A DNA stretch of 64,000 bases. It comes from Halosimplex litoreum (lineage in GTDB: Archaea; Halobacteriota; Halobacteria; Halobacteriales; Haloarculaceae). The notes beneath the pieces are model-generated. The model had not been told where the DNA came from. It ran no database searches and saw only the letters and a list, made by a program, of their open reading frames with translations. Where the stretch lies: positions 3,843,836 through 3,907,835 of the forward strand of contig NZ_CP065856.1 in NCBI RefSeq assembly GCF_016065055.1, in the 5' to 3' direction. This document shows, in pieces, positions 1-64,000 of this stretch; the first letter of the stretch is position 1, and the number at the start of each line of letters is the position of its first letter. A program made the position numbers and the translations under genes.

Positions 1-127
1 TGTCCAGCGCCGTCGCCACGTCGTCGATCCGCACGGTCACGTGCTCGCGAACGACGCCGACGACCGCGAAGGCCCGCTCTACGGCCCCGATCGCGCCGTC
101 GTCCGCGCCCGGTTCTGTGATTCCCAT
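1..127 (-). CDS. IclR-family transcriptional regulator, N-terminal fragment (cut by window edge)
   Basis: Reading the minus strand from the ATG at 127 gives 42 codons that run off the window. After a short acidic head, residues from about 13 (AVERAFAVVGVV then VRIDDVATALD) match the start of an IclR-type winged helix: an ERAF-like helix 1, a short turn, and helix 2 leading to the recognition helix. A TATA-like GATTTTACC on the minus strand lies about 27 nt before the ATG, which fits a leaderless transcript. The effector domain is outside the window, so no ligand can be proposed. Its place next to uronate genes suggests a sugar-acid regulator. The fold call rests on few residues. Confidence 0.55.
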   Translation of the reverse strand, partial: MGITEPGADDGAIGAVERAFAVVGVVREHVTVRIDDVATALD

Positions 128-524
128 ATCGTCCCATACGATTCGCCAGTGGTAAAATCTACTGATGCTGGAATACGGGGATGAAATTACACTCGTATAC
201 TTGTATTCTGATTTCGGGGATCTGAGGTAGGTTCGGCGTGTCAAAACCTGCCTTCCCGAGACTCGTCAACCGCCTGAAACGGGCGTATGTGTAATTATCG
301 TTAGTGTGTGTATGGTTCCACCGATGGTAGAATGGGGAGCGTAGTTCGCCGTCGTGACGGCCCGGTACCAGGTGCGCGGTCGGAACTGGCGGTGAGAACA
401 GGTGGTCCGTGTCCGATCCAGATCGATTCTGAGTGGCCCTGATTATCGCAAGCGTGTATCGGGTCGACCGCACGCGGTCGTGTGGTCGACGTTCTGGACA
501 TCGACGGTGAAAACCGGAGTCGGG
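128..524. other. Intergenic region with the promoter of the leftmost regulator
   Basis: About 400 bp between the start of the leftmost regulator and the 3' end of the mannonate-dehydratase-like gene. The part at 150-300 is AT-richer than its surroundings and holds the minus-strand TATA-like element at about 152-160. The overlapping long frames on both strands have no recognisable protein and are read as GC-skew artefacts. I see no RNA gene or repeat here. Confidence 0.5.
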
Positions 525-1610
525 TCAGTCCTGCGCGACGGCGTCGACGCCGTCGTCCCGGACTGCTTGCTCGGCGCGCATGGCTTTCAACATCCCACGG
601 AGATAGCCGACGGTGTAGGCGCGGCCGCGGTGTTCCCAGTCGGTGTCTCCCTCCAGATGGGGGGTGTGGTCGGGGATCATCATCCCGGAGAAATCCACTT
701 CGTCCAGCAGCGAGAGGAGTTCGTACTCGTCGTAGTTGCCCTCGTCGATGAAATCCTCGGAGAAGTTCGGGACGGTCCCCGAGACGTCGCGAAAGTGGAC
801 GTAGACGATCTCGTCGCGCTCGCCGAAGTAGCGGATCACCTCGTCCAGTGGCTCGCCCATCTCCGACCAGCAGCCCAGGCAGAGGTCGAGCCCGTGGTGG
901 TCGGTGTCGCGGTAGTTCATCGCGCGCTTGAAGTTCTCGAAGTTGCGGAACAGCTGTGGGATCCCGCCGAGTGTCTCCATCGGTGGGTCGCTCGGGTGGA
1001 GACACATCGTGACGCCGGCCTCCTCGGCCACGGGCAGGATCTCGTCGAGGAACGACTCGTAGTTGTCCCACAGCTCCGCCTCGGTGTACTCCCGGTCGTG
1101 GGTGAGTTCGTCGGTCTCGGCCTCGTCGGCGTCGAAGACGGAAACCTCGGCGCCGCCGCGAGTGGTCGTCCAGCCGGTTCGCCAGACGCCCGCCGGCGCC
1201 CAGTGGTATCCGAAGATGGGGATACCCGCTTCGCCCACGTTGCGGATCGTCCGCTTCAGTTTCTCCATCTGTTCGTCGCGGTCGGGCCCGTCGAGCATGA
1301 TGTCCTCGTAGAACGAGACGGGCACGTTCTCGATCGCGTCGAGTCGCATGCCCTCCGCCTCGACGCGCTCGCGGAGTTCGCGGAGGTTCTCGGCGGACCA
1401 CTCGCCGTCGCCCGTCAGCGGGACCCGCTCGTCGTCGGGCATGTGCTCGTAGTCCGGCTCGTCGACCTGATACATGTTCAACAGCACGTCGTCGGCACCG
1501 AGCTGCTTGATGTATCGCAGACGTTCGGGCGACGGATCCATGAACTGGCCCGCGCCGACCCGCATCGGCAAGTCCGCGAACGAACTCGGCTCGTCGTTGT
1601 CGGTCGCCAT
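525..1610 (-). CDS. uxuA: Mannonate dehydratase-like protein (UxuA family)
   Basis: A 361-residue TIM-barrel protein expected to dehydrate D-mannonate to 2-keto-3-deoxygluconate in the cytoplasm, a step of glucuronate breakdown. The residues known to bind metal and act in catalysis in UxuA can be placed in order: H205 (CLHPSDPP), C244 (LCLGC), H272 (VHFRD) and the D314-H315 pair (IPDH), followed by a family-like C-terminus (YTVGYLRGML). The start at 1610 is chosen over the longer frame because a TATA-like element at 1633-1640 lies about 27 nt upstream. It is divergent from the isomerase-like gene and next to a GH4 glycosidase, which fits uronate catabolism. Use of another aldonate is possible. 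Confidence 0.82.
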   Translation of the reverse strand: MATDNDEPSSFADLPMRVGAGQFMDPSPERLRYIKQLGADDVLLNMYQVDEPDYEHMPDDERVPLTGDGEWSAENLRELRERVEAEGMRLDAIENVPVSFYEDIMLDGPDRDEQMEKLKRTIRNVGEAGIPIFGYHWAPAGVWRTGWTTTRGGAEVSVFDADEAETDELTHDREYTEAELWDNYESFLDEILPVAEEAGVTMCLHPSDPPMETLGGIPQLFRNFENFKRAMNYRDTDHHGLDLCLGCWSEMGEPLDEVIRYFGERDEIVYVHFRDVSGTVPNFSEDFIDEGNYDEYELLSLLDEVDFSGMMIPDHTPHLEGDTDWEHRGRAYTVGYLRGMLKAMRAEQAVRDDGVDAVAQD

Positions 1611-1632
1611 ACGCCCCGTACCGGATACGGAG

Positions 1633-1640
1633 TTATAAAT
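1633..1640 (-). promoter_or_regulatory. TATA-like box of the uxuA-like gene
   Basis: On the minus strand the sequence reads ATTTATAA about 25 nt before the ATG at 1610. This spacing is typical of haloarchaeal leaderless transcripts and decides the start codon in favour of the shorter protein. Confidence 0.6.
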
Positions 1641-1712
1641 CTCGTCACCCAAATCCCGGTCCGGACCGCCGCGAGGCGTGGATTCAAGAGCCACCCGGCG
1701 CTTGCTCGGGCT

Positions 1713-1820
1713 ATGGTAGACGCCGCCGCACACCACGCTCGCCCGCACGCCCCGTCGAACGACCACCGCTCGTCCGGACCGACTCCCGGGCCGGATCCCC
1801 ACTGGGAGGTGTCCGCCTGA
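1713..1820 (+). CDS. Candidate 35-residue upstream ORF coupled to the isomerase gene
   Basis: A short His/Pro-rich frame (begins MVDAAAHHARP, ends PHWEVSA). Its TGA shares the A with the ATG of the next gene (TGATG at 1818-1822). A weak TATA-like ATTCAAGA about 27 nt upstream suggests that this ATG is the 5' end of the transcript. The ribosome-binding sequence of the next gene (GGAGGTG, about 1805-1811) lies inside this frame, so translation of the two may be coupled. It matches no family I know. Whether the peptide itself has a role is unknown. Confidence 0.4.
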   Translation: MVDAAAHHARPHAPSNDHRSSGPTPGPDPHWEVSA

Positions 1821-2617
1821 TGGTCGAGTTCGCCGCCAACGCCGGAATCGTCGCCGCCGACGGCGAGACGGTCGCCGACGGGATCGAACGAGCCGCAGAC
1901 CTCGGCGTCGACGCCGTCGAGTTCTTCGACTGGGAGAGCGCCGACCGCGACGCCGTCCGCGCCGCCGCCGAGGAACACGGGGTCGAAATCGCCGGGATCC
2001 TCGCCGCCGGCGCCGGGTCGAACATCGACGACCGCGACGCGCCCGCGACGGTGAATCCCTACGACCGCGAGACGGCCGTCGCCGACGTCGAACGGTCGCT
2101 CGATGCCGCCGCTGCGTTCGATGCGGAGTGTCTGATAGTCACCGTCGGCCCCGACCAGGGCGGATTCGCTCGCGACACCCAGCGTCGCGCGCTCGAACGC
2201 GTCCTCGCCGACGTGGCGCCCGCCGCCGAGGAGGCGGACGTCACGGTCGTCGTCGAACCGCTCAACACCGTCGTCGACCACCCCGGCTACTTCCTCGAAT
2301 CGTCGCGCGAGGCGTTCGACATCACCCGATCGGTCGGGGGCGACCACGTGAAGGTGCTGTTCGACGCCTACCACCAGCAGATCACCGAGGGCGACGTGAT
2401 CCGAACCCTCACGGGGAACGTCGACCAGGTCGGTCACGTTCACGTCGCCGACAACCCAGGCCGACTCGAACCCGGGAGCGGCGAGATGGCGTACGACACC
2501 ATCTTCGACGCGCTCGACGAGGCGGGCTACGCCGGCTACGTCGGCATGGAGTTTTTCGCGACCAGCGAGGGCACGAGCCTGGCCGACGGGATCCGCGGAA
2601 CGATGGAGCTGGACTGA
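1820..2617 (+). CDS. Sugar isomerase/epimerase, hydroxypyruvate isomerase-like TIM barrel
   Basis: A 265-residue protein of the AP-endonuclease-2-like TIM-barrel family (hydroxypyruvate isomerase Hyi and related sugar isomerases). Putative metal ligands are in the expected strands: the Glu of VVVEPLN, the Asp of VLFDAYH, the His residues of GHVHVAD and the Glu of YVGMEFF. The length equals that of Hyi. The start is set by a strong Shine-Dalgarno sequence, GGAGGTG, 8 nt upstream, unusual in this otherwise leaderless region. It lies between a UxuA-like gene and a GH4 gene, so it may act on a keto-acid or uronate intermediate. The exact substrate cannot be read from the sequence. Confidence 0.72.
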   Translation: MVEFAANAGIVAADGETVADGIERAADLGVDAVEFFDWESADRDAVRAAAEEHGVEIAGILAAGAGSNIDDRDAPATVNPYDRETAVADVERSLDAAAAFDAECLIVTVGPDQGGFARDTQRRALERVLADVAPAAEEADVTVVVEPLNTVVDHPGYFLESSREAFDITRSVGGDHVKVLFDAYHQQITEGDVIRTLTGNVDQVGHVHVADNPGRLEPGSGEMAYDTIFDALDEAGYAGYVGMEFFATSEGTSLADGIRGTMELD

Positions 2618-3009
2618 CGGGCGACCGAAATGACAGCTACCCCGGAATCGGACCACGACGACCCTACCAGGTACCGACCACTCTCGACCTCCGCGGTGGG
2701 GTCCGCCGAAACGAATACACTATCGCTGGAACACGTTTCGAGTGCGACCGGTTCGTGAGTGCGTCGGACGGCGTGTTCGCGGCTCGAGTCGGGGCCGACG
2801 GGTCGGCTGTCGTCGATATCGCGGTCGAGGTGAACTATCGTAGAATTCGAAAGCGTTTGCACGGTCGATCGCACGCTATCATGCGATCGTTCGAGCGATG
2901 TCTTTCAAATTCTGCGATACCGGCCCCGCCGGTGTCTGTTCACGCGAGCGAACTGGTCCCGTTCTCCGTGAACCCAGCTCTTAAGCGTGGGCGTGCGTAC
3001 CGTCAGTCG
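2618..3009. other. Intergenic region upstream of the GH4 gene
   Basis: About 390 bp with no convincing gene. It contains the perfect inverted repeat at 2866-2889 and, near 2977-2986, a TATA-like CTCTTAAGCG about 27 nt before the GH4 start. Confidence 0.5.
2866..2889. promoter_or_regulatory. Candidate operator: 8-bp perfect inverted repeat
   Basis: CGATCGCA (2866-2873) and TGCGATCG (2882-2889) form perfect arms around an 8-bp spacer, roughly 100 bp upstream of the presumed TATA box of the GH4 gene. The size suits a dimeric winged-helix regulator such as IclR. Binding is inferred only. Confidence 0.35.
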
Positions 3010-4464
3010 ATGGCACCCGACGCGACACACGCGGAGCAGCCGATAGACTCGGACGATCTCGAGATCGCCTACATCGGCGGCGGCAGCCGCCAGTGGGCCC
3101 CGAACCTGATCCAGGATCTGGCGCTCTCGGAGTTCGACGGCCACGTGCGCCTCTACGACACCAACCAGGACGCCGCCGAGACCAACGCCGAGTTCGGCAA
3201 CTGGGTCCAGGACGACCCCGACGCCACCGCCGAGTGGTCCTACGAGGCCGTCGAGGACCTGGACGACGCGTTGGCGGGCGCCGACGCGGTCATCCTCTCG
3301 ACGCAGTACGACCCCCGCGACACCTTCGTCCACGACCTGCGCATCCCGAAGGAGTACGGCATCTACGGGGCCGTCGCGGCCACCATCGGCCCCGGCGGCA
3401 TCTTCCGCGCGATGCGGACGATCCCCGTCTTCCGGCGGTTCGCCGCCGCGATCCGCGAGAACTGTCCCGACGCGTGGGTGTTCAACTACACCAACCCCGT
3501 CCACTTCGTGACCCGCGCCCTGTACGACGAGTACCCCGACATCAACGCGCTGGGCCTCTGTCACGAGGTACTCGGTACTCGCTGGCACCTCGCGATGCTC
3601 GCCGAGGAGGAGCTGGGCATGGACGCCGAGCGCGCCGACGTGGAGGTCAACGTCAAAGGGATCAACCACTTCACGTGGGTCGACGAGGCCCGCTGCAAGG
3701 GCGTCGACCTCTGGCCGCTGCTGCACGAGCTGAAAGACGGCGAGCGCGGCAGCAAGCGGTTCACCTACGACGACCTGAAAGACGACAGCGTGTTCAGCGA
3801 CAACTGGCAGGTCACCTGGGAGCTGTTCCGCCGGTTCGGCGTGCTCCCAGCCGCAGGCGACCGCCACCTCATCGAGTACGCCACCTCCTTCATCGCCGAC
3901 GGCCAGGAGTCGCTCAACCACTGGGGCGTCCGCCGCACGGACGCCGACTACCGCGCGAAACACTGGACGCCCGCCGAGTCCAAACAGACCACCAACGTGG
4001 AGGGCTGGATGGAGGGCGAGCGGGAGTTCGAACTCGAATCGTCCGGCGAGGAGTTCCTCGACATCCTCGAAGGGCTGACCGGCGACGGCCCGTACGTCAC
4101 GAACGTCAATCTCCCCAACTCCGGCCAGGTCTCGGACATCGAGCAGGGCCCGGTCGTCGAGACCAACGCGGTCGTCCGCGACAACCAGGTCAAGCCGGTC
4201 AACGCCGGCGGCTTCCCGCGCCCGGTCCGCAGTATGGTCCAGGGTCACGTCGACACCATCGAGACGATCATCGAGGCCGCCCGCACCGGCGACGTGGATT
4301 ACGCCTTCCAGGGCTTCTCGACCGACGACCAGGTCCAGACGTTGACTCCCGACGAGTCCCGCGACCTGTTCGGCGAGCTGTTCGCCGCCGAGGCCGAGTT
4401 CCTCACCGACTGGAACGTCGACGACTCCGACGTGCTCGCGAAAGCCGACACCTTCGACGCCTGA
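3010..4464 (+). CDS. GH4 family glycosidase, probable alpha-galacturonidase or alpha-glucuronidase
   Basis: A 484-residue cytoplasmic enzyme of family GH4, which hydrolyses glycosides by an NAD+- and Mn2+-dependent redox mechanism. The N-terminal Rossmann motif is at 19-26 (IAYIGGGS). The diagnostic catalytic tetrapeptide is C184-H185-E186-V187 (CHEV), and the second metal His is H220 in GINH. GH4 subgroups are told apart by this tetrapeptide; as I recall, CHEV marks the alpha-galacturonidase type, whereas CHSV, CDMP and CNxP mark other specificities. The shorter start is taken because a TATA-like box lies about 27 nt before it. It may trim uronic-acid side groups from imported oligomers next to the UxuA-like enzyme. 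Confidence 0.82.
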   Translation: MAPDATHAEQPIDSDDLEIAYIGGGSRQWAPNLIQDLALSEFDGHVRLYDTNQDAAETNAEFGNWVQDDPDATAEWSYEAVEDLDDALAGADAVILSTQYDPRDTFVHDLRIPKEYGIYGAVAATIGPGGIFRAMRTIPVFRRFAAAIRENCPDAWVFNYTNPVHFVTRALYDEYPDINALGLCHEVLGTRWHLAMLAEEELGMDAERADVEVNVKGINHFTWVDEARCKGVDLWPLLHELKDGERGSKRFTYDDLKDDSVFSDNWQVTWELFRRFGVLPAAGDRHLIEYATSFIADGQESLNHWGVRRTDADYRAKHWTPAESKQTTNVEGWMEGEREFELESSGEEFLDILEGLTGDGPYVTNVNLPNSGQVSDIEQGPVVETNAVVRDNQVKPVNAGGFPRPVRSMVQGHVDTIETIIEAARTGDVDYAFQGFSTDDQVQTLTPDESRDLFGELFAAEAEFLTDWNVDDSDVLAKADTFDA

Positions 4465-4555
4465 CCGGCGTCTCCCACCGTCTCTGAAGGGGCCGGTTCC
4501 CGCCCCTTCCGGGTCCGGTCCGCGTGTCGCTCGACCGTCCGTATCGTCCGCTCGC

Positions 4556-4702
4556 CACCAATCGGACTCTATTCGGCACCCATCGTTCTCTACTCGATAC
4601 ATATCGTTCTCCCTTCAAACCGCCTCGTTCCTCGCCCGACGAACATCGTTCCTCACCTCTCTCGATTCGTCAGACAACTCGATTCTCGGTGTTCTCCATT
4701 CG
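4556..4702. repeat. Seven degenerate 21-bp tandem repeats
   Basis: Seven consecutive 21-bp units begin at 4556, 4577, 4598, 4619, 4640, 4661 and 4682. The best-matching units share a core like CATCGTTCTC followed by a pyrimidine-rich stretch and CGA. The period also shows in translation as a 7-residue rhythm with Arg-Ser at a fixed position. The units are diverged, especially the last two. A related array with the same period follows another xylanase gene at 23634. Confidence 0.6.
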
Positions 4703-5094
4703 TCTATACTCGTTCTTTTTGTAGCTAATTTATTCACTTCTGGTAGCGTAGCGTTCTCCATTTGGTTCGGCTACCGCGGTTGGCGCCACCGACTGGTCGT
4801 CCGTTGGTACAATGTTTTATTGACGAAAAGTATACACACCTAATTGAAATAAGACTTAACTCCACCACACTACACGTCGGAGTCACCAGGGTGGTGCTAT
4901 GATACGGGGTGGCAAGACTTACGATAGTTGACCGCAGCGAGAGGACCCCCGGCTCGGACGACGAGGTAGTCGTCCGTTTCAGGGCCGCCTCCGCGCTCCG
5001 CCGCTGACCTCCCGTCGACGTCCGCGGTCGCAGTATCCGCGGCCGGCGTAGTCATATCTGAGTTATATGTTGTTTGTTTATGCTTTGTTTTAAT

Positions 5095-5119
5095 GTTTGT
5101 TACAATTGCTAATATTTAT
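5095..5119 (+). promoter_or_regulatory. Promoter motif shared with the second GH11 gene
   Basis: These 25 bp match the motif at 6498-6522 at 21 positions, although most of the surrounding non-coding sequence differs. The motif ends in the TATA-like AATATTTAT, about 40 nt before the ATG at 5159. Its upstream half may be a shared regulator site. Confidence 0.5.
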
Positions 5120-5158
5120 GTAGTTATCGCGTCTCGAAACGAGTGCGGCAGTGGTAAC

Positions 5159-6352
5159 ATGGTACGCGATACTGGCGACGACGGCAGTGGTGAATCGTAC
5201 TCCGACGGATCGGGAAGCTTCGACCGACGTGGCTTCATGAAAGCGGCCGGTGCCGCCGCAGCGACCGGCATCGGCATCGGTGCGACGGCGAGTCCGGCGG
5301 CCGCCGATATCACGTCGAACCAGACGGGCAACGACAGCGGCTACTACTACTCGTTCTGGACGAACGCCGAGGGGACGGTCACGATGAACCTCGGGGACGG
5401 CGGCAACTACAGCGTCGACTGGTCCGACACGGGCAACTTCGTCTGTGGCAAGGGCTGGGAGACCGGCGGCCGCCGCGACGTCGACTACACGGCCAACTAC
5501 AGCCCCTCCGGCAACTCGTATCTGTGCCTGTACGGGTGGACGACCGACCCGCTCGTGGAGTACTACATCATCGAGGACTACGGCAGCTACAAGCCGGGCG
5601 ACTCCTACGTGGGGACACACACGACCAACGGGTCGACCTACGAGATCTACACGTCCGAGCGAGTCAACAAGCCCTCGATCGAGGGGACGGCGACGTTCAC
5701 GCAGTACTGGAGCATCCGGCAGAACTCCCGGACCGAGGGGACGATCACCACGGGCAACCACTTCGACGCCTGGGAGAACAACGGGCTGCCCATGGGCAAC
5801 CACGACTACATGATCGTGGCCACCGAGGGCTACCAGAGCAGCGGTTCCTCCGAAGTCTGGGTCGGCGCCGACGGCAGTGGCGGCGGTGGCGATTCCGGCG
5901 GCGACTCCGGTGGCTCGACCGGCTCGCTCGCCAGTGGCACCTACAGCATCCAGAACGTCGACAGCGGGAAGGGCATGGACGTGACCGGCCAGTCGACCGA
6001 CGACGGCGCCAACGTCCAGCAGTACAGCTACTGGGGCGGTGAGAACCAACAGTGGACCGTCACCGACACCGGGAGCGGCTACAAGATCGAGAACGTCAAC
6101 AGCGGGAAGGTCCTCGACGTGTCCGGTAGCTCGACCAACGACGGCGCAAACGTCCAGCAGTACACCGACTACGGCAACGACAACCAGCGGTTCCACATCC
6201 ACGACCAGGGTGGCGGCCAGTACCACGTCCAGCCGGTCCACAGCGACATGGCCGTCGAAGTCGAGAACGCCTCGACCTCCGACGGCGCCAACGTCCAGCA
6301 AGGCGACTGGAGCGGTGGCGACCACCAGCTCTGGACCTTCGAATCGGTCTGA
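5159..6352 (+). CDS. Secreted GH11 endo-1,4-beta-xylanase with C-terminal ricin-type (CBM13-like) domain
   Basis: A 397-residue exported xylanase. Twin arginines at 23-24 (DRRGFMK) and a hydrophobic stretch ending at SPAAA (to about 49) form a Tat signal. Residues about 51-235 are a GH11 jelly roll with nucleophile E134 in PLVEYYIIE and acid/base E223 in [10 protein letters not shown] Gly/Ser linker leads to a beta-trefoil lectin-like domain (about 258-397) with three repeats ending in QQW, QRF and QLW. The ATG at 5159 is chosen because the second GH11 protein begins with an almost identical sequence; the longer frame adds only 22 unrelated residues. GH11 enzymes are uncommon in archaea. It opens a run of xylanase genes with the same orientation. 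Confidence 0.93.
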
Positions 6353-6497
6353 GCCCCCCGCATCGCCCGACCCACCGGTGTCGAACTCGTCCGTGCCTCT
6401 GCACTTTTGCGGCCGCGGCCGCGACCGATCGCTCCGGTCCATCGGGAAACCAAGTGTCGAACACGGTCGGTCGTTCCGATCGCAGACCGATTTTAAC

Positions 6498-6522
6498 GTT
6501 AGTTATAATTGATAATGTTTAT
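6498..6522 (+). promoter_or_regulatory. Promoter motif of the second GH11 gene
   Basis: This is the counterpart of the motif at 5095-5119 (21 of 25 bases identical). It ends in the TATA-like AATGTTTAT about 45 nt before the ATG at 6565. Conservation of this block upstream of two paralogues suggests common control or a recent duplication that included the promoter. Confidence 0.5.
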
Positions 6523-6564
6523 ACAATAACCGGGTGAGGTTGTAACTGCTGGTGGTGCGTTACA

Positions 6565-8247
6565 ATGGCACACGATACTGGCGACGACGGCAGTGGCGAA
6601 TCGCAACCGACAGACCGCGCCGACGTCCTCGACATGGACCGGCGCGAGTACATGAGTGCAGTGGGCGCGACGGTGGCGACGGGATTAGGGGTGGGAGCGG
6701 CGACGAGCCCAGCGGCGGCCCACGGGGAGACGATCACTTCGAATCAGACCGGCACGCACGACGGTTACTTCTACTCGTTCTGGACCAACGCCGAGGGGAC
6801 GGTCGAGATGACGCTCGGAACGGCCGGCAACTACGAACTGGACTGGAGCAACACGACCAGCACGGTCTGTGGCCTCGGCTGGGAGACGGGGGCACGCCGG
6901 AACGTCGAGTACGACGCGACCTTCGACCCGGGCAGCAACGGTTACCTCTGCCTGTACGGGTGGACGACGGATCCGCTCGTCGAGTACTACATCATCGAGG
7001 ACCACGGGCCCTACCAGCCCGGAGACTCGTTCCAGGGCACGGTCGACACCGACGGCGGGACCTACGACATCTACACGTCCGAGCGAGTCGAGAAGCCCTC
7101 GATCGTGGGGACGGCGACGTTCACGCAGTACTGGAGCATCCGACAGTCGGGTCGGACGAGCGGCACCATCACGACGGGCAACCACTTCGACGCGTGGGCC
7201 GACAACGGGATGGATCTGGGCAGTCACGACTACCAGATCATGGCCACCGAGGCCTACCAGTCGACCGGCAGCTCGGACGTCTCCGTCGGTACCGCCGGGA
7301 GCGGCGACACGGGCGGCGGTGACGACGGTAGCGGTGACGGAGGGAGCGGAGACGACGGCAGCGGTGACGGCGGCTCCGGCACCCAGCAGCCCTACGGTGG
7401 TACGCCACACGCCGTTCCCGGTCGTATCCAGGCCGAGGAGTACGACCAGGGCGGTTCGGGCGTCGCCTACAGCGACACCACCGCCGAGAACGAGGGCGGC
7501 GCCCTCCGCACCGGCGAGGGCGTCGATATCTCCTCGAACTCCGCGGGCTCGGGCTACTCGATCGGGTACATCGAGTCGGGCGAGTGGGTCGAGTTCACCG
7601 TCGACGTCGAGCAGGCCGGCGAGTACACCCTCGACGCGCTTGTCGCCTCCGACTCCGGCGGCGGCGCCTTCCACGTCGAAGCGAACGGCCAGAACGTCTC
7701 CGGCGACGTCAGCTTCGGCGCCACCGGCGGCTGGGACTCCTGGGAGACGGTCTCGACTTCGGGCGTCTCGCTCGACGCGGGCCAGCAGGCGATCCGCGTC
7801 GCGATGGACGAGAGCTGGTGGGATCTGAACTACCTCGACTTCTCGCTCGACGGTTCGAGCGGTGGCGGTGGCGATAGCGGCGGCGACAGCGGCGGCGACA
7901 GCGGCGGCGACAGCGGGGGCGATAGCGGCGGCGACAGTGGTGGCGACAGCGGCGGCGACAGTGGTGGCGACAGCGGGGGCGACAGCGGGGGCGACCTCGT
8001 CGCGGAGATCGACCCCGACACGACGTCGGCGGCGGTCGGTGAGCGCGTCGCCTTCCGCGTCACCGACACCACCGGCTCGGGCAACTGGATCGACTCGTTG
8101 TCGTGGAGCCTCGGTAACGGTGACACCGGCGCTGGGTGGTACACCGACACCACCTACGACTCGGCCGGCTCGTACACGGTCCAATTGGACGCCACCAACG
8201 ACGAGGGAACCACGACCACCGACGAGGTGACGATCACGGTCTCCTGA
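6565..8247 (+). CDS. Secreted GH11 endo-1,4-beta-xylanase with CBM6 and PKD modules
   Basis: A 560-residue modular xylanase and paralogue of the preceding gene. In order: a Tat signal (DRREYM, R26-R27, to about 52); a GH11 domain (about 55-240) with nucleophile E140 in PLVEYY and acid/base E229 in ATEAYQSTG; a Gly/Asp/Ser linker; a CBM6-type domain (about 274-428, AEEYD near its start and [10 protein letters not shown] at its end); ten DSGG repeats (437-476); and a C-terminal PKD domain (about 478-560). CBM6 modules bind xylan and related glycans. The CBM6 and PKD parts are nearly the same as those of the next gene, so modules have been shuffled or copied. Confidence 0.93.
7384..8244 (+). repeat. 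CBM6-PKD cassette, copy A
   Basis: This coding stretch is closely repeated at 9958-10776. The final third of CBM6 and most of PKD are almost identical at the DNA level, including long runs with no silent changes. The linkers between the two modules are unrelated. This indicates a recent duplication or gene conversion. Confidence 0.75.
7873..7992 (+). repeat. Ten tandem 12-bp repeats encoding a DSGG linker
   Basis: Ten copies of a 12-bp unit (like GACAGCGGCGGC, with silent variants such as GATAGC and GGTGGC) encode a flexible linker between the CBM6 and PKD modules. Such arrays can change length by slippage. Confidence 0.85.
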
Positions 8248-8430
8248 TCGGACGCGGGACCGGGCCCGTCCACGCGCAGCGATCGGGTGAGCGGTAGCAT
8301 CGCCACGCACGCCGACGATTCGGGGCGTGCGGCGCGATTCAGTTCTCCTCTCCGAACGAGTCCCCGACCCAGAGGGGCACCGGAGAGGCGGGCATCGACG
8401 CAGCCGAGCGGTTAGCACCGAGTACGTACG

Positions 8431-10779
8431 ATGACGGACGACACCACAGAAACCGACGACACACGAACGGACGAGAATCGAACGGACGACGAACGCCGAC
8501 CGGGCGACGCACCAATCGAAGAGTCGCCCGGTCGGCGGGTCGAGAAACGCGAGAGGAACGACATGGCGCCGGCCGACGCGTCGGACGGCTTCGGCATGAG
8601 CCGCCGAGACTGGATGCGGACGCTCGGCGCCGCGATCGCCGCCGGGGGTGCAGGCGCGGCCGCCTCCGGCGCCGCCGCCGGCGAGACGGCCGACACCTCG
8701 AAGACGGTCGACCAGCGGATCCAGGAGCACCGTACCGGCGACCTGCAGGTCACCGTCGAGAACGAGGACGGCTCCGCGGTCTCGGGCGCCGAGGTCTCGG
8801 TCACCCAGCAGTCACACGACTTCAACTGGGGGACGGCGGTCCACGCCGACACGCTGATCAACCAGTCCAGCGCCGGCGACAACTACCGCGAGTACATCCC
8901 GGAGCTGTTCAACACGGCGGTCATCGAGAACCAGATGAAGTGGGCGATCTGGGAGAGCGACACGCAGCTGGCCGACGACGCGGTGAACTGGCTGCTCGAC
9001 CAGGGGCTGGACGTGCGCGGGCACGTCTGCGTCTACGGCGTCGACTACGCGGTGCCGTCTGACGTCCAGACCGCCATCGACAGCGGTGATACGCAGTCCA
9101 TCCGCGAGCAGTCGATGGCCCACATCGACGAGATCGTGAACCACTACGGGAACGACATCCACGAGTGGGAGGTCGTCAACGAGGTCCAGCACTCGACGAC
9201 GATCATCGACCCGTTCACCTCGACGCCCGAGACCGCCGACATCGTCGCGGACTGGTACCAGCGAGCCGAGGCGGTGCGTCCGAGCGGCGTCACGCTGGCG
9301 GCCAACGACTACAACGCGATCGCCGGCAACTACGGCAGCGACCAGCGCGGCTACAAACAGCACATCAACCACCTGCTCGACAACGGGGTCGACCTGGAGA
9401 CGACCGGCCTGCAGTGTCACTTCGGGCAGAACCAGACCCTGTCGACCGACCAGATCCTCGCGACGCTCAACGAGTACGGGCAGCTGACGGACACGCTGAA
9501 GGTAACGGAGTACGACCAGGCGGGATCGGGGTGGCCCGAGTCCCAGAAAGCCGACTGGTTCGAGCGGTTCCTCCGGGTCACCTTCAGCCATCCCGGCGTC
9601 GAGTCGTTCCTCGTCTGGGGCTTCTGGGACGGTCGCCACTGGGAGAACGACGCGCCGTTCTTCGACGACGACTGGTCCACCAAACCCAGCTACGACGTGT
9701 GGATGGACCTGGTCTACGGCGAGTGGTGGACCGAGACGTCGGGCACGACCGACTCCGAGGGCACGTTCGCGACCGGCGCCTTCCTCGGCGAACAACAGAT
9801 CGAGGTGTCCACCGACTCCGATTCGGCGACCGTCACCCGCGCGGTCACGAGCCCCGACGGGACCACGACCGTGACCGTCACCGTGTCCGGCGACGGCACC
9901 GGAGACGACACCGACGGCGGGGACGACACCGACGACGGAGACGACACGGCCGGCGAGCAGCAGCCCTACAACGGTACCCCCCACGCGATCCCTGGTCGGA
10001 TCCAGGCCGAGGAGTACGACCAGGGCGGCTCGGGGGTCGCCTACAGTGACACCACCGCCGAGAACGAGGGCACGTCCTTCCGCACCGACCAGGGCGTCGA
10101 CGTCTCCTCGAACTCCGCGGGATCGGGTTACTCGATCGGGTACATCGAGTCGGGCGAGTGGGTCGAGTTCACCGTCGACGTCGCGCAAGCCGGCGACTAC
10201 ACCCTGGACGCCCTCGTGGCGTCGAACGCCGGCGGCGGTGCCTTCCACGTCGAAGTCGGCGGCACCGACGTGTCCGGTACGGTCGGCGTCCCGGACACCG
10301 GCGGCTGGGACTCCTGGGAGACGGTCTCGACTTCGGGCGTCTCGCTCGACGCGGGCCAGCAGGTGATCCGCGTCGCGATGGACGAGAGCTGGTGGGATCT
10401 GAACTACCTGGAGTTCTCGCTGGACAGTTCGAGCGGCGACGGCAGCGACGGCGGCGACGGAACGGACGGGGACGACGGCACCGACGGTAGTGACGGCGAC
10501 GACGGGAACGACGGTTCCAGCGGCGACCTCGTCGCGGAGATCGACCCCGACACGACGTCGGCAGCGGTCGGCGAGCGCGTCGCCTTCCGCGTCACCGACA
10601 CCACCGGCTCGGGCAACTGGATCGACTCGCTGTCGTGGACGCTGGGCAACGGCGACACCGGCGCCGGGTGGTACACCGACACCACCTACGACTCGGCCGG
10701 CTCGTACACGGTCCAGCTGGACGCCACCAACGACGAGGGCGAGACTACCACCGACACCGTCACCGTCGACGTGTCGTAA
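8431..10779 (+). CDS. Secreted GH10 endo-1,4-beta-xylanase with CBM6 and PKD modules
   Basis: A 782-residue exported xylanase. It has a long polar head, a Tat motif (SRRDWM, R58-R59) and a hydrophobic segment to about 83. A short beta-strand region (about 93-130, found in all the GH10 proteins here) leads into the GH10 barrel (to about 440) with acid/base E251 in WEVVNE and nucleophile E360 in VTEYD. After a beta-rich tail and an Asp/Gly linker come a CBM6 domain (about 510-663), a second acidic linker and a PKD domain (about 698-782). Unlike four neighbours it is not a lipoprotein and lacks their N-terminal module. I saw no clear TATA box in the 180 bp upstream. Confidence 0.93.
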   Translation: MTDDTTETDDTRTDENRTDDERRPGDAPIEESPGRRVEKRERNDMAPADASDGFGMSRRDWMRTLGAAIAAGGAGAAASGAAAGETADTSKTVDQRIQEHRTGDLQVTVENEDGSAVSGAEVSVTQQSHDFNWGTAVHADTLINQSSAGDNYREYIPELFNTAVIENQMKWAIWESDTQLADDAVNWLLDQGLDVRGHVCVYGVDYAVPSDVQTAIDSGDTQSIREQSMAHIDEIVNHYGNDIHEWEVVNEVQHSTTIIDPFTSTPETADIVADWYQRAEAVRPSGVTLAANDYNAIAGNYGSDQRGYKQHINHLLDNGVDLETTGLQCHFGQNQTLSTDQILATLNEYGQLTDTLKVTEYDQAGSGWPESQKADWFERFLRVTFSHPGVESFLVWGFWDGRHWENDAPFFDDDWSTKPSYDVWMDLVYGEWWTETSGTTDSEGTFATGAFLGEQQIEVSTDSDSATVTRAVTSPDGTTTVTVTVSGDGTGDDTDGGDDTDDGDDTAGEQQPYNGTPHAIPGRIQAEEYDQGGSGVAYSDTTAENEGTSFRTDQGVDVSSNSAGSGYSIGYIESGEWVEFTVDVAQAGDYTLDALVASNAGGGAFHVEVGGTDVSGTVGVPDTGGWDSWETVSTSGVSLDAGQQVIRVAMDESWWDLNYLEFSLDSSSGDGSDGGDGTDGDDGTDGSDGDDGNDGSSGDLVAEIDPDTTSAAVGERVAFRVTDTTGSGNWIDSLSWTLGNGDTGAGWYTDTTYDSAGSYTVQLDATNDEGETTTDTVTVDVS
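9958..10776 (+). repeat. CBM6-PKD cassette, copy B
   Basis: This is the partner of the cassette at 7384-8244. The two catalytic domains upstream belong to different families (GH10 here, GH11 there), so the cassette moved independently of the catalytic module. Confidence 0.75.
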
Positions 10780-10865
10780 CCGCTCCGCGTCGAATCGACC
10801 GACCCTCTCGGGTCGAACCGCACTCCGTACCCCTCCTCGCGAAACGCTCCCCGTCGAGCGGCCGC

Positions 10866-12941
10866 TCAGTCGTCGCCGCCGACGCGGCCCTGCTCGTCGG
10901 GGATCTCGGCGTGGTCGTAGAAGTACTCGCTCAGTCGGTCGCGCCAGATGCCCGCGTGTTCGACCTGCTCGTCGAAGCGCTCGGCGACGTGACGCCAGCG
11001 TTCGTCGTCGATCTCCCCTTCGAGCGTCCGCCACTCGTCGCGCAGGCGCTGGGTCTCCTCGACGCCCGCGTAGAGGTTGTCGTACAGTGTCTGAACGACG
11101 GTCCGGCCGTCCCCGAGTTCGTGATCCCAGGGCAGGTGATGGAAGAAGAGGAGCAGGTCCTCCGGGCACGATTCGGGGTCGTCGTACAGTTCGGCGAGGG
11201 CTTCGGGATACTGCTGGGCGTAGCCGTTGCCCCGGGAGTTGCGATCCTTGCCGATACCCTCGTCGGTGATGCCGGTGTAGCCGGGCCACTCCTCCGGACC
11301 GGGGTCGTAGTGATTCTCGAGGTAGGCGCTGCCGTTGTACATCATGTGCATCAGGCCGATGCCCCCGGTCGAGTAGTCGACGACCGCCGGCCAGGTCGAG
11401 TGCATGATCTCCGTCACCGTCTCGACCACGTCCGGGTCGGTGCCGAACGTCAGTTTCACCCACTCGTCGGTGATCTCCTCGGTGGTCAGGTCCGGGTCCC
11501 ACGCGAGGCGGCCGTAGCCGTAGAGGTTGGCCTGCGCGAGATAGTGGCCGGTCCAGTTCCTGTCCTCGCCGGGCCCGCCGACCCCGGCCATGCCGGTCCC
11601 CTCGTCGGTGAAGAGGTCCTTGACTTTCTTGCCGTGGCCCTCGGGGTCGGTGTCGAACTCTAAGACCTCCTTCCACATCGGGACGTGGTAGCAGGCGTGG
11701 ACGTGCTGGCCGGTGTACTCGCCGGTGATCTGCAGTTCGAGTCCGAGGTCCGTCTCGGGCATCTGGCCGAAGACCGGCGAGATGGGTTCTCGGGGCTGGA
11801 AGTCGATGGGGCCGTTCTTCACCTGGACGGTGACGCTGTCGTGGAACTCACCGTCGAGCGGCTCGAAGGTGTCGTACTGCTGGACGGCGCGGTCCTTGTG
11901 GCTGCCGTAGACGAACGCGCGCCACCAGACGCGACCGCCGTGGGGTTCGAGCGCCCGCGCGAGGACGTTCGCGCCGTCGACGTGGTCGGCGTCGTAGTTG
12001 TACGGCCCGGGCTGGCCCTCGGAGTCGGCCTTGACGAGGAACCCGCCGAAGTCGGGGATCAGGTCGTACACTTCCTCGGCCTTCTCGGCCCACCACTGCT
12101 CGACTTCGGGGTCGTTCGGGTCCGAGGTGTCGAGGTCGCCGATCTTCTCCGGCGCGCCGAAGTTGATCGAGAGGTACGTCTGGATGCCGTACCGGCGGAA
12201 CGTCGAGGCGAGCCCGGTGAGCTTCTCCAGGTACCGCGTCTCCAGCAGGCGCCACCCCTCTAACTCTTCCATCGCCCCGTTGCCTTCCTCGCGCCCGGGA
12301 ATCCCCGTGTTGACGTTGTTGAGGACGATGCCGTTGATCCCGACGGAGGCGAGCAGGCGCGCGTAGTCGCGGTAGCGCTCGCGCAGGTCCGGCAGGCGCT
12401 CGAAGTCGAAGATCGACTGGCCGGCGTAGCCCCGCTCGACGGACCCGCGGAAGGGGTTGTCCCAGTGGTTGATCAGCCGGTCCGGGGAGGTGGGCTCCTC
12501 CTCGATATGCACGTCCGCGATGGGTTCGCGCATCGCCAGCAGCCGCAGGAGGTGGAAGGTGCCGTAGACGAGCCCCCGATCCGAAGAAGCGGTGACGACC
12601 AGCGTGTCGACCCCCTCCCACTCGCCGGTCGTGACGACGTATCCCCCGTCGTCGAGGTCGGCGATCCGGTCCTCGTCGACGGCCTGAGCCACCACGTCCA
12701 TGTCGCCGGGTGTCCCGACGGCGAGGAAGCCGTCGACGGTGCGAGGCGGGTGCTGCCAGAGGTGTGGGTCGCGTCCGAGCATGCCTTCGAGGCCGCGTCG
12801 GAGCTCCTCGCGGACGGCGCCGAGTTCGCGCGACTCCTCGGCGACGTAGGCGTGGGTGCAGAGTCGCCGGTACGACTCGCGACGGTCCCCCTCGGGGACC
12901 TCGTCGTACCGGAGCCAGCAGTCGTCGTAATCCGGTTGCAT
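10866..12941 (-). CDS. GH67 alpha-glucuronidase
   Basis: A 691-residue enzyme expected to remove (4-O-methyl-)glucuronic acid from the non-reducing end of short aldouronic acids. It has no signal peptide, so it acts in the cytoplasm after uptake. Family motifs are VKADSEGQPGP, KNGPIDFQPREP and LELQITGEY. By spacing against characterised GH67 enzymes the acid is E308 and the paired bases are D380 and E408. The length is normal for the family. A TATA-like GTTTTAGT on the minus strand about 27 nt before the ATG gives it its own leaderless promoter, although it follows the GH10-like gene at 13018 on the same strand after only 76 bp. Confidence 0.94.
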   Translation of the reverse strand: MQPDYDDCWLRYDEVPEGDRRESYRRLCTHAYVAEESRELGAVREELRRGLEGMLGRDPHLWQHPPRTVDGFLAVGTPGDMDVVAQAVDEDRIADLDDGGYVVTTGEWEGVDTLVVTASSDRGLVYGTFHLLRLLAMREPIADVHIEEEPTSPDRLINHWDNPFRGSVERGYAGQSIFDFERLPDLRERYRDYARLLASVGINGIVLNNVNTGIPGREEGNGAMEELEGWRLLETRYLEKLTGLASTFRRYGIQTYLSINFGAPEKIGDLDTSDPNDPEVEQWWAEKAEEVYDLIPDFGGFLVKADSEGQPGPYNYDADHVDGANVLARALEPHGGRVWWRAFVYGSHKDRAVQQYDTFEPLDGEFHDSVTVQVKNGPIDFQPREPISPVFGQMPETDLGLELQITGEYTGQHVHACYHVPMWKEVLEFDTDPEGHGKKVKDLFTDEGTGMAGVGGPGEDRNWTGHYLAQANLYGYGRLAWDPDLTTEEITDEWVKLTFGTDPDVVETVTEIMHSTWPAVVDYSTGGIGLMHMMYNGSAYLENHYDPGPEEWPGYTGITDEGIGKDRNSRGNGYAQQYPEALAELYDDPESCPEDLLLFFHHLPWDHELGDGRTVVQTLYDNLYAGVEETQRLRDEWRTLEGEIDDERWRHVAERFDEQVEHAGIWRDRLSEYFYDHAEIPDEQGRVGGDD

Positions 12942-13017
12942 ACGCTACTCGATCCGCGGGGGCCACTAAAACGCTGACGACCGGTCTCGGAAGAACGGGA
13001 ACGGCGGACGCCGCCGG

Positions 13018-16000
13018 TCAGGAGACGGTGACCTCGACCTCGTCGGTGGTCGAGTAACCGATGTTGTCCGTCGCGGTCAGGGAGACGGTGTAGGTGCCGG
13101 TCGAGTCGTAGCGGTGTTCGGCCCACCAGCCCTCGGCGCTCTCGTCGTCACCGAACTCCCACTCCAGATCGGTGATCCAGCGGTTCTCGCCGGAGGTGTC
13201 CTCGACGGCGAAGGTGAGTCGCTCGTCGACCGCCGCCTCGGTGGCGCTGGGCTTGGCCTCCGCGAGGACGCCCTCCAGCTCGGAGACCCAGACGGTGAGT
13301 CCGTCCGTCGTGGTCTCGCCGTCGCTGTTCGTGGCGGTCAGTTCGACCGTGTAGATACCCGGCTCCTCGTAGCGGTGGTCGTTCCAGTAGCCCGACGCGG
13401 TCGTCCCGTCGTCGAACGACCACTCCAGGTCGTCGATGTGGGCGCCCGACCCGCTGGTGTCGATCACCTGGAACTCCAGTCGGTCGCCGACGGTGCTCTG
13501 GGTCGCGCTGGGCTGCAGGCGCGCGATCAGGTCCTCGTCGCTCCTGGTGACCTCGAAGCTGAGGTCGGTCGCCGTCGTCACGCCCGAGGCGTTGGTCGCA
13601 GACACGTTCAGGGTGTTCCGTCCGCGGGAGACGATCTCCCCGCCCTCGAAGGTGTCGCCGTTGAGCGTGACCGACTGCGAGGCGACGCTCGACTCGTCGT
13701 CGGCGATACGCACGCCGGCGGCGCGGGGCGCCTCGTAGGTCGCGCCGGCCTGCAGGTCGTCGATCACGATCCCCGGACCGGTCGGATCGGTGGCGTCCAG
13801 CGAGACGGCCTCCGAGTAGACGTCGACCGCGCCGACCACCATCGCGTAGCCCTGCGGCCCCTGCGGGATTGTGACCCGGAGGTACTCGGCGTCGTCGGGC
13901 AGCCCGCCGACCTGCGAGTAGGTCCAGAAGGCGTAGTAGCCGTTCGAGTCGTTCGGCGGCTCGACGACGGTCGGCCCTACCTCGACGGGCTCGAAGGTCT
14001 CGCCGTCGCTGGAGACCGCGAACGACAGGTCCGAATCGGTCGCGTTGTTGTTGACGTAGGCGTCGACCTCGAAGGCGGCCACGCCGTCGGCGAGGCGGTA
14101 CGTGACCGAGCCCGCCTGACCGCCCTCGGACTTCTGGAAGAAGCTGTCGTCGCCCTGGCGCGAGGTGTAGCCCGCCGCGAAGACGTTGTCGTTGGAGTCG
14201 GCGACCGACAGGTCGCTCGCGTCGTCTGCCAGCGCCGGGTCGCCCAGGTCCGCGCTCTCGCGGGCCGCGAAGCGCGCACTCGCCGCCGCGGTGTCGCCGT
14301 AGGCCGCGACCGTCACCGTCACCGTCGCGGTCCCCTCGCCGGCGACCGAGACGACGCCGTCCTCGTCGATCACGAGCACGTCCTTGTCGGCGCTCTCGAA
14401 GGACAGCGCCCCCTCGGGGACCGGTAGCTCGTACCCGCTCTCGGAGGTGAGCGCCACGCCGAGGTCGACGGTGTCGTCGCCGACGAGCGTGTGCCCGTCC
14501 ACGTCGAGGTCGACGTCGGCGATCGAAGCCGTCTCGATCTGAACCTCGACGGAGGCGCCGTCGTCGGTGAACTCGACGGTCTCGGCGCCGATCCGCTGGC
14601 CGTCCCGAGCGACGACCTCGTACGTGCCCTCGAAGCCGCGACCGCTGTAGACGCCGTCGGCGTCGGCGGTGCCGGACGCCTCGGTCCACCACTCGTCGAA
14701 CAGCAGCCGGCGGTACTCCTCGCCGTGGGGCCGGATCGTCCAGTCGCTGTCGTAGTAGGCGCCGGTCGGCCGCCAGTGTTCGTCCTGCCAGAAGCCCCAC
14801 GAGACGACGCCCTCGACGGCCTCGTGGCTGAACGCCGCCGTCAACACGTCGCGGAGGTAGTCACGCTGGGCCTGGACCTCGCTCTCGTTCGAGCGGTCGT
14901 TGATCTGGATGTCGAACTCGGTGAGCTGGAGCGGGACGCCGAACTCGGCGAACCGGTCGAACCGGTCGAGGAGCTCGGTCGGCGGCGTCAGGCTGCCGAG
15001 GCCGAAGTGGGACATGAAGCCGATCCCCTCGACGCCGGCGTCGTTGCCGGTGAGCCACTCGATGTGGTCGTAGTAGTCGTCGGTAAGCTGGTCGCCCGCG
15101 ACGATGTTCAGCTCGTTGACGTACATCTGCGATGACGGGTCGGCCTCGTTGGCCGTCTCCCACCAGTCGAGGACGTACTCCTGGCCGATGTCCTGCCAGA
15201 TCTCGGGGTAGAACAACGGGTGGTTGTGCATGTCCCACTCGGGGAGGTCGCCTTCGAACTCGTTCGCTCGATCGCGGATCAGGCGTTTGACTTCCTCGTT
15301 TATCTCGGTCGCCGACAGCGAGTCGTCGATGCCCATCCAGTCGTAGGTCGACCAGACCAGCGCGTGGCCCCGCGTCGGAATGTCGCGTTCGAGCAGCCAG
15401 TCGATGGCCGCCCGGGTGTTGTCCTTGTCGAGGCCGTCGCCGTACTCCCCCTCCCAGGCCGGCACCTTCAGGCCGTTCTCCGGGACGGCCTTGTTGAAGT
15501 TGTCGAGGAACGTCTCGCGGTAGGTCTCCGAGCCGTCGGGCCACTGGTTGACCGCGATGGCCGACCCCCAGTCGTACTCGTGAGCCTGCATCGCGACCTC
15601 GACCTCGGCGTCGGAGACCGGGTCGCCGTCCGCGTCGAGGACGGTCACCTCGAAGTCGGTCTTCCGCAGTTCGTCGATCCGATCCTGGGCCGCCGAACGC
15701 CACTCGGCGTCTTCGGCCCGACCGGGGTACTCGTAGTCGAAGGCGGTCGTCGGCAGGTCGCCGACGCCGACTTCCGTGCCGTAGTCGAGCAGGGCGACAC
15801 CACCGAAGTCGACGGTCTGCTGGCCGAAGCCGGTCCAGAACTCCACGTACGGGATATACTCGGAGCCGTCGGGTTTGGCGCCCACCTCGATCGGGAAGTA
15901 GAAACGGCGCCACTCACTGCCCAGGGTGACCCGCTCGGTGCCCTCGATGAACGAGTCCGAGTAGCCCGTCTCGCCGTCGGGGTCGGTGAACTGGTACTTG

Positions 16001-16467
16001 AACTGCGCCTGGACCTCGACGGCACCCTCGGCGGCGGCCGCGTTCGGGCCGCGCATGTACGCCACCGCGAGCAGCACGTCGCCCTCCGAGAAGTCCCGGT
16101 CGGTGATGTTGGACTTGTACGTGTAAGAGTAGCCGTTGCTCGCGTCTTCCTCGATCGCGACGCGGTCGCCGACGGTGATAGGCACGTCGGCGTTCACGTC
16201 GAGCTGCGTCTCGGTTCCCTGGTCGCCGCCCTGCAGCGAGAACGCCTCGAGCGTGGCCGCCTCGGTGTCACCGTAGACGAACGTCCCTTCGGGCAGCCCT
16301 TCCTCGTCCATCAACCGGGACTGCAACCCCTGGTGATACGCGTCGGCCGCTGTCTCTCCACCCGATGCCACACCTGTGCCGAGGACCCCCGCAGCGCTGG
16401 CCGCAGCCAGCGACTGCAGGAACGTCCGCCGGTCGCTCCCGCTTTCGCGGGTCTCGTTGCCATCCAT
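13018..16467 (-). CDS. Large secreted GH10-family protein with His in place of the acid/base Glu
   Basis: A 1149-residue multidomain exported protein. In order: a Tat signal (SDRRTFLQ, R13-R14); one copy of the module shared by the neighbouring GH10 proteins (about 42-240); a GH10 barrel (about 258-600); an Ig-like domain (about 650-735); a second beta-sandwich region (about 745-890); and two PKD domains (about 980-1062 and 1068-1149). The nucleophile E517 (QLTEFD) is kept, but where the other paralogues have WE-x-x-NE this one reads WDMHNH, putting H416 at the acid/base position. It may use another acid, have another substrate, or only bind glycan. The ATG at 16467 is the start that places the Tat motif at the usual depth. 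Confidence 0.88.
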   Translation of the reverse strand: MDGNETRESGSDRRTFLQSLAAASAAGVLGTGVASGGETAADAYHQGLQSRLMDEEGLPEGTFVYGDTEAATLEAFSLQGGDQGTETQLDVNADVPITVGDRVAIEEDASNGYSYTYKSNITDRDFSEGDVLLAVAYMRGPNAAAAEGAVEVQAQFKYQFTDPDGETGYSDSFIEGTERVTLGSEWRRFYFPIEVGAKPDGSEYIPYVEFWTGFGQQTVDFGGVALLDYGTEVGVGDLPTTAFDYEYPGRAEDAEWRSAAQDRIDELRKTDFEVTVLDADGDPVSDAEVEVAMQAHEYDWGSAIAVNQWPDGSETYRETFLDNFNKAVPENGLKVPAWEGEYGDGLDKDNTRAAIDWLLERDIPTRGHALVWSTYDWMGIDDSLSATEINEEVKRLIRDRANEFEGDLPEWDMHNHPLFYPEIWQDIGQEYVLDWWETANEADPSSQMYVNELNIVAGDQLTDDYYDHIEWLTGNDAGVEGIGFMSHFGLGSLTPPTELLDRFDRFAEFGVPLQLTEFDIQINDRSNESEVQAQRDYLRDVLTAAFSHEAVEGVVSWGFWQDEHWRPTGAYYDSDWTIRPHGEEYRRLLFDEWWTEASGTADADGVYSGRGFEGTYEVVARDGQRIGAETVEFTDDGASVEVQIETASIADVDLDVDGHTLVGDDTVDLGVALTSESGYELPVPEGALSFESADKDVLVIDEDGVVSVAGEGTATVTVTVAAYGDTAAASARFAARESADLGDPALADDASDLSVADSNDNVFAAGYTSRQGDDSFFQKSEGGQAGSVTYRLADGVAAFEVDAYVNNNATDSDLSFAVSSDGETFEPVEVGPTVVEPPNDSNGYYAFWTYSQVGGLPDDAEYLRVTIPQGPQGYAMVVGAVDVYSEAVSLDATDPTGPGIVIDDLQAGATYEAPRAAGVRIADDESSVASQSVTLNGDTFEGGEIVSRGRNTLNVSATNASGVTTATDLSFEVTRSDEDLIARLQPSATQSTVGDRLEFQVIDTSGSGAHIDDLEWSFDDGTTASGYWNDHRYEEPGIYTVELTATNSDGETTTDGLTVWVSELEGVLAEAKPSATEAAVDERLTFAVEDTSGENRWITDLEWEFGDDESAEGWWAEHRYDSTGTYTVSLTATDNIGYSTTDEVEVTVS

Positions 16468-16498
16468 GTACGAAACAACACGTAATACGTTCGCCACC

Positions 16499-16518
16499 AT
16501 ATACAAAATATTTTTGTG
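16499..16518 (-). promoter_or_regulatory. AT-rich core promoter of the large GH10-like gene
   Basis: A 20-bp AT-rich block containing ACAAAA-TAT-TTTTGT, an inverted repeat with 6-bp arms. On the minus strand it includes TATTTTGTATAT about 32 nt before the ATG at 16467. It lies in the divergent region shared with the lipoprotein gene at 16635, which has its own TATA-like GTTTTAGT at about 16604. Confidence 0.45.
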
Positions 16519-16634
16519 TTTTCACTGTTTCACTTGCGTGTCAATACGAAATGTCGTACTCCGCCAGCCAGTCCGTTCTCACGGTTGAGAAGCGCGGACG
16601 AACGTTTTAGTGCAAATGCGTCGACAACGACGAC

Positions 16635-17558
16635 ATGAACGCACCGACAGAAGACGGACGCGGAGGCGACGACTCCCGGGCGACGACCCGTCGCGCGCTG
16701 CTCGGATCGCTGGGGATCGCGGGGGTGGCGGGCTGTCTCGGTCTCGGGGGTAGCGGGACGGGTGAGGAACCGTCCGGCGGTGGCTTCCAGACCGTCGGAC
16801 CCGACGGGGGGCCGGAGCCGACGCGGACCGCAGAGGTGACACCGACGACCGCCGCCGAGCGGGACCGGACGGCGACGGAGACGCCGGCTCGGTCGACCGA
16901 GACACCGAGCGACGACTCGTCGACGGCCACCGCTCGGCCCGGGACCGAGACGAGCGCCGACTGGCCGTCGGTCGAGGACCCCTACTACAGCGCGCTACAG
17001 GACGACCTCGCGGCGATGGGCGTGTCGCCCGGGGAGTTCGTCTACGCCGACGACGAGGAGACCGCGCTGGGGAAGTTCGAGATCTGGTCGGACCTCGCGG
17101 AGACCTCGTCGCTCTCGGTGACCGGCGACCGGGACTTCTCAGCGGCCCGACGCGTCGAAGTGACGGAGCAACCGGACAACCCCTGGGACGTGACGATGAA
17201 CGGCCCGGTCAACAATCGGTCTGTCGCAGAGGGGGACGTGTTGCTCGGCGTCGTCCATCTGCGGAGCCCAGTGTCGAGTCCGACGGATTCGACGGTCCAG
17301 TTCATCGCCAAGGATCAGGACAACACCGCGACGAACATGGTCGCAACCCAGCCGCGGGTCACCCCACCGACCGAGTGGACCCGCTACTACGTCCCGATGC
17401 AGTGGAGCTACGACTCCGAAGCGGGCACCTGGTGGTGGGAGCTGTTCCACGGCTTCGGCGTGCAGACGACCGACGTGGGCGGCCTCGCGCTCGTCGACTT
17501 CGACCGGTCGGTGAAAGTCGAGGACCTCCCGCGAGGACCGGTCACCGACGGGGACTGA
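16635..17558 (+). CDS. Tat lipoprotein consisting of a lone GH10-associated beta-rich module
   Basis: A 307-residue protein with no catalytic domain. R19-R20 plus lipobox VAGC (C34) mark a Tat-exported lipoprotein. A Thr/Pro/Glu-rich spacer (about 40-108) leads to a single module (about 113-300), starting DPYYSAL and ending near VGGLALVDFD and VEDLPRGP. The same module stands in front of the GH10 domain in the genes at 19283 and 21525, once in 13018 and three times in 23937. Its aromatic-rich motifs (TEWTRYYVP, AGTWWWELF) resemble glycan-binding beta-sandwich modules, so a role in holding xylan at the cell surface is likely but unproved. The next gene is a GH10 lipoprotein lacking the module. 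Confidence 0.72.
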   Translation: MNAPTEDGRGGDDSRATTRRALLGSLGIAGVAGCLGLGGSGTGEEPSGGGFQTVGPDGGPEPTRTAEVTPTTAAERDRTATETPARSTETPSDDSSTATARPGTETSADWPSVEDPYYSALQDDLAAMGVSPGEFVYADDEETALGKFEIWSDLAETSSLSVTGDRDFSAARRVEVTEQPDNPWDVTMNGPVNNRSVAEGDVLLGVVHLRSPVSSPTDSTVQFIAKDQDNTATNMVATQPRVTPPTEWTRYYVPMQWSYDSEAGTWWWELFHGFGVQTTDVGGLALVDFDRSVKVEDLPRGPVTDGD

Positions 17559-17656
17559 GACCACGGAACGCCGGTGACGCTTCGGGAGCTCCGCGGCGGC
17601 GTTCGCACGGACACCGAACCCTTTTACCAGCATTTCCCCTTGGACGATGCACGCGC

Positions 17657-19174
17657 ATGTCATCCGAAGACACAGACGGTTCGGGTGCGGACGGGGCGGT
17701 GGACTCTTCGGTCGATCGGCGGTCGCTGCTTGGCGCGCTCGCAGCCGCGGGACTCGCCGGCTGTCCGAGCGACGGCGGCGACGGCACGGCGACCGAGGGG
17801 GGGACGACGCCGACACCGACGCCCACTCCGGACGACGGTGAGGCGACGCCCGAAACGACCGACTCTCCGAGCGGGACCGACACAGTCACCGAGCCGGACC
17901 CGACCGTCGAACGCCGGATCCGCGACCACCGAACGAGCGACCTCACGGTCGAGGTGACCGACGGGTCCGGCGCCACGGTCGCGGACGCCGAGGTCGAGGT
18001 CGCGATGCAGGCCCACGAGTTCGGCTTCGGAACCGCGGTCAACGCGGGAACGCTGATCGAGGAGTCGAGCGAGGGCGACGAGTACCGCGAGTACATCCCG
18101 GAGCTGTTCAACAAGGCCGTCATCGAGAACCAGATGAAGTGGCGCTTCTGGGAGTCGGACCCGGAGCTTGCCGACGCGGCGGTCGAGTGGCTGCTCGACC
18201 AGGGCCTGGACGTGCGCGGACACGTCTGTATCTGGGGGCGCTCCGACGTGGGCGCCATCCCTTCCGACGTCTTGACCGCGATCGAAGACGGTGACGCCGA
18301 GACGATCCGCGAGCGGTCGATGGCTCACATCGAGGATATCGTCACCCACTACGGCGACGACGTCACAGAGTGGGAGGTCGTCAACGAGGCGATGCACGCC
18401 TACCAGCTCCAGTTGGGTGTCTACGGCGACCAGATCGATTCCGAGGAGCCCTGGACCGGTGAGATCGTCCCCTGGCGGTCACCGCTGCTGGCCGAGTGGT
18501 ACAGCAAGGCCGACGAAGTCCGTCGAGAGAACGACCTCGACATCGGTCTCGGCGTCAACGACTTCAACCAGTTCGGCTACAGCTACACCGACGGCCGCTA
18601 TCAGTCCCAGATCGAACACCTCAACGACACCGCGGTGCAGCTCGACACCGTCGGGCTGCAGGCCCACGTCGGCGCTCGCTCAGGCGAGTTCAACACCAAC
18701 TCCGACCCCGACGAGCGGGTCAGCGCCAGCCGCGTCGCCGAGGAGATCGACACGTGGGCCGGCTACGGGGCGAGTGTGAAGATCACCGAGTTCGACACCT
18801 ACGCCGGCGACGACTGGGCGGACGACGAACAGCGAGCGCAGGTGCTGGAGAACTACCTCCGGGGCGCCTTCTCCCATCCCGACGTGACGGACTTTCTCAT
18901 GTGGGGGTTCTGGGACGGTCGTCACTGGCAGGAGGAGGCGCCGTTGTTCTACGAGGACTGGTCGGAGAAACCCGCCTTCGACGTGTGGACCGGGCTCGTC
19001 TACGACGAGTGGTGGACCGAGGAGACGGGCACCACCGACGAGGCGGGCGCGTTCTCGACGACCGGGTTCCACGGCGAGTACGAGGTCACCGCGACCGTCG
19101 ACGGCACCGAGGTCACCGAGACGGTCACTCTCTCCGACGGCGGCGCGGTCGTCGAACTCACACCGAACGCGTAG
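17657..19174 (+). CDS. GH10 endo-1,4-beta-xylanase, Tat lipoprotein
   Basis: A 505-residue surface-anchored xylanase. R21-R22 and lipobox LAGC (C36) indicate Tat export and lipid attachment. A Thr/Pro-rich spacer (about 40-82) precedes the small beta-strand region (85-120) and the GH10 barrel, with acid/base E244 (WEVVNE) and nucleophile E378 (ITEFD). It has neither the N-terminal module of its neighbours nor any C-terminal binding domain. A TATA-like CTTTTACC at 17621-17628 puts the transcript start a few bases before the ATG at 17657; another ATG 10 bases upstream is out of frame. The short tail after the barrel (TGFHGEYEVTATVDG) is shared with the next two paralogues. Confidence 0.93.
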   Translation: MSSEDTDGSGADGAVDSSVDRRSLLGALAAAGLAGCPSDGGDGTATEGGTTPTPTPTPDDGEATPETTDSPSGTDTVTEPDPTVERRIRDHRTSDLTVEVTDGSGATVADAEVEVAMQAHEFGFGTAVNAGTLIEESSEGDEYREYIPELFNKAVIENQMKWRFWESDPELADAAVEWLLDQGLDVRGHVCIWGRSDVGAIPSDVLTAIEDGDAETIRERSMAHIEDIVTHYGDDVTEWEVVNEAMHAYQLQLGVYGDQIDSEEPWTGEIVPWRSPLLAEWYSKADEVRRENDLDIGLGVNDFNQFGYSYTDGRYQSQIEHLNDTAVQLDTVGLQAHVGARSGEFNTNSDPDERVSASRVAEEIDTWAGYGASVKITEFDTYAGDDWADDEQRAQVLENYLRGAFSHPDVTDFLMWGFWDGRHWQEEAPLFYEDWSEKPAFDVWTGLVYDEWWTEETGTTDEAGAFSTTGFHGEYEVTATVDGTEVTETVTLSDGGAVVELTPNA

Positions 19175-19282
19175 CGGTGCGGTGTCGCTCGCCGCTCGCG
19201 CTCACGAGTCTGCGTCCGCGACCAGTGTCACTTCGAATGTAAATCCTTTTTACCGGAACTCGCACTGGTAGGAGTCACGTCG

Positions 19283-21391
19283 ATGGTAGACGATCACGTT
19301 CGCGGTTCTGAAAGCGGTGAGAACCCGGCACTCGGCCGGCGGTCGCTACTGGGCGCGCTCGCTGCGGCCGGACTGGCGGGGTGTCCGAGCGGCGGTGCGA
19401 ACCCGACAACGGAGGCGCCGGACGGCGGTGGTGGGGCCGGCGGTGCCCCGGCGACGCCGTCGGGGACGCCCGCGACCGTCCCCTCGGGGTGGCCCGAGAC
19501 GCGGGACCCCTACTACGGGGCCCTCGCGAGCACGCTGGGCGGCGAGATGGGGCTTCCTGGGGGGGAGTTCGTCTACGCGAACGACGAGGCGGGCGCGTCG
19601 GCCGCCTTCGGCGTCGGGGTCGAAGCGGCCGAGGCTACCGAGATCGAGGTGGGCGACGCACAGCCGTTCGACTCGGCGGTTCGCGTCGAGGTCGCCGAGG
19701 AGACCGAGAACGTCTGGGACGTGACGATGATGGGGACGGCGACCGACACTGCAGTCGAGAGCGGGGACGTGTTGCTCGGCGTCGTGTATCTGCGCGGCCC
19801 GGAATCGAGCGAGTCCGAGTCGACCGTCCAGTTCGTCGCCAAGGACGAGGACAACCTCGGCACGAACATGGTGCGGTCGACGCCGGAGGTCCAGCCCCCC
19901 GCCGGGTGGACCCGTTACTACGTCCCGATCCAGTTCGACTACGACGCCGAGGCCGGCACCTGGCGGACGGAGCTGTTCCTCGGATACGGGCCCCAGACCG
20001 TCGATATCGGCGGCATCGCGCTCGTCGATTTCGGCGCCGACGTCGCCGTCGAGGACCTCCCCAGCGGCCCGGCCGACGAGGTCCGGGACGGAGGGACCGA
20101 TGGCGGGACCGCAGACGGCGACTGGGAGGCCGCGGCCGACGAGCGTATCGCCGAGCACCGGACGAGCGATCTAACCGTAGAGGTGGTCGACGCCGACGGC
20201 GCGGCCATCACCGACGCCGAGGTCGAGGCCGCGATGCAGGCCCACGAGTTCGGCTTCGGCACCGCGGTCAGCGCCGACTTCCTGACCGAGGAGTCCGAGG
20301 ACGCCGACACCTACCGCGAACACGTCAGCGATCTGTTCGACCTCGCGGTGCTGGGCAACCACCACAAGTGGCGCTTCTGGGAGGAGAACCGGGCGCTCTC
20401 GGACGCTGCGACCGACTGGCTCGAGAGCGAGGGGCTGGACATCCGCGGCCACGTCTGCCTGTGGTCCGACGTGTCTGCGTGGTCCGTACCGCCCGACGTG
20501 GTGCGGGCGATGGGGGTCCAGTGGGAGGAAAACGGCGTCACCGACCCCGACCTCGACCCCGAGTACGTCCGCGAGCGAACGCTGGAACACGTCCCCGCGA
20601 TCATCGACTACTACGGCGACCGGATCACCGAGTGGGAAGTCGCCAACGAGATCGTCCACAAGCCGGGACTGATCCAGGCGGCCAACGGCGTCGCGGCGAC
20701 CGACGACGCGACGCTCGACGACGTCGACCTCGTCGAGTCGCCGATCCTCGCCGAGTGGTACGCCGCCGCTCGCGACGCCGCTCCCGAGGGGATGCCACTG
20801 GGCGTCAACGACTACAACACGCTCTCGGGGCCGTACGAGTCGACCCGGGACGACTACGAGCGACAGATCGAGTTCCTCGCCGACGCCGAGGCGGGACTGG
20901 ACTTCGCCGGCCTCCAGTGTCACTTCAATCGTGAGTCGTCGCTGTCGCCGGCGGCGGTGAAGGCCGGACTGGACCGCTACGCCGAGACGGGCGTGCGTCT
21001 GCGGATCACCGAGTTCGACATGGCCGACGAGAACTGGGACGAGGCGGACAAGGCGGTCTTCTTCCGGCAGTTCCTCAAGATCGCCTTCAGCCACCCGGCG
21101 GTCGACGACTTCCTCGTCTGGGGCATCTACAGCCCCAATCACTGGCGTGACGACGCGCCCTTCTTCGCCGACGGCTGGGAAGAGAAACCCGCACTCGAGG
21201 AGTACCGTAGTCTGGTGTTCGACGAGTGGTGGACCGAGGCGTCGGGGCGGACGGACGACGAGGGGACGTTCTCGACGACCGGATTCCAGGGAGCGTACGA
21301 AGTCACCGCGACGATAGACGGAACCGAAGTCACCGAGACGGTGACCCTCTCCGACGGCGGCGCGACCGTCGAACTCGCGCCGAGGGAGTAG
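19283..21391 (+). CDS. GH10 endo-1,4-beta-xylanase with N-terminal module, Tat lipoprotein
   Basis: A 702-residue paralogue of the flanking genes. R19-R20 and lipobox LAGC (C34) mark a Tat lipoprotein. A spacer is followed by one shared module (about 73-262), then the beta-strand region (about 281-320) and the GH10 barrel, with acid/base E456 (WEVANE) and nucleophile E577 (ITEFD). In effect it combines the preceding two proteins (16635 and 17657) into one chain. A TATA-like CTTTTTACC at 19246-19254 lies about 30 nt before the start. The similar promoter spacing of each tandem gene suggests separate transcription units rather than one operon. Confidence 0.93.
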   Translation: MVDDHVRGSESGENPALGRRSLLGALAAAGLAGCPSGGANPTTEAPDGGGGAGGAPATPSGTPATVPSGWPETRDPYYGALASTLGGEMGLPGGEFVYANDEAGASAAFGVGVEAAEATEIEVGDAQPFDSAVRVEVAEETENVWDVTMMGTATDTAVESGDVLLGVVYLRGPESSESESTVQFVAKDEDNLGTNMVRSTPEVQPPAGWTRYYVPIQFDYDAEAGTWRTELFLGYGPQTVDIGGIALVDFGADVAVEDLPSGPADEVRDGGTDGGTADGDWEAAADERIAEHRTSDLTVEVVDADGAAITDAEVEAAMQAHEFGFGTAVSADFLTEESEDADTYREHVSDLFDLAVLGNHHKWRFWEENRALSDAATDWLESEGLDIRGHVCLWSDVSAWSVPPDVVRAMGVQWEENGVTDPDLDPEYVRERTLEHVPAIIDYYGDRITEWEVANEIVHKPGLIQAANGVAATDDATLDDVDLVESPILAEWYAAARDAAPEGMPLGVNDYNTLSGPYESTRDDYERQIEFLADAEAGLDFAGLQCHFNRESSLSPAAVKAGLDRYAETGVRLRITEFDMADENWDEADKAVFFRQFLKIAFSHPAVDDFLVWGIYSPNHWRDDAPFFADGWEEKPALEEYRSLVFDEWWTEASGRTDDEGTFSTTGFQGAYEVTATIDGTEVTETVTLSDGGATVELAPRE

Positions 21392-21524
21392 CCCCCGGTC
21401 GATCCGAACCGGAACACCGCTTTACCGTCCCCTCGTTCTCTCGTGATCGTTGGTAGCGATTCGCAATACCTGTCTCGAAAACAAACGTTTTTCAACAGGT
21501 ATCGGTCTCGTATGAGCCAGATAC

Positions 21525-23633
21525 ATGCCAGAAGCCAACGACGGGTCGGGTGAGGCGGAGGGTGCGAACGATGGAGAGAACGGGGCGCTCGCGCGCCGAT
21601 CGCTGCTGGGGACGCTCGCCGCGGCGGGTATCGCGGGCTGTTCGTCGATCGGCGGTGGCGGTTCGACGCCGACGGACACCGAGACGCCGGAGCCGACGCC
21701 GACGGGCACGCCGCATCCGGACGGGACGCCGGCGGACGTGCCGCCGGGGTGGCCGACGGTGCGGGACCCCTACTACGGGGAACTCGCGTCGACGCTCGGG
21801 GACCAGGGCCTCCCGGGCGGGGAGTTCTGCTACGGGACCAGCGAGGCGGAAGCGGTGTCGGCGTTCTCGGTGCAGTCGAACGTTGGCGTGGTCGAGCCGC
21901 TGGACGTCGCCGACGAACTACCGTTCTCTTCGGCGCGTCGAGTGATCGTCGAGGAGTCGACGGAGAACCCGTGGAACGTGACGATGAAGGGGACCGTCCC
22001 CGACCGCGCCGTCGCCCAGGGCGACGTGCTGCTGGGCGTGTTCTACCTGCGCGGTCCCGAGGACAGCGAATCCACGCCGACGCTGCAGTTCGTCGCCAAA
22101 GACGAGGACAACGCGAGCACGAACATGGTTCGCGGGGTCCAACAGGCCGAGCCAGCCGACGAGTGGATCCGCTACTACGTCCCGATCCAGTTCGACTACG
22201 ACGCCGAGGCCGGTACCTGGTGGACCGAGCTGTTCCTCGGCTTCGGCCCCCAGACGATCGACATCGGCGGCGTCGCGCTGATCGACTTCGACCAGAACAT
22301 CTCCGTCAGCAACCTCCCCAGCGGGCCGGCGAGCCAGCCGAGCAGCGACGACGGCGCCGACGACTGGGAGGCGGCCGCCGACGAGCGAATCGCCGAGCAC
22401 CGGACGAGCGAGTTGACCGTCGAGGTGACCGACGCCGACGGCCAGCCGGTCGAGGCCGCGTCGGTCGACGTGGCCATGCAGGAACACGAGTTCGGCTTCG
22501 GCGCCGGGGTCGACGGCGCGTATCTCCTGAACGAGACGAGCCAGGGCGACCCCTACCGGGAGTACGTCTCGGAGCTGTTCAACACCGCGACGCTGACCAA
22601 CCACCACAAGTGGCGCTTCTGGGAGCAGGAGAAGCACATCTCCGACGGCGCGACCCAGTGGCTCCTGGGCGAGGGTCTCGACGTGCGCGGTCACGTCTGC
22701 CTCTACGCCGACGTGTCCTCCTTCGCCGTCCCGCCCGACGTCGTCGGAGCCATGGGACGCACCTGGGAGGACGGCGGCGTCACCGACCCCGAACTCGACC
22801 CGGAGTACGTCCGCGAGCAGACGCTCTCACACACAGGGGACATCGTCGACTACTACGGCGAGGACGTCCTCGAGTGGGAGGTCGTCAACGAGCTCATGCA
22901 CTCGCCGGGATTCGTCCAGGCGATCAACGGCGTGGCGGCGACCGAGGACGCCTCGCTCGACGACGTCGACCCCGTCGAGGCGCCGATCCTGCGGGAGTGG
23001 TTCGCAGCCGCCCGCGAGGCCGCCCCCGAGGGGATGCCCCTGGCGATCAACGACTTCAACGTCCTCGCCGGCCCCTACGAGGCGGACCGGGCGCGCTACG
23101 AGCGACAGATCCAGTTCCTCGCCGACTCGGAAGCGGGGCTGGACGCTGTCGGCATGGAGTGTCACTTCAGCCAGGACGAGACGCTCACGCCCGAGGAGAT
23201 CATGGACGGGCTGGACCGCTACGCACAGTACGACGTCTCGCTGCGGATCACGGAGTTCGACATGGCCGACGACGCCTGGAACGAGTCGAAGAAAGGCCAG
23301 TTCTTCCGGCGGTTCCTCAAGACCGTCTTCAGCCACCCCGCCGTCGAACAGTTCCTCGTCTGGGGGATCAACGACGCCAATCACTGGCAGGGCGACGCTC
23401 CCTTCTTCACCGCGAGCTGGGCCGAGAAGCCCCCGCTCACCGAGTACCGGAGCCTGGTGTTCGACGAGTGGTGGACCGATACCGAAGCCGAGACCGACGG
23501 TGACGGGTCCGTCTCGACGACTGGGTTCCACGGCGAGTACGAGGTCACCGTGACCGTCGACGGCACCGAGATCACCGAGACGGTGGCCCTCTCGGACGGC
23601 GGAACCACCGTCGAGCTCTCGCCCGACGAGTAG
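21525..23633 (+). CDS. GH10 endo-1,4-beta-xylanase with N-terminal module, Tat lipoprotein (second copy)
   Basis: A 702-residue protein, collinear with the preceding gene over its full length and clearly a tandem duplicate. R24-R25, lipobox IAGC (C39), shared module (about 80-268), beta-strand region (about 281-320) and GH10 barrel with acid/base E456 (WEVVNE) and nucleophile E577 (ITEFD). The signal region and spacer have diverged most. A TATA-like CGTTTTTCAA at about 21486 precedes the start by some 35 nt. An out-of-frame ATG lies 13 bases upstream of the chosen start, which is kept because it gives the Tat motif its usual setting. A 21-bp repeat array follows the stop codon. Confidence 0.93.
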   Translation: MPEANDGSGEAEGANDGENGALARRSLLGTLAAAGIAGCSSIGGGGSTPTDTETPEPTPTGTPHPDGTPADVPPGWPTVRDPYYGELASTLGDQGLPGGEFCYGTSEAEAVSAFSVQSNVGVVEPLDVADELPFSSARRVIVEESTENPWNVTMKGTVPDRAVAQGDVLLGVFYLRGPEDSESTPTLQFVAKDEDNASTNMVRGVQQAEPADEWIRYYVPIQFDYDAEAGTWWTELFLGFGPQTIDIGGVALIDFDQNISVSNLPSGPASQPSSDDGADDWEAAADERIAEHRTSELTVEVTDADGQPVEAASVDVAMQEHEFGFGAGVDGAYLLNETSQGDPYREYVSELFNTATLTNHHKWRFWEQEKHISDGATQWLLGEGLDVRGHVCLYADVSSFAVPPDVVGAMGRTWEDGGVTDPELDPEYVREQTLSHTGDIVDYYGEDVLEWEVVNELMHSPGFVQAINGVAATEDASLDDVDPVEAPILREWFAAAREAAPEGMPLAINDFNVLAGPYEADRARYERQIQFLADSEAGLDAVGMECHFSQDETLTPEEIMDGLDRYAQYDVSLRITEFDMADDAWNESKKGQFFRRFLKTVFSHPAVEQFLVWGINDANHWQGDAPFFTASWAEKPPLTEYRSLVFDEWWTDTEAETDGDGSVSTTGFHGEYEVTVTVDGTEITETVALSDGGTTVELSPDE

Positions 23634-23739
23634 CCCGGCGCTCGCCCGACACGGTCCCGCGTTCCTCCGACTCGACCCGACGTTCGCTCGAGCCGATCCA
23701 GCGTTCGATCGGGCCGACTCGGCGTTCGCGCGCCGTCCA
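23634..23739. repeat. Five degenerate 21-bp tandem repeats
   Basis: Directly after the xylanase stop codon come units starting at 23634 (22 bp), 23656, 23677, 23698 and 23719 (21 bp each). They share a core like GCGTTCGCTCG followed by GCCGA. The period appears in the minus-strand translation as a clear 7-residue rhythm. The core (CGTTC plus a CGA about 10 bp on) resembles that of the array at 4556-4702. Confidence 0.65.
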
Positions 23740-23898
23740 CGCGCACCGAATATCGGCCGACAGATCCCGTCGATCCGGCGGTTCGGATCGGGTTCGAGGT
23801 CCCGTGAACTGCCGCGAACCCGGGGATCCGGCAACCGTCTCCGACAATTCTGACAACGGGATCGGAAGTATCTCCAGTTTTCAGTATGTTTTAGGAAT

Positions 23899-23915
23899 AT
23901 TTATGACGCATAAAT
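23899..23915 (+). promoter_or_regulatory. Palindrome overlapping the TATA region of the 1110-residue xylanase gene
   Basis: ATTTATG-ACG-CATAAAT is a perfect inverted repeat with 7-bp arms. Its left arm is part of AATATTTATG, the same 10-mer found in the promoter of the first GH11 gene (5111-5120). A protein bound here would block TBP access. The ATG follows about 22 nt after the palindrome. Confidence 0.4.
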
Positions 23916-23936
23916 TGCAGAGATCCGGGTGCAACT

Positions 23937-26900
23937 ATGCGAGAGTCTGACAGAGGCGGTCGTGAGGACGACCGATTCAGGGTGGGCCGTCGACCGTTCC
24001 TCCAGTCGATCGGAGCGGCCGGCGCCGCGGGTGGTATCGCCAGCGCAACAGCGGGCGGGGTCAGCGCGGACACGCCCGATTCGTGGGCGTCGGGCGGTGA
24101 CTCATACTATTCGACGCTCGTCGACGACCTCCAGAACGGAGAGGGGCTGCCGCCGGCGTCGTTCGAGTTCGCCGACACCGAGTCGGCCGCCTGGGACACG
24201 CTGTTCGCACAGGCCGGCTCGGACGGCCAGTACGGGACCGTCGAATCCATCGACGTGAGCGGCGACTCGGTGCCGTTCTCCGAGGCGCGTCGGATCGACG
24301 TGACCGACGCGCCGGACGCGAACTACCCGGTGCAGCTCCGCGGCGACCTCACGCGGGACGTTTCCGCGGGCGACACGCTACTCGCGGTCGCGTACCTCCG
24401 GTCGTCGTCCGACAGCCCACAGTCGGAGTTTTACGCCGTCGATAGCGGCGGGTTCGGGAACGCGTCGGTCGGCAACGGGTCGCCGACGATCGGCTCGGAG
24501 TGGGAACGGCACTACTTCCCGATCGAGATCGGTGCCGACACCACGGCCGACTCCTCGGACCTCTACGTCCAGTGGCAGTTCGGCTTCAAACAGCAGACCG
24601 TCGACGTCGGTGGGGTGGCGCTGCTCGACTTCGGGACGAACGCCGAGTTCGACCAGCTACCGTCCGGTGTCGTAGAGTCGTCCGGCTCGTCGGGGTCGTA
24701 CTACGACACGCTGACCGGCGACCTGTCGGCGCTGAACCTCCCCGACCCCGGGTTCGTCTATAGCGACACAGAGTCGGGGACGTGGAGCTCCTACGAGTTC
24801 GGTGTCGGCGAGTACGGAACTACCGAAAGCCTCGACGTGAGCGGCGATTCGGTCCCGTTCTCGCAAGCGTCGCGCGTGTCGATCAACGGCACACAGAGCA
24901 ACGGCTACAACGCGAACCTTCGAGGTGACGTGAGCGGGATGGCCGTAGAACAGGGCGACGTGTTCCTCGGCGTGGCGTACCTGCGCGCCCCCGACGGCGA
25001 CGCGCAGGTCACCTACTCCGCACAGGAGAGCGCCAGTACGTCGTACAACAACTGGGCGGAGTTCACTAGCCCCTCGATCGGCTCGGAGTGGGAACGATTC
25101 TACTTCCCGATCCAGTACGGTACCGGCGACGACGCCGGCAACTGGTGGACGGAGTTCTGGCTGGCGTACAACGAGCAGACCGTCGACGTCGGCGGGCTCG
25201 CGCTGCTGGACTACTCCGATACCGACGTAGCGGTCGGCGACCTTCCTGCCGGCGCGGCGAGTGAGATCGGGACTGGGGGCGGCGGACCGGAAGAGTGGCC
25301 CCAGACCGACGACCCGTACTACTCGGGGCTGATCGACTACCTCCAAGAGCGCCAACTCGACCCCGGACGGTTCGTCTACGCGAACAACGAGACCGACGCC
25401 TTCGCCGGGTTCGAACTCGCCGGCGGTGAGACGGACAAGGCCACCCGCTCCAGCCTGGATGTCGGCGACGGCGTTCCGTTCTCGGAGGCGACCCGGATCG
25501 ACGTCACCGAATCTGGGACGAACGCCTACAGCATCAACCTCAAGAACTTCGTCAACGACGAAGGTGTCTCCAGCGGCGACGTCCTCCTCGGCGTCGCGTA
25601 CCTCCGCACGCCGGACGAGGAGAACGCGCAGGTGACGTACAAGGTCAGCGAGAACACAAACTTTGCCAACTACGTCACGAAGCCGAACCCGCCGGTCACC
25701 AACGAGTGGCAGCGGTTCTTCTTCCCCGTCGCGTTCGACAGCGGCTACGAAGCGGGCAACTGGTGGACGGAGATCTGGGTCGGTGCACAGGTCCAGACAG
25801 TCGACATCGGCGGGCTCGCGCTGTTCACCTTCGAGGGGAACAACTCTCTGGAGGCCTTGCCGGAGTGGGAGCAATCGCCCGCCGACGGCTGGGAGGAAGA
25901 AGCAGACGCTCGCATCCAGGACCACCGGACGGCCGAGATGGCGGTCGACGTCGTCGACGAGAACGGCGACCCGGTCGAGGGCGCCGAGGTGTCCGTCTCG
26001 ATGCAGGAACACGAGTTCAAGTTCGGGGCCATGACCAACGCGCCTCAGATAGCGAACACGGAGGAGGGCGACCCCTACCGCGAGAACCGCAAGGAGCTGT
26101 TCAACGCGGGTGTCCTCGAGAACTACCACAAGTGGGACTTCTGGGAGGGCGGCCAGGACACCGCCGACGCGGCCGTCGAGTGGATGGAGGCCCAGGACTG
26201 GTACATCCGCGGCCACGTCGCGCTGTGGGGGAGCGTCAGCTCCGCTGCCGTCCCCGACGACGTCGTCGACGCGATGGCCTGGGACAGCGACGCCGGCGAA
26301 GCCGTCCCCAGCGAGGCCGACTCGCAGTACGTCCGGGACGAGACCATCGCCCACGTCGAGGACATCGTCAGCTACTACGGCGACCGCATCGACGAATGGG
26401 AAGTTATCAACGAGCTTATCCCCCAGCCCGGCTTCGCCCGTGCCATCCACGGCGCCGACGTGAATCCGCCCGAGGCACCGATCCTCGGCGAGTGGTTCGC
26501 GACCGCCCAGGAGGCTGGCCCCGACGGCCAGCCGCTGGGTATCAACGACTACAACACCATCGAAGGGCCCTACAGTGGCCGCCGAGATCAGTACCAGACC
26601 CAGATCGAGACGGTTCAGAACACCGAGGCAGGGCTGGACTTCGTCGGCCTACAGAGTCACTTCAGCGAGAGCTCCTCGCTACTGCCCTCCCAGACGATGT
26701 CCGCGCTCGACAGCTACGCGGAGTACGACGTCCCGATCCGCATCACCGAGTTCGACATGTCCGACGAGAACTGGCCCGAGTCGGAGAAGGCCGACTTCTT
26801 CTACCAGTTCCTGAAGACGGTCTTCAGCCATCCGTCGGTCGAGCAATTCGTCGTCTGGGGCCTGATCGACACGCTGCACTGGCGCGACGACGCGCCGTTC

Positions 26901-27269
26901 TACGCGGCGGGTTGGGAGGAGAAACCGGCGCTCGACCGGTACCGCGACCTCGTGTTCGACCAGTGGTGGACCGAGGAATCGGGAACGACCGACTCGGAGG
27001 GTCGGTTCACGACGAACGCGTTCAAAGGCGAGTACGAGGTAACCGTCACCCACGACGGCGAGACGGTTACTAGGTCCGCGACACTCTCGGACGACGGCGC
27101 GACGGTATCGGTCGCGACGAACCTCTCGCCAGTCGTACAGGAATACGACAGCAACGGCAACAGTGCGGTAGAAGTGAGAGAGCTCGGTCGCGCAGCCACC
27201 GACTTCGCCCGTGGCGATCTCACCATCAGCGAGCTCTCGGAGATCGCGAGACTGTTCGCGTCGTCCTGA
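23937..27269 (+). CDS. GH10 endo-1,4-beta-xylanase with three N-terminal modules and a dockerin-like tail
   Basis: A 1110-residue exported protein. A Tat signal (VGRRPFLQ, R18-R19, to about 45) without a lipobox Cys is followed by three copies of the shared module (about 50-245, 250-440 and 454-645), the beta-strand region (about 651-695) and a GH10 barrel, with acid/base E826 (WEVINE) and nucleophile E938 (ITEFD). The last 45 residues (EYDSNGNSAVEVRELGRA, then a second helix) resemble the half-EF-hand, dockerin-like tails seen on some haloarchaeal secreted proteins. The triple module suggests avid binding to insoluble xylan. This closes the tandem run of xylanase genes. Confidence 0.92.
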   Translation: MRESDRGGREDDRFRVGRRPFLQSIGAAGAAGGIASATAGGVSADTPDSWASGGDSYYSTLVDDLQNGEGLPPASFEFADTESAAWDTLFAQAGSDGQYGTVESIDVSGDSVPFSEARRIDVTDAPDANYPVQLRGDLTRDVSAGDTLLAVAYLRSSSDSPQSEFYAVDSGGFGNASVGNGSPTIGSEWERHYFPIEIGADTTADSSDLYVQWQFGFKQQTVDVGGVALLDFGTNAEFDQLPSGVVESSGSSGSYYDTLTGDLSALNLPDPGFVYSDTESGTWSSYEFGVGEYGTTESLDVSGDSVPFSQASRVSINGTQSNGYNANLRGDVSGMAVEQGDVFLGVAYLRAPDGDAQVTYSAQESASTSYNNWAEFTSPSIGSEWERFYFPIQYGTGDDAGNWWTEFWLAYNEQTVDVGGLALLDYSDTDVAVGDLPAGAASEIGTGGGGPEEWPQTDDPYYSGLIDYLQERQLDPGRFVYANNETDAFAGFELAGGETDKATRSSLDVGDGVPFSEATRIDVTESGTNAYSINLKNFVNDEGVSSGDVLLGVAYLRTPDEENAQVTYKVSENTNFANYVTKPNPPVTNEWQRFFFPVAFDSGYEAGNWWTEIWVGAQVQTVDIGGLALFTFEGNNSLEALPEWEQSPADGWEEEADARIQDHRTAEMAVDVVDENGDPVEGAEVSVSMQEHEFKFGAMTNAPQIANTEEGDPYRENRKELFNAGVLENYHKWDFWEGGQDTADAAVEWMEAQDWYIRGHVALWGSVSSAAVPDDVVDAMAWDSDAGEAVPSEADSQYVRDETIAHVEDIVSYYGDRIDEWEVINELIPQPGFARAIHGADVNPPEAPILGEWFATAQEAGPDGQPLGINDYNTIEGPYSGRRDQYQTQIETVQNTEAGLDFVGLQSHFSESSSLLPSQTMSALDSYAEYDVPIRITEFDMSDENWPESEKADFFYQFLKTVFSHPSVEQFVVWGLIDTLHWRDDAPFYAAGWEEKPALDRYRDLVFDQWWTEESGTTDSEGRFTTNAFKGEYEVTVTHDGETVTRSATLSDDGATVSVATNLSPVVQEYDSNGNSAVEVRELGRAATDFARGDLTISELSEIARLFASS

Positions 27270-27370
27270 ACGAGGGACTCTCCGGCCTAACGCCGTCGGC
27301 TACGGCGGCCGAGAGGATGGCTTCCCCTGTCGGAACCATTAATATCCGCGTCCCCGACCGAACAGGCGTA

Positions 27371-29731
27371 ATGACAGCCGACTCCGACGCAGCCTACCGC
27401 GATCCGGCGGTACCGATATCGCGGCGCATCGAGGATCTGCTCTCCCGAATGACGGTCGAAGAGAAAGCCGCGCAGCTCGGCTCGGTGAGCCCGAGCCGTG
27501 GTGTCGCGGACAACGCCGGCGAGGTCGACGAGGGCCAGGAACTCGTCGAGGACGGCGAACTCAACCGCGAGGTCGCAGAGGAACTGCTCGCCGAGGGGAT
27601 CGGCCACCTCACTCGCATCGGCGGCGAGGGCAGTCTCCCGCCGACGCAGGCCGCGTCGGTCACCAACGAGATCCAAGAGTACCTCGCCGAAGAGACGCGA
27701 CTCGGAATCCCCGCGATCCCACACGAGGAGTGTCTCAGCGGCTACATGGGCCCCGAGGGCACCACCTTCCCGCAGGGAATCGGCATGGCGAGTACCTGGG
27801 ACCCGGACCTGCTGGCGGCGGTCACCGACACGATCGGCGACCAGCTCGAGGCCATCGGCACCGCCCACGCGCTCTCGCCGGTGCTGGACGTCGCTCGGGA
27901 CCTGCGCTGGGGTCGCGTCGAGGAGACCTACGGCGAGGACCCGTACCTCGTCGCCGAGATGGCGACCGCTTACGTCGACGGCCTGCAGGGCGACTCCCCC
28001 GCCGACGGCATCTCCGCGACGCTGAAGCACTTCGTCGGCCACGCCGTCGGCGCGGGCGGGAAGAACCGCTCGTCGGTCGACCTGAGCCGGCGCACGCTCC
28101 GAGAGGTCCACATGTTCCCGTTCGAGGCGGCGATCCACGAGGGGAACGCGGAGTCGGTCATGAACGCATACCACGACATCGACGGCGTGCCCTGCGCGAA
28201 AGACGAGTGGCTGCTGACGGACGTGCTCCGCGGCGAGTGGGGCTTCGACGGCACCGTCGTCTCCGACTACTTCAGCGTCGACTTCCTCAAGGAGGAACAC
28301 GGCGTCGCCGCGACCCAGCAGGAGGCGGCCGTCTCGGCCGTCGAGGCCGGTGTCGACGTGGAACTGCCCAACACCGACTGCTACGAGTACCTCGCCGAGG
28401 CCGTCCGCGACGGCGACCTGGCCGAGGAGAGCCTCGACGAGTCGGTCCGCCGGGTCCTGCGCGCGAAGTTCGAGAAGGGGCTGTTCGACGACGCCACCGT
28501 CGACGTCGAGGCGGCGACCGACCCCTACGAGGACGAGGCGGCCGTCGGGCTGGCCCGCGAGGCCGCCCGCGACTCGCTGGTCGTCCTGAAAAACGAGAGC
28601 GACCTGCTGCCGCTCGACGAGGCCGATTCCGTCGCCGTGGTCGGTCCGAAGGCCGACGACAAGAAGGGGATGCTCGGCGACTACGCCTACGCCGCCCACT
28701 ACCCCGAGGAGGAGTACGAGTTCGAGGCCGACACGCCCCTGGCCGCCATCGAGAACCGCGTCGACGCCGACGTGAACTACGCTCAGGGCTGTACGGCCAC
28801 GGGCAACTCCACCGACAAGATCGGCCGCGCCGTCGAGGCCGCCGAGAACGCCGACGTGGCGCTGGCGTTCGTCGGCGCCCGCTCGGCCGTCGACTTCTCC
28901 GACGCCGAGGGCGTGAAGGCCGAACAGCCGATGGTCCCGACCAGCGGCGAGGGCTGTGACGTAACCGACCTCGGGCTACCCGGCGTCCAGAACGAGCTCG
29001 TCGCGCAGGTCGAGGAGACGGACACCCCCGTGGTGATCGTCCTCGTCAGCGGCAAGCCCCACGCGATCCCCGACATCGACGCGGGCGCCGACGCGGTCGT
29101 CCAGGCGTGGCTCCCTGGCGAAGAAGCAGGCAACGCCGTCGTCGACGTGGTCTTCGAGGGCCACGACTCGGGCGGCCACCTCCCCATCTCGATGCCCAAG
29201 TCCGTCGGCCAGCTGCCGGTCCACTACAGCCGCAAGCCCAACACCTACAGCGAGGACTACGTCTACGACGACGCCCAGCCGGTGTACCCGTTCGGCCACG
29301 GCCTGAGCTACGCCGAGTTCGAGTACTCCGACCTCGATCTGTCGGACGTGGACGTCGACCCCTCCGGGACGTTCTCCGCGAGCGTCACGGTCGAGAACAC
29401 CGCCGACCGCGACGGGAGCGACGTGGTTCAGCTGTACGTCTCCGCCGAGAACCCCGACCTGGCCCGCCCGGTCCAGGAGCTCGTCGGCTTCCGCCGCGTC
29501 GAACTCGACGCTGGCGAGTCGACCGAGATCACCTTCGACCTGGCCGCCAGCCAGCTCGCCTACCACGACCGCAACGAGAATCTCGCCGTCGAGGCCGGCG
29601 ACTACGAACTCCGCGTCGGCCACTCCTCCGAGGAGATCGCCGAGTCCGCCCGCCTCTCGGTGACCGACACGAAACAGGTCCCGCGAACCAGCCGCCGGTA
29701 CTTCACCGAGACGAGCCTCGACCAGGCCTGA
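27371..29731 (+). CDS. GH3 glycoside hydrolase, probable beta-xylosidase
   Basis: A 786-residue enzyme with the usual GH3 order: an N-terminal TIM barrel (about 20-320) with the KHFVGH motif (219-224) and nucleophile D299 in VVSDY, an alpha/beta sandwich (about 365-600), and a C-terminal fibronectin-like domain (about 665-760). It has no signal peptide, so it probably releases xylose from imported xylo-oligosaccharides in the cytoplasm. The ATG at 27371 is preferred because TTAATAT at about 27346-27352 lies near 25 nt upstream, suiting a leaderless mRNA; an in-frame ATG at 27317 lies upstream of that TATA box. Family alone does not separate beta-xylosidase from beta-glucosidase; the locus favours xylose. 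Confidence 0.88.
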   Translation: MTADSDAAYRDPAVPISRRIEDLLSRMTVEEKAAQLGSVSPSRGVADNAGEVDEGQELVEDGELNREVAEELLAEGIGHLTRIGGEGSLPPTQAASVTNEIQEYLAEETRLGIPAIPHEECLSGYMGPEGTTFPQGIGMASTWDPDLLAAVTDTIGDQLEAIGTAHALSPVLDVARDLRWGRVEETYGEDPYLVAEMATAYVDGLQGDSPADGISATLKHFVGHAVGAGGKNRSSVDLSRRTLREVHMFPFEAAIHEGNAESVMNAYHDIDGVPCAKDEWLLTDVLRGEWGFDGTVVSDYFSVDFLKEEHGVAATQQEAAVSAVEAGVDVELPNTDCYEYLAEAVRDGDLAEESLDESVRRVLRAKFEKGLFDDATVDVEAATDPYEDEAAVGLAREAARDSLVVLKNESDLLPLDEADSVAVVGPKADDKKGMLGDYAYAAHYPEEEYEFEADTPLAAIENRVDADVNYAQGCTATGNSTDKIGRAVEAAENADVALAFVGARSAVDFSDAEGVKAEQPMVPTSGEGCDVTDLGLPGVQNELVAQVEETDTPVVIVLVSGKPHAIPDIDAGADAVVQAWLPGEEAGNAVVDVVFEGHDSGGHLPISMPKSVGQLPVHYSRKPNTYSEDYVYDDAQPVYPFGHGLSYAEFEYSDLDLSDVDVDPSGTFSASVTVENTADRDGSDVVQLYVSAENPDLARPVQELVGFRRVELDAGESTEITFDLAASQLAYHDRNENLAVEAGDYELRVGHSSEEIAESARLSVTDTKQVPRTSRRYFTETSLDQA

Positions 29732-30036
29732 CCGTCGCGGCTCGACCCCCCTATCGTTCAGTATCGTACGTGATATAGCGTTCCCGTTCTCGTGGCTTCG
29801 CCAATTGAAGCCTCGCGCGCACGCGCGAAGGGTAGGAGGCAATGCAGTGGGGGAGCGCGACCGATCACGAGGACAGTTCTCATGGATGATATCGGAGGGT
29901 GACCGGTACCGGAGGGGGTAACGAGCGCTCCCGGCGGAGGCGGCGGGCCTCCGTCGGGTCGACCCGGCGAGACCGCACGAGCCCGCCTCTCGCCGGTGTG
30001 GCAACCCTTTTCGGGACCGCCCGACAACGGGGGAGC
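29732..30036. other. Intergenic region after the GH3 gene
   Basis: About 300 bp with no recognisable gene. There is a GC-rich inverted stretch near 29810-29835 (CTCGCGCGCACGCGCGA), which could be a transcript end of the GH3 gene or part of a structured RNA. A weak TATA-like CCCTTTTC at about 30005 precedes the mini-ORF at 30037. Confidence 0.4.
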
Positions 30037-30078
30037 ATGGTTCGGGCGCCCGTCGTCGACGGAGGGATCCGATCGTGA
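30037..30078 (+). CDS. Candidate 13-residue upstream ORF overlapping a GTG start
   Basis: The frame MVRAPVVDGGIRS ends with a TGA that overlaps the GTG start of the next gene (GTGA at 30075-30078). The ribosome-binding sequence of that gene (GGAGGG, 30060-30065) lies inside the frame, and a TATA-like element is roughly 27-30 nt before this ATG. The layout matches the short frames at 1713 and 55303. Translation is inferred only. Confidence 0.35.
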   Translation: MVRAPVVDGGIRS

Positions 30079-30323
30079 GCGAGCAGGCCGACGAGCAGAC
30101 GGGCCGCGAGGCGGCCGCCGAAGCGCTGTGTGAGGAGAAACGGAAGGTCCTGGGCGTGTTCACGATCGCGGTCGTGTTCCTGCTCATCCAGCTCCCCTAT
30201 CTGGTCGTCACCGACGCGGACTCGTCGCTGTTCGTCGTGTCCGTGTTGAACGTCGTCGGGAGCGGCGCGTTCGTCCTCCTCAGTGGGAGCGTCCTCTGGT
30301 TCTGCCGACAGCGTGCGGTCTGA
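30075..30323 (+). CDS. Small two-helix membrane protein, unknown function
   Basis: An 82-residue protein that I do not recognise. A charged head (1-23) is followed by two hydrophobic segments (about 26-45 and 51-76) and a short basic end (CRQRAV), giving a hairpin in the membrane. It starts at GTG with a good Shine-Dalgarno sequence, GGAGGG, 9 nt upstream. It stands alone between the GH3 gene and a convergent membrane-protein gene, so the context gives no function. Confidence 0.6.
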   Translation: MSEQADEQTGREAAAEALCEEKRKVLGVFTIAVVFLLIQLPYLVVTDADSSLFVVSVLNVVGSGAFVLLSGSVLWFCRQRAV

Positions 30324-30434
30324 GGCGGCCGGCGAGGAGTGGCCGGGACGGTGCTACGTTTCACGGATCGGCGGTGCGACTCACGGTTCGGTGGCTGCGG
30401 ACCGGGAGACCGAGGGGAAAAGGTCGCGAGCGGT

Positions 30435-30812
30435 TCAGGCCGACGTCGTCGCGCGGGCGTAGAGTTTGTTCGCGAGCAAGAATCCGTAGACCGTCGCCCC
30501 GAGGACAATGAGCGTCACGCCGAAGATGCCAAGCATCGCGGCGAAGACTTTGTGCGCCAGAACGACCCCGGAGACCTGCCCGAAGGTCTGGACCGACTCG
30601 GGGATCCCGTTCATCAGCGAGATCGGACCGGCGTCGCCGGCGATGACGATCGCTGGGGTCCCGTTGACGAGGGTGGCGCCGAGTGCGATACAGATCACAC
30701 CCACGACGATGACCATCAGCGAGATGTTCCCGACCATGAAGTAGTACAGCGCCAACGCGTACGCTCGGATACCGTCCGCTTCCTGTCCGGCTCGTTCGAG
30801 TTCCTGTCTCAT
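30435..30812 (-). CDS. Integral membrane protein, unknown function
   Basis: A 125-residue protein with three hydrophobic segments (about 20-50, 58-75 and 85-118 from the chosen start), Gly- and Ala-rich, with a charged N-terminus (MRQELERAGQEADG). No family is recognised. The ATG at 30812 is taken because a TATA-like TTCAAATAG on the minus strand lies about 25 nt upstream; an in-frame ATG at 30830 would add six residues. It ends toward the small membrane protein and is divergent from the solute-binding protein gene, with which it could share regulation. Confidence 0.6.
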   Translation of the reverse strand: MRQELERAGQEADGIRAYALALYYFMVGNISLMVIVVGVICIALGATLVNGTPAIVIAGDAGPISLMNGIPESVQTFGQVSGVVLAHKVFAAMLGIFGVTLIVLGATVYGFLLANKLYARATTSA

Positions 30813-30950
30813 TGCGATAGAGTGTTTCACACACCTATTTGAAGGTTGCGCTTGCGGGAGCGGCCTCGGTGGCCCCCGCCGTCAGATACGTCGCTCACTC
30901 GGTATGAAATAATCAGGAAGTTTTATATAGAGCTGGCAGAAGGTAGAGGT

Positions 30951-33107
30951 ATGCGGAAGCCTGACAGCATCCGTGACAAGGAGTTATCGCGACGCCAGTA
31001 CGCGCAGATACTGGCTGGAATGGGAGCCGCGGGCATGGCGGGTTGTGGGAGCAACGGTGGATCCACGGCCACGCCGGGTTCGGGGAGCACGCCGACGCCG
31101 ACCCCGAGCGGCGACGGCGGCGACATGGGCGACGGTGGTGACGGTGAGACCGAAACCGAAGCCGACACCGCGACCGCGACCGCCGCGGAGCCGGTGACCC
31201 GCCAGGTCAACTACGCCGTGGCGAACTCGCCGGACGTGTTCAACTGGAACCCGTGGACGCCCCAGGACAACACCATCGGCGACCTGTGGATGTCCGACCT
31301 GCACGGGCTCCGGAACGTCCACACCACGCAGAGTTCCTACAGCGGGACGACGATCCCCACGCCGCACAAGCCCGACCACGAGGAGATCGAGATCATGACG
31401 TGGATCTCGGGCTTCGAGGTCGAACCGCCCTACGACTGGTACGACCACCACGACGACCGCGCCCGATACTGGAACGGCGACCCCTACGACGCGGTCGCCC
31501 GCGAGGCGCACAACCACGTGAACTTCTTCCAGCAGGGGAACAAGTTCAGCGAGGGCGTGACGTTCAACCAGCGCGCCGAGGACCAGTGGACCCACCACTA
31601 CTGGCAGAACAAGGGCGACGTCCCCGAGCAGGACCCCGACCCGACGGCACGGGTCGTGCTGCGCTCGAACGCGGGCCCCGTCGACGGTGACCCGCCGATC
31701 CACCCCGACTTCACCACCCCCTACCGGGAGCAGTACCGCGACGCGGCGAACGCGGACGCGGTCAGTTCGATCACGGACGAGCTCGTCAGCGACCGGATCA
31801 GCCTCGACCGCATGGCCGCGAACGGCGGCACCGACGAGATGCTCGCCGGGTCCGGTCCCTACATGCTGGAGTCGATGGACGACGTCGGCTCCGAGCGGGT
31901 CATCCTCCGGCTCAACGAGGACCACCCCAACGCCGAGAACACGAACGTCGAGCGGCTCGCGCTCTACTGGGCCGAGGGCGACCGGCGCCAGACGCTCGTC
32001 AACGAGGGTGTGCTCGACGTCGACTCCGGCGCCGTCACCGACAGCGGGGCCACTACCCGCGAGACGCTGCCGGACCACGTCCAGGAGTTCACCCGCTGGC
32101 TGCGCGCTACGGGTGGCGACGTCTGGAAGCTCAACTGGCAGAACGAACACCTCCAGAACCTCTGGGTGCGCCGTGCACTCATCGAGGCCATCGACTGGAA
32201 CGCCGTCTCCGCAAACGGGTGGGGCGAGGACGCCTCGCAGGTCACCCAGCACGACACCTTCCTGCTGGACGCCCAGTCCGAGAGCACGTTCTCCGAGGAC
32301 TTCCTCGACCAGCTGCACCACTACTCGCGTTCCTCGAACGTCGAGAACGCGAACCGGTACATGCAGCGGGCGGGCTACAGCAAGCAGGGCGGCCAGTGGG
32401 TCGACCCCAACGGCAACCCCGCGTCGATCGACCTCTCCTCGCGTTCGGGCAGCCCCGCCAACGTGCAGGGCGCCCAGACCATCCGCGCCAACCTCGCCAA
32501 CTGGGGCTTCGGCGTGAACTTCACCACGATGGGCTGGAACAACTGGTCGACCTCGATCGACCCGAACGAGGGACTCAACTACGACTCCACGATGTTCTGG
32601 CACGGCGACCCGTACGTGTTCCAGTACTACCACGACCGCGGCGCGTGGTGGGACGAAGCGCTCGTCGCCGGCAGTCCGACCGGCAGCCCGTTCAACGCCG
32701 ACCCCGAGGACGAGATGGACACGCAGGGCAAGCCGGTCGTCCAGCAGGTGCCCGACGAGCCGGGCGCCTTCGAGGCCCCGGACGAGGCCGGCAAGTCGCC
32801 GGATCTCGACAACGCGACCGAAGTCAACCTCGTCGAGACCGTCAACGCGATCCGCGAACCGGGCAACTCCGAGGAAGAGCAACAGGAGCTCTACCGGACC
32901 TGCGCGAAGTACTACAACTTCTACGTCCCGCACTTCGTGTTCCATCAGTACCTGATGGGTTCCTACGGCGACGTGCGCGACTTCGACTGGCCGGACCCGT
33001 CGGCCCGAGCGTTCGACTACGAGCGCTCGTTCGGTATCGAGGACGTGCTCGTGCTCGGCGGCATCACGCAGGCCAGCACGGACACCGAGTTCGAGCCGCC
33101 GCAGTAA
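30951..33107 (+). CDS. ABC transporter substrate-binding lipoprotein, family 5 (Dpp/Opp type)
   Basis: A 718-residue extracellular solute receptor. R14-R15 and lipobox MAGC (C32) mark a Tat lipoprotein, followed by a Thr/Pro/Asp-rich spacer (to about 80). The mature part has the layout of family-5 solute-binding proteins, with the central LVNEGVLDVDSGAV segment and the WVDPNGNPASIDL region typical of the second lobe. It is longer than bacterial DppA/OppA (about 510-540). TTTTATATAG at 30921-30930 sits about 25 nt before the ATG, so transcription is strong-looking and leaderless. The matching permeases and ATPases start at 40824. In this setting xylo-oligosaccharides or aldouronic acids are more likely ligands than peptides. 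Confidence 0.85.
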   Translation: MRKPDSIRDKELSRRQYAQILAGMGAAGMAGCGSNGGSTATPGSGSTPTPTPSGDGGDMGDGGDGETETEADTATATAAEPVTRQVNYAVANSPDVFNWNPWTPQDNTIGDLWMSDLHGLRNVHTTQSSYSGTTIPTPHKPDHEEIEIMTWISGFEVEPPYDWYDHHDDRARYWNGDPYDAVAREAHNHVNFFQQGNKFSEGVTFNQRAEDQWTHHYWQNKGDVPEQDPDPTARVVLRSNAGPVDGDPPIHPDFTTPYREQYRDAANADAVSSITDELVSDRISLDRMAANGGTDEMLAGSGPYMLESMDDVGSERVILRLNEDHPNAENTNVERLALYWAEGDRRQTLVNEGVLDVDSGAVTDSGATTRETLPDHVQEFTRWLRATGGDVWKLNWQNEHLQNLWVRRALIEAIDWNAVSANGWGEDASQVTQHDTFLLDAQSESTFSEDFLDQLHHYSRSSNVENANRYMQRAGYSKQGGQWVDPNGNPASIDLSSRSGSPANVQGAQTIRANLANWGFGVNFTTMGWNNWSTSIDPNEGLNYDSTMFWHGDPYVFQYYHDRGAWWDEALVAGSPTGSPFNADPEDEMDTQGKPVVQQVPDEPGAFEAPDEAGKSPDLDNATEVNLVETVNAIREPGNSEEEQQELYRTCAKYYNFYVPHFVFHQYLMGSYGDVRDFDWPDPSARAFDYERSFGIEDVLVLGGITQASTDTEFEPPQ

Positions 33108-33295
33108 GCGGCTGACCAACGCATCGAACGCCGACCACCCGGGCCGTCCGGGTCGACGCTTTTCGCCGTTCGTCGTGAGCCGACGAGCGTCGCGACTCCG
33201 CGTGAGTCGCCCCACTCCGTCGAACGGCAGTGCTCCACGTGTGGTCGTGCCGCGGCGCTCGCGGTTTCGCGTCGTCGGAGCGGCCGCGACCGGCG

Positions 33296-35110
33296 CTACT
33301 CCTCGGTCGTCGGCCGTATCATACCGTGTTTCAGCATGTGAAACACGGGCTGACCGGCGGGGCCGGCGGTCCCGTATTCGGGGGCCGCGTCGTAGGACGG
33401 CCACTCGAAGTCGCGGGTGTTGCCCCAGAGGCCGTCGACGGTGGTCCCGAGGTAGACGTCGGGGAGGGCGTCGTTCCACCAAGTCGCGAACGTGGTGATC
33501 GCGTCGACGGTCGTCTCCCGGTCGCTCGGCCCTTCGATCGTCCGCCAGAGCTCGCGGAGGTCGACCGTCCGGCGCTCCCCCGCTGGGGCGTCGACTGCGC
33601 CCGGCTGCCGGGGGACCGAGACCTCGACGGGCTTGCCGCGGCTCCCGGCGTCGGCGTCCGGGCCGGTGGCGCCGTACCCGATCGAGGTCGATCCGTCGCT
33701 GGCCAGGTCGTAGACGCTGTAGGGATCGCCGTCGAAGTTCCAGAGCGTGACGTCGTGGGTGTGGTTCGAGACGGCGGCGTAGACGTTGCTGTTGGTGAGC
33801 CGGTCGGTCTCGACGTCGAAGCCGAACTGCGAGAGGCTCGACGCGACGACCTCCGCCCCGGAGACGAAGTCCGACCACACCGGCGTCGCGAGGCTGAGCG
33901 ACGGCTGCTCGCCGTCCGGGCCGCGCCAGTCTCCGTTCCCGTCGCGGCTGTAGCCCGCCTCGCGCATGTACTCGGCAGCGGTCTCCTCGTCGGCCTCGAC
34001 GGGGTAGCGGTGGAGTCGCTCGCGGACCTCCTCGGGGAGCCACCGGCGGGCGGCGGGCGCGGAGAGGCCGGTCTGGCGGACGGTCGGCTCGCCCCAGTCG
34101 GTCACGTCGACCACCTGGTCGACCGGGATCACCGACAGGACGGCTCGCCGGACCGGGCGGCGACCGAGGTGTGGGTCCCGCCAGTCGAGGACGAGCTTCG
34201 TCCCCGAGTTCGTCGGGTAGCGGGCGAGCTCTTCGAGGTTCTCCGGCGGGGTCCCGCGCTCGTCGTCGAGCCGGCCGGTGCCGCCGTCGAGCCACCCCTT
34301 GCTGACGAGGTTCTCGATCGAGACCGACTGGACGACGGGGAACCACAGGCGTGGGACGGCGACCTCGTCGGCGCGGGGGTGGTCCTCGTAGCGCTCCAGC
34401 ATCAGCCGGTTGATCGACACCTCGACCAGCTCGAAGGGACCACAGCCCAGCCCCTCGTCGGCGACCGTCTCCAGCCCGGGGCTGTCCGTGCGGAGGTCGG
34501 CGGCGACCTCCCCGCGGCGCTCGTCGGTCCCGGCGTCGCGGAACCGGTCGAGCCAGGGTTCGTAGCGGTCGGCGCGCGTTCTGACGGCACCGCCCGCGGC
34601 AGTCGAGAGCGCGAGCGGTCGGTCGAGCGGCCGCTCGAAGCGATAGCGGAGCCGCCTGTCGTCGAGGCGTTCGACCTCGTAGCTTCGGCCGCCGCTCACG
34701 AACGACCCGATGCGCTCCTCGATCCACGCGTCCCGGGCCGTGACGGGGTCGCCCGACCACCACGTGTACCCGTCGGCGTACGCGACCGTCGCGGTGTCGC
34801 CGTCGGTCTCGAAGGAGTCGATCACGTCGCCGAGTCGGCGCTCGCCGCCGGGGGTAGTGTAGGACTCGGCCTCGAAGAGGATCGAGTAGAACGCCGCCGG
34901 GTCCGAGGAGGACCACGGTCCGACGTGGACGTTCTCGGGGACGTATGGGAACTGGAACCCGAACACTTGCGGCGAGTCGACGATCTCGTTCGGGCCGGAA
35001 CAGCCGGCCATCGACCCGGCGACCCCGGCGGCGACCGCGGCGAGATACCGCCGCCGAGTCGTGCCGTCGACCGGGTCGTCGCCCGCCCGTCCCGCGGAAC
35101 CAGGATCCAT
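33296..35110 (-). CDS. Second family-5 ABC transporter substrate-binding lipoprotein
   Basis: A 604-residue paralogue of the gene at 30951 on the opposite strand. A twin-arginine head (TTRRRYL, from residue 17) with lipobox MAGC (C37) indicates Tat export and lipid anchoring. The two share the lobe pattern, a VENLVSKGWLDGGTG-like central segment (here ENLVSKGWLDGG) and a similar C-terminus (GNTRDFEWPSYD here, GDVRDFDWPDPS there). It converges on the first binding-protein gene and diverges from the DUF4129 gene. It probably serves the same transporter with another ligand, but no separate permeases accompany it. The start at 35110 gives the proper Tat spacing; the longer frame does not. Confidence 0.82.
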   Translation of the reverse strand: MDPGSAGRAGDDPVDGTTRRRYLAAVAAGVAGSMAGCSGPNEIVDSPQVFGFQFPYVPENVHVGPWSSSDPAAFYSILFEAESYTTPGGERRLGDVIDSFETDGDTATVAYADGYTWWSGDPVTARDAWIEERIGSFVSGGRSYEVERLDDRRLRYRFERPLDRPLALSTAAGGAVRTRADRYEPWLDRFRDAGTDERRGEVAADLRTDSPGLETVADEGLGCGPFELVEVSINRLMLERYEDHPRADEVAVPRLWFPVVQSVSIENLVSKGWLDGGTGRLDDERGTPPENLEELARYPTNSGTKLVLDWRDPHLGRRPVRRAVLSVIPVDQVVDVTDWGEPTVRQTGLSAPAARRWLPEEVRERLHRYPVEADEETAAEYMREAGYSRDGNGDWRGPDGEQPSLSLATPVWSDFVSGAEVVASSLSQFGFDVETDRLTNSNVYAAVSNHTHDVTLWNFDGDPYSVYDLASDGSTSIGYGATGPDADAGSRGKPVEVSVPRQPGAVDAPAGERRTVDLRELWRTIEGPSDRETTVDAITTFATWWNDALPDVYLGTTVDGLWGNTRDFEWPSYDAAPEYGTAGPAGQPVFHMLKHGMIRPTTEE

Positions 35111-35335
35111 CGCCGCGAGGTTATGGACGACCCGACTTAAGACCTCCGGGGACGGGCCCGTCGGCGGGCGGGACCGCCGACGACGGCTCGACGCGACGGC
35201 GGAGACGGCCCCGAGTGCGAACGGTTCTCGCGCGCGCCGACCGCGCGGGGTCAGGTCACCGCTACCCAGCGGATCGGCGAACGGGCTCCCCGCCAAGCGG
35301 AAAAGACATATAGGGTCGATCGTACAAATCGTAGT

Positions 35336-36328
35336 ATGGATGATTATGTGTCACAGGAAGCCCTGCGGTTCGTCGTGATCGGGCTCGTGGCGATGGCGGC
35401 CATCGCCGTGGGCGCCGCGACCATCACGGCGACCGTCGACACGGGGGCGACCGGTGGCGGGCAGGGTCCGGTGGAAGACCCGAACGAACAACAGCAGAAC
35501 CGGGGCGGCGGCGGAAGCGGAGACGGCCCCGGCGGGGGTGACGGGTTCAACCGAAGCGGGAGCAGTTCCGGCGGGGATCAGGTTCAGTTCACTACCTGTG
35601 TCGAACCGCTGACGACGTGGTACGGCGGGCTGGCGTACTTCGGCGCCGCCGCGATGCTCGTCTTCCTTATCAAGCGCCGGTACTCCTTCGGCGCCGCGTT
35701 CCTCGGGCTGTACGCGCTCGCGCCGCCGGTGCTGCTGGCGTACTTCCTGGGGACCGACTGCGCGACCGTCGGCGGTCCCGGACTGGGTAACGGCACCGTC
35801 TCCAGTGCAGCCAACGCCTCGTCGTCGCCGGTCGCGTCGGTGGACGTGCCGCCGGCGGCCATCCTCGGCGTCTTCGGCGTCGTGCTCGTCGCGACGGCCG
35901 CGGTCCTGTTCCGCGCGTCGGGCGACCAGGGGATCACCACCATGGAAGAGGAGGCGGCCGACGAGGGCGAGGGCGCCGACGTGATGGACCTCGCCCAGGC
36001 CGCGGGTCGCGCGGCCGACCGCCTCGAAGAGCACAACGCCGACGTGGACAACGAGGTCTACCGCGCGTGGTGGGAGATGACGAGCATGCTCGACGTGCCC
36101 AACCCCGACAGCGCGACGCCCGGCGAGTTCGCCGAGGCGGCCGTCGACGTGGGCCTATGCGAAGACGACGTCGGAGAGCTGACCCGGCTGTTCGAGGAGG
36201 TCCGCTACGGCAAGCGCGACGCCGAGAGCCGCGAGGACCTCGCTATCGACGTGTTCCGCAACATCGAGGACGAGTACGGCGGGTCGACCCGCTCGTCGGT
36301 CGGACGGGAGGGCGACGATGGATATTGA
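35336..36328 (+). CDS. DUF4129-type membrane protein
   Basis: A 330-residue protein with an N-terminal membrane segment (about 10-31), an extracytoplasmic Gly/Ser/Asn-rich loop (about 38-82), further hydrophobic segments (about 95-113, 117-137 and 175-195) and a cytoplasmic helical domain (about 215-315) with the YRAWWEM and TPGEFAEAAVDVGL motifs of DUF4129 proteins. Such proteins usually accompany DUF58 and MoxR-type ATPase genes. It overlaps the DUF58 gene by 11 bp, so the two are co-translated. A TATA-like CATATAGG at about 35307-35314 lies some 25 nt before the ATG. Confidence 0.78.
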   Translation: MDDYVSQEALRFVVIGLVAMAAIAVGAATITATVDTGATGGGQGPVEDPNEQQQNRGGGGSGDGPGGGDGFNRSGSSSGGDQVQFTTCVEPLTTWYGGLAYFGAAAMLVFLIKRRYSFGAAFLGLYALAPPVLLAYFLGTDCATVGGPGLGNGTVSSAANASSSPVASVDVPPAAILGVFGVVLVATAAVLFRASGDQGITTMEEEAADEGEGADVMDLAQAAGRAADRLEEHNADVDNEVYRAWWEMTSMLDVPNPDSATPGEFAEAAVDVGLCEDDVGELTRLFEEVRYGKRDAESREDLAIDVFRNIEDEYGGSTRSSVGREGDDGY

Positions 36329-38336
36329 GACGGTCCTCAACCGCCTGCTGATCGCCGTCGGGGCGATCCTCTTCGCGGCCGCGGCGGCGATGATCGCCGT
36401 TCCGGACCTCTCGTCGGCGCTCCCCTCCGCGACCCAGGGCGTGTTCCTTGTCGGGATCGTCGCCGTGGTGACCGGGCTGGGCGTCGTCCGTCGACGCCTC
36501 CGCGGTGAGGTCGAGGAGACGGTCACGCCGAACCCCGAGCGGCCCGCCGGCAACCCGATGCCCGGCGAGGACGTCGACCGGATGCTCTACGAGATGACCC
36601 ACCTCCGCCAGGGGGTCAACGAGAACCGCGAACACCTCGAGGAGCGCCTGGAGAACCTCGCGGTCGCGGTCGTCCGCAACCGCGAGGACTGCTCGGTCGA
36701 GGAGGCCCGCCGTATCCTCCAGGCCGGCGAGTGGACGAACAACGAGACGGCCGCGGAGTTCTTCCGGAGCGAGCGGACGGCCGCCCAGGAGGCGGGTCTC
36801 TCGGAGTCGCTGCTCTCGGGCACCGACGACGTGGCCGCCTTCGAGAACCGCTTCCGCGTGACCGTCGAGGAGCTCATCGAGGTCGGCGACGTGGACGTGA
36901 GCCACTCCGTCGACGTCGAGGAAGAGACCGACCGCTCCTTTTTCGACCGCCTGCTCGGCCGGTCGGGCGACGACGGCGACGACGAGGACGCGGTCGAGTC
37001 CAACTGGAACGACTCGAACTCCTCGATCCCGTCGTTCGATACGAGCGAGCCGTTCGAGGACGTGAGCCTGCAGCACACCAACCGCTGGCTCGGCGTGACC
37101 GCGTTCGCGCTGGTCGCGGTCGGCGCCGGCGTGGTCACGTTCACCCCCGGCCTGATGCTCGCGGGGACGGTCGGCGTCGCCTACACCATCTACGCGCGGG
37201 TCTCGGCGGTGCCCCGGACGGAGGGGCTGGTCGTCGAGCGCGAGTACGACGTCGACGACCCCGAACCGGGCGACCTCGTCGAGGTGACGCTGACGGTGCG
37301 CAACGAGAGCGGGTCGATGCTGCCCGACCTGCGGATGGTCGACGTGGTCCCGGACGCGTTCGTCGTCACCGAGGGCGTCCCGCGCCTGCACACGGCGCTG
37401 CAGTCGGGCGCGCAGGCTCAACTGGAGTACACGGTCCGCGTCGAGCGCGGCGAGTACGACTGGCCGCTGCTCGTGGTCGCTCGCGACTTCAGCGGCGGCG
37501 TCGAGCGCACGTCGCTGGTCACGCCCGAGGCGGGGATGCGAGTCGTCCCGCCGCTGCGGGTCACCAACGACATCCCGGTCCGCGCCCAGACCACCCAGTA
37601 CGCGGGTGACGTCGACACCAAACAGGGCGGCGCCGGGCTGGAGTTCCACTCCGTCCGCGAGTACCGCCCCGGCGACCCGATGAACCGCATCAACTGGAAA
37701 CAGGTCGCGAGCACCGGCGAGCTGGCGACGATCGACTTCCGCCAGGAGAAGGCCGCGACGGTCACCATCCTGTTCGACACCCGCCAGAGCGCGTACATCT
37801 CGGCGGGCGTCGACGAACCGCACGCCGTGGACCACTCCGTCCACGCGGCCAGCGACATGTTCGGCGCGCTGTACGACCAGGGCAACCTGGTGGGACTCGC
37901 CGCCTTCGACACGGTGCCGTGCTGGTACGCGCCCGGCGCGGGCAGCGAGCACCTGGAGAACGCCCGCGTGCTGTTCGCCCAGCACCCGGCGCTGTCGCCG
38001 CGGCCGCCCGAGCGACAGGACCACGAGAGTCAGTACATCGACCCGATGACGCACGTGCGCCGGCGGCTGCCGAGCACGTCGCAGGTGTTCCTGTTCTCGC
38101 CGCTGGCGGACGACTACGCGGCCGAAGTCGCCCGGCGGCTCGACTCCGAGGGTCACCTGGTCACCGTCATCAGTCCCGACGTGACCGTCGACGAGACGGT
38201 CGGCCAGCGACTCACGCGCATCGAACGGACCGCGCGGGTCCGGTACCTCCGCGAACGGGGGATCCGCGTCATGAACTGGGACCCCGACGGGCAGCTCTCC
38301 CTCGAGGTCGAGAAAGCACAGACGAGGTGGGCATAA
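36318..38336 (+). CDS. DUF58 domain membrane protein
   Basis: A 672-residue protein. Two membrane helices near the N-terminus (about 7-27 and 33-55) and two in the middle (about 250-268 and 272-290) flank a charged cytoplasmic region. The C-terminal half holds the DUF58 hallmark REYRPGDPMNRINWK (about 450-465), followed by a von Willebrand A-like fold starting VTILFDTRQS. DUF58 proteins work with MoxR AAA+ ATPases, probably in assembling or maturing other protein complexes at the membrane; this is a family-level inference. It overlaps the gene before by 11 bp and the gene after by 1 bp (TAATG), so it is the middle cistron of an operon. Confidence 0.85.
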   Translation: MDIETVLNRLLIAVGAILFAAAAAMIAVPDLSSALPSATQGVFLVGIVAVVTGLGVVRRRLRGEVEETVTPNPERPAGNPMPGEDVDRMLYEMTHLRQGVNENREHLEERLENLAVAVVRNREDCSVEEARRILQAGEWTNNETAAEFFRSERTAAQEAGLSESLLSGTDDVAAFENRFRVTVEELIEVGDVDVSHSVDVEEETDRSFFDRLLGRSGDDGDDEDAVESNWNDSNSSIPSFDTSEPFEDVSLQHTNRWLGVTAFALVAVGAGVVTFTPGLMLAGTVGVAYTIYARVSAVPRTEGLVVEREYDVDDPEPGDLVEVTLTVRNESGSMLPDLRMVDVVPDAFVVTEGVPRLHTALQSGAQAQLEYTVRVERGEYDWPLLVVARDFSGGVERTSLVTPEAGMRVVPPLRVTNDIPVRAQTTQYAGDVDTKQGGAGLEFHSVREYRPGDPMNRINWKQVASTGELATIDFRQEKAATVTILFDTRQSAYISAGVDEPHAVDHSVHAASDMFGALYDQGNLVGLAAFDTVPCWYAPGAGSEHLENARVLFAQHPALSPRPPERQDHESQYIDPMTHVRRRLPSTSQVFLFSPLADDYAAEVARRLDSEGHLVTVISPDVTVDETVGQRLTRIERTARVRYLRERGIRVMNWDPDGQLSLEVEKAQTRWA

Positions 38337-38869
38337 TGAGTTTCGACATCCAAGACGAGGAGTTCAGCGCGGTCGAGGTAACCCACTCGCCCGCACGGTT
38401 CAGTAGTATCATCGCGGTCGCCGCGGCGCTGCTGGCGGTCGTGACGACGGCACTGGTCGCGCCCCTGTCGGCACCGGTCGGCCTGTTCGGGCTCGCCGGG
38501 GTCGCGGCCGGCCTGTTCGTCTTCGAGTCCGAGCGGCTGACCATCGCCGGCACCGGGATCGTCTTCGTCGGCATCGTCGTCGCCGGCTTCTTCGGCGACG
38601 TGCCGGAGTTCCTGTTGTTCGCCTCGCTGGCGACCATCGTCGCGTTCGACCTCGGGTCGAACGCATTCAGCGTCGGGCGCCAGATGAGCGACCAGACCGA
38701 TACCCAGCGCGGCGAGGCCGTCCACGTCGCCGCCACCGTCTTCGTCGGCGTCATGGCGGCCGGTCTCTCCTACGGCCTCTACATCGTGCCGTGGGGGTCG
38801 CTGACAGTGCCGGCGCTCACGCTGTTGCTGCTGTCGGCGCTCTTTTTCCTCTGGTCGATCCGGCAGTAA
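38336..38869 (+). CDS. Polytopic membrane protein in the MoxR/DUF58 operon
   Basis: A 177-residue, very hydrophobic protein with about six membrane segments in three close pairs (about 22-58, 65-105 and 125-175). No catalytic motif is visible. Its ATG overlaps the stop of the DUF58 gene by one base, so translation is coupled. The start is fixed by this overlap; longer frames upstream lie inside the DUF58 gene. Small multi-span proteins of unknown role are common partners of MoxR/DUF58 operons. Confidence 0.75.
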   Translation: MSFDIQDEEFSAVEVTHSPARFSSIIAVAAALLAVVTTALVAPLSAPVGLFGLAGVAAGLFVFESERLTIAGTGIVFVGIVVAGFFGDVPEFLLFASLATIVAFDLGSNAFSVGRQMSDQTDTQRGEAVHVAATVFVGVMAAGLSYGLYIVPWGSLTVPALTLLLLSALFFLWSIRQ

Positions 38870-39066
38870 GCCGGCCGACCGACCACTCGCCGCCGGGCCG
38901 TTCGCCCGACGCTGGCGACCCCGCGACCCAACCCATTTTCACCGCCGTTCTCGTTCGGGCGATTCCGTCGATACCGCCCGGCTGACTGCCGTGTCAGTCA
39001 GTATTCCATCACGGAAAACCGTCTTACACCGTCAGGATTAAGAGGCACAGCACGGGCTATCTTACC

Positions 39067-40041
39067 ATGGCACAGAGCGAACTATCCATTCAGGAGGCCA
39101 GTGACCAGTTGGACGCAGTGGTCGACGAGATCCAGTCGTCGGTCATCATCGAGGAGGAGTTCCTCGAGACGGTGCTCGTGGGACTGCTCTCGAAGGGCCA
39201 CGTCCTGCTCGAGGACGTGCCCGGGACGGGCAAGACGCTGACCGCGAACAGCTTCGCGACGGCGCTGGGCCTGTCGTTCTCCCGCATCCAGTTCACACCG
39301 GATCTGCTCCCCAACGACGTGACCGGGACCTACATCTACAACGAGCAGGAGGGCGAGTTCGAGTTCAACAAGGGGCCTATCTTCGCGAACATCGTCCTCG
39401 CCGACGAGATCAACCGCGCGCCGCCGAAGACCCAGGCCGCACTCCTGGAGGCGATGGGCGAGGGCCAGGTCACCACCGAGGGTGACACCCGCCAACTGCC
39501 CGAACCGTTCTTTGTCATCGCGACACAGAACCCCGTCGAGCAGGAGGGGACCTTCCCGCTGCCCGAAGCGCAGATCGACCGTTTCAACGTCAAGTCCTCG
39601 ATCGGCTACCCCGACGTGGACGGCGAGGTCGAGCTGCTCCGCCGCCGCAACGACCGCACGTCGACGACGCCGTCGGTCGGGCAGGTGCTCGACCACGATT
39701 CGGTCATGGACCTGCAGGCGGTCCCGGACACCGTCACCGTCACCGAGGACATGCTGGAGTACATCGCGGCGGTCTCGCGGGCCACCCGCGACGACCACCG
39801 CGTCGAGACCGGGATGAGCCCGCGCGGGACCCAGCGACTCTACGAGACCGCACGCGCGCAGGCGGTCATCGAGGGTCGCAACTACGTCACGCCCGACGAC
39901 GTCAAGACGGTCTCCCAGCCGGTGCTCGCCCACCGCATGGGCCTGACCGCGGAGTCGCAGGTCAACGACGTGGACAAGTCCCAGATCGTCGACGACGTGC
40001 TCGAAGAGATCCCCGTCCCGACCATCGAGGCCCCCGCGTAA
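39067..40041 (+). CDS. MoxR-family AAA+ ATPase
   Basis: A 324-residue cytoplasmic ATPase. Walker A is at 52-57 (PGTGKT), Walker B is in VLADEINRAPPKTQ (about 114-127), sensor 1 is in FFVIATQNPVEQEGTFPLPEAQ and an arginine-finger region follows; the C-terminal lid is helical. MoxR ATPases act as chaperone-like partners of VWA/DUF58 proteins. It has its own promoter (TATA-like GATTAAGA at about 39037-39044), separated from the DUF4129-DUF58 operon by about 200 bp, but belongs functionally with it. A Yip1-like membrane-protein gene follows after 21 bp. Confidence 0.92.
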   Translation: MAQSELSIQEASDQLDAVVDEIQSSVIIEEEFLETVLVGLLSKGHVLLEDVPGTGKTLTANSFATALGLSFSRIQFTPDLLPNDVTGTYIYNEQEGEFEFNKGPIFANIVLADEINRAPPKTQAALLEAMGEGQVTTEGDTRQLPEPFFVIATQNPVEQEGTFPLPEAQIDRFNVKSSIGYPDVDGEVELLRRRNDRTSTTPSVGQVLDHDSVMDLQAVPDTVTVTEDMLEYIAAVSRATRDDHRVETGMSPRGTQRLYETARAQAVIEGRNYVTPDDVKTVSQPVLAHRMGLTAESQVNDVDKSQIVDDVLEEIPVPTIEAPA

Positions 40042-40062
40042 CGACTATCTGGAGGATACATC

Positions 40063-40785
40063 ATGGGTGTTTCAAACGCGGTTCGGAATCCGGGCTCGTA
40101 CATCAGCAGGACGCTGGGTCTGTACCGGACGCTGCTGACCGACCCGGAGCGGTTCTACGACGAGTACATCGGCAGTCGCCGGGTCAAATCGGAGTTCGCG
40201 CTGGTGCTGGTCGCCGGCCTGATCGGGCTCGTGGGCAACTACGTCATGCTCCAGGAGCTGATCTTCCAGTTCGACCCCTTCGACGCGGTCGTCATCAACG
40301 ACCAGGTTCGCTTCCAGCTCCAGCAACGGGTCATCGAGCCGCTGCTGGGCGCGTTCCTGCTGTGGGTCTGGTTCGGGGTCGGGATGTACTACGTCGCCTG
40401 GCTCTATACGACGATCGGGACGACGTACGTGACGATGAAGCGAACCGCGTGGGCGCTGCTCCCGGTCCTGATCGGGAACGTCATCCACACCGCGGCGATG
40501 GCCTACGCGTCGACGACGATAGACGTCACCGAGGAGGACATCACGATCACCACGAGCCTGGCCGACGAGGTGTCGGCGTTCGTCTGGTCCCAGGCCAGCG
40601 GTGAGACGGTCGTCCTCGCGGCGACCGCCCTCGGGATCGTCTTCGCGCTGTGGACCGGGTACATCGGCGCCTACGCGATCAAGGACGTGCGAGACCTGAC
40701 GACGAGCGAGGCCTACAAGGTCGCCGCCGTCCCGACCGTCGGCTACGTCCTCTACATCGCCTACAGCGTCTTCACTGCGCTCTGA
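40063..40785 (+). CDS. Yip1-like integral membrane protein
   Basis: A 240-residue protein with a short cytoplasmic head (TLLTDPERFYDEY) and about five membrane segments (roughly 48-66, 98-122, 132-152, 178-205 and 215-238), the pattern of Yip1-domain membrane proteins. It follows the MoxR gene by 21 bp with a Shine-Dalgarno sequence (GGAGGA, 40051-40056) 6 nt before the ATG, so it is read in the same transcript. Function unknown; a place in the MoxR-linked membrane complex is inferred from position. Confidence 0.68.
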   Translation: MGVSNAVRNPGSYISRTLGLYRTLLTDPERFYDEYIGSRRVKSEFALVLVAGLIGLVGNYVMLQELIFQFDPFDAVVINDQVRFQLQQRVIEPLLGAFLLWVWFGVGMYYVAWLYTTIGTTYVTMKRTAWALLPVLIGNVIHTAAMAYASTTIDVTEEDITITTSLADEVSAFVWSQASGETVVLAATALGIVFALWTGYIGAYAIKDVRDLTTSEAYKVAAVPTVGYVLYIAYSVFTAL

Positions 40786-40823
40786 CAGAAGAATTAAGAA
40801 GTTGTGACACACCAACACACAGT

Positions 40824-41846
40824 ATGAACTATTACATACGCCGATTCGCGCAAGCGATCGTGACGTTCGTCGTGGGGATGTTCATCACGTTCGCACTGTA
40901 CAGACTCGTTCCGGGTGGGCCGGTGGAGGCGATCATCGCCGACCGGGTCCAGCAGATGCAACAGCGGGGCCAGCCCGTCGACACGCAGGAGGTCGGGGAT
41001 ATGGCCGAACAACTGACGGGGATCAACCCCGACACGCCGATTCCCATCGCCTTCTACGAGTGGCTTCGGGACATCATCCTGTACCAGGACTTCGGCGAGT
41101 CGATCCTGTTCCAGGACCCCGTCTTCGACATCCTCTTTCGGGGGATGCCGTGGTCGATCTTCCTGAGCGTCTACGGACTCCTGCTGGGCTTCACGGCCAC
41201 CATCGCGGTGGGCGTGTTCATGGCCTGGCACGAGGGGACCAAGATCGACTCCGGGCTGACGGTGTTCGTGCTCGTCATGCGGTCGATCCCCTACTACGTG
41301 GCCGCGATCGTGATGCTGTCGGTGCTGGCGTTCCAGTGGGGCCTGTTCCCGACCGGCGGCCGCGCGCCGCCGGCGGCGACGCCCGGCTTCAACGTCGAGT
41401 ACATGGTGGGGATCGCCAGACACGCGGCGTTGCCCATCCTCTCTAACTTCATCGTCGGCTTCGCCGGCGGGGCGATCGGGATGCGGGCGCTGTCCGTGCG
41501 GGTCATCGGTGAGGACTACCTGCGGTCGGCGCGGCTGCGCGGGCTCGGCACGAACCGCATCCTGACGCGGTACCTGACCCGCAACTCCATCCTCCCGATC
41601 TACACCGGGTTCATGCTCGGCATCGCGGGGATGTTCAGCTCGAACGTCATCACCGAGGTCATCTTCCAGTACCACGGCGTCGGCTGGTTCATGCTCGAGG
41701 CGGCGGTCAGTCAGGACTACCCGCTCGTGATGGCCGCGTTCGTCTTCTTCTCGTCGATCACGGTGACCGCGATCCTGATCGCCGACTTCACCTACGGGCT
41801 CATCGACCCGCGAGCAGGGACCGGTGCGTCCAGGGAGAGCTTCTAA
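40824..41846 (+). CDS. ABC transporter permease, DppB/OppB type
   Basis: A 340-residue inner permease subunit. The N-terminus (MNYYIRRFAQAIVTFVVGM, ITFALYRLVPGGP) is characteristic of the DppB family. The cytoplasmic coupling loop reads EDYLRSARLRGLGTNRI (about 233-249), where the ATPase docks, and about six membrane helices are visible. It starts a four-gene run: permease, permease (2 bp gap), ATPase, ATPase. It would pair with the family-5 binding proteins at 30951 and 33296. The run begins only 38 bp after the Yip1-like gene, so some read-through is likely. Confidence 0.93.
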   Translation: MNYYIRRFAQAIVTFVVGMFITFALYRLVPGGPVEAIIADRVQQMQQRGQPVDTQEVGDMAEQLTGINPDTPIPIAFYEWLRDIILYQDFGESILFQDPVFDILFRGMPWSIFLSVYGLLLGFTATIAVGVFMAWHEGTKIDSGLTVFVLVMRSIPYYVAAIVMLSVLAFQWGLFPTGGRAPPAATPGFNVEYMVGIARHAALPILSNFIVGFAGGAIGMRALSVRVIGEDYLRSARLRGLGTNRILTRYLTRNSILPIYTGFMLGIAGMFSSNVITEVIFQYHGVGWFMLEAAVSQDYPLVMAAFVFFSSITVTAILIADFTYGLIDPRAGTGASRESF

Positions 41847-41848
41847 CG

Positions 41849-42874
41849 ATGTCCGAGAACGAACCACGGAGCGACGGAGGCGTCACGCAGGAGAGCATCT
41901 TCGGCACCGACGAGGAGGTCGAGCGCCGACGGACGCCGCCGGCCGAGCGCGCCCGCCGCGCGTTCGACTTCTACATCGCGACGCCGTTCCGCGTCGCGTG
42001 GTCGGACTGGCGGACGCGCATCGGTGGCGTGGGTGTGCTGTTCTACCTCCTGATGGGCACGGTCGGCGTCTGGCTGGTCCCACCGCCACAGATCAACGAG
42101 GGGCCGTACTACCTCCAGCCGTTCGTCGACTGGTCGATGCCCCTGGGGACCGACAACCTCGGACGGGGCGTGTTCAAGACGCTCGTCCACTCGACGCCGG
42201 CGATGATGAAGATGGCGCTGGCCGGGATCGTCTTCTCCATCGGGATCGCGGTGCTCGTCGGGATGATCGCGGGCTACAAGGGCGGCGTCGTCGACACGGT
42301 CCTGATGACGATCGCCGACGTGTTCATCACGCTGCCGGGGCTTCCGCTGATCATCGTCCTCGCGGCGATCTTCTCGCCCCAGGACCCCTTCATCGTCGGG
42401 ACTATCATCGCGATCGACCAGTGGCCGGGGCTGGCCCGGATGTTGCGCTCGCAGGTGCTGTCCTTACGCGAGGAGGACTTCGTCGAGGCGGCCCGGTCGA
42501 TCGGGCTCTCGACGCCGACTATCGTCGGTCAGGAGCTCGTCCCGAAGGTCGCGCCGTTCGTGCTCGTCTCCGCGGCGGGCGCCGCGGTCGCGGTCATCTT
42601 CCAGTCGGTCGCGCTGTATTTCATCGGCGTGCTCCCGTTCAACTCGTTCAACTGGGGCGTGATGATGCAGCTGGCCTACCAGCAGGGCAACGCGATCTCG
42701 GCGCCGGGCCGCGCGGGCCACTGGATGTTGTTCCCGCTGCTGGCCATCTCGGGCGTGAGCTTCTCGCTGATCCTCTTCTCGCAGGGGCTCGACCGGGTGT
42801 TCAACCCGCGCCTGCTGGCGCGCCACTCCGAGACGGTCCCGGAGGACGAACAGGACGGAGCGGGTGACCTCTGA
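41849..42874 (+). CDS. ABC transporter permease, DppC/OppC type
   Basis: A 341-residue second permease subunit. A long charged cytoplasmic head (1-55) is followed by an N-terminal helix (about 60-80), the DppC motif LGTDNLGRGVFKTLVH (about 99-114), and the coupling loop REEDFVEAARSIGLS (about 207-221). About six helices in total. The start is 2 bp after the previous stop. Its TGA overlaps the ATG of a 13-codon frame that leads to the first ATPase gene. Confidence 0.93.
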   Translation: MSENEPRSDGGVTQESIFGTDEEVERRRTPPAERARRAFDFYIATPFRVAWSDWRTRIGGVGVLFYLLMGTVGVWLVPPPQINEGPYYLQPFVDWSMPLGTDNLGRGVFKTLVHSTPAMMKMALAGIVFSIGIAVLVGMIAGYKGGVVDTVLMTIADVFITLPGLPLIIVLAAIFSPQDPFIVGTIIAIDQWPGLARMLRSQVLSLREEDFVEAARSIGLSTPTIVGQELVPKVAPFVLVSAAGAAVAVIFQSVALYFIGVLPFNSFNWGVMMQLAYQQGNAISAPGRAGHWMLFPLLAISGVSFSLILFSQGLDRVFNPRLLARHSETVPEDEQDGAGDL

Positions 42875-42915
42875 TGACCGCTCGCGAACCGACGACTCGA
42901 CCGGAGGGACGCTGA
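42874..42915 (+). CDS. Candidate 13-residue ORF between permease and ATPase genes
   Basis: The frame MTAREPTTRPEGR begins on the permease stop (TGATG at 42872-42876) and ends with a TGA one base before the ATG of the ATPase gene. The ATPase ribosome-binding sequence (GGAGGG, 42903-42908) is inside it. It may keep ribosomes on the mRNA across the gap, or it may be a remnant of an older N-terminus. No product is known. Confidence 0.35.
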   Translation: MTAREPTTRPEGR

Positions 42916-42916
42916 C

Positions 42917-44056
42917 ATGGCAATCGGACAACCGAACCAATCGACCGAGGAAGAGACGACGGAGGGCGACGACCCGGACGACGACATCGTCATGAGCGTG
43001 GACGACGCCCGAGTACAGTTCGGGATGTCACGCGGTCAGGCGTGGGTGCTCAACGACGTGAGCCTGGACGTACGACGCGAGGAGATCCTCGCCGTCGTCG
43101 GGGAGAGCGGCTCGGGCAAGTCGATGTTCGCGGCCGCGCTGATGGACGCCGTCGAGGATCCCGGCCACCTCTCGGGCGACGTGACCTACTACCCGAGGGA
43201 AGACGAGAGCGACGAGACGCCCAGCGCCGACCAGATCGGCTCGTACGACGCCGTCGGGGACGACTCCATCGACGTGCTCGGGATGAGCGAGGGCGAACTC
43301 GACAACTTCCGCTGGGAGGAGGTGTCGATGGTGTTCCAGGGGGCGATGAACTCGTTCAACCCCACGATGAAGATCAAGGGCCACTTCCACGAGACCATCC
43401 AGGCCCACAACGCGGTCCTCGACGAGCGGATGGAGCACGTCCGGAACCTCTTCGAAGCACTGCACCTCGACCCAGACCGGGTGATGAACGCCTACCCCCA
43501 CGAACTGTCGGGCGGGATGAAACAGCGCGCGCTCATCGCGCTCGCGCTGGTGCTCGAACCCGAGGTGCTCGTGATGGACGAACCGACGGCGGCGCTCGAC
43601 CTGCTCATGCAGCGCTCTATCATCTCGATGCTGCGGGAGCTGCGCGACGAGTTCGAGCTGACCATCGTCTTCATCACGCACGACCTGCCGCTGGTCGCCG
43701 GGCTGTCGGACCGTATCGGCGTGATGTACTCCTTCGAGTTCATCGAGGTGGGCGACACGCGGTCGCTGCTGAAAGACGCCGCCCATCCCTACACCCGAGC
43801 GCTGTTGCGTTCGGTGCCGAGCATCGAATCGGACATCGACGAGATGGAGCCCATCGAGGGCGCGCGACCGGACCCGGTGAACATCCCGACGGGGTGTTCG
43901 TTCCACCCGCGGTGTCCGGTCGCCGACGACCGCTGTGAGATCGAGGACCCCGACCTCGTATCGGTCGGCGACGACCACCAGACGGCGTGTTTCTACTCGG
44001 ACCAGGCCCGCAACGAGCTGTCGTACAGTCTCGACCACGGGACCACGGAGGACTAA
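42917..44056 (+). CDS. ABC transporter ATPase, DppD/OppD type
   Basis: A 379-residue nucleotide-binding subunit. Walker A GESGSGKSM is at 62-70, the signature LSGGMKQR and Walker B VLVMDEPTAALD follow, and the switch His is in FITHD. The C-terminal extension carries the family motif GCSFHPRCPVADDRC, whose cysteines ligate an iron-sulphur cluster in some DppD/OppD homologues. The signature reads SGGM rather than SGGQ, as is common in DppD. It sits 3 bp before the second ATPase gene. Confidence 0.94.
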   Translation: MAIGQPNQSTEEETTEGDDPDDDIVMSVDDARVQFGMSRGQAWVLNDVSLDVRREEILAVVGESGSGKSMFAAALMDAVEDPGHLSGDVTYYPREDESDETPSADQIGSYDAVGDDSIDVLGMSEGELDNFRWEEVSMVFQGAMNSFNPTMKIKGHFHETIQAHNAVLDERMEHVRNLFEALHLDPDRVMNAYPHELSGGMKQRALIALALVLEPEVLVMDEPTAALDLLMQRSIISMLRELRDEFELTIVFITHDLPLVAGLSDRIGVMYSFEFIEVGDTRSLLKDAAHPYTRALLRSVPSIESDIDEMEPIEGARPDPVNIPTGCSFHPRCPVADDRCEIEDPDLVSVGDDHQTACFYSDQARNELSYSLDHGTTED

Positions 44057-44059
44057 CCG

Positions 44060-45247
44060 ATGAGTACAGACGAACCCACGGCGGAGGACCCAGCGGACGA
44101 CCTGACCGCCGACGAGCCGGCGACCGACGTACCGGACGACGAACCGATCCTGTCGCTCGACGACGTGAACGTCCACTACACACCCGGCGGGATCGTCAAG
44201 CGAGCGCTGACCGACAAGAAGGTCCGCGCGGTCGACGGCGTCAGCTTCGACCTCTACGACAACGATATCGTCGTCCTGGTCGGCGAGTCGGGCTGTGGCA
44301 AGACCACGCTGGGCAAGACCGCGATCGGCCTCGAACAGCCTACCAGCGGGTCGATCTCTTACCGCGGCCAGGACATCTGGGACGCAAAGGAGAACCCTCG
44401 CGGCGCCGACATCGAGTTCACCGAGATCCGGCGCTCGATGCAGATCATCCACCAGGACCCCGCCAACGCGCTGAACTCCTCGCGACGCGTCAAGGCGATC
44501 CTCTCGGACCCGCTCAAGAAGTACCGGACCGAGCTGGGACCGAAGGAACGCGAGGACACGATCTATCGCTTCCTGGAGTTCGTGGACATGATGCCGCCGG
44601 AGGACTACGCCGAGCGCTACCCCCACCAGCTGTCGGGCGGGGAGAAACAGCGCGTCGCGCTCGGTCGCGCCCTGCTGATGAACCCGGACGTGATCCTGGC
44701 CGACGAGGCCATCTCGGCGCTGGACGTGAGCCTGCGCGTCGGGATGATGGACCTGATCCTCGACCTGCAGGAGACGTTCGACACTTCCTACGTCTTCATC
44801 AGCCACGACCTGGCCAACGCCCGGTATCTCGCCAAGCGCGCCGGCGGGCGCATCGCCATCATGTACCTCGGCGAGATCGTCGAGATCGGGCCGCCCGACG
44901 AGATCCTCCAGAACCCGACTCACCCGTACACCAAGGTCCTGAAGTGGTCGACGCCGACGGTCGACCCCGACCTGGCCAAAGAGCGGATCCAGGAGGACCC
45001 GCCGGTCCGCGAGGTGGACGTCCCGGACCCCGAGGACCCACCCTCGGGCTGTAAGTTCCACACCCGCTGTCCGGAGGCCCGCGAGGTCTGCACGCAGGAA
45101 GAACCCGAGCGGTTCGACACCGCCGGCGAGAGCGACGCCGCCTGCTTCCGAGCGCTGGAGACCCACGAGTACTGGAACAGCGCGGAACTGGCCGACGCCG
45201 AGGCCGACGAGTACGACGCGCAGGACTCCTCGACGTTCGGCGACTGA
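44060..45247 (+). CDS. ABC transporter ATPase, DppF/OppF type
   Basis: A 395-residue second nucleotide-binding subunit. An acidic head (1-30) is followed by Walker A GESGCGKTT (about 75-83), signature LSGGEKQRVALGRAL, Walker B VILADEAISALD and switch His in FISHD; the C-terminal Cys motif reads GCKFHTRCPEAREVC. In Walker B the usual DEPTS is DEAIS, a substitution seen in OppF-like proteins of halophiles. The last gene of the transporter run; the thermosome gene follows after about 100 bp with its own promoter. Confidence 0.93.
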   Translation: MSTDEPTAEDPADDLTADEPATDVPDDEPILSLDDVNVHYTPGGIVKRALTDKKVRAVDGVSFDLYDNDIVVLVGESGCGKTTLGKTAIGLEQPTSGSISYRGQDIWDAKENPRGADIEFTEIRRSMQIIHQDPANALNSSRRVKAILSDPLKKYRTELGPKEREDTIYRFLEFVDMMPPEDYAERYPHQLSGGEKQRVALGRALLMNPDVILADEAISALDVSLRVGMMDLILDLQETFDTSYVFISHDLANARYLAKRAGGRIAIMYLGEIVEIGPPDEILQNPTHPYTKVLKWSTPTVDPDLAKERIQEDPPVREVDVPDPEDPPSGCKFHTRCPEAREVCTQEEPERFDTAGESDAACFRALETHEYWNSAELADAEADEYDAQDSSTFGD

Positions 45248-45343
45248 GTCGGAGATGCCCTCTTCTCGCGGTTCGCCGTCGATCGCCGGTCGCGACGCAC
45301 CGAAAGCAAATCTTATTTCTGCCAGACGCGGTTGTGAGCACAC

Positions 45344-47038
45344 ATGGCACGACAGATGGCCGACGGACCGATGGTGGTCCTCTCCGACGAAAGCCAGCGC
45401 ACGTCGGGCGAGGACGCCCGGTCGATGAACCTCGAGGCAGGGCGTGCAGTCGCGGAGACGATCCGAACGACCCTCGGCCCCCGAGGGATGGACAAGATGC
45501 TCGTCGACCAGGGCGGCAACGTCGTCGTCACGAACGACGGGGTGACACTTCTGGAGGAGATGGACGTCGACCATCCCGCCGCGGACATGGTCGTCGACGT
45601 GGCGACGACCCAGGAGGAGGAGGTCGGCGACGGCACTACCTCCGCCGTCATCCTCGCCGGCGCCTTGCTCGGCAACGCCGAGGAACTGCTCGAACAGGAC
45701 ATCCACCCGACCTCGATCGTCGCGGGCTACCGCCACGCCGCCGAGACGGTCACCGAGGTGTTCGAGGACATCGCGACCGAGGTCGACCCCGACGACACCG
45801 AGGTACTCGAACAGGTCGCCGGCACTGCGATGACCGGCAAGGGCGCCGAGACCGCCAAGGACCTGCTCTCCGAGATGGTCGTCAGCGCCGTCCGCGCCGC
45901 GGTCCGCGAGGACGGGACCGTCGACCAGGACGCCGTCGACGTGCGTCAGTTCTACGGCGCCTCCATCGACGACTCGGAGTTCGTCGAGGGGGTCCTCTTC
46001 GACATCGAGCCGGTCCACCAGAACATGAGCCGCGACCTCGACGACGCGAACGTCCTCGTCTACGAGGGCGACATCGAGGTCTCCGAGAGCGAGGTCGGCG
46101 CGGAAGCGTCGGTCGGCGACATGGCCGACCTGCAGGGCTTCGTCGAGCGCGAGCAGTCCGAGCTGTCGGACAAGGTCGACGCGATCGTCGAGGCGGGCGC
46201 CGACGTGGTCCTCGCCGACGGCGGCATCGACGAGTACGCCGCCGAACTCCTCGTCGAGCACGGCATCACGGCCTTCCGCCGCGTCGACGACGACAAGCGC
46301 CAGCGCGTCGCGGCCGCGACGGGCGCCGAGCGCGTCGGCGACCTGAAGCTGCTGACCTCCGACCACCTCGGCCACGCCGGCAGCGTCCACGAGCGGGTCA
46401 TCCGCGACGTGACCGTCCGCCGGCAGGCCGACCACGAATCGACGGTCGTCTTCGGTGACCTCCCCGAAGAGGGCATCGGGACGATCCTCCTGCGCGGCGG
46501 CACCGAGCACGTCCTCGACGAGGTCGAGCGGGCGGTCGTCGACAGCGTCGGTGTCGTCTCCGCCGCCATCGAGGACGGCCACGTCCTGCCGGGCGGCGGC
46601 GCCCCGGAGATCGAGGCGTCGCTCGCGCTCCGCGAGGAGGCCGACTCCGTCGAGGGCCGCGAGCAACTCGCCGTCGAGGCCTTCGCCGAGGCCTTCGAGG
46701 ACGGCCCCCGAACGCTCGCCGAGAACGCCGGTCACGACGCCATCGACGCGCTGGTCGACATGACCGCGCGCCACGACGGCGGCGACGTGAACGTCGGCAT
46801 CGACGCCGACACCGGCGAACTCGTCGAGATGTTCGAGGACGGCGTCGTCGAGCCGCTGCGCGTCAAGACCACGGCCGTCAACTCCGCGGTCGACGCCTCG
46901 ACGATGATCCTCCGCATCGACGACGTGATCTCCGCCGGCGACCTCTCGGTCGGCGGCGAGGACGAGGACGAAGGCGGTGCGGGCGGTCCGCCCGGCGGTG
47001 CCGGCGGCATGGGCGGCGGCATGGGCGGCATGATGTGA
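45344..47038 (+). CDS. Thermosome subunit (group II chaperonin)
   Basis: A 564-residue chaperonin subunit that folds proteins inside a closed double ring in the cytoplasm. Typical motifs are [13 protein letters not shown] near 43-55, [10 protein letters not shown], the ATPase motif GDGTTS (about 93-98) and the C-terminal Gly-Gly-Met-rich tail. Length is normal. AATCTTATTT at 45309-45318 is a TATA-like box about 28 nt before the ATG (leaderless). It has no evident link with xylan use and is the one housekeeping gene in the window; it ends in the structured element at 47042. Confidence 0.95.
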
Positions 47039-47041
47039 AGA

Positions 47042-47184
47042 CCATCTTTTTCGCGGGCGGGTTTCCTCGGCGCGCTCCGCGCGCCTGCGGGGAACCCACC
47101 CGCGAAAAACATGGGTGAAAAAGGCCGGTCGCTGCGGTCGCTCCGCTCCCTTGCGACCGGTGAACCGCGCGCCTGTGGCGCGCG
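47042..47184 (+). terminator. Structured element after the thermosome gene
   Basis: It begins 4 bp after the stop codon with CATCTTTTTC, followed by a GC-rich hairpin (GGGTTTCC...CGGGGAACCC), the block AACATGGGTGAAAAAGGC, a second hairpin (CGGTCGC...GCGACCG), TGAACC and a third GCGCGC hairpin. The same order of blocks occurs in reverse orientation at 47253-47388. A transcript-end function is inferred from position. Confidence 0.5.
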
Positions 47185-47252
47185 GACGTTTTCTTTCTGT
47201 TTCCCGCCGTTCGGTATCTGAAAGTGTGTCCGTTCTGTTGCGGTACCAGCAT

Positions 47253-47388
47253 CCGGCGCGCTCCGCGCGCCGGTTCACGCGGCCGAACGGAGTGAGACCG
47301 CGCCTTTTTCACCCATGTTTTTGCGTTCGGGGGTTCCCGCAGCGAGGCCGAAGGCCGAGCGAGGAAACCCCCGGCGGAAAAAGATGGG
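47253..47388 (-). terminator. Structured element after the xacR-like gene
   Basis: Read on the minus strand, it starts 2 bp after the xacR stop codon with the same CATCTTTTTC, hairpin, AACATGGGTGAAAAAGGC, hairpin, TGAACC and hairpin order as the element at 47042-47184. The hairpin sequences differ while pairing is kept, which points to selection on structure. The 21-bp core at 47302-47322 is a perfect inverted match of 47105-47125. Confidence 0.5.
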
Positions 47389-47390
47389 TT

Positions 47391-48152
47391 CTAGGAGTAG
47401 TTGTGTTCCAGTTCGACGACGTTGGCGGCGCCCAGCACCGCCTGTCGGAGTTCCTCGTAGAAGCGGTCGTCGTCGACGCGGTGGACGGGGCAAGAGACGC
47501 TGATGGCGGCGATGGCGCGGTCGTCGTCGTCGGTGATAGGCGCGGCGACGCAGCGGAGGCCGTTGAGCCGTTCCTCCTCGTCGATGGCGTAGCCCTGCTC
47601 GCGGACCTCGGCGAGCTCCTCGAAGAACGTGTCGGGATCGGTGATGGTGTGTTCGGTCTCGGCGGGCATACCGTGGTCGTCGAGGATCGCCTCGACTTCG
47701 TCTTCGGGGCGAAAGCCCAGGATGGCCTTTCCGAGGCCGGTGCAGTGGAGGTTGACGCGCTTGCCCTCGTAGGTGTCGAGTTCGACGGCGTTGTCGCCCT
47801 GAGCCTGGTAGAGGTAGATGCCCTGGCCGCTCTTCTCGACGAGGAGGTTGACGAGTTCGCCCGTCTCGTCGGCGAGCTTGTCGACCTCGGCGTGGGCGGC
47901 GTCGAAGATCTCGTTGCGCTTGCGAGCGTACGCGCCCAGCCCGAGGAACGCGAGGCCGATGTGATACTCGTCGCCCTCCTTGACGACGTACTCGCGATTG
48001 GCGAGCGTGTTGAGGTGGTTGTGCACCGCGCTCTTGCCCACGTCGACCCGCTCTGCGACCTCCGAGACGCCCGCACCGTCGAGTTCCTGGATGATCTCGA
48101 CGATCTGTAACGTTCGGTCGACCGTCGTGACCGGGTGTTTCGGCTCGTCCAT
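47391..48152 (-). CDS. xacR: IclR-family regulator, XacR-like
   Basis: A 253-residue IclR regulator. An N-terminal winged helix (about 8-70, VTTVDRTLQIVEII, then VSEVAERVDVGKSAVHNHLNTL) is followed by the effector-binding domain (about 85-250), ending RFYEELRQAVLGAANVVELE. In Haloferax volcanii the IclR protein XacR activates the oxidative xylose pathway and lies next to xacD and xacF; the same three kinds of gene are together here, so XacR is the best guess. A TATA-like GGTAAGTG on the minus strand precedes the ATG at 48152 by about 25 nt, which excludes the eight extra residues of the longer frame. Confidence 0.8.
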   Translation of the reverse strand: MDEPKHPVTTVDRTLQIVEIIQELDGAGVSEVAERVDVGKSAVHNHLNTLANREYVVKEGDEYHIGLAFLGLGAYARKRNEIFDAAHAEVDKLADETGELVNLLVEKSGQGIYLYQAQGDNAVELDTYEGKRVNLHCTGLGKAILGFRPEDEVEAILDDHGMPAETEHTITDPDTFFEELAEVREQGYAIDEEERLNGLRCVAAPITDDDDRAIAAISVSCPVHRVDDDRFYEELRQAVLGAANVVELEHNYS

Positions 48153-48540
48153 ACGGAAGGATTCGCGCCGTCGCACTTACCTGTTCCCTTCCTCCGAACT
48201 TCGTTCTGTATCGTTTCGATCTCGTCGGTGCGGATCGGGAGATATCGCCGTTTCGCGGCCAGAGTGTTCGAACGAGTGACACGTCTTTTCGTGTGACGTC
48301 GCTCGAGAGAACGCATCGGAACGTGGAAAACGGCTCTACCTGTGCCGGGTCCGCTCGGGGTGGACCGACGGTCGGGTGGTTCGACGGGACATAGCCTCCG
48401 TCGCACGTGTCGACGCGAAGCGTCGCCGGCACGAGGAGGCGCAGGCCTCGTCGAACGAGTCGAATCGAAGATTCGCCGGCTTGACGAGGCTTAGGCCTCG
48501 TCAAACTCCGCTGAGCAAAGCTCAGCGTGCCCGACGAAGC
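48153..48540. other. Intergenic region: xacR promoter and hairpin array
   Basis: About 390 bp. The left end holds the xacR promoter, the right end the hairpin array that begins in the xacD stop codon. The section 48200-48400 shows nothing recognisable. Confidence 0.5.
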
Positions 48541-48553
48541 TTACGCTTCGTCG
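48411..48553 (-). repeat. Array of six consecutive stem-loops at the 3' end of the xacD-like gene
   Basis: Inverted repeats stand at 48411-48425 (6-bp arms, 3-nt loop), 48431-48451 (6-bp arms), 48461-48475 (6-bp arms, 3-nt loop), 48481-48504 (10-bp arms, 4-nt loop), 48509-48527 (8-bp arms, 3-nt loop) and 48532-48553 (9-bp arms, 4-nt loop). All but the second pair without a mismatch. On the xacD transcript the first loop is GUAA, and its last three bases are the UAA stop codon. The hairpins differ in sequence, so this is not a simple tandem duplication. Confidence 0.7.
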
Positions 48554-49779
48554 AACAGCGTCTCGCCTTCGACCATGTTCTCCTCGACGGTGTCGAAGTC
48601 GAGCGTCAGACCGAGACCGGGCTCTTCGGGGATCTCCATCCGACCTTCCTCGATGAGGTTGTCCTCTTCGACCAGGTCCTCCCACCAGCCGAGCTCGTAG
48701 GAGTGGTACTCGACGGCAAGAGAGTTCGGGATGGCCGCGGCGAGCTGCGCGGACGCCATCGTGCCGATGGGCGAGGAGACGTTGTGCATGGCGACGGGGA
48801 TGTAGTACATGTCGGCCATGGCTGCGATCTTGCGGCCCTCGCGCATGCCGCCGACGCGCGGGATGTCGGGGGCGATGATGTCGATGGCTTCGTTCTCGAT
48901 GAGGTCGCGGTTGCCGTGGGTGCGGTAGACGTTCTCGCCGGTGGCCAGCGGGGTCGCGGTCGACTGCGTGACTTCGCGCTGGGCGTCGTGGTTCTCCGGC
49001 GGCACGACGTCCTCGAGCCACCACACGTCGTACTCTTCGAGGCGCTTGGCGAGGCGCTTGGCGCTGCCAGTGGCGTACGACCAGTGGCAGTCGAAGGCCA
49101 CGTCGGCGCGGTCGCCGACGGCTTCGGTCGTCGCCTCGACGATCTCTGCCTTGTGCTCGATCTCGCCGGGCCGGAGGTGGCGGTTGGCACGGTCCTTCTC
49201 GTGACCCGAGGGCACGTCGAGGTCGAACTTGATGGCGTCGTAGCCCAGGTCGGAGACGACGCGGTCGGCCTCTTCGGCGCAGGCCTGCGGGTTGGCTTCG
49301 TCCTCGGTGTGGAGGTCGCAGTAGACGCGCGCGGAGTCGCGGTACTTGCCGCCGAGCAGCTGGTAGGCCGGCAGGTCGGTGAGCTTGCCCGCAACGTCGT
49401 GCAGGGCGATCTCGACGCCGGAGATAGCGGAGATGACCTTCCCGGAGATGGAGCCCTCGCCGGACATCTTCTGGATCATGTGCTCGTAGAGGCGGTCGAT
49501 GTCGAGGGGGTTCTCGCCGACGAGGAACGGCTTCATCCGCTCGATGATGGCGGTGTCGCCGCCGCCCCAGTAACACTCACCGTTGCCGACCGGGCCGGCG
49601 TCGGTGTAGACGCGCACGAGGATCCACGGGTAGTTGCCGTCGACCATCGTGGTCTGTACGTCGGTGATCTCCGCGTCGCGTGTGCCGCCGCGCTCGTTCT
49701 CGACGCCCATCGTCTCCGCGGAGAGGTCCCGCATCGTGTATTCAGCGTTCGGATCGCTGATCTTGTCGAAGTCGACCAT
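48541..49779 (-). CDS. xacD: Xylonate dehydratase-like enolase-superfamily protein (XacD-like)
   Basis: A 412-residue enzyme of the mandelate racemase/muconate lactonising group. Metal ligands D230 (AFDCHW), E256 (WLEDVVPPEN) and E282 (TGENVYRTHG) are in order, with general-base candidates K184-x-D186 (IKFDLD) and H332 (AMHNVSSPIG). In H. volcanii the xylonate dehydratase XacD belongs to this superfamily and neighbours xacF, as here. It would convert D-xylonate to 2-keto-3-deoxyxylonate. A TATA-like CTTTAAGC about 27 nt before the ATG at 49779 decides the start. Related enzymes act on gluconate or arabinonate, so the substrate is inferred from neighbours. Confidence 0.82.
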   Translation of the reverse strand: MVDFDKISDPNAEYTMRDLSAETMGVENERGGTRDAEITDVQTTMVDGNYPWILVRVYTDAGPVGNGECYWGGGDTAIIERMKPFLVGENPLDIDRLYEHMIQKMSGEGSISGKVISAISGVEIALHDVAGKLTDLPAYQLLGGKYRDSARVYCDLHTEDEANPQACAEEADRVVSDLGYDAIKFDLDVPSGHEKDRANRHLRPGEIEHKAEIVEATTEAVGDRADVAFDCHWSYATGSAKRLAKRLEEYDVWWLEDVVPPENHDAQREVTQSTATPLATGENVYRTHGNRDLIENEAIDIIAPDIPRVGGMREGRKIAAMADMYYIPVAMHNVSSPIGTMASAQLAAAIPNSLAVEYHSYELGWWEDLVEEDNLIEEGRMEIPEEPGLGLTLDFDTVEENMVEGETLFDEA

Positions 49780-49840
49780 GACGAGTATAGGTCCAGACGT
49801 AACTCGCTTAAAGTTTCCCACATCCGCTCGGCCGATCGTC

Positions 49841-49851
49841 CCACCGCGTGG
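49841..49851. promoter_or_regulatory. Candidate regulator site in the divergent xacD-xacF promoter region
   Basis: CCAC-CGC-GTGG is a short perfect inverted repeat lying about 30 bp upstream of the xacD TATA box, where an activator such as XacR would be expected to bind. It is short enough to arise by chance in GC-rich DNA. Confidence 0.25.
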
Positions 49852-49934
49852 CACCCGTGCGAGCGATCGAGATCGAGGCAGGTCGTGTCCTGTATGGAAA
49901 CTCGTAAGTGGCCGCCAGACGACCGATTACGTGC

Positions 49935-51386
49935 ATGACAGAGACAACGAACCTGTACATCGACGGCGAGTGGGTCCCGGCCGAGGACGGGTCCACGTTC
50001 GCGGTCGAGAACCCGGCCGACACGAGCGAGACGGTCGCCGAGTACGCCAAAGGCTCCACCGAGGACGCCCAGAAGGCTATCGACGCCGCCAACGAGGCCC
50101 AGGGCGACTGGGAAGCGATGCCGGCACCGGACCGCGGCGCGATCCTCCGCGAGACCGGTGCGGTCCTCGAAGAGCGCAAGGAGGAACTGACCGAGCAGCT
50201 CTCCCGCGAAGAGGGTAAGACGCTCTCGGAAGCTGGCGGTGAGGTCCAGCGAGCCATCGACATCTTCTACTACTACGCTTCGAAGGCCGCGGACAACGCG
50301 GGCAAGCGCAAGGGTCCGAGCGGCGGCCGCACGTCGGTCTACACGAAGCGCGAGGCGCTCGGCGTCGCCGGCCTCGTCACGCCGTGGAACTACCCCATCG
50401 CCATCCCGGCCTGGAAGATCGCCCCCGCCCTCGCGACGGGCAACGCGATCGTCCTCAAGCCCGCCTCGGCCGCACCCGGTCCCGCCGGCGCCATCGTGCA
50501 GGCGCTCGAAGACGCCGGTCTCCCGGACGGCGTCATCAACTTCGTCCCCGGCTCCGGCAGCGACGTCGGTGCCGAGCTGACCTCGAACGACGGCATCGAC
50601 GCCGTCTCGTTCACCGGCAGCTCCGAGGTCGGCCACCACGTCTACGACGCGGCCACCGACAACATGGCCCGCGCGCAGGCCGAGATGGGCGGCAAGAACC
50701 CCGCCATCATCACGGACAGCGCGGACGTCGAGGAAGCGGTCGAAATCGTCGGCGCCGGCGCGTTCGGCGTGACCGGCCAGGCGTGTACCGCCTGCTCCCG
50801 CGCCATCGTCCACACGGACGTCTACGACGAGTTCGTCGAGGGCATCGTCGAGTACGCCGAGTCCATCGACATCGGTCCCGGCGTCGAGGACCCCGGCATG
50901 GGTCCCCACGTGACCCAGAGTGAGCTCGAATCCACGCTCGAATACGTCGACGTAGCGGCCAACGAGGGCGCGACCCACGAGACCGGCGGCGAGCGTCTCG
51001 AAGGCGACGAGTACGACGACGGCTACTACGTCACCCCTGCGGTCTTCTCCGACGTCGAGCGCGACATGCGCATCTTCCAGGAGGAAGTGTTCGGCCCGGT
51101 CCTCGCCGTCACCGAAGTCGAGGACTTCGACGACGCCATCGAGACCGCCAACGACAGCGAGTACGGTCTCTCCTCGTCGGTCGTCACCGACGACCTGAAC
51201 GAGGCCCACGAGTTCGTCGAGCGCACCGAAGCCGGTGTCGCGAAGGTCAACGAGAAGACTACGGGTCTCGAGCTTCACGTGCCCTTCGGCGGCGTGAAGG
51301 ACTCCTCGACCAACACCTACCGCGAGCAGGGCGACGCCGGTCTCGACTTCTTCACCGAGATCAAGACGGTCTACCTCAACACGTAG
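49935..51386 (+). CDS. xacF: Aldehyde dehydrogenase, probable 2-ketoglutarate semialdehyde dehydrogenase (XacF-like)
   Basis: A 483-residue NAD(P)-dependent aldehyde dehydrogenase. Landmarks are TPWNYP (149-154), the cofactor-binding KPAS (175-178), SFTGSSEVG (225-233), the general-base region E250 (EMGGKN), the catalytic Cys C284 in GQAC, and EEVFGPVL. In the oxidative pentose pathway the last step turns 2-ketoglutarate semialdehyde into 2-ketoglutarate (XacF in H. volcanii). It is divergent from the XacD-like gene with about 155 bp between them, so both can be controlled from one region. Other aldehydes cannot be excluded from sequence alone. Confidence 0.84.
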   Translation: MTETTNLYIDGEWVPAEDGSTFAVENPADTSETVAEYAKGSTEDAQKAIDAANEAQGDWEAMPAPDRGAILRETGAVLEERKEELTEQLSREEGKTLSEAGGEVQRAIDIFYYYASKAADNAGKRKGPSGGRTSVYTKREALGVAGLVTPWNYPIAIPAWKIAPALATGNAIVLKPASAAPGPAGAIVQALEDAGLPDGVINFVPGSGSDVGAELTSNDGIDAVSFTGSSEVGHHVYDAATDNMARAQAEMGGKNPAIITDSADVEEAVEIVGAGAFGVTGQACTACSRAIVHTDVYDEFVEGIVEYAESIDIGPGVEDPGMGPHVTQSELESTLEYVDVAANEGATHETGGERLEGDEYDDGYYVTPAVFSDVERDMRIFQEEVFGPVLAVTEVEDFDDAIETANDSEYGLSSSVVTDDLNEAHEFVERTEAGVAKVNEKTTGLELHVPFGGVKDSSTNTYREQGDAGLDFFTEIKTVYLNT

Positions 51387-51824
51387 ACCTCACCACCCGT
51401 TCGCCACCGCGAACGGCTTCGACGAACGGCCGCGTCCGTCAATCTCGGATATCGATCCGTTCCGTTCGTCCGATCTCGACCGACTAGCAGCAGAGCCCTC
51501 CTCTGGCCCGTGTAGGCCGCGACGTTTCCAAAACGTTCCACATTGTTGAATCCATATAATCCACTTATTTGACCTAACACGTCTGTTAGGACCAGCACAG
51601 AGGCACTAATATTGGTTATATTGCCCGATCTATGTGTTTCGTCTACCACATCACGTAGTCGAACTGCTGTTCATCTATACAAAACGTAAGTTCCGAATCA
51701 GAGTAGCGTCGACCCGCTCGACCGAATTCCCATTACAACACTACGAGTGTAATAATTTGGAATAACAGCACTACGACTGTAATCTCGTTCCACACCACCG
51801 TTGCGGAGATGGACGGGCGGCCGG
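51387..51824. other. AT-rich convergent intergenic region with palindrome and direct repeats
   Basis: About 440 bp between the ends of the xacF-like gene and the second IclR gene, with much lower GC than its surroundings. It holds a perfect palindrome at 51573-51590, a TATA-like CATATAAT at 51554-51561, and a 15-bp near-perfect direct repeat (CACTACGAGTGTAAT at 51739-51753 and CACTACGACTGTAAT at 51769-51783). The minus frame at 51371-51649 resembles no protein. A small RNA or a remnant of lost DNA are both possible. Confidence 0.5.
51573..51590. promoter_or_regulatory. Perfect palindrome CCTAACA-CGTC-TGTTAGG
   Basis: Seven-base arms match exactly around a 4-bp centre, about 12 bp after a TATA-like CATATAAT. 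It could be an operator for an unannotated transcript, or a hairpin at the xacF transcript end. There is no coding gene directly downstream. Confidence 0.35.
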
Positions 51825-52604
51825 TCAGTACTGCTCGTGTCGAAGCTCGATTATGTTGACCGTCTCGCGCAACTCGTTGACCAGCTGTTTTTCCGTTTCC
51901 GTCTGAGACAGTCGTGAGGTCGGCCCGGTGATCGACATCGCCCCGATGACGGTCCCATCGCTTTGCTTGATCGGCATCCCGAACGCTCGGACGCCGACGA
52001 TGTGTTCTTCGTCTTCGACGGAGTAGCCTCGCTCTCGGGTCTCCTCGAGTTCGGCTACGATGCGGTCCTCGTCGCTGAGCGAGTGTTCCGTCGCTTCGCC
52101 GAGGCCTTGCCCGTCCAGAAAGGCCCGGAGCCTGGGCTCGGACCAGTGTGACAGGATCGCTTTTCCGATGGCCGTGAGGTTGAGCGGGGTCCGCGAGCCG
52201 ATCGGTACGTCGTCCCAGATCGCGTTCTCCCCCTCGGCCCCGTAGATGATGACTCGTTCACCACCCTCCGGGACGCCGAGGTTCACGGCCTCACCCGTCT
52301 CGCGCGCGAGCCTGTCGACCTGAGAGCGGCCCACCTGGTAGAGGGTAAACGAGTGCCGGAGTTGCCCCGCATGTCGAAGGATCCGGAGCGAAAGCCGGTA
52401 TCGTCCGTCCTCGTTGATCGCGTAACCGGTGTTCTCGAGTGTCTTGAGGTAGGAGTGGGCCGTGGTTTTCGGAACGTCCAGTTCGTTCGCCAGTTCGGTC
52501 ACTCCCGTCGACTCCACGTCGGTGAGGTGTTCGAGTATTTCGAATGCCTGTCGCACGACCGAGAGCGACTGGGTTCCGTCGTCTTGGGAAGTGGTGTCGG
52601 TCAC
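51825..52604 (-). CDS. IclR-family transcriptional regulator of the second sugar-acid cluster
   Basis: A 259-residue IclR protein with a winged helix (about 13-75, LSVVRQAFEILEHL, then VTELANELDVPKTTAHSYLKTL) and an effector domain (about 90-255) ending VNELRETVNIIEL. It starts at GTG: the TATA-like palindrome ACATATATATGT (52627-52638) lies about 25 nt upstream, so the mRNA would be leaderless and the long upstream extension in the same frame is not translated. It is divergent, across about 480 bp, from the enolase-superfamily gene at 53089 and is the probable regulator of that cluster. Confidence 0.87.
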   Translation of the reverse strand: MTDTTSQDDGTQSLSVVRQAFEILEHLTDVESTGVTELANELDVPKTTAHSYLKTLENTGYAINEDGRYRLSLRILRHAGQLRHSFTLYQVGRSQVDRLARETGEAVNLGVPEGGERVIIYGAEGENAIWDDVPIGSRTPLNLTAIGKAILSHWSEPRLRAFLDGQGLGEATEHSLSDEDRIVAELEETRERGYSVEDEEHIVGVRAFGMPIKQSDGTVIGAMSITGPTSRLSQTETEKQLVNELRETVNIIELRHEQY

Positions 52605-52626
52605 TGATCCACGGATTCGGACGGAG

Positions 52627-52638
52627 ACATATATATGT
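52627..52638 (-). promoter_or_regulatory. TATA-like box of the second IclR gene
   Basis: ACATATATATGT is a 12-bp perfect palindrome about 25 nt before the GTG start at 52604. It fixes that start as leaderless. Confidence 0.6.
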
Positions 52639-53059
52639 TGTGTGCCGATACGGCCGTTCCAGTATTCTGGACTCCCGGAGCGTCGAGTCGAGCCCAGCAA
52701 CTGACCGGCCCGGTGCCGGCCACTGGTATCACGTCTCCGGCCAGTGGGTCGCCAGGATGACGATCGGGTGCGACGGACCGACGCATCTCGGTGAGAACAG
52801 GAGTCGGTCGTCCCGTTATTTCGTACGTTTCGAGGGGTGAATCTCGGCATGGCCTCTTTCGTGGGTATCGTTAGCGAGCACCCAGAAAATGCGTCCGAAT
52901 ATTTGGGACGAACCTTCGAATGCGGAGTCACGGGCTGAGAGAGGTGGAACGACGAGATCGCTCGGTCACCGCGTGACGATACGGCCAGGGGGAGTCGGTA
53001 ATCGAGAGCGTCGGCCCGGCGACGGTTCTCACGGTTTCGTGTCGAACGAATCCGAGGAG

Positions 53060-53069
53060 TTTTATATTG
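53060..53069 (+). promoter_or_regulatory. TATA-like box of the enolase-superfamily gene
   Basis: TTTTATATTG lies about 25 nt before the GTG at 53089, which supports that GTG as the first codon of a leaderless mRNA. Confidence 0.6.
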
Positions 53070-53088
53070 TTACTGGGACAGTGGTGGT

Positions 53089-54264
53089 GTGAGCCCAGAG
53101 ATAATCAAAATCGAGAGTGTCGAATTCAATTACCCGCTCCGCGACGTCGGGGTCGACGGGAACGGATTCAATCTCGTGTACGAGCCCGGGTCGACGACGG
53201 AGCGGAAGCTCTTCGCGATCAGGGTCCACACCGACGAGGGGATCGCCGGTGAGTACGTCGGCGGGAACTCACCGGGAGCGGCACAGATCAACACGTTCGC
53301 CGACTATCTGATCGGGAAGGACCCCCTCGAACGCGAGAAGCTCTGGAGCGAAGCCAAGCGCGCCCTTCGAAAGTACGACCGGATGGGGATCGGACCGATC
53401 GACATCGCCCTCTGGGACTTCGCTGGCAAGTACTACGACGCTCCGATCCACGAACTCCTCGGTACTTACCGCACGCGCCTCCCGGCGTACGCTTCGACGT
53501 ACCACGGTGACGACGAAGGCGGCCTCGACTCGCCGGAGGCGTTCGCCGACTTCGCCGAGGCGTGCCTGGAGATGGGATACGGTGGGTTCAAGATCCACGG
53601 CTGGGGTGGCGGCGACGAGCTGCGAGACCTCGACCGCGAGATCGAAGCGGTCCACGCCGTCGGCGAGCGTGTCGGCGACGAGATGGATCTCATGCACGAC
53701 CCGGCGTGCGAACTCGAGACGTTCGCCGACGCGCTGAAACTCGGCCGCGCGCTCGACGAGGAGGGCTTTTACTGGTACGAGGACCCGTATCGCGACGGCG
53801 GGATCTCCCAACACGGACACCGGAAACTCCGCCAGCAGCTCGACACCCCGATCCTCCAGACCGAGCACGTCCGCGGCCTGGAGCCCGCTACGGACTTCGT
53901 CGCCAACGAAGCGACCGACTTCGTCCGTGCCGACCCCGAATACGACGGTGGGATCACCGGCGCGATGAAGCGGGCCCGCGTCGCCGAGGGATTCGGCCTC
54001 GACGTCGAGTTCCACGCGCCGGGCCCAGCCCAGCGCCACTGCATCGCCGCCGCGCGGAACGCCAACTACTACGAACTCGCACTCGTCCATCCGGACTGCT
54101 CGAACACCCAGCCGCCCGTGTACGAAGGCGACTACTCGGACATGATCGACACTATCGACGACGAGGGGACGGTCCCGGTTCCCGACGGCCCCGGCCTCGG
54201 CGTCGAGTACGACTGGGAGTACATCGAAGCGAATCAGACCGGTAGTCTCCACGTCTACGAGTAG
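53089..54264 (+). CDS. Mandelate racemase/muconate lactonising family protein (probable sugar-acid dehydratase)
   Basis: A 391-residue enolase-superfamily enzyme, not closely like the XacD-like one. The capping domain (about 1-125) is followed by the barrel with K168-x-H170 (FKIHGWG), metal ligands D204 (LMHDP), E231 (WYEDPY) and E259 (QTEH), then the Asp of RADPEYDGG (282) and H309 (EFHAPGP). This is the catalytic set of the mandelate-racemase subgroup, in which most members dehydrate aldonic acids. Substrate unknown. It starts at GTG with a TATA box about 25 nt upstream and no Shine-Dalgarno sequence. It is the first plus-strand gene of a cluster with a ribose-type transporter. Confidence 0.8.
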   Translation: MSPEIIKIESVEFNYPLRDVGVDGNGFNLVYEPGSTTERKLFAIRVHTDEGIAGEYVGGNSPGAAQINTFADYLIGKDPLEREKLWSEAKRALRKYDRMGIGPIDIALWDFAGKYYDAPIHELLGTYRTRLPAYASTYHGDDEGGLDSPEAFADFAEACLEMGYGGFKIHGWGGGDELRDLDREIEAVHAVGERVGDEMDLMHDPACELETFADALKLGRALDEEGFYWYEDPYRDGGISQHGHRKLRQQLDTPILQTEHVRGLEPATDFVANEATDFVRADPEYDGGITGAMKRARVAEGFGLDVEFHAPGPAQRHCIAAARNANYYELALVHPDCSNTQPPVYEGDYSDMIDTIDDEGTVPVPDGPGLGVEYDWEYIEANQTGSLHVYE

Positions 54265-54371
54265 CCGCTCCGGGAGTCGGTGCTGTCAGGCCACCGGTTC
54301 CGCTTCGTCTCCCCTCCCCCGCGAGCGTCCCGAAGAACACGAATCAGACGACCGCGGCGACGACGCTCCGA

Positions 54372-55127
54372 TCAGCGGTCGCCCGCGAGCCAGCGGACGA
54401 GGTTGGCCCACAGCGTCGGGTAACTCTCCCACTCGACGAACTCCATCGGGCCCCAGTGGGGCGCGCAGTCGCTGGCGAACGCCGCCGACCGACCGGACTC
54501 GTGGTCGCCGACCACCAAGAACGGGTCCTCGTCGATACGAACGAGTTCGCGAGCGTCTTCGTCCGCCTCGAATCGGTTGTACCCGAGAAAGTCGGGCCAG
54601 TCGTCCCGAGTGTCCGCGAGGACCGGGTGGTCGGGCTCGACCACGTCCGGGTAGACACCGTCGGATCGTTCGACCCGGTCGTCAGTCCGTTGCATAGTGA
54701 CCGGGAGAGCGTCTTCGACGACCGTCCCCGCGTAGTTGGCTCGCCCGTCGATCCCCTGGAAGGAGAGGTAGCCGCCGATCATCAACAGCCCGCCACCGTC
54801 GCGGACGAACTCGTCGATCAGGCGGAGCCGATCGGGCCGTCGCGTTCCGTCGCCGAACGTCTCGGGAGGGACCGCGAGCGTGTTGTATCCGATATCGCTC
54901 AGGACGACCACGTCGTACGCTCCCAACTCCGCAGCCGTCTCCGGGAACGACGAGGCAGCGACGTGACACGGCTGGTACGTCGTGTCGATCTCGTTGGAAG
55001 CCAGTGCGGCCTCGAGGTAGTCGATGGCTTCGGTGTAACTCGAACTCGAGAACAGATCGAACCCCTTCACGTGGAACTCGATCGTCTGCCACGACTCCCC
55101 GACTAACAGTGCGCTAACTGCACTCAT
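54372..55127 (-). CDS. Glutamine amidotransferase-like protein (class I GATase fold)
   Basis: A 251-residue protein of the putative GATase-like family typified by MIGGYLSFQG, then NYAGTVVEDALPV and DDRVERSDG. The flavodoxin-like fold has a DVVVLSD strand in the middle. In a true class I amidotransferase a Cys sits in the nucleophile elbow; here that stretch is LMIGG, with no Cys. It is therefore unlikely to hydrolyse glutamine and may bind a sugar or sugar acid. A paralogue closes the cluster at 63153. The ATG at 55127 has a TATA-like TTAAATTTT about 25 nt upstream. Confidence 0.7.
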   Translation of the reverse strand: MSAVSALLVGESWQTIEFHVKGFDLFSSSSYTEAIDYLEAALASNEIDTTYQPCHVAASSFPETAAELGAYDVVVLSDIGYNTLAVPPETFGDGTRRPDRLRLIDEFVRDGGGLLMIGGYLSFQGIDGRANYAGTVVEDALPVTMQRTDDRVERSDGVYPDVVEPDHPVLADTRDDWPDFLGYNRFEADEDARELVRIDEDPFLVVGDHESGRSAAFASDCAPHWGPMEFVEWESYPTLWANLVRWLAGDR

Positions 55128-55302
55128 ACAGCTATCGATAGCACTGGAAAATTTAATTCTTTCGGCGGTAGGCATCTTGCTTCACCGTCTCGGTGCCGTA
55201 CTCAAACCGAACGGGGTGTTTCGGAACCGGGTGTCGAGTGGAAGCTCTCATCCGGATATCGAAAATCTTTTTGTACCCTTCGTTCGCATCGTCAGTGTAC
55301 TC

Positions 55303-55374
55303 ATGACGTGCCATCGTACTTCGGTATCGGTAGCAGATCCAGTGGAGCCGAGTCCCTCGGGAGGGGGGTCGTGA
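55303..55374 (+). CDS. Candidate 23-residue upstream ORF coupled to the permease gene
   Basis: A short frame (begins MTCHRTSVSVAD, ends SPSGGGS) whose TGA shares its A with the ATG of the permease gene (TGATG at 55372-55376). The permease ribosome-binding sequence (AGGGGGG, about 55362-55368) lies inside it, and a TATA-like TCTTTTTGT at about 55266 precedes its ATG by some 30 nt. Same layout as at 1713 and 30037. Expression is inferred only. Confidence 0.4.
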   Translation: MTCHRTSVSVADPVEPSPSGGGS

Positions 55375-56378
55375 TGTCTGTCGTCGACAAGGTGGTCGGC
55401 GAGGACGGGGCAAACGACGACCTGGTCCTGCTCTTCCTCGACAATCTGGTGTGGCCAATCCTGATAGCGACGTTCGTCGCCTTCGCGTTCCTCCTCCCGG
55501 AATCGTTCTTCACTTCCGGGAACATCCGGTTCCTCTTGCTCTCGAGTGCGGCCCTCGGGATGCTGGCGCTCGGTGAGTCGATCTGTCTACTGAGCGGCCA
55601 CTTCGACCTGTCGGTCGGATCGATCGCTGGGTTCTCCGCGATGATCACCGGGCTGTTCATGACCCAGTGGTTCCCCGGTGCGCCGGGGATCGTCGGGATC
55701 GCCGTGATACTCCTCGTCGGCGGAACCATCGGGCTACTGAACGGCGTCTCCGTCGCGTATCTGGGCGTGAATCCCTTCCTGCAGACGCTCGCCTTCTTCA
55801 TCATCTTCCGCGGCGCGACGATCGCGGCGTCGACGTATCCGATCACCGAACTCCCGGAGTCGTATCTCTTCGTCGGGGGCGGTGATATCGTCTCCGGCGT
55901 CCCGTTCGCTGTCTTGATCCTGTTCGCCGCGTTCGCCCTGGTGGGCTTCGTCCTGAAGTACCAGCCGTTCGGGCTCTCGATCTACGCGGTCGGTGGTAAC
56001 GAACAGGCCTCTCGTGAAGCGGGGATCAACACCAAGCGAGTCATCCTCTCGGTCTACGTGCTCTCGGGAATCTTCAGCGGCCTCGCCGGCCTGCTGTTCA
56101 CCGGCTTCCTGGGGGCGGCGACGCCGTCGCTCGGGGAGAACCAGATGTTCCCCGCGTTCGCGGCTGCCATCATCGGGGGCATCAGTATCTTCGGTGGACG
56201 TGGGAACATCCTCGGCGCCCTCGGCGGCGTCCTGTTACTCGGCACCATCGAAGCCGGCCTGGTGATGCTGCAGGTCCAGCCGACGCTCATCCGGATGACC
56301 AACGGGGTCATCCTGCTCGTCGCCATCCTACTGTACACCGGGATCGAGAAGTACCGGAAAGCGAAGCTACAGGTCTGA
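55374..56378 (+). CDS. ABC transporter permease, ribose/RbsC type
   Basis: A 334-residue permease of the branched/ribose family. It has about nine membrane segments, the family motif GHFDLSVGSIAGFSAMITG (about 83-101), the coupling sequence YAVGGNEQASREAGIN (about 205-220), and IIGGISIFGGRGN near 263-275. It is the first gene of a transporter set in the order permease, binding protein, ATPase. The start is set by a purine-rich Shine-Dalgarno sequence about 6 nt upstream. The substrate is probably a monosaccharide or sugar acid used by the neighbouring enzymes. Confidence 0.9.
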   Translation: MSVVDKVVGEDGANDDLVLLFLDNLVWPILIATFVAFAFLLPESFFTSGNIRFLLLSSAALGMLALGESICLLSGHFDLSVGSIAGFSAMITGLFMTQWFPGAPGIVGIAVILLVGGTIGLLNGVSVAYLGVNPFLQTLAFFIIFRGATIAASTYPITELPESYLFVGGGDIVSGVPFAVLILFAAFALVGFVLKYQPFGLSIYAVGGNEQASREAGINTKRVILSVYVLSGIFSGLAGLLFTGFLGAATPSLGENQMFPAFAAAIIGGISIFGGRGNILGALGGVLLLGTIEAGLVMLQVQPTLIRMTNGVILLVAILLYTGIEKYRKAKLQV

Positions 56379-56664
56379 GACGGCCGGGCCGAGCGCACGA
56401 CTCCTTTTCGACCGCGCGAATCCGCTCGGCCTCGTCGACGAGACACCGCGAACTCGCGAGTCGGCCCGGTCTCGGTACTCGGACGTCGCCGATCCGAGCG
56501 CCGACGACAGGGCCACCACCTCCGACCGTACTATCGGGCCGGCAATGACACGTGTCTACAGAAACGAGAACTACAGAAACGTACGTCCACATATTAGGTC
56601 TATCCTCGAACTATACACACACTACCCAAAATTTAAATACCTGGCTGGTATCTACGCTCTGTGT

Positions 56665-57897
56665 ATGGAAGATAGTCACAAGCGGCGCACCTTTCTGAAA
56701 GGTGTGGGTACTGCGGGCACGATCGTAGCGGCCGGGCTGGCCGGCTGTAGCGGCGAATCGGATTCCACTCCGACGGACGGAGAACAGAGCTCCGACGGCG
56801 GCTCGGGGTCGACCGTCGGCAGCACCGACTCCGGCGGTGACGGCGACTACACGATCGGGTTCCAGATCGGCGGGCTGCAGAACTCGTGGTTCACCGCGCT
56901 CGCTCGCGCGTCCGAGTGGTACGCCGACGAGCTCGGGGTCGAACTGAACATCGGAGACGGGGAGCTCGACCCGACGCGACAGGTGACCGTCGCCCGAAAC
57001 CTCATCAACAGCGATATCGACGCTCTCGTGGTCAATCCCTTCGACTCGGAGGCCATGGCAGGGCCGGTCGAGGACGCCGCGGACCAGGGCATCCCCACGT
57101 TCAGCGTCGACTCGGTCGCGTCGAGTTCGGACCTCAACCTCTACACGGCGTTCGGGAACTACGAAGCGGGTCAGCGTGCGGCCGAGAACGCCGTGGCGCA
57201 ACTGGAAGCGCAAAACGGTGCGCCCGAGGGGCGCCTCGTCGAGGTGATGATCCAACAGTCGGCGAAACTCGGCGTCGCCCGCCACGAGGGAACGGTGGCC
57301 GGCCTCGAACAGTACGACGACGTGGAGATCGCCGGGGAGATCATCACGAACAACACTCGCCAGGACACGACGACGAAGGTGACGAACTTCCTCCAGAGCG
57401 ATTCCGACATCGACGGGTTCGTCTGCCACGCCATCACGACCGGCAACGGGACGCTCAACGCTCTCGACCGCCAGGACATGAAAGTCCCCAAGGGCGAGGA
57501 CGGTCACAAGATCGTCTCCCAGATCGACGCCGGGTCGACGACGCTGACCGCCATCGACGACGGGTTCGTCGACGTCGCGATCGACCAGCCGGTCCACTTC
57601 TACGGCCCGATCACGCTCCACTACATCAAGGAGTACCTCGACGCGGGGAAAGACGAGAGCGTCCTCCCCGGTCCCGGTGACTCGGTCGAGAGCGACGCGA
57701 TGTCGTTCGAGTCGTCGGCCGCACAGGACGCCACGGGCAAGGACATCTGGGCCGAGAACGTGTGGGCACCGGGAGAGGTACAGGAGACCGAGGACGTCGA
57801 CGACGTGCCCTGGTTCCGCACGAACTCGGTGAGAGTCACCGAGGAGAACTTCGACGCGGACTACCTCTGGGGCAACTGGATCACCGACGTGGCCTGA
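56665..57897 (+). CDS. Sugar-binding lipoprotein of a ribose-type ABC transporter
   Basis: A 410-residue extracellular receptor of the RbsB-like (periplasmic-binding type 1) family. R7-R8 and lipobox LAGC (C28) give a Tat lipoprotein, followed by a Ser/Gly/Asp spacer (about 30-60). The fold begins YTIGFQIGGLQNSWF, and the ligand-hinge motif LVVNPFDSEAMAGPVEDA (about 114-131) is typical. TTTAAATAC at about 56632-56640 is the TATA box, 25 nt or so before the ATG, so this gene has its own strong leaderless promoter within the operon. Longer upstream frames are rejected for the same reason. Confidence 0.9.
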   Translation: MEDSHKRRTFLKGVGTAGTIVAAGLAGCSGESDSTPTDGEQSSDGGSGSTVGSTDSGGDGDYTIGFQIGGLQNSWFTALARASEWYADELGVELNIGDGELDPTRQVTVARNLINSDIDALVVNPFDSEAMAGPVEDAADQGIPTFSVDSVASSSDLNLYTAFGNYEAGQRAAENAVAQLEAQNGAPEGRLVEVMIQQSAKLGVARHEGTVAGLEQYDDVEIAGEIITNNTRQDTTTKVTNFLQSDSDIDGFVCHAITTGNGTLNALDRQDMKVPKGEDGHKIVSQIDAGSTTLTAIDDGFVDVAIDQPVHFYGPITLHYIKEYLDAGKDESVLPGPGDSVESDAMSFESSAAQDATGKDIWAENVWAPGEVQETEDVDDVPWFRTNSVRVTEENFDADYLWGNWITDVA

Positions 57898-57939
57898 ACG
57901 GAACTATGTATCACGACCACACCACACGCTCCACCCACC

Positions 57940-58743
57940 ATGTCTGACAACGACCAACCGATCGTCGAGATGCGAGGTATCGGGAAACGCTTCGGTCGGA
58001 TCCGGGCGCTGAACGACGTCGACCTCGACATCCGAGACGGCGAGATTATGGGACTGGTCGGCGACAACGGTGCCGGCAAGTCAACTCTCGTCAAGACGCT
58101 CGTCGGCATCCACCAGCCCGACGAGGGGGAGATCCGGATCGACGGGGAGCGAGTCACCATCGACAGCCCCAAAGAGGCACAGGCTCACGGGATCGCCACC
58201 GTCTACCAGGACCTCGCACTGGTCGACCAGCAGACGGTCGACGCCAACATCTTCCTCGGTCGGACGAAGACCCGAAAGCTGGGCGGGCTGATCCCGGTGA
58301 TCGACTGGAAAGGGATGCGCGAGGAAGCGGAGGCGACGCTACAGGACCGACTGAACTTCGACGTCCCGATCGACTCGAAGGTCGAGTTCCTCTCGGGCGG
58401 TGAGCGACAGGCGGTCGCGATCGGCCGGGCCCTGATCACGGATCCCGACCTGATCATCCTGGACGAGCCGACCTCGGCGCTCTCGGCCGACGCCGCAGAG
58501 CGCGTCACCGACCTGGTCAAGACGCTTCGCGACGAGGGGATCTCCGTGTTGCTGATCAGCCACTCCTTCGAGGAGATCTTCTCGCTCACCGACCGGCTCA
58601 CGGTCCTCCACAACGGGGAGCGCGTCGGGACGGTCGAAAGTTCGAACGTGACCGAAGACGAGGTCGTCGAGATGATGATCGCCGGCAACCCGATCGACGA
58701 AGTGCGAACGGCACCGAACGACACCGCGACGAGCGCCGACTGA
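57940..58743 (+). CDS. Sugar ABC transporter ATPase, single-domain type
   Basis: A 267-residue ATPase with Walker A GDNGAGKST (41-49), signature LSGGERQAV, Walker B LIILDEPTSAL and switch His in LISHS. Bacterial RbsA-type ATPases have two fused domains (about 500 residues); this has one, like some fructose and archaeal sugar importers, so it probably works as a homodimer with the permease at 55374. It follows the binding-protein gene by 42 bp. A 13-codon frame from 57906 overlaps its first codons by 8 bp; I do not list it because it lacks the exact stop/start overlap. Confidence 0.9.
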   Translation: MSDNDQPIVEMRGIGKRFGRIRALNDVDLDIRDGEIMGLVGDNGAGKSTLVKTLVGIHQPDEGEIRIDGERVTIDSPKEAQAHGIATVYQDLALVDQQTVDANIFLGRTKTRKLGGLIPVIDWKGMREEAEATLQDRLNFDVPIDSKVEFLSGGERQAVAIGRALITDPDLIILDEPTSALSADAAERVTDLVKTLRDEGISVLLISHSFEEIFSLTDRLTVLHNGERVGTVESSNVTEDEVVEMMIAGNPIDEVRTAPNDTATSAD

Positions 58744-58748
58744 GAGCG

Positions 58749-59831
58749 CTACTCGGCTTCGACGAAGCTGAGGACGCGCTTGGGGTTCTCCTCGACGATC
58801 GCCTCGATAGCGGTCTCCGACACCCCTTCTGCACGGAGCCACGGAAGTACCTGCTCCGGGATGTACGCGTAGCCCTTCCCGCCGTACTTCGTCAGCTGCA
58901 TCTTCGTGCAGACGTCGTGGCTGAACAGGAGTCGGTCCGCGTGGCCGGCGTCGACCAGTTCGACGACCGCGTCGACCCGAGTGGCGTCGGACGGGTACGC
59001 GTGGTCGTCGTCGGCCATGTACATGTCCCAGGCGTCCCACTCGTCGAACTCCAAGTACGCGCCCCGGTCGGCGATCCGCTCGTGCGTCGAGAGGTCCTGC
59101 ATGGCGTCGTGGTCCTGATCCATGTGACTGACCACGACCCTCTCGAGTGGGAGCCCCTCCGCTTCGACGATGTCCAGCGCTTCGAGGGCAGCGGCCGGAG
59201 AGGGGTCGGGCCCGAACAGCGGCGGGTGGATGTTGAGCGACGCACCCGTCCGACGGGCCGCGGTCGCTCCCGCTCGCAGGACTTTCTCTTCCTGAGGGTG
59301 GATGGTCCCCGAGAGGCCGATCTCGCCGATCTGTCCGGCTCGAACGTCCGTCTCCGCGATCCCCGACCGGACGTCGTCGACGAACTCGGCTTCGAGTTCC
59401 TCGCGCGTCGAGTCGTCGACGTGGTCGGTGTGGGACGGGCGAGTGTAGTAGGCGGTCCCGTGGACGAACTGGATCCCGGTCGTCCGCGCGATCCGCCGGA
59501 CCCGCTCCGGGTCGGCCCCGGCGCTCTTTGGCGTGACGTCGACTATCGTCGTCCCACCGGCGCGGTAGTACTGCTCGAGTTCCTCGATCGCCTCCTCCGT
59601 GGACTCGAGACGCATGTTGTCCTTGTTCTTCAGCGGGTTCGTGCGGACGTACCCCAGGTTTTCGAGTGTGACCGGCTCTCGCGCGAGCCGCTGGGCCTCG
59701 GGCTTCGTCGGTCGGGTGAACCACCCCGTCACCATGTCCAGGAAGACGTGTTCGTGGGTCATCACCATCCCCAGCTCGTCGGGATCGATACGTCCGGTAA
59801 CAGTCACTACCGTGCCTGCGTCGGTCGGCAT
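58749..59831 (-). CDS. Phosphotriesterase-family metal hydrolase, possible sugar lactonase
   Basis: A 360-residue amidohydrolase-superfamily barrel. Metal ligands are H26-x-H28 (THEHV), the bridging residue E170 (QIGEIG), H202 (LNIHPP), H236 (VSHMD) and D306 (FSHD). Glu at the bridge, instead of the carboxylated Lys of classical phosphotriesterases, matches PHP-like and lactonase-like members. Several PTE-family proteins hydrolyse sugar lactones, and a lactonase would link the neighbouring SDR dehydrogenase with the enolase-superfamily dehydratase. It converges on the ATPase gene with 5 bp between stops. A TATA-like CTTAGAAG lies upstream of the ATG. Confidence 0.78.
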   Translation of the reverse strand: MPTDAGTVVTVTGRIDPDELGMVMTHEHVFLDMVTGWFTRPTKPEAQRLAREPVTLENLGYVRTNPLKNKDNMRLESTEEAIEELEQYYRAGGTTIVDVTPKSAGADPERVRRIARTTGIQFVHGTAYYTRPSHTDHVDDSTREELEAEFVDDVRSGIAETDVRAGQIGEIGLSGTIHPQEEKVLRAGATAARRTGASLNIHPPLFGPDPSPAAALEALDIVEAEGLPLERVVVSHMDQDHDAMQDLSTHERIADRGAYLEFDEWDAWDMYMADDDHAYPSDATRVDAVVELVDAGHADRLLFSHDVCTKMQLTKYGGKGYAYIPEQVLPWLRAEGVSETAIEAIVEENPKRVLSFVEAE

Positions 59832-60019
59832 AGTCCCTCTTCGACGGGCGCTTCTAAGAAGCTACTGATGGGACACACGCCTGACAGTCGTGGCTCCGGG
59901 CGACGGACTGGCCGTCGTCCGCACGCGGCGGTGCGAGGGAGACGAGCCGCCGCGCCGACACTGCGACGGACGGCGACGCGCAACAAAGGCTAAAGGGGTG
60001 CCCGGTGCATCACTCACGC

Positions 60020-60802
60020 ATGGGACAGCTCAACCCACGGTTCGACGGAGAGACAGTCGTCGTCACTGGTGCGGCGTCGGGTATCGGCCGGGAGATCGCC
60101 TTGCAGTTCGGGGCGGCCGGTGCGACGACTATCGTCGCCGACCTCCGTCCGGAACCGAAAGACGGTGACGTCCCGACTCACGAGGTCGTCCGCGACGAGG
60201 GCGGTGACGCCGAGTTCGTCCGGACCGACGTGACCGACGTCGACCAACTGGAGACGCTCGTGGCAGCGGCTCGCGAGTTCGGCGGCGTCGACGTCATGGT
60301 CAACAACGCCGGGATCATCGTCTCCGGATCGATCCGGGAGGTCGACCCGGAGACGTTCGACAGGATCCACGCGGTCAACGTCAGAGGTACCTTCTTCGGC
60401 ACGCAGGTGGCGGCCAACGACATGATAGACCGCGACGACCCCGGGGTCGTCCTCAACACGGCCTCGATCAGCTCCGACCTCGCCCAGTACGACCAGGTCC
60501 AGTACGACGCCTCGAAGGGCGCGATCCGGATGATCACGCGGGGGTCGGCGCTCGAACTCGCCGAGCACGACATCCGCGTCAACGCCGTCGCTCCGGGTCA
60601 GATCGCGACGGAGATGACCGACGGCTGGGCAGACGAAGCCAGGGAGAAAGTCGCGAACGACGAACTCGTCAAGCCGGTCCCGCTCGGCCGAGCCGGCACG
60701 CCGGCGGATCTCGCCCCCGCGTATCTCTACCTGGCCAGCGAGCAGGCCGGGTACGTGACGGGCGAGATGCTCCAGGTCGACGGCGGCTGGCAAGTGTTCT
60801 GA
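60020..60802 (+). CDS. Short-chain dehydrogenase/reductase, probable sugar or polyol dehydrogenase
   Basis: A 260-residue classical SDR. The cofactor motif TGAASGIG is at 16-23, NNAG at 95-98, and the catalytic pair Y162-x-x-x-K166 lies in YDASK with Ser in the TASISS stretch. An acidic residue at the end of strand 2 (VADLRPE, D41) favours NAD+ over NADP+. The C-terminus (GEMLQVDGGW) is typical. The ATG at 60020 has a TATA-like GCTAAAGG about 27 nt upstream; an upstream GTG in the same frame is ignored. It could oxidise the imported sugar to its lactone. Confidence 0.87.
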   Translation: MGQLNPRFDGETVVVTGAASGIGREIALQFGAAGATTIVADLRPEPKDGDVPTHEVVRDEGGDAEFVRTDVTDVDQLETLVAAAREFGGVDVMVNNAGIIVSGSIREVDPETFDRIHAVNVRGTFFGTQVAANDMIDRDDPGVVLNTASISSDLAQYDQVQYDASKGAIRMITRGSALELAEHDIRVNAVAPGQIATEMTDGWADEAREKVANDELVKPVPLGRAGTPADLAPAYLYLASEQAGYVTGEMLQVDGGWQVF

Positions 60803-60857
60803 AGCGGGTCCACGGCGGTCTGACGGGGAGAGGCCGGGAGCGCCGAGCCGAGTGGCG

Positions 60858-62132
60858 TCACGGAGACAGTTCGGCCTCGATAGCACCTGTGAGCACTTCG
60901 ATCCCGATATCGACGCTCGTCTCGTCGACGTCGAACCTGGGCGTGTGGTGGCCGCTGGGATGGTCGGTCCCGACGACGACGTACGTCGACTGGCCGCCGT
61001 TCGCCGCGACGGCGTCCATGAGGTACGTCGCGTCCTCGCTCGCTCCGAACGCGCCGCGTCGACGGACCTCCTCGACGGCCGAGACGGACGTTGCAGCCTC
61101 GCAGACAACCGCCGCGAGGGCGGAGTCGCTGTCCACCCGCGGCGCTCTCCCGATCGTCTCGACGGATAGCTCGCAGCCGTGCATTCCCGCGGCGTGTTCG
61201 AGGACGCCGTCGACGCGTCGGTCGATCGCTTCGAGCACCGGGTTGGTCCCTGCACGCGCCTCGAGCTCGATCACCGCCCGCTCTGCGACGACGTTCGAAG
61301 CCCGACCGGCCTCGGCCCGGCCCACGTTCACACGCGTGAGCGCGTCCGCGTGTCGCGGGATCCCGTGGAGGTTCTCGACTGCCGTCGCCATCGCTCGTAT
61401 GGCGTTCCTGCCGTCCTGTGGCGCCGCGCCCGCGTGTGCGGACTCGCCCGTGAACGTCGCCCGCCGTTGGCGGATCGCCAGGAACTCCTCGGCCCCGGCG
61501 ACGACCGTCCCGGTCGGGTACCCGAAGCCGACGTGTACAGCGAACAGCGAGTCCACGTCGTCGACGTGGCCGGCTTCGACCATGGGGCACCCACCGCCGA
61601 GGACCTCTTCGGCCGGCTGGAAGAACACCTTCAGCGTCCCGTCGAACTCCCGGTTCGCCAGCTCCGCGAGCGTCCCGACCCCGATGGCCATGTGAGCGTC
61701 GTGACCGCAGGCGTGCATGACACCCTCCTCGGCGGATCGGAACCCATTCGCAGCGGGTTCGTGGTCGGCATCGGTCGGTTCCGCGACCGGCAGGGCGTCG
61801 ATGTCGACGCGGAGGCCGACGACCGGACCGTCACCTCGCTCCAGTACGGCGACGAGCCCGGTCGTTCCACCCTCGACGGCGTCGAGGACGTCGTCACGAG
61901 CGCCCCGTTCGGCGGCCTTCTCGTGCCACTCGTCGAGGACTGCCTCGTCGGGCACGCCGAGCCGAGCCGCCGAGTCGATTGCGTCTTCGCCCACGTGGCA
62001 CTCGTCGACGCCGACGGCCTCCACGAGGTCGACGAGGCGACTCGTCGTGCGGAACTCACACCACGACGGTTCCGGGTACTCGTGCAACCGGCGTCGGAGG
62101 TCGATCGCGTCTGGCAGGTCTTCTGACGTCAT
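60858..62132 (-). CDS. M20-family amidohydrolase/peptidase
   Basis: A 424-residue zinc hydrolase of the amidohydrolase branch of M20 (hippurate, indole-acetyl-amino-acid and aminobenzoyl-glutamate hydrolases). Metal ligands are C142 and H144 (HACGHDAHM), E175-E176 (QPAEE), H200 (AVHVG) and a C-terminal His in SGHHTPRF. A roughly 30-residue insertion (about 55-87) between the first strands is unusual against the shortest relatives. It would cleave an N-acyl bond, for instance of a conjugated sugar acid or amino acid. Convergent with the SDR gene. Confidence 0.85.
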   Translation of the reverse strand: MTSEDLPDAIDLRRRLHEYPEPSWCEFRTTSRLVDLVEAVGVDECHVGEDAIDSAARLGVPDEAVLDEWHEKAAERGARDDVLDAVEGGTTGLVAVLERGDGPVVGLRVDIDALPVAEPTDADHEPAANGFRSAEEGVMHACGHDAHMAIGVGTLAELANREFDGTLKVFFQPAEEVLGGGCPMVEAGHVDDVDSLFAVHVGFGYPTGTVVAGAEEFLAIRQRRATFTGESAHAGAAPQDGRNAIRAMATAVENLHGIPRHADALTRVNVGRAEAGRASNVVAERAVIELEARAGTNPVLEAIDRRVDGVLEHAAGMHGCELSVETIGRAPRVDSDSALAAVVCEAATSVSAVEEVRRRGAFGASEDATYLMDAVAANGGQSTYVVVGTDHPSGHHTPRFDVDETSVDIGIEVLTGAIEAELSP

Positions 62133-62337
62133 CGCAGATACGTCGAGTAGACTGTCTCGCGATATTTAATCGTTCGCTCCGTCCGGCGAACGGTCGGCGA
62201 CACGCGGACTCCCCGCCCCCGGGAGAGTGACCGAAGGGTCCGGTCAGCCGGTCGGTGTCGCACCTGCCTCACGGTTCTCGTGCCCGACGGCGGGATCGGC
62301 GGGATATAGGTCGGTGGGGACCGACGCTCCGTTCACA

Positions 62338-62343
62338 GGTGAA
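62338..62343 (+). promoter_or_regulatory. Ribosome-binding sequence deciding a GTG start
   Basis: AGGTGA lies 6 nt before the GTG at 62350. Together with the TATA-like GGGATATAGG at 62301-62310 it argues against the longer frame that begins at 62227, upstream of the promoter. Confidence 0.5.
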
Positions 62344-62349
62344 CACAGT

Positions 62350-63003
62350 GTGATTGTCCTCGCCACTGTCGCCATTCCAGTGGATCCGTTCCCAGTCATC
62401 AACGCGGTCGGCCTCGCGGCGTTCGCCTTCGTCGGAGCGACGAAGGCGATACGCGAACGCTTCGACCTCTTCGGGGTCGCCGTCGTCGGTCTCGTGACCG
62501 CGTTCGCGGGCGGGACGACGCGCGACCTGCTGGTGAATCGCGTCCCGCTCGCGCTCAGTTCACCGGTCGAGATCGCCGTCGGAACGTTCGGTGTGGTGGC
62601 GGCTGTGGGCGTCGGCGCCGTCGTCGAGTCGGCAAACGACCATCCCGTGACGGTCTCCGCGGACGCGGTCGGGCTCGCGTCGTTCGCGACCGCAGGCGCG
62701 ATCGTCGCGACGAACGCGGAGATCGGCGGGTTCGGCGTCGTCGCGCTCGCGGTGGTCAACGCCGTCGGCGGCGGGGCGTTCGCGGACGTACTCCTCGATC
62801 GGTCCCCCTTCGTCTTGCTCGACGACTTCTACGCGAGTTGCGCGTTTCTGGGTGGTCTCGCCTACTGGCTCGCAGTCCAGCTCGGTGCGTCGGGAGAGCT
62901 CTCGGCTTTCCTCTGCGTGTCAGTTACGTTCGGGACCCGCGTCCTCGCCGTGAGGTACGGGTGGGAGGTGCCGACGGCCCAGACTCTCCGAACCGCGGAC
63001 TGA
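62350..63003 (+). CDS. TRIC/UPF0126-family membrane channel protein
   Basis: A 217-residue, seven-helix membrane protein made of two similar halves. Each half has the family signature near its third helix: AGGTTRDLL (about 54-62) in the first and GGGAFADVLL (about 139-148) in the second. Bacterial and archaeal relatives form trimeric cation channels; the family is also called UPF0126. The GTG start is chosen from the promoter and ribosome-binding sequence; the longer frame adds 41 unrelated residues. No evident tie to sugar metabolism. Confidence 0.85.
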   Translation: MIVLATVAIPVDPFPVINAVGLAAFAFVGATKAIRERFDLFGVAVVGLVTAFAGGTTRDLLVNRVPLALSSPVEIAVGTFGVVAAVGVGAVVESANDHPVTVSADAVGLASFATAGAIVATNAEIGGFGVVALAVVNAVGGGAFADVLLDRSPFVLLDDFYASCAFLGGLAYWLAVQLGASGELSAFLCVSVTFGTRVLAVRYGWEVPTAQTLRTAD

Positions 63004-63152
63004 TTCCGGGTCGAGAGGCCGGCTGCCTCCGAGAGCGGACTCCCAACACGGGGCCGAACGTCGCGGTCGCCCGACCGGTTGCTCGGCGGTCTCGACGGCG
63101 GTCGGACGGAAAATGGCACGTCCATCCCGGAGTCCCGGGAGCGAGGCGGCGG

Positions 63153-63902
63153 CTACTGCCGGGTCGCCCACTCGAGCGCGTCGAGCCAGAACTCGTCGTA
63201 GGCGTCCCACTCGACCAGGTCGAGGCCCCACTGGATGCCGGGGTCGGACGTGTAAGTGACGACGCGTCCGTCGCCGTGTTCGGAGACGGCCAGGAGCGGG
63301 TTCCCGTCGACCGTGGCGAGCTCCGTCGCGCCGTCGCGCACGCCCGCGACCTCGTTGTACCCGTAGACGACCGGTAGCGAATCGTCGCCAACGGAGTCCA
63401 GTAGGGGATGGTCCGGCTCCTCGATCGTCACCGCCGCCCCCTCCGGACGCTCCACGCGGTCGTCGTAGATCGGTCGGATGTCGACGGGCAGCGTGTCGGC
63501 GACCGGCGTGCCGTGCCAGTTCCCGACGCCCTGGTAGCCCTGGAACGTCATCCAGCCGCCGCAGTACACCAGGCCGCCACCGTCCGCGACGAAGTCCCGG
63601 ACGATTCGCAGGAGGTTCGGCCCGGGGATGCTGTCGGGGTGGAAGTGCGGTTCGAGGGTGCCGCGACTGAGGTCGCTGATGATCAGCGCGTCGTACTCCG
63701 CCAGTTCCTCGACGGACCGGGGAAAGTCCGTCATCGTGTCCGGGCCGTCGAGGAAGTCGACGGACAGGTCCGTCGCTTCCTCCAGCGTCTCGAGAAGCGG
63801 CTCGTAGTCCCGGATCTTCTGGTGAAACATCTTGAACGAGTCCGCACCGACGAAGTACTCGTTTGCCTGTAGCTTGTGGTCGCCGATGTACAGTACGTCC
63901 AT
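63153..63902 (-). CDS. Glutamine amidotransferase-like protein (paralogue of the gene at 54372)
   Basis: A 249-residue member of the same family as the protein at 54372: YDALIISDLS, GGGLVYCGGWMTFQG, LPVDIRPIYDDRVERPEG and EEPDHPLLDSV align throughout. Here the elbow reads VYCGG, with a Cys where the paralogue has Ile. Whether this Cys is a real nucleophile is doubtful, because the family generally lacks a full catalytic triad. A TATA-like AAATATAAATAG on the minus strand precedes the ATG at 63902 by about 28 nt. The two copies bracket the transporter and enzyme genes of this cluster. Confidence 0.7.
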   Translation of the reverse strand: MDVLYIGDHKLQANEYFVGADSFKMFHQKIRDYEPLLETLEEATDLSVDFLDGPDTMTDFPRSVEELAEYDALIISDLSRGTLEPHFHPDSIPGPNLLRIVRDFVADGGGLVYCGGWMTFQGYQGVGNWHGTPVADTLPVDIRPIYDDRVERPEGAAVTIEEPDHPLLDSVGDDSLPVVYGYNEVAGVRDGATELATVDGNPLLAVSEHGDGRVVTYTSDPGIQWGLDLVEWDAYDEFWLDALEWATRQ

Positions 63903-64000
63903 CTACCGGAACCTCTGGACACTGCTATTTATATTTTGTGTCAGTCGATCTCACTCCCCCACGATCTCGGACGACGGCTTTCCCGCTCGCGGGAGATGGA

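Follow-up and report, generated by a model that had tools for sequence, protein, structure and literature searches.

A module of about 190 residues that recurs beside the xylanase genes of Halosimplex litoreum is, in our judgement, with high likelihood a haloarchaeal branch of the family CBM85 with a CBM4/CBM22-like fold, holding glucuronoxylan, and perhaps other beta-1,4-glycans, by GH10 at the cell surface, with a stand-alone form that would tether the substrate. Membership in CBM85 is very probable and comes through the published dbCAN label of one homologous protein, whereas ligand binding, its specificity and the tethering role are what we infer. Translation and alignment of the window, i.e., the whole stretch of 64,000 nucleotides that was analysed and to which all positions refer, place seven copies of the module in five Tat-exported proteins, distributed as the earlier note had proposed: one each in the proteins starting at 13018, 16635, 19283 and 21525, and three in the protein starting at 23937. 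Every pair of copies aligns almost end to end, with 30-64% identity and BLAST E-values of 1e-24 to 1e-89, a similarity far beyond chance, and a search of the entire 4.16-Mb chromosome recovered these seven copies and no eighth. The features concerned are the following:

10866..12941, minus strand: GH67 alpha-glucuronidase; a similar gene also lies by the module-GH10 gene of Natronoglomus mannanivorans
13018..16506, minus strand: module, GH10-like domain and Ig-like/PKD repeats, 1162 aa, His in place of the acid/base Glu
15220..15222, minus strand: codon of His429 at the GH10 acid/base position, WDMHNHP (versus WDxxNE), nucleophile Glu in LTEFD kept
15709..16362, minus strand: module copy E
16635..17558, plus strand: stand-alone module protein, 307 aa, with Tat motif RR and lipobox (AGC), Thr/Ser-rich spacer, one module and no catalytic domain
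16959..17555, plus strand: module copy A
17657..19174, plus strand: GH10 Tat-lipoprotein without module, neighbour of copy A
19283..21391, plus strand: module and GH10 lipoprotein, catalytic Glu pair WEVANE / ITEFD present
19487..20122, plus strand: module copy B
21525..23633, plus strand: module and GH10 lipoprotein, WEVVNE / ITEFD
21747..22364, plus strand: module copy C, the modelled copy
23937..27269, plus strand: three tandem modules and GH10, 1110 aa, WEVINE / ITEFD
24081..24689, plus strand: module copy D1
24678..25292, plus strand: module copy D2
25293..25886, plus strand: module copy D3

Copy E lies on the minus strand, outside the interval previously given for the repeat, 16635-25860. 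Likewise, the description of the carriers as five GH10-linked proteins holds for the four that contain GH10 (Pfam PF00331), whereas the 16635 protein, for which Pfam has no match, only adjoins a GH10 gene. Across the seven copies 24 columns are invariant, and 12 remain so in 36 homologues; most of the motifs quoted in the earlier note fall among them, but DPYY varies at D and P, and AG-x-WW-x-E fails in copies B, D1 and E. The copies are under purifying selection, with dN/dS of 0.19-0.28 against Halosimplex orthologues; at the upper end stands the 16635 protein, 84% identical to its orthologue in H. carlsbadense with dN/dS 0.28. Given this value and the mere 98 bp that separate its gene from the GH10 gene downstream at 17657, we reject decay of a GH10 gene as the origin of the stand-alone copy A. 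We also reject the view that places the module within the GH10 barrel, on which the earlier idea of glycan binding would have foundered, since a nearly complete Pfam GH10 domain lies downstream of the module in the four carriers that have one, and the module is also found free of GH10.

The module sits in a glucuronoxylan-degradation island that encodes GH11, GH11-CBM6, GH10-CBM6, the GH67 alpha-glucuronidase, GH3 and an extracellular solute-binding protein; CBM6 is present in other proteins of the window and absent from the module. With the gene content as observed, we infer the order of events. Surface-tethered modules would hold glucuronoxylan, GH10 and GH11 would cut the polymer so held, and the oligosaccharides would be imported, with GH67 and GH3 completing their breakdown; tandem copies may raise avidity, and the stand-alone lipoprotein may retain the polymer at the membrane, with no cutting of its own.

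The name of the family comes from Natronoglomus mannanivorans AArc-m2/3/4, in which dbCAN annotation gave protein 2297 (1,035 aa) as 'GH10/2 x CBM85' and protein 2295 (428 aa) as 'GH11' (PMC10963439). The N. mannanivorans gene at L024:4182-7289 encodes a protein of exactly 1,035 aa, made up of two modules and GH10, beside a 428-aa GH11-like protein, and because it agrees with 2297 in size, in the number of modules and in having GH11 next to it, the module has evidently already been called CBM85. The founder of this family is AMOR_GH10A, a GH10 xylanase from a hot-vent metagenome (Fredriksen et al. 2019; PMC7527525, PMC11122601), which consists of a module and GH10 and reaches its best identity, 42%, with a Verrucomicrobia protein; its binding domain, without likeness to any database entry, is reported to bind xylan and glucans (PMC7527525), and the ligands given for the family are cellulose, glucuronoxylan, beta-1,3-1,4-glucan and glucomannan (PMC11122601). 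The haloarchaeal module is likewise attached to a divergent GH10 domain, has bacterial homologues with the same order, and is unlike other CBMs in standard searches; by description, the present locus differs from the founder in being haloarchaeal and in its seven copies, tandem triplet and stand-alone lipoprotein. Thus, the earlier opinion that the module could not be assigned to a CBM family is superseded, the closest annotated haloarchaeal homologue bearing the name of a family described in 2019, and most of the supposed novelty is lost, even though Pfam, NCBIfam and a first search of the PDB came back empty.

A more elaborate proposal, in which a functionally separate haloarchaeal subfamily has membrane-tethered stand-alone modules that act as surface glycan-binding proteins and capture xylan for the neighbouring GH10, tandem copies that recognise differing xylan decorations, and a partner clade with a His active site, can be entertained only tentatively. 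It is unlikely that the module is instead a new family within the CBM4/CBM22 superfamily, distinct from CBM85, and that the Natronoglomus label is a marginal hit. Such a reading would accommodate the lack of any curated Pfam or NCBIfam hit for the module and the separation of the haloarchaeal copies, as a single supported clade, from most of the bacterial copies; however, the annotation retained accessory domains at 0.5 coverage by dbCAN HMM (PMC10963439) and assigned two domains to the protein that has two modules, and bacterial relatives with CBM85-like architecture match the same profile.

Evidence on the module's fold comes from an AlphaFold2 model of copy C, built on a 36-sequence alignment (pLDDT 92.4, pTM 0.90). 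Foldseek comparison of this model with the PDB gave as best matches the CBM4 of CelK (E 1.4e-7), CBM4-2 of Rhodothermus Xyn10A (several entries, best E 1.6e-7), the CBM4 of CbhA and the CBM22 of Xyn10C, so that the module is predicted to be a CBM4/CBM22-type jelly-roll beta-sandwich; structure prediction, the check that had been asked for, thereby agrees with the beta-rich character first read from the sequence. Profile searches against the PDB point the same way: the 36-sequence profile matches CBM4-2 of the Rhodothermus xylanase (3jxs, E 8e-4), and a bacterial profile matches the CBM4 of laminarinase 16A (1gui, E 2.9e-5) as well as CBM4-2 and the CelK/CbhA modules, while a profile of the seven copies retrieved nothing. 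Pfam CBM6, CBM35 and CBM9 have no match in the module, and PF02018 (CBM_4_9; curated cut-off 25.9 bits) has none in the window modules or the genome; among 13 bacterial relatives, 4 match it weakly, below the threshold (best E 0.0048). Because profile-profile comparison with eight PF02018 domains detected no similarity, the relation to CBM4 is remote, and we do not claim membership in that family.

A close characterised likeness is CBM4-2 of Rhodothermus marinus Xyn10A (1K42, 2Y64, 3JXS), which shares the fold of the model (Foldseek E ~1e-7, TM 0.59-0.70), binds xylan and has a GH10 partner; the module, too, is GH10-linked, matches it remotely by profile and keeps the Trp69 position. Unlike CBM4-2, to which it is ~19% identical, the module has an extra N-terminal helix (residues 8-19). 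The CBM22 of Paenibacillus Xyn10C (4XUO, 4XUP) is of the same fold class, stands in tandem N-terminal to GH10 and binds xylan, but shows no sequence-profile match to the module and a TM of ~0.5-0.6. Trp69 of CBM4-2, which presumably stacks on the ligand, corresponds in the HMM alignment to W76 of copy C, and this column holds W, Y or F in 35 of the 36 modules. By contrast, the column of CBM4-2 Phe110 is not aromatic in the modules, residue 110 being critical in CBM4-2 (PMC2783032). The conserved aromatics that had been suggested to contact glycan fare differently: most of those in the motifs of the earlier note (EW-x-RYY) fall on CBM4-2 core strands, and W76, which had not been singled out, appears from the alignment to be the likelier ligand aromatic. 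Given that the fold of CBM85 is listed as 'unknown' (PMC11122601) and that the solved relatives found by sequence are remote CBM4s only, the confident model constitutes a testable structural hypothesis, with a CBM4-like groove and Trp76.

Several relatives of the module occur in other contexts. In two genomes of the same family it is flanked by a GH43 domain and by a dockerin-like C-terminal repeat (L032 in G389, by Pfam; L034 in G285, by reading the sequence). Stand-alone proteins in which an acidic spacer leads to a PGF-CTERM-like tail, which scores just below the curated cut-off, are encoded in G336 (L153:7182-8285), where a co-directional two-module GH10 gene lies directly downstream, and in Natronoglomus (L022:84-1256), where the reading frame has no evident signal peptide at its start. 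Stand-alone module proteins thus have two surface anchors, the Tat lipobox of the protein at 16635-17558 and this tail. Since the module swaps its catalytic partner and exists alone, it behaves like a CBM, and the expectation that it works by itself is upheld. Together with the predicted fold, the remote match to a xylan-binding CBM4 and the glucuronoxylan island, these forms favour the earlier suggestion that it probably binds glycan, most simply xylan. A purely structural role, as a ligand-free beta-sandwich that stabilises or spaces the GH10 barrel, is very unlikely: most of the invariant residues (EW-R, QT-D-GG, GD..L) do lie on core strands of the CBM4 fold, and the neighbouring GH10 protein at 17657 has no module, but the module also occurs without GH10 and on GH43, keeps an aromatic at the CBM4-2 ligand position, and is found in up to four tandem copies in one protein. 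That it binds the cell surface, e.g., an S-layer glycan, and fixes the enzymes on the cell instead of on substrate is most improbable, for although every carrier is exported and a lipobox or PGF-CTERM-like tail marks several as surface proteins, such carriers already own an anchor, the same module is present in bacteria, and the CBM85 founder is reported to bind plant glycans (PMC7527525, PMC11122601).

Homologues of the module were found in Halosimplex, Salinarchaeum, Halovivax, Natronorubrum, Natronoglomus, Halomarina and one Planctomycetota bacterium, the closest to copy C being those of Halosimplex species (87-90% identity). The module is present in 5 of 394 sampled genomes of the host's phylum, with one to eight copies per positive genome. 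More distant copies occur in 7 of 294 sampled genomes of the phylum of the Planctomycetota bacterium, mostly 5' of GH10 in the order module - linker - GH10, with a similar linker; the profile that found them contains the Planctomycetota copy L026, of which the match of the more distant ones is independent. The hhalign comparison of haloarchaeal with bacterial modules is partly circular, one sequence being common to both sets (L026 = L044). The tree gathers all haloarchaeal modules into a single supported clade, to which L026 is sister, and for the most part paralogues A, B, C, D1, D2, D3 and E are older than the Halosimplex species; the bacterial branches are long and the deep order is unsure. 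Most simply, the module would have been obtained from bacteria once and then duplicated. The long GH10 protein (23937-27269; L016, L017, L018) varies among Halosimplex species in how many tandem modules it has, with three here and in H. pelagicum and four in H. carlsbadense and H. salinum, which points to recent tandem duplication or loss.

The His at the acid/base position of the 13018 protein recurs in Halosimplex pelagicum (L017), Salinarchaeum (L020), Halomarina (L025), G211 (L030), G389 (L036) and, among bacteria, L026 and, by alignment, G678 (L126), and all these His-type GH10 proteins carry the same N-terminal module. Judged by sequence, they are a conserved module-bearing GH10 clade lacking the usual acid/base residue and spanning Archaea and Bacteria. 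In a bacterial module-bearing GH10-like protein (L132, G568), neither catalytic Glu is aligned (WDVVADP; Ala at the nucleophile column), making it a candidate non-catalytic relative.

Very probably, then, we are dealing with an already described CBM family that is unusually expanded in this archaeon, mainly a new and rich occurrence of a known tool. Apparently undescribed are the haloarchaeal radiation itself (1-8 copies per genome), the surface-anchored stand-alone forms, the GH43 fusion and the His-type GH10 clade; the stand-alone form and the His-type partner clade are the parts worth following. The locus illustrates how haloarchaea probably took up and multiplied a putative xylan-binding module of bacterial type, the enzyme-free surface form of which may resemble the surface glycan-binding proteins of gut Bacteroidetes.
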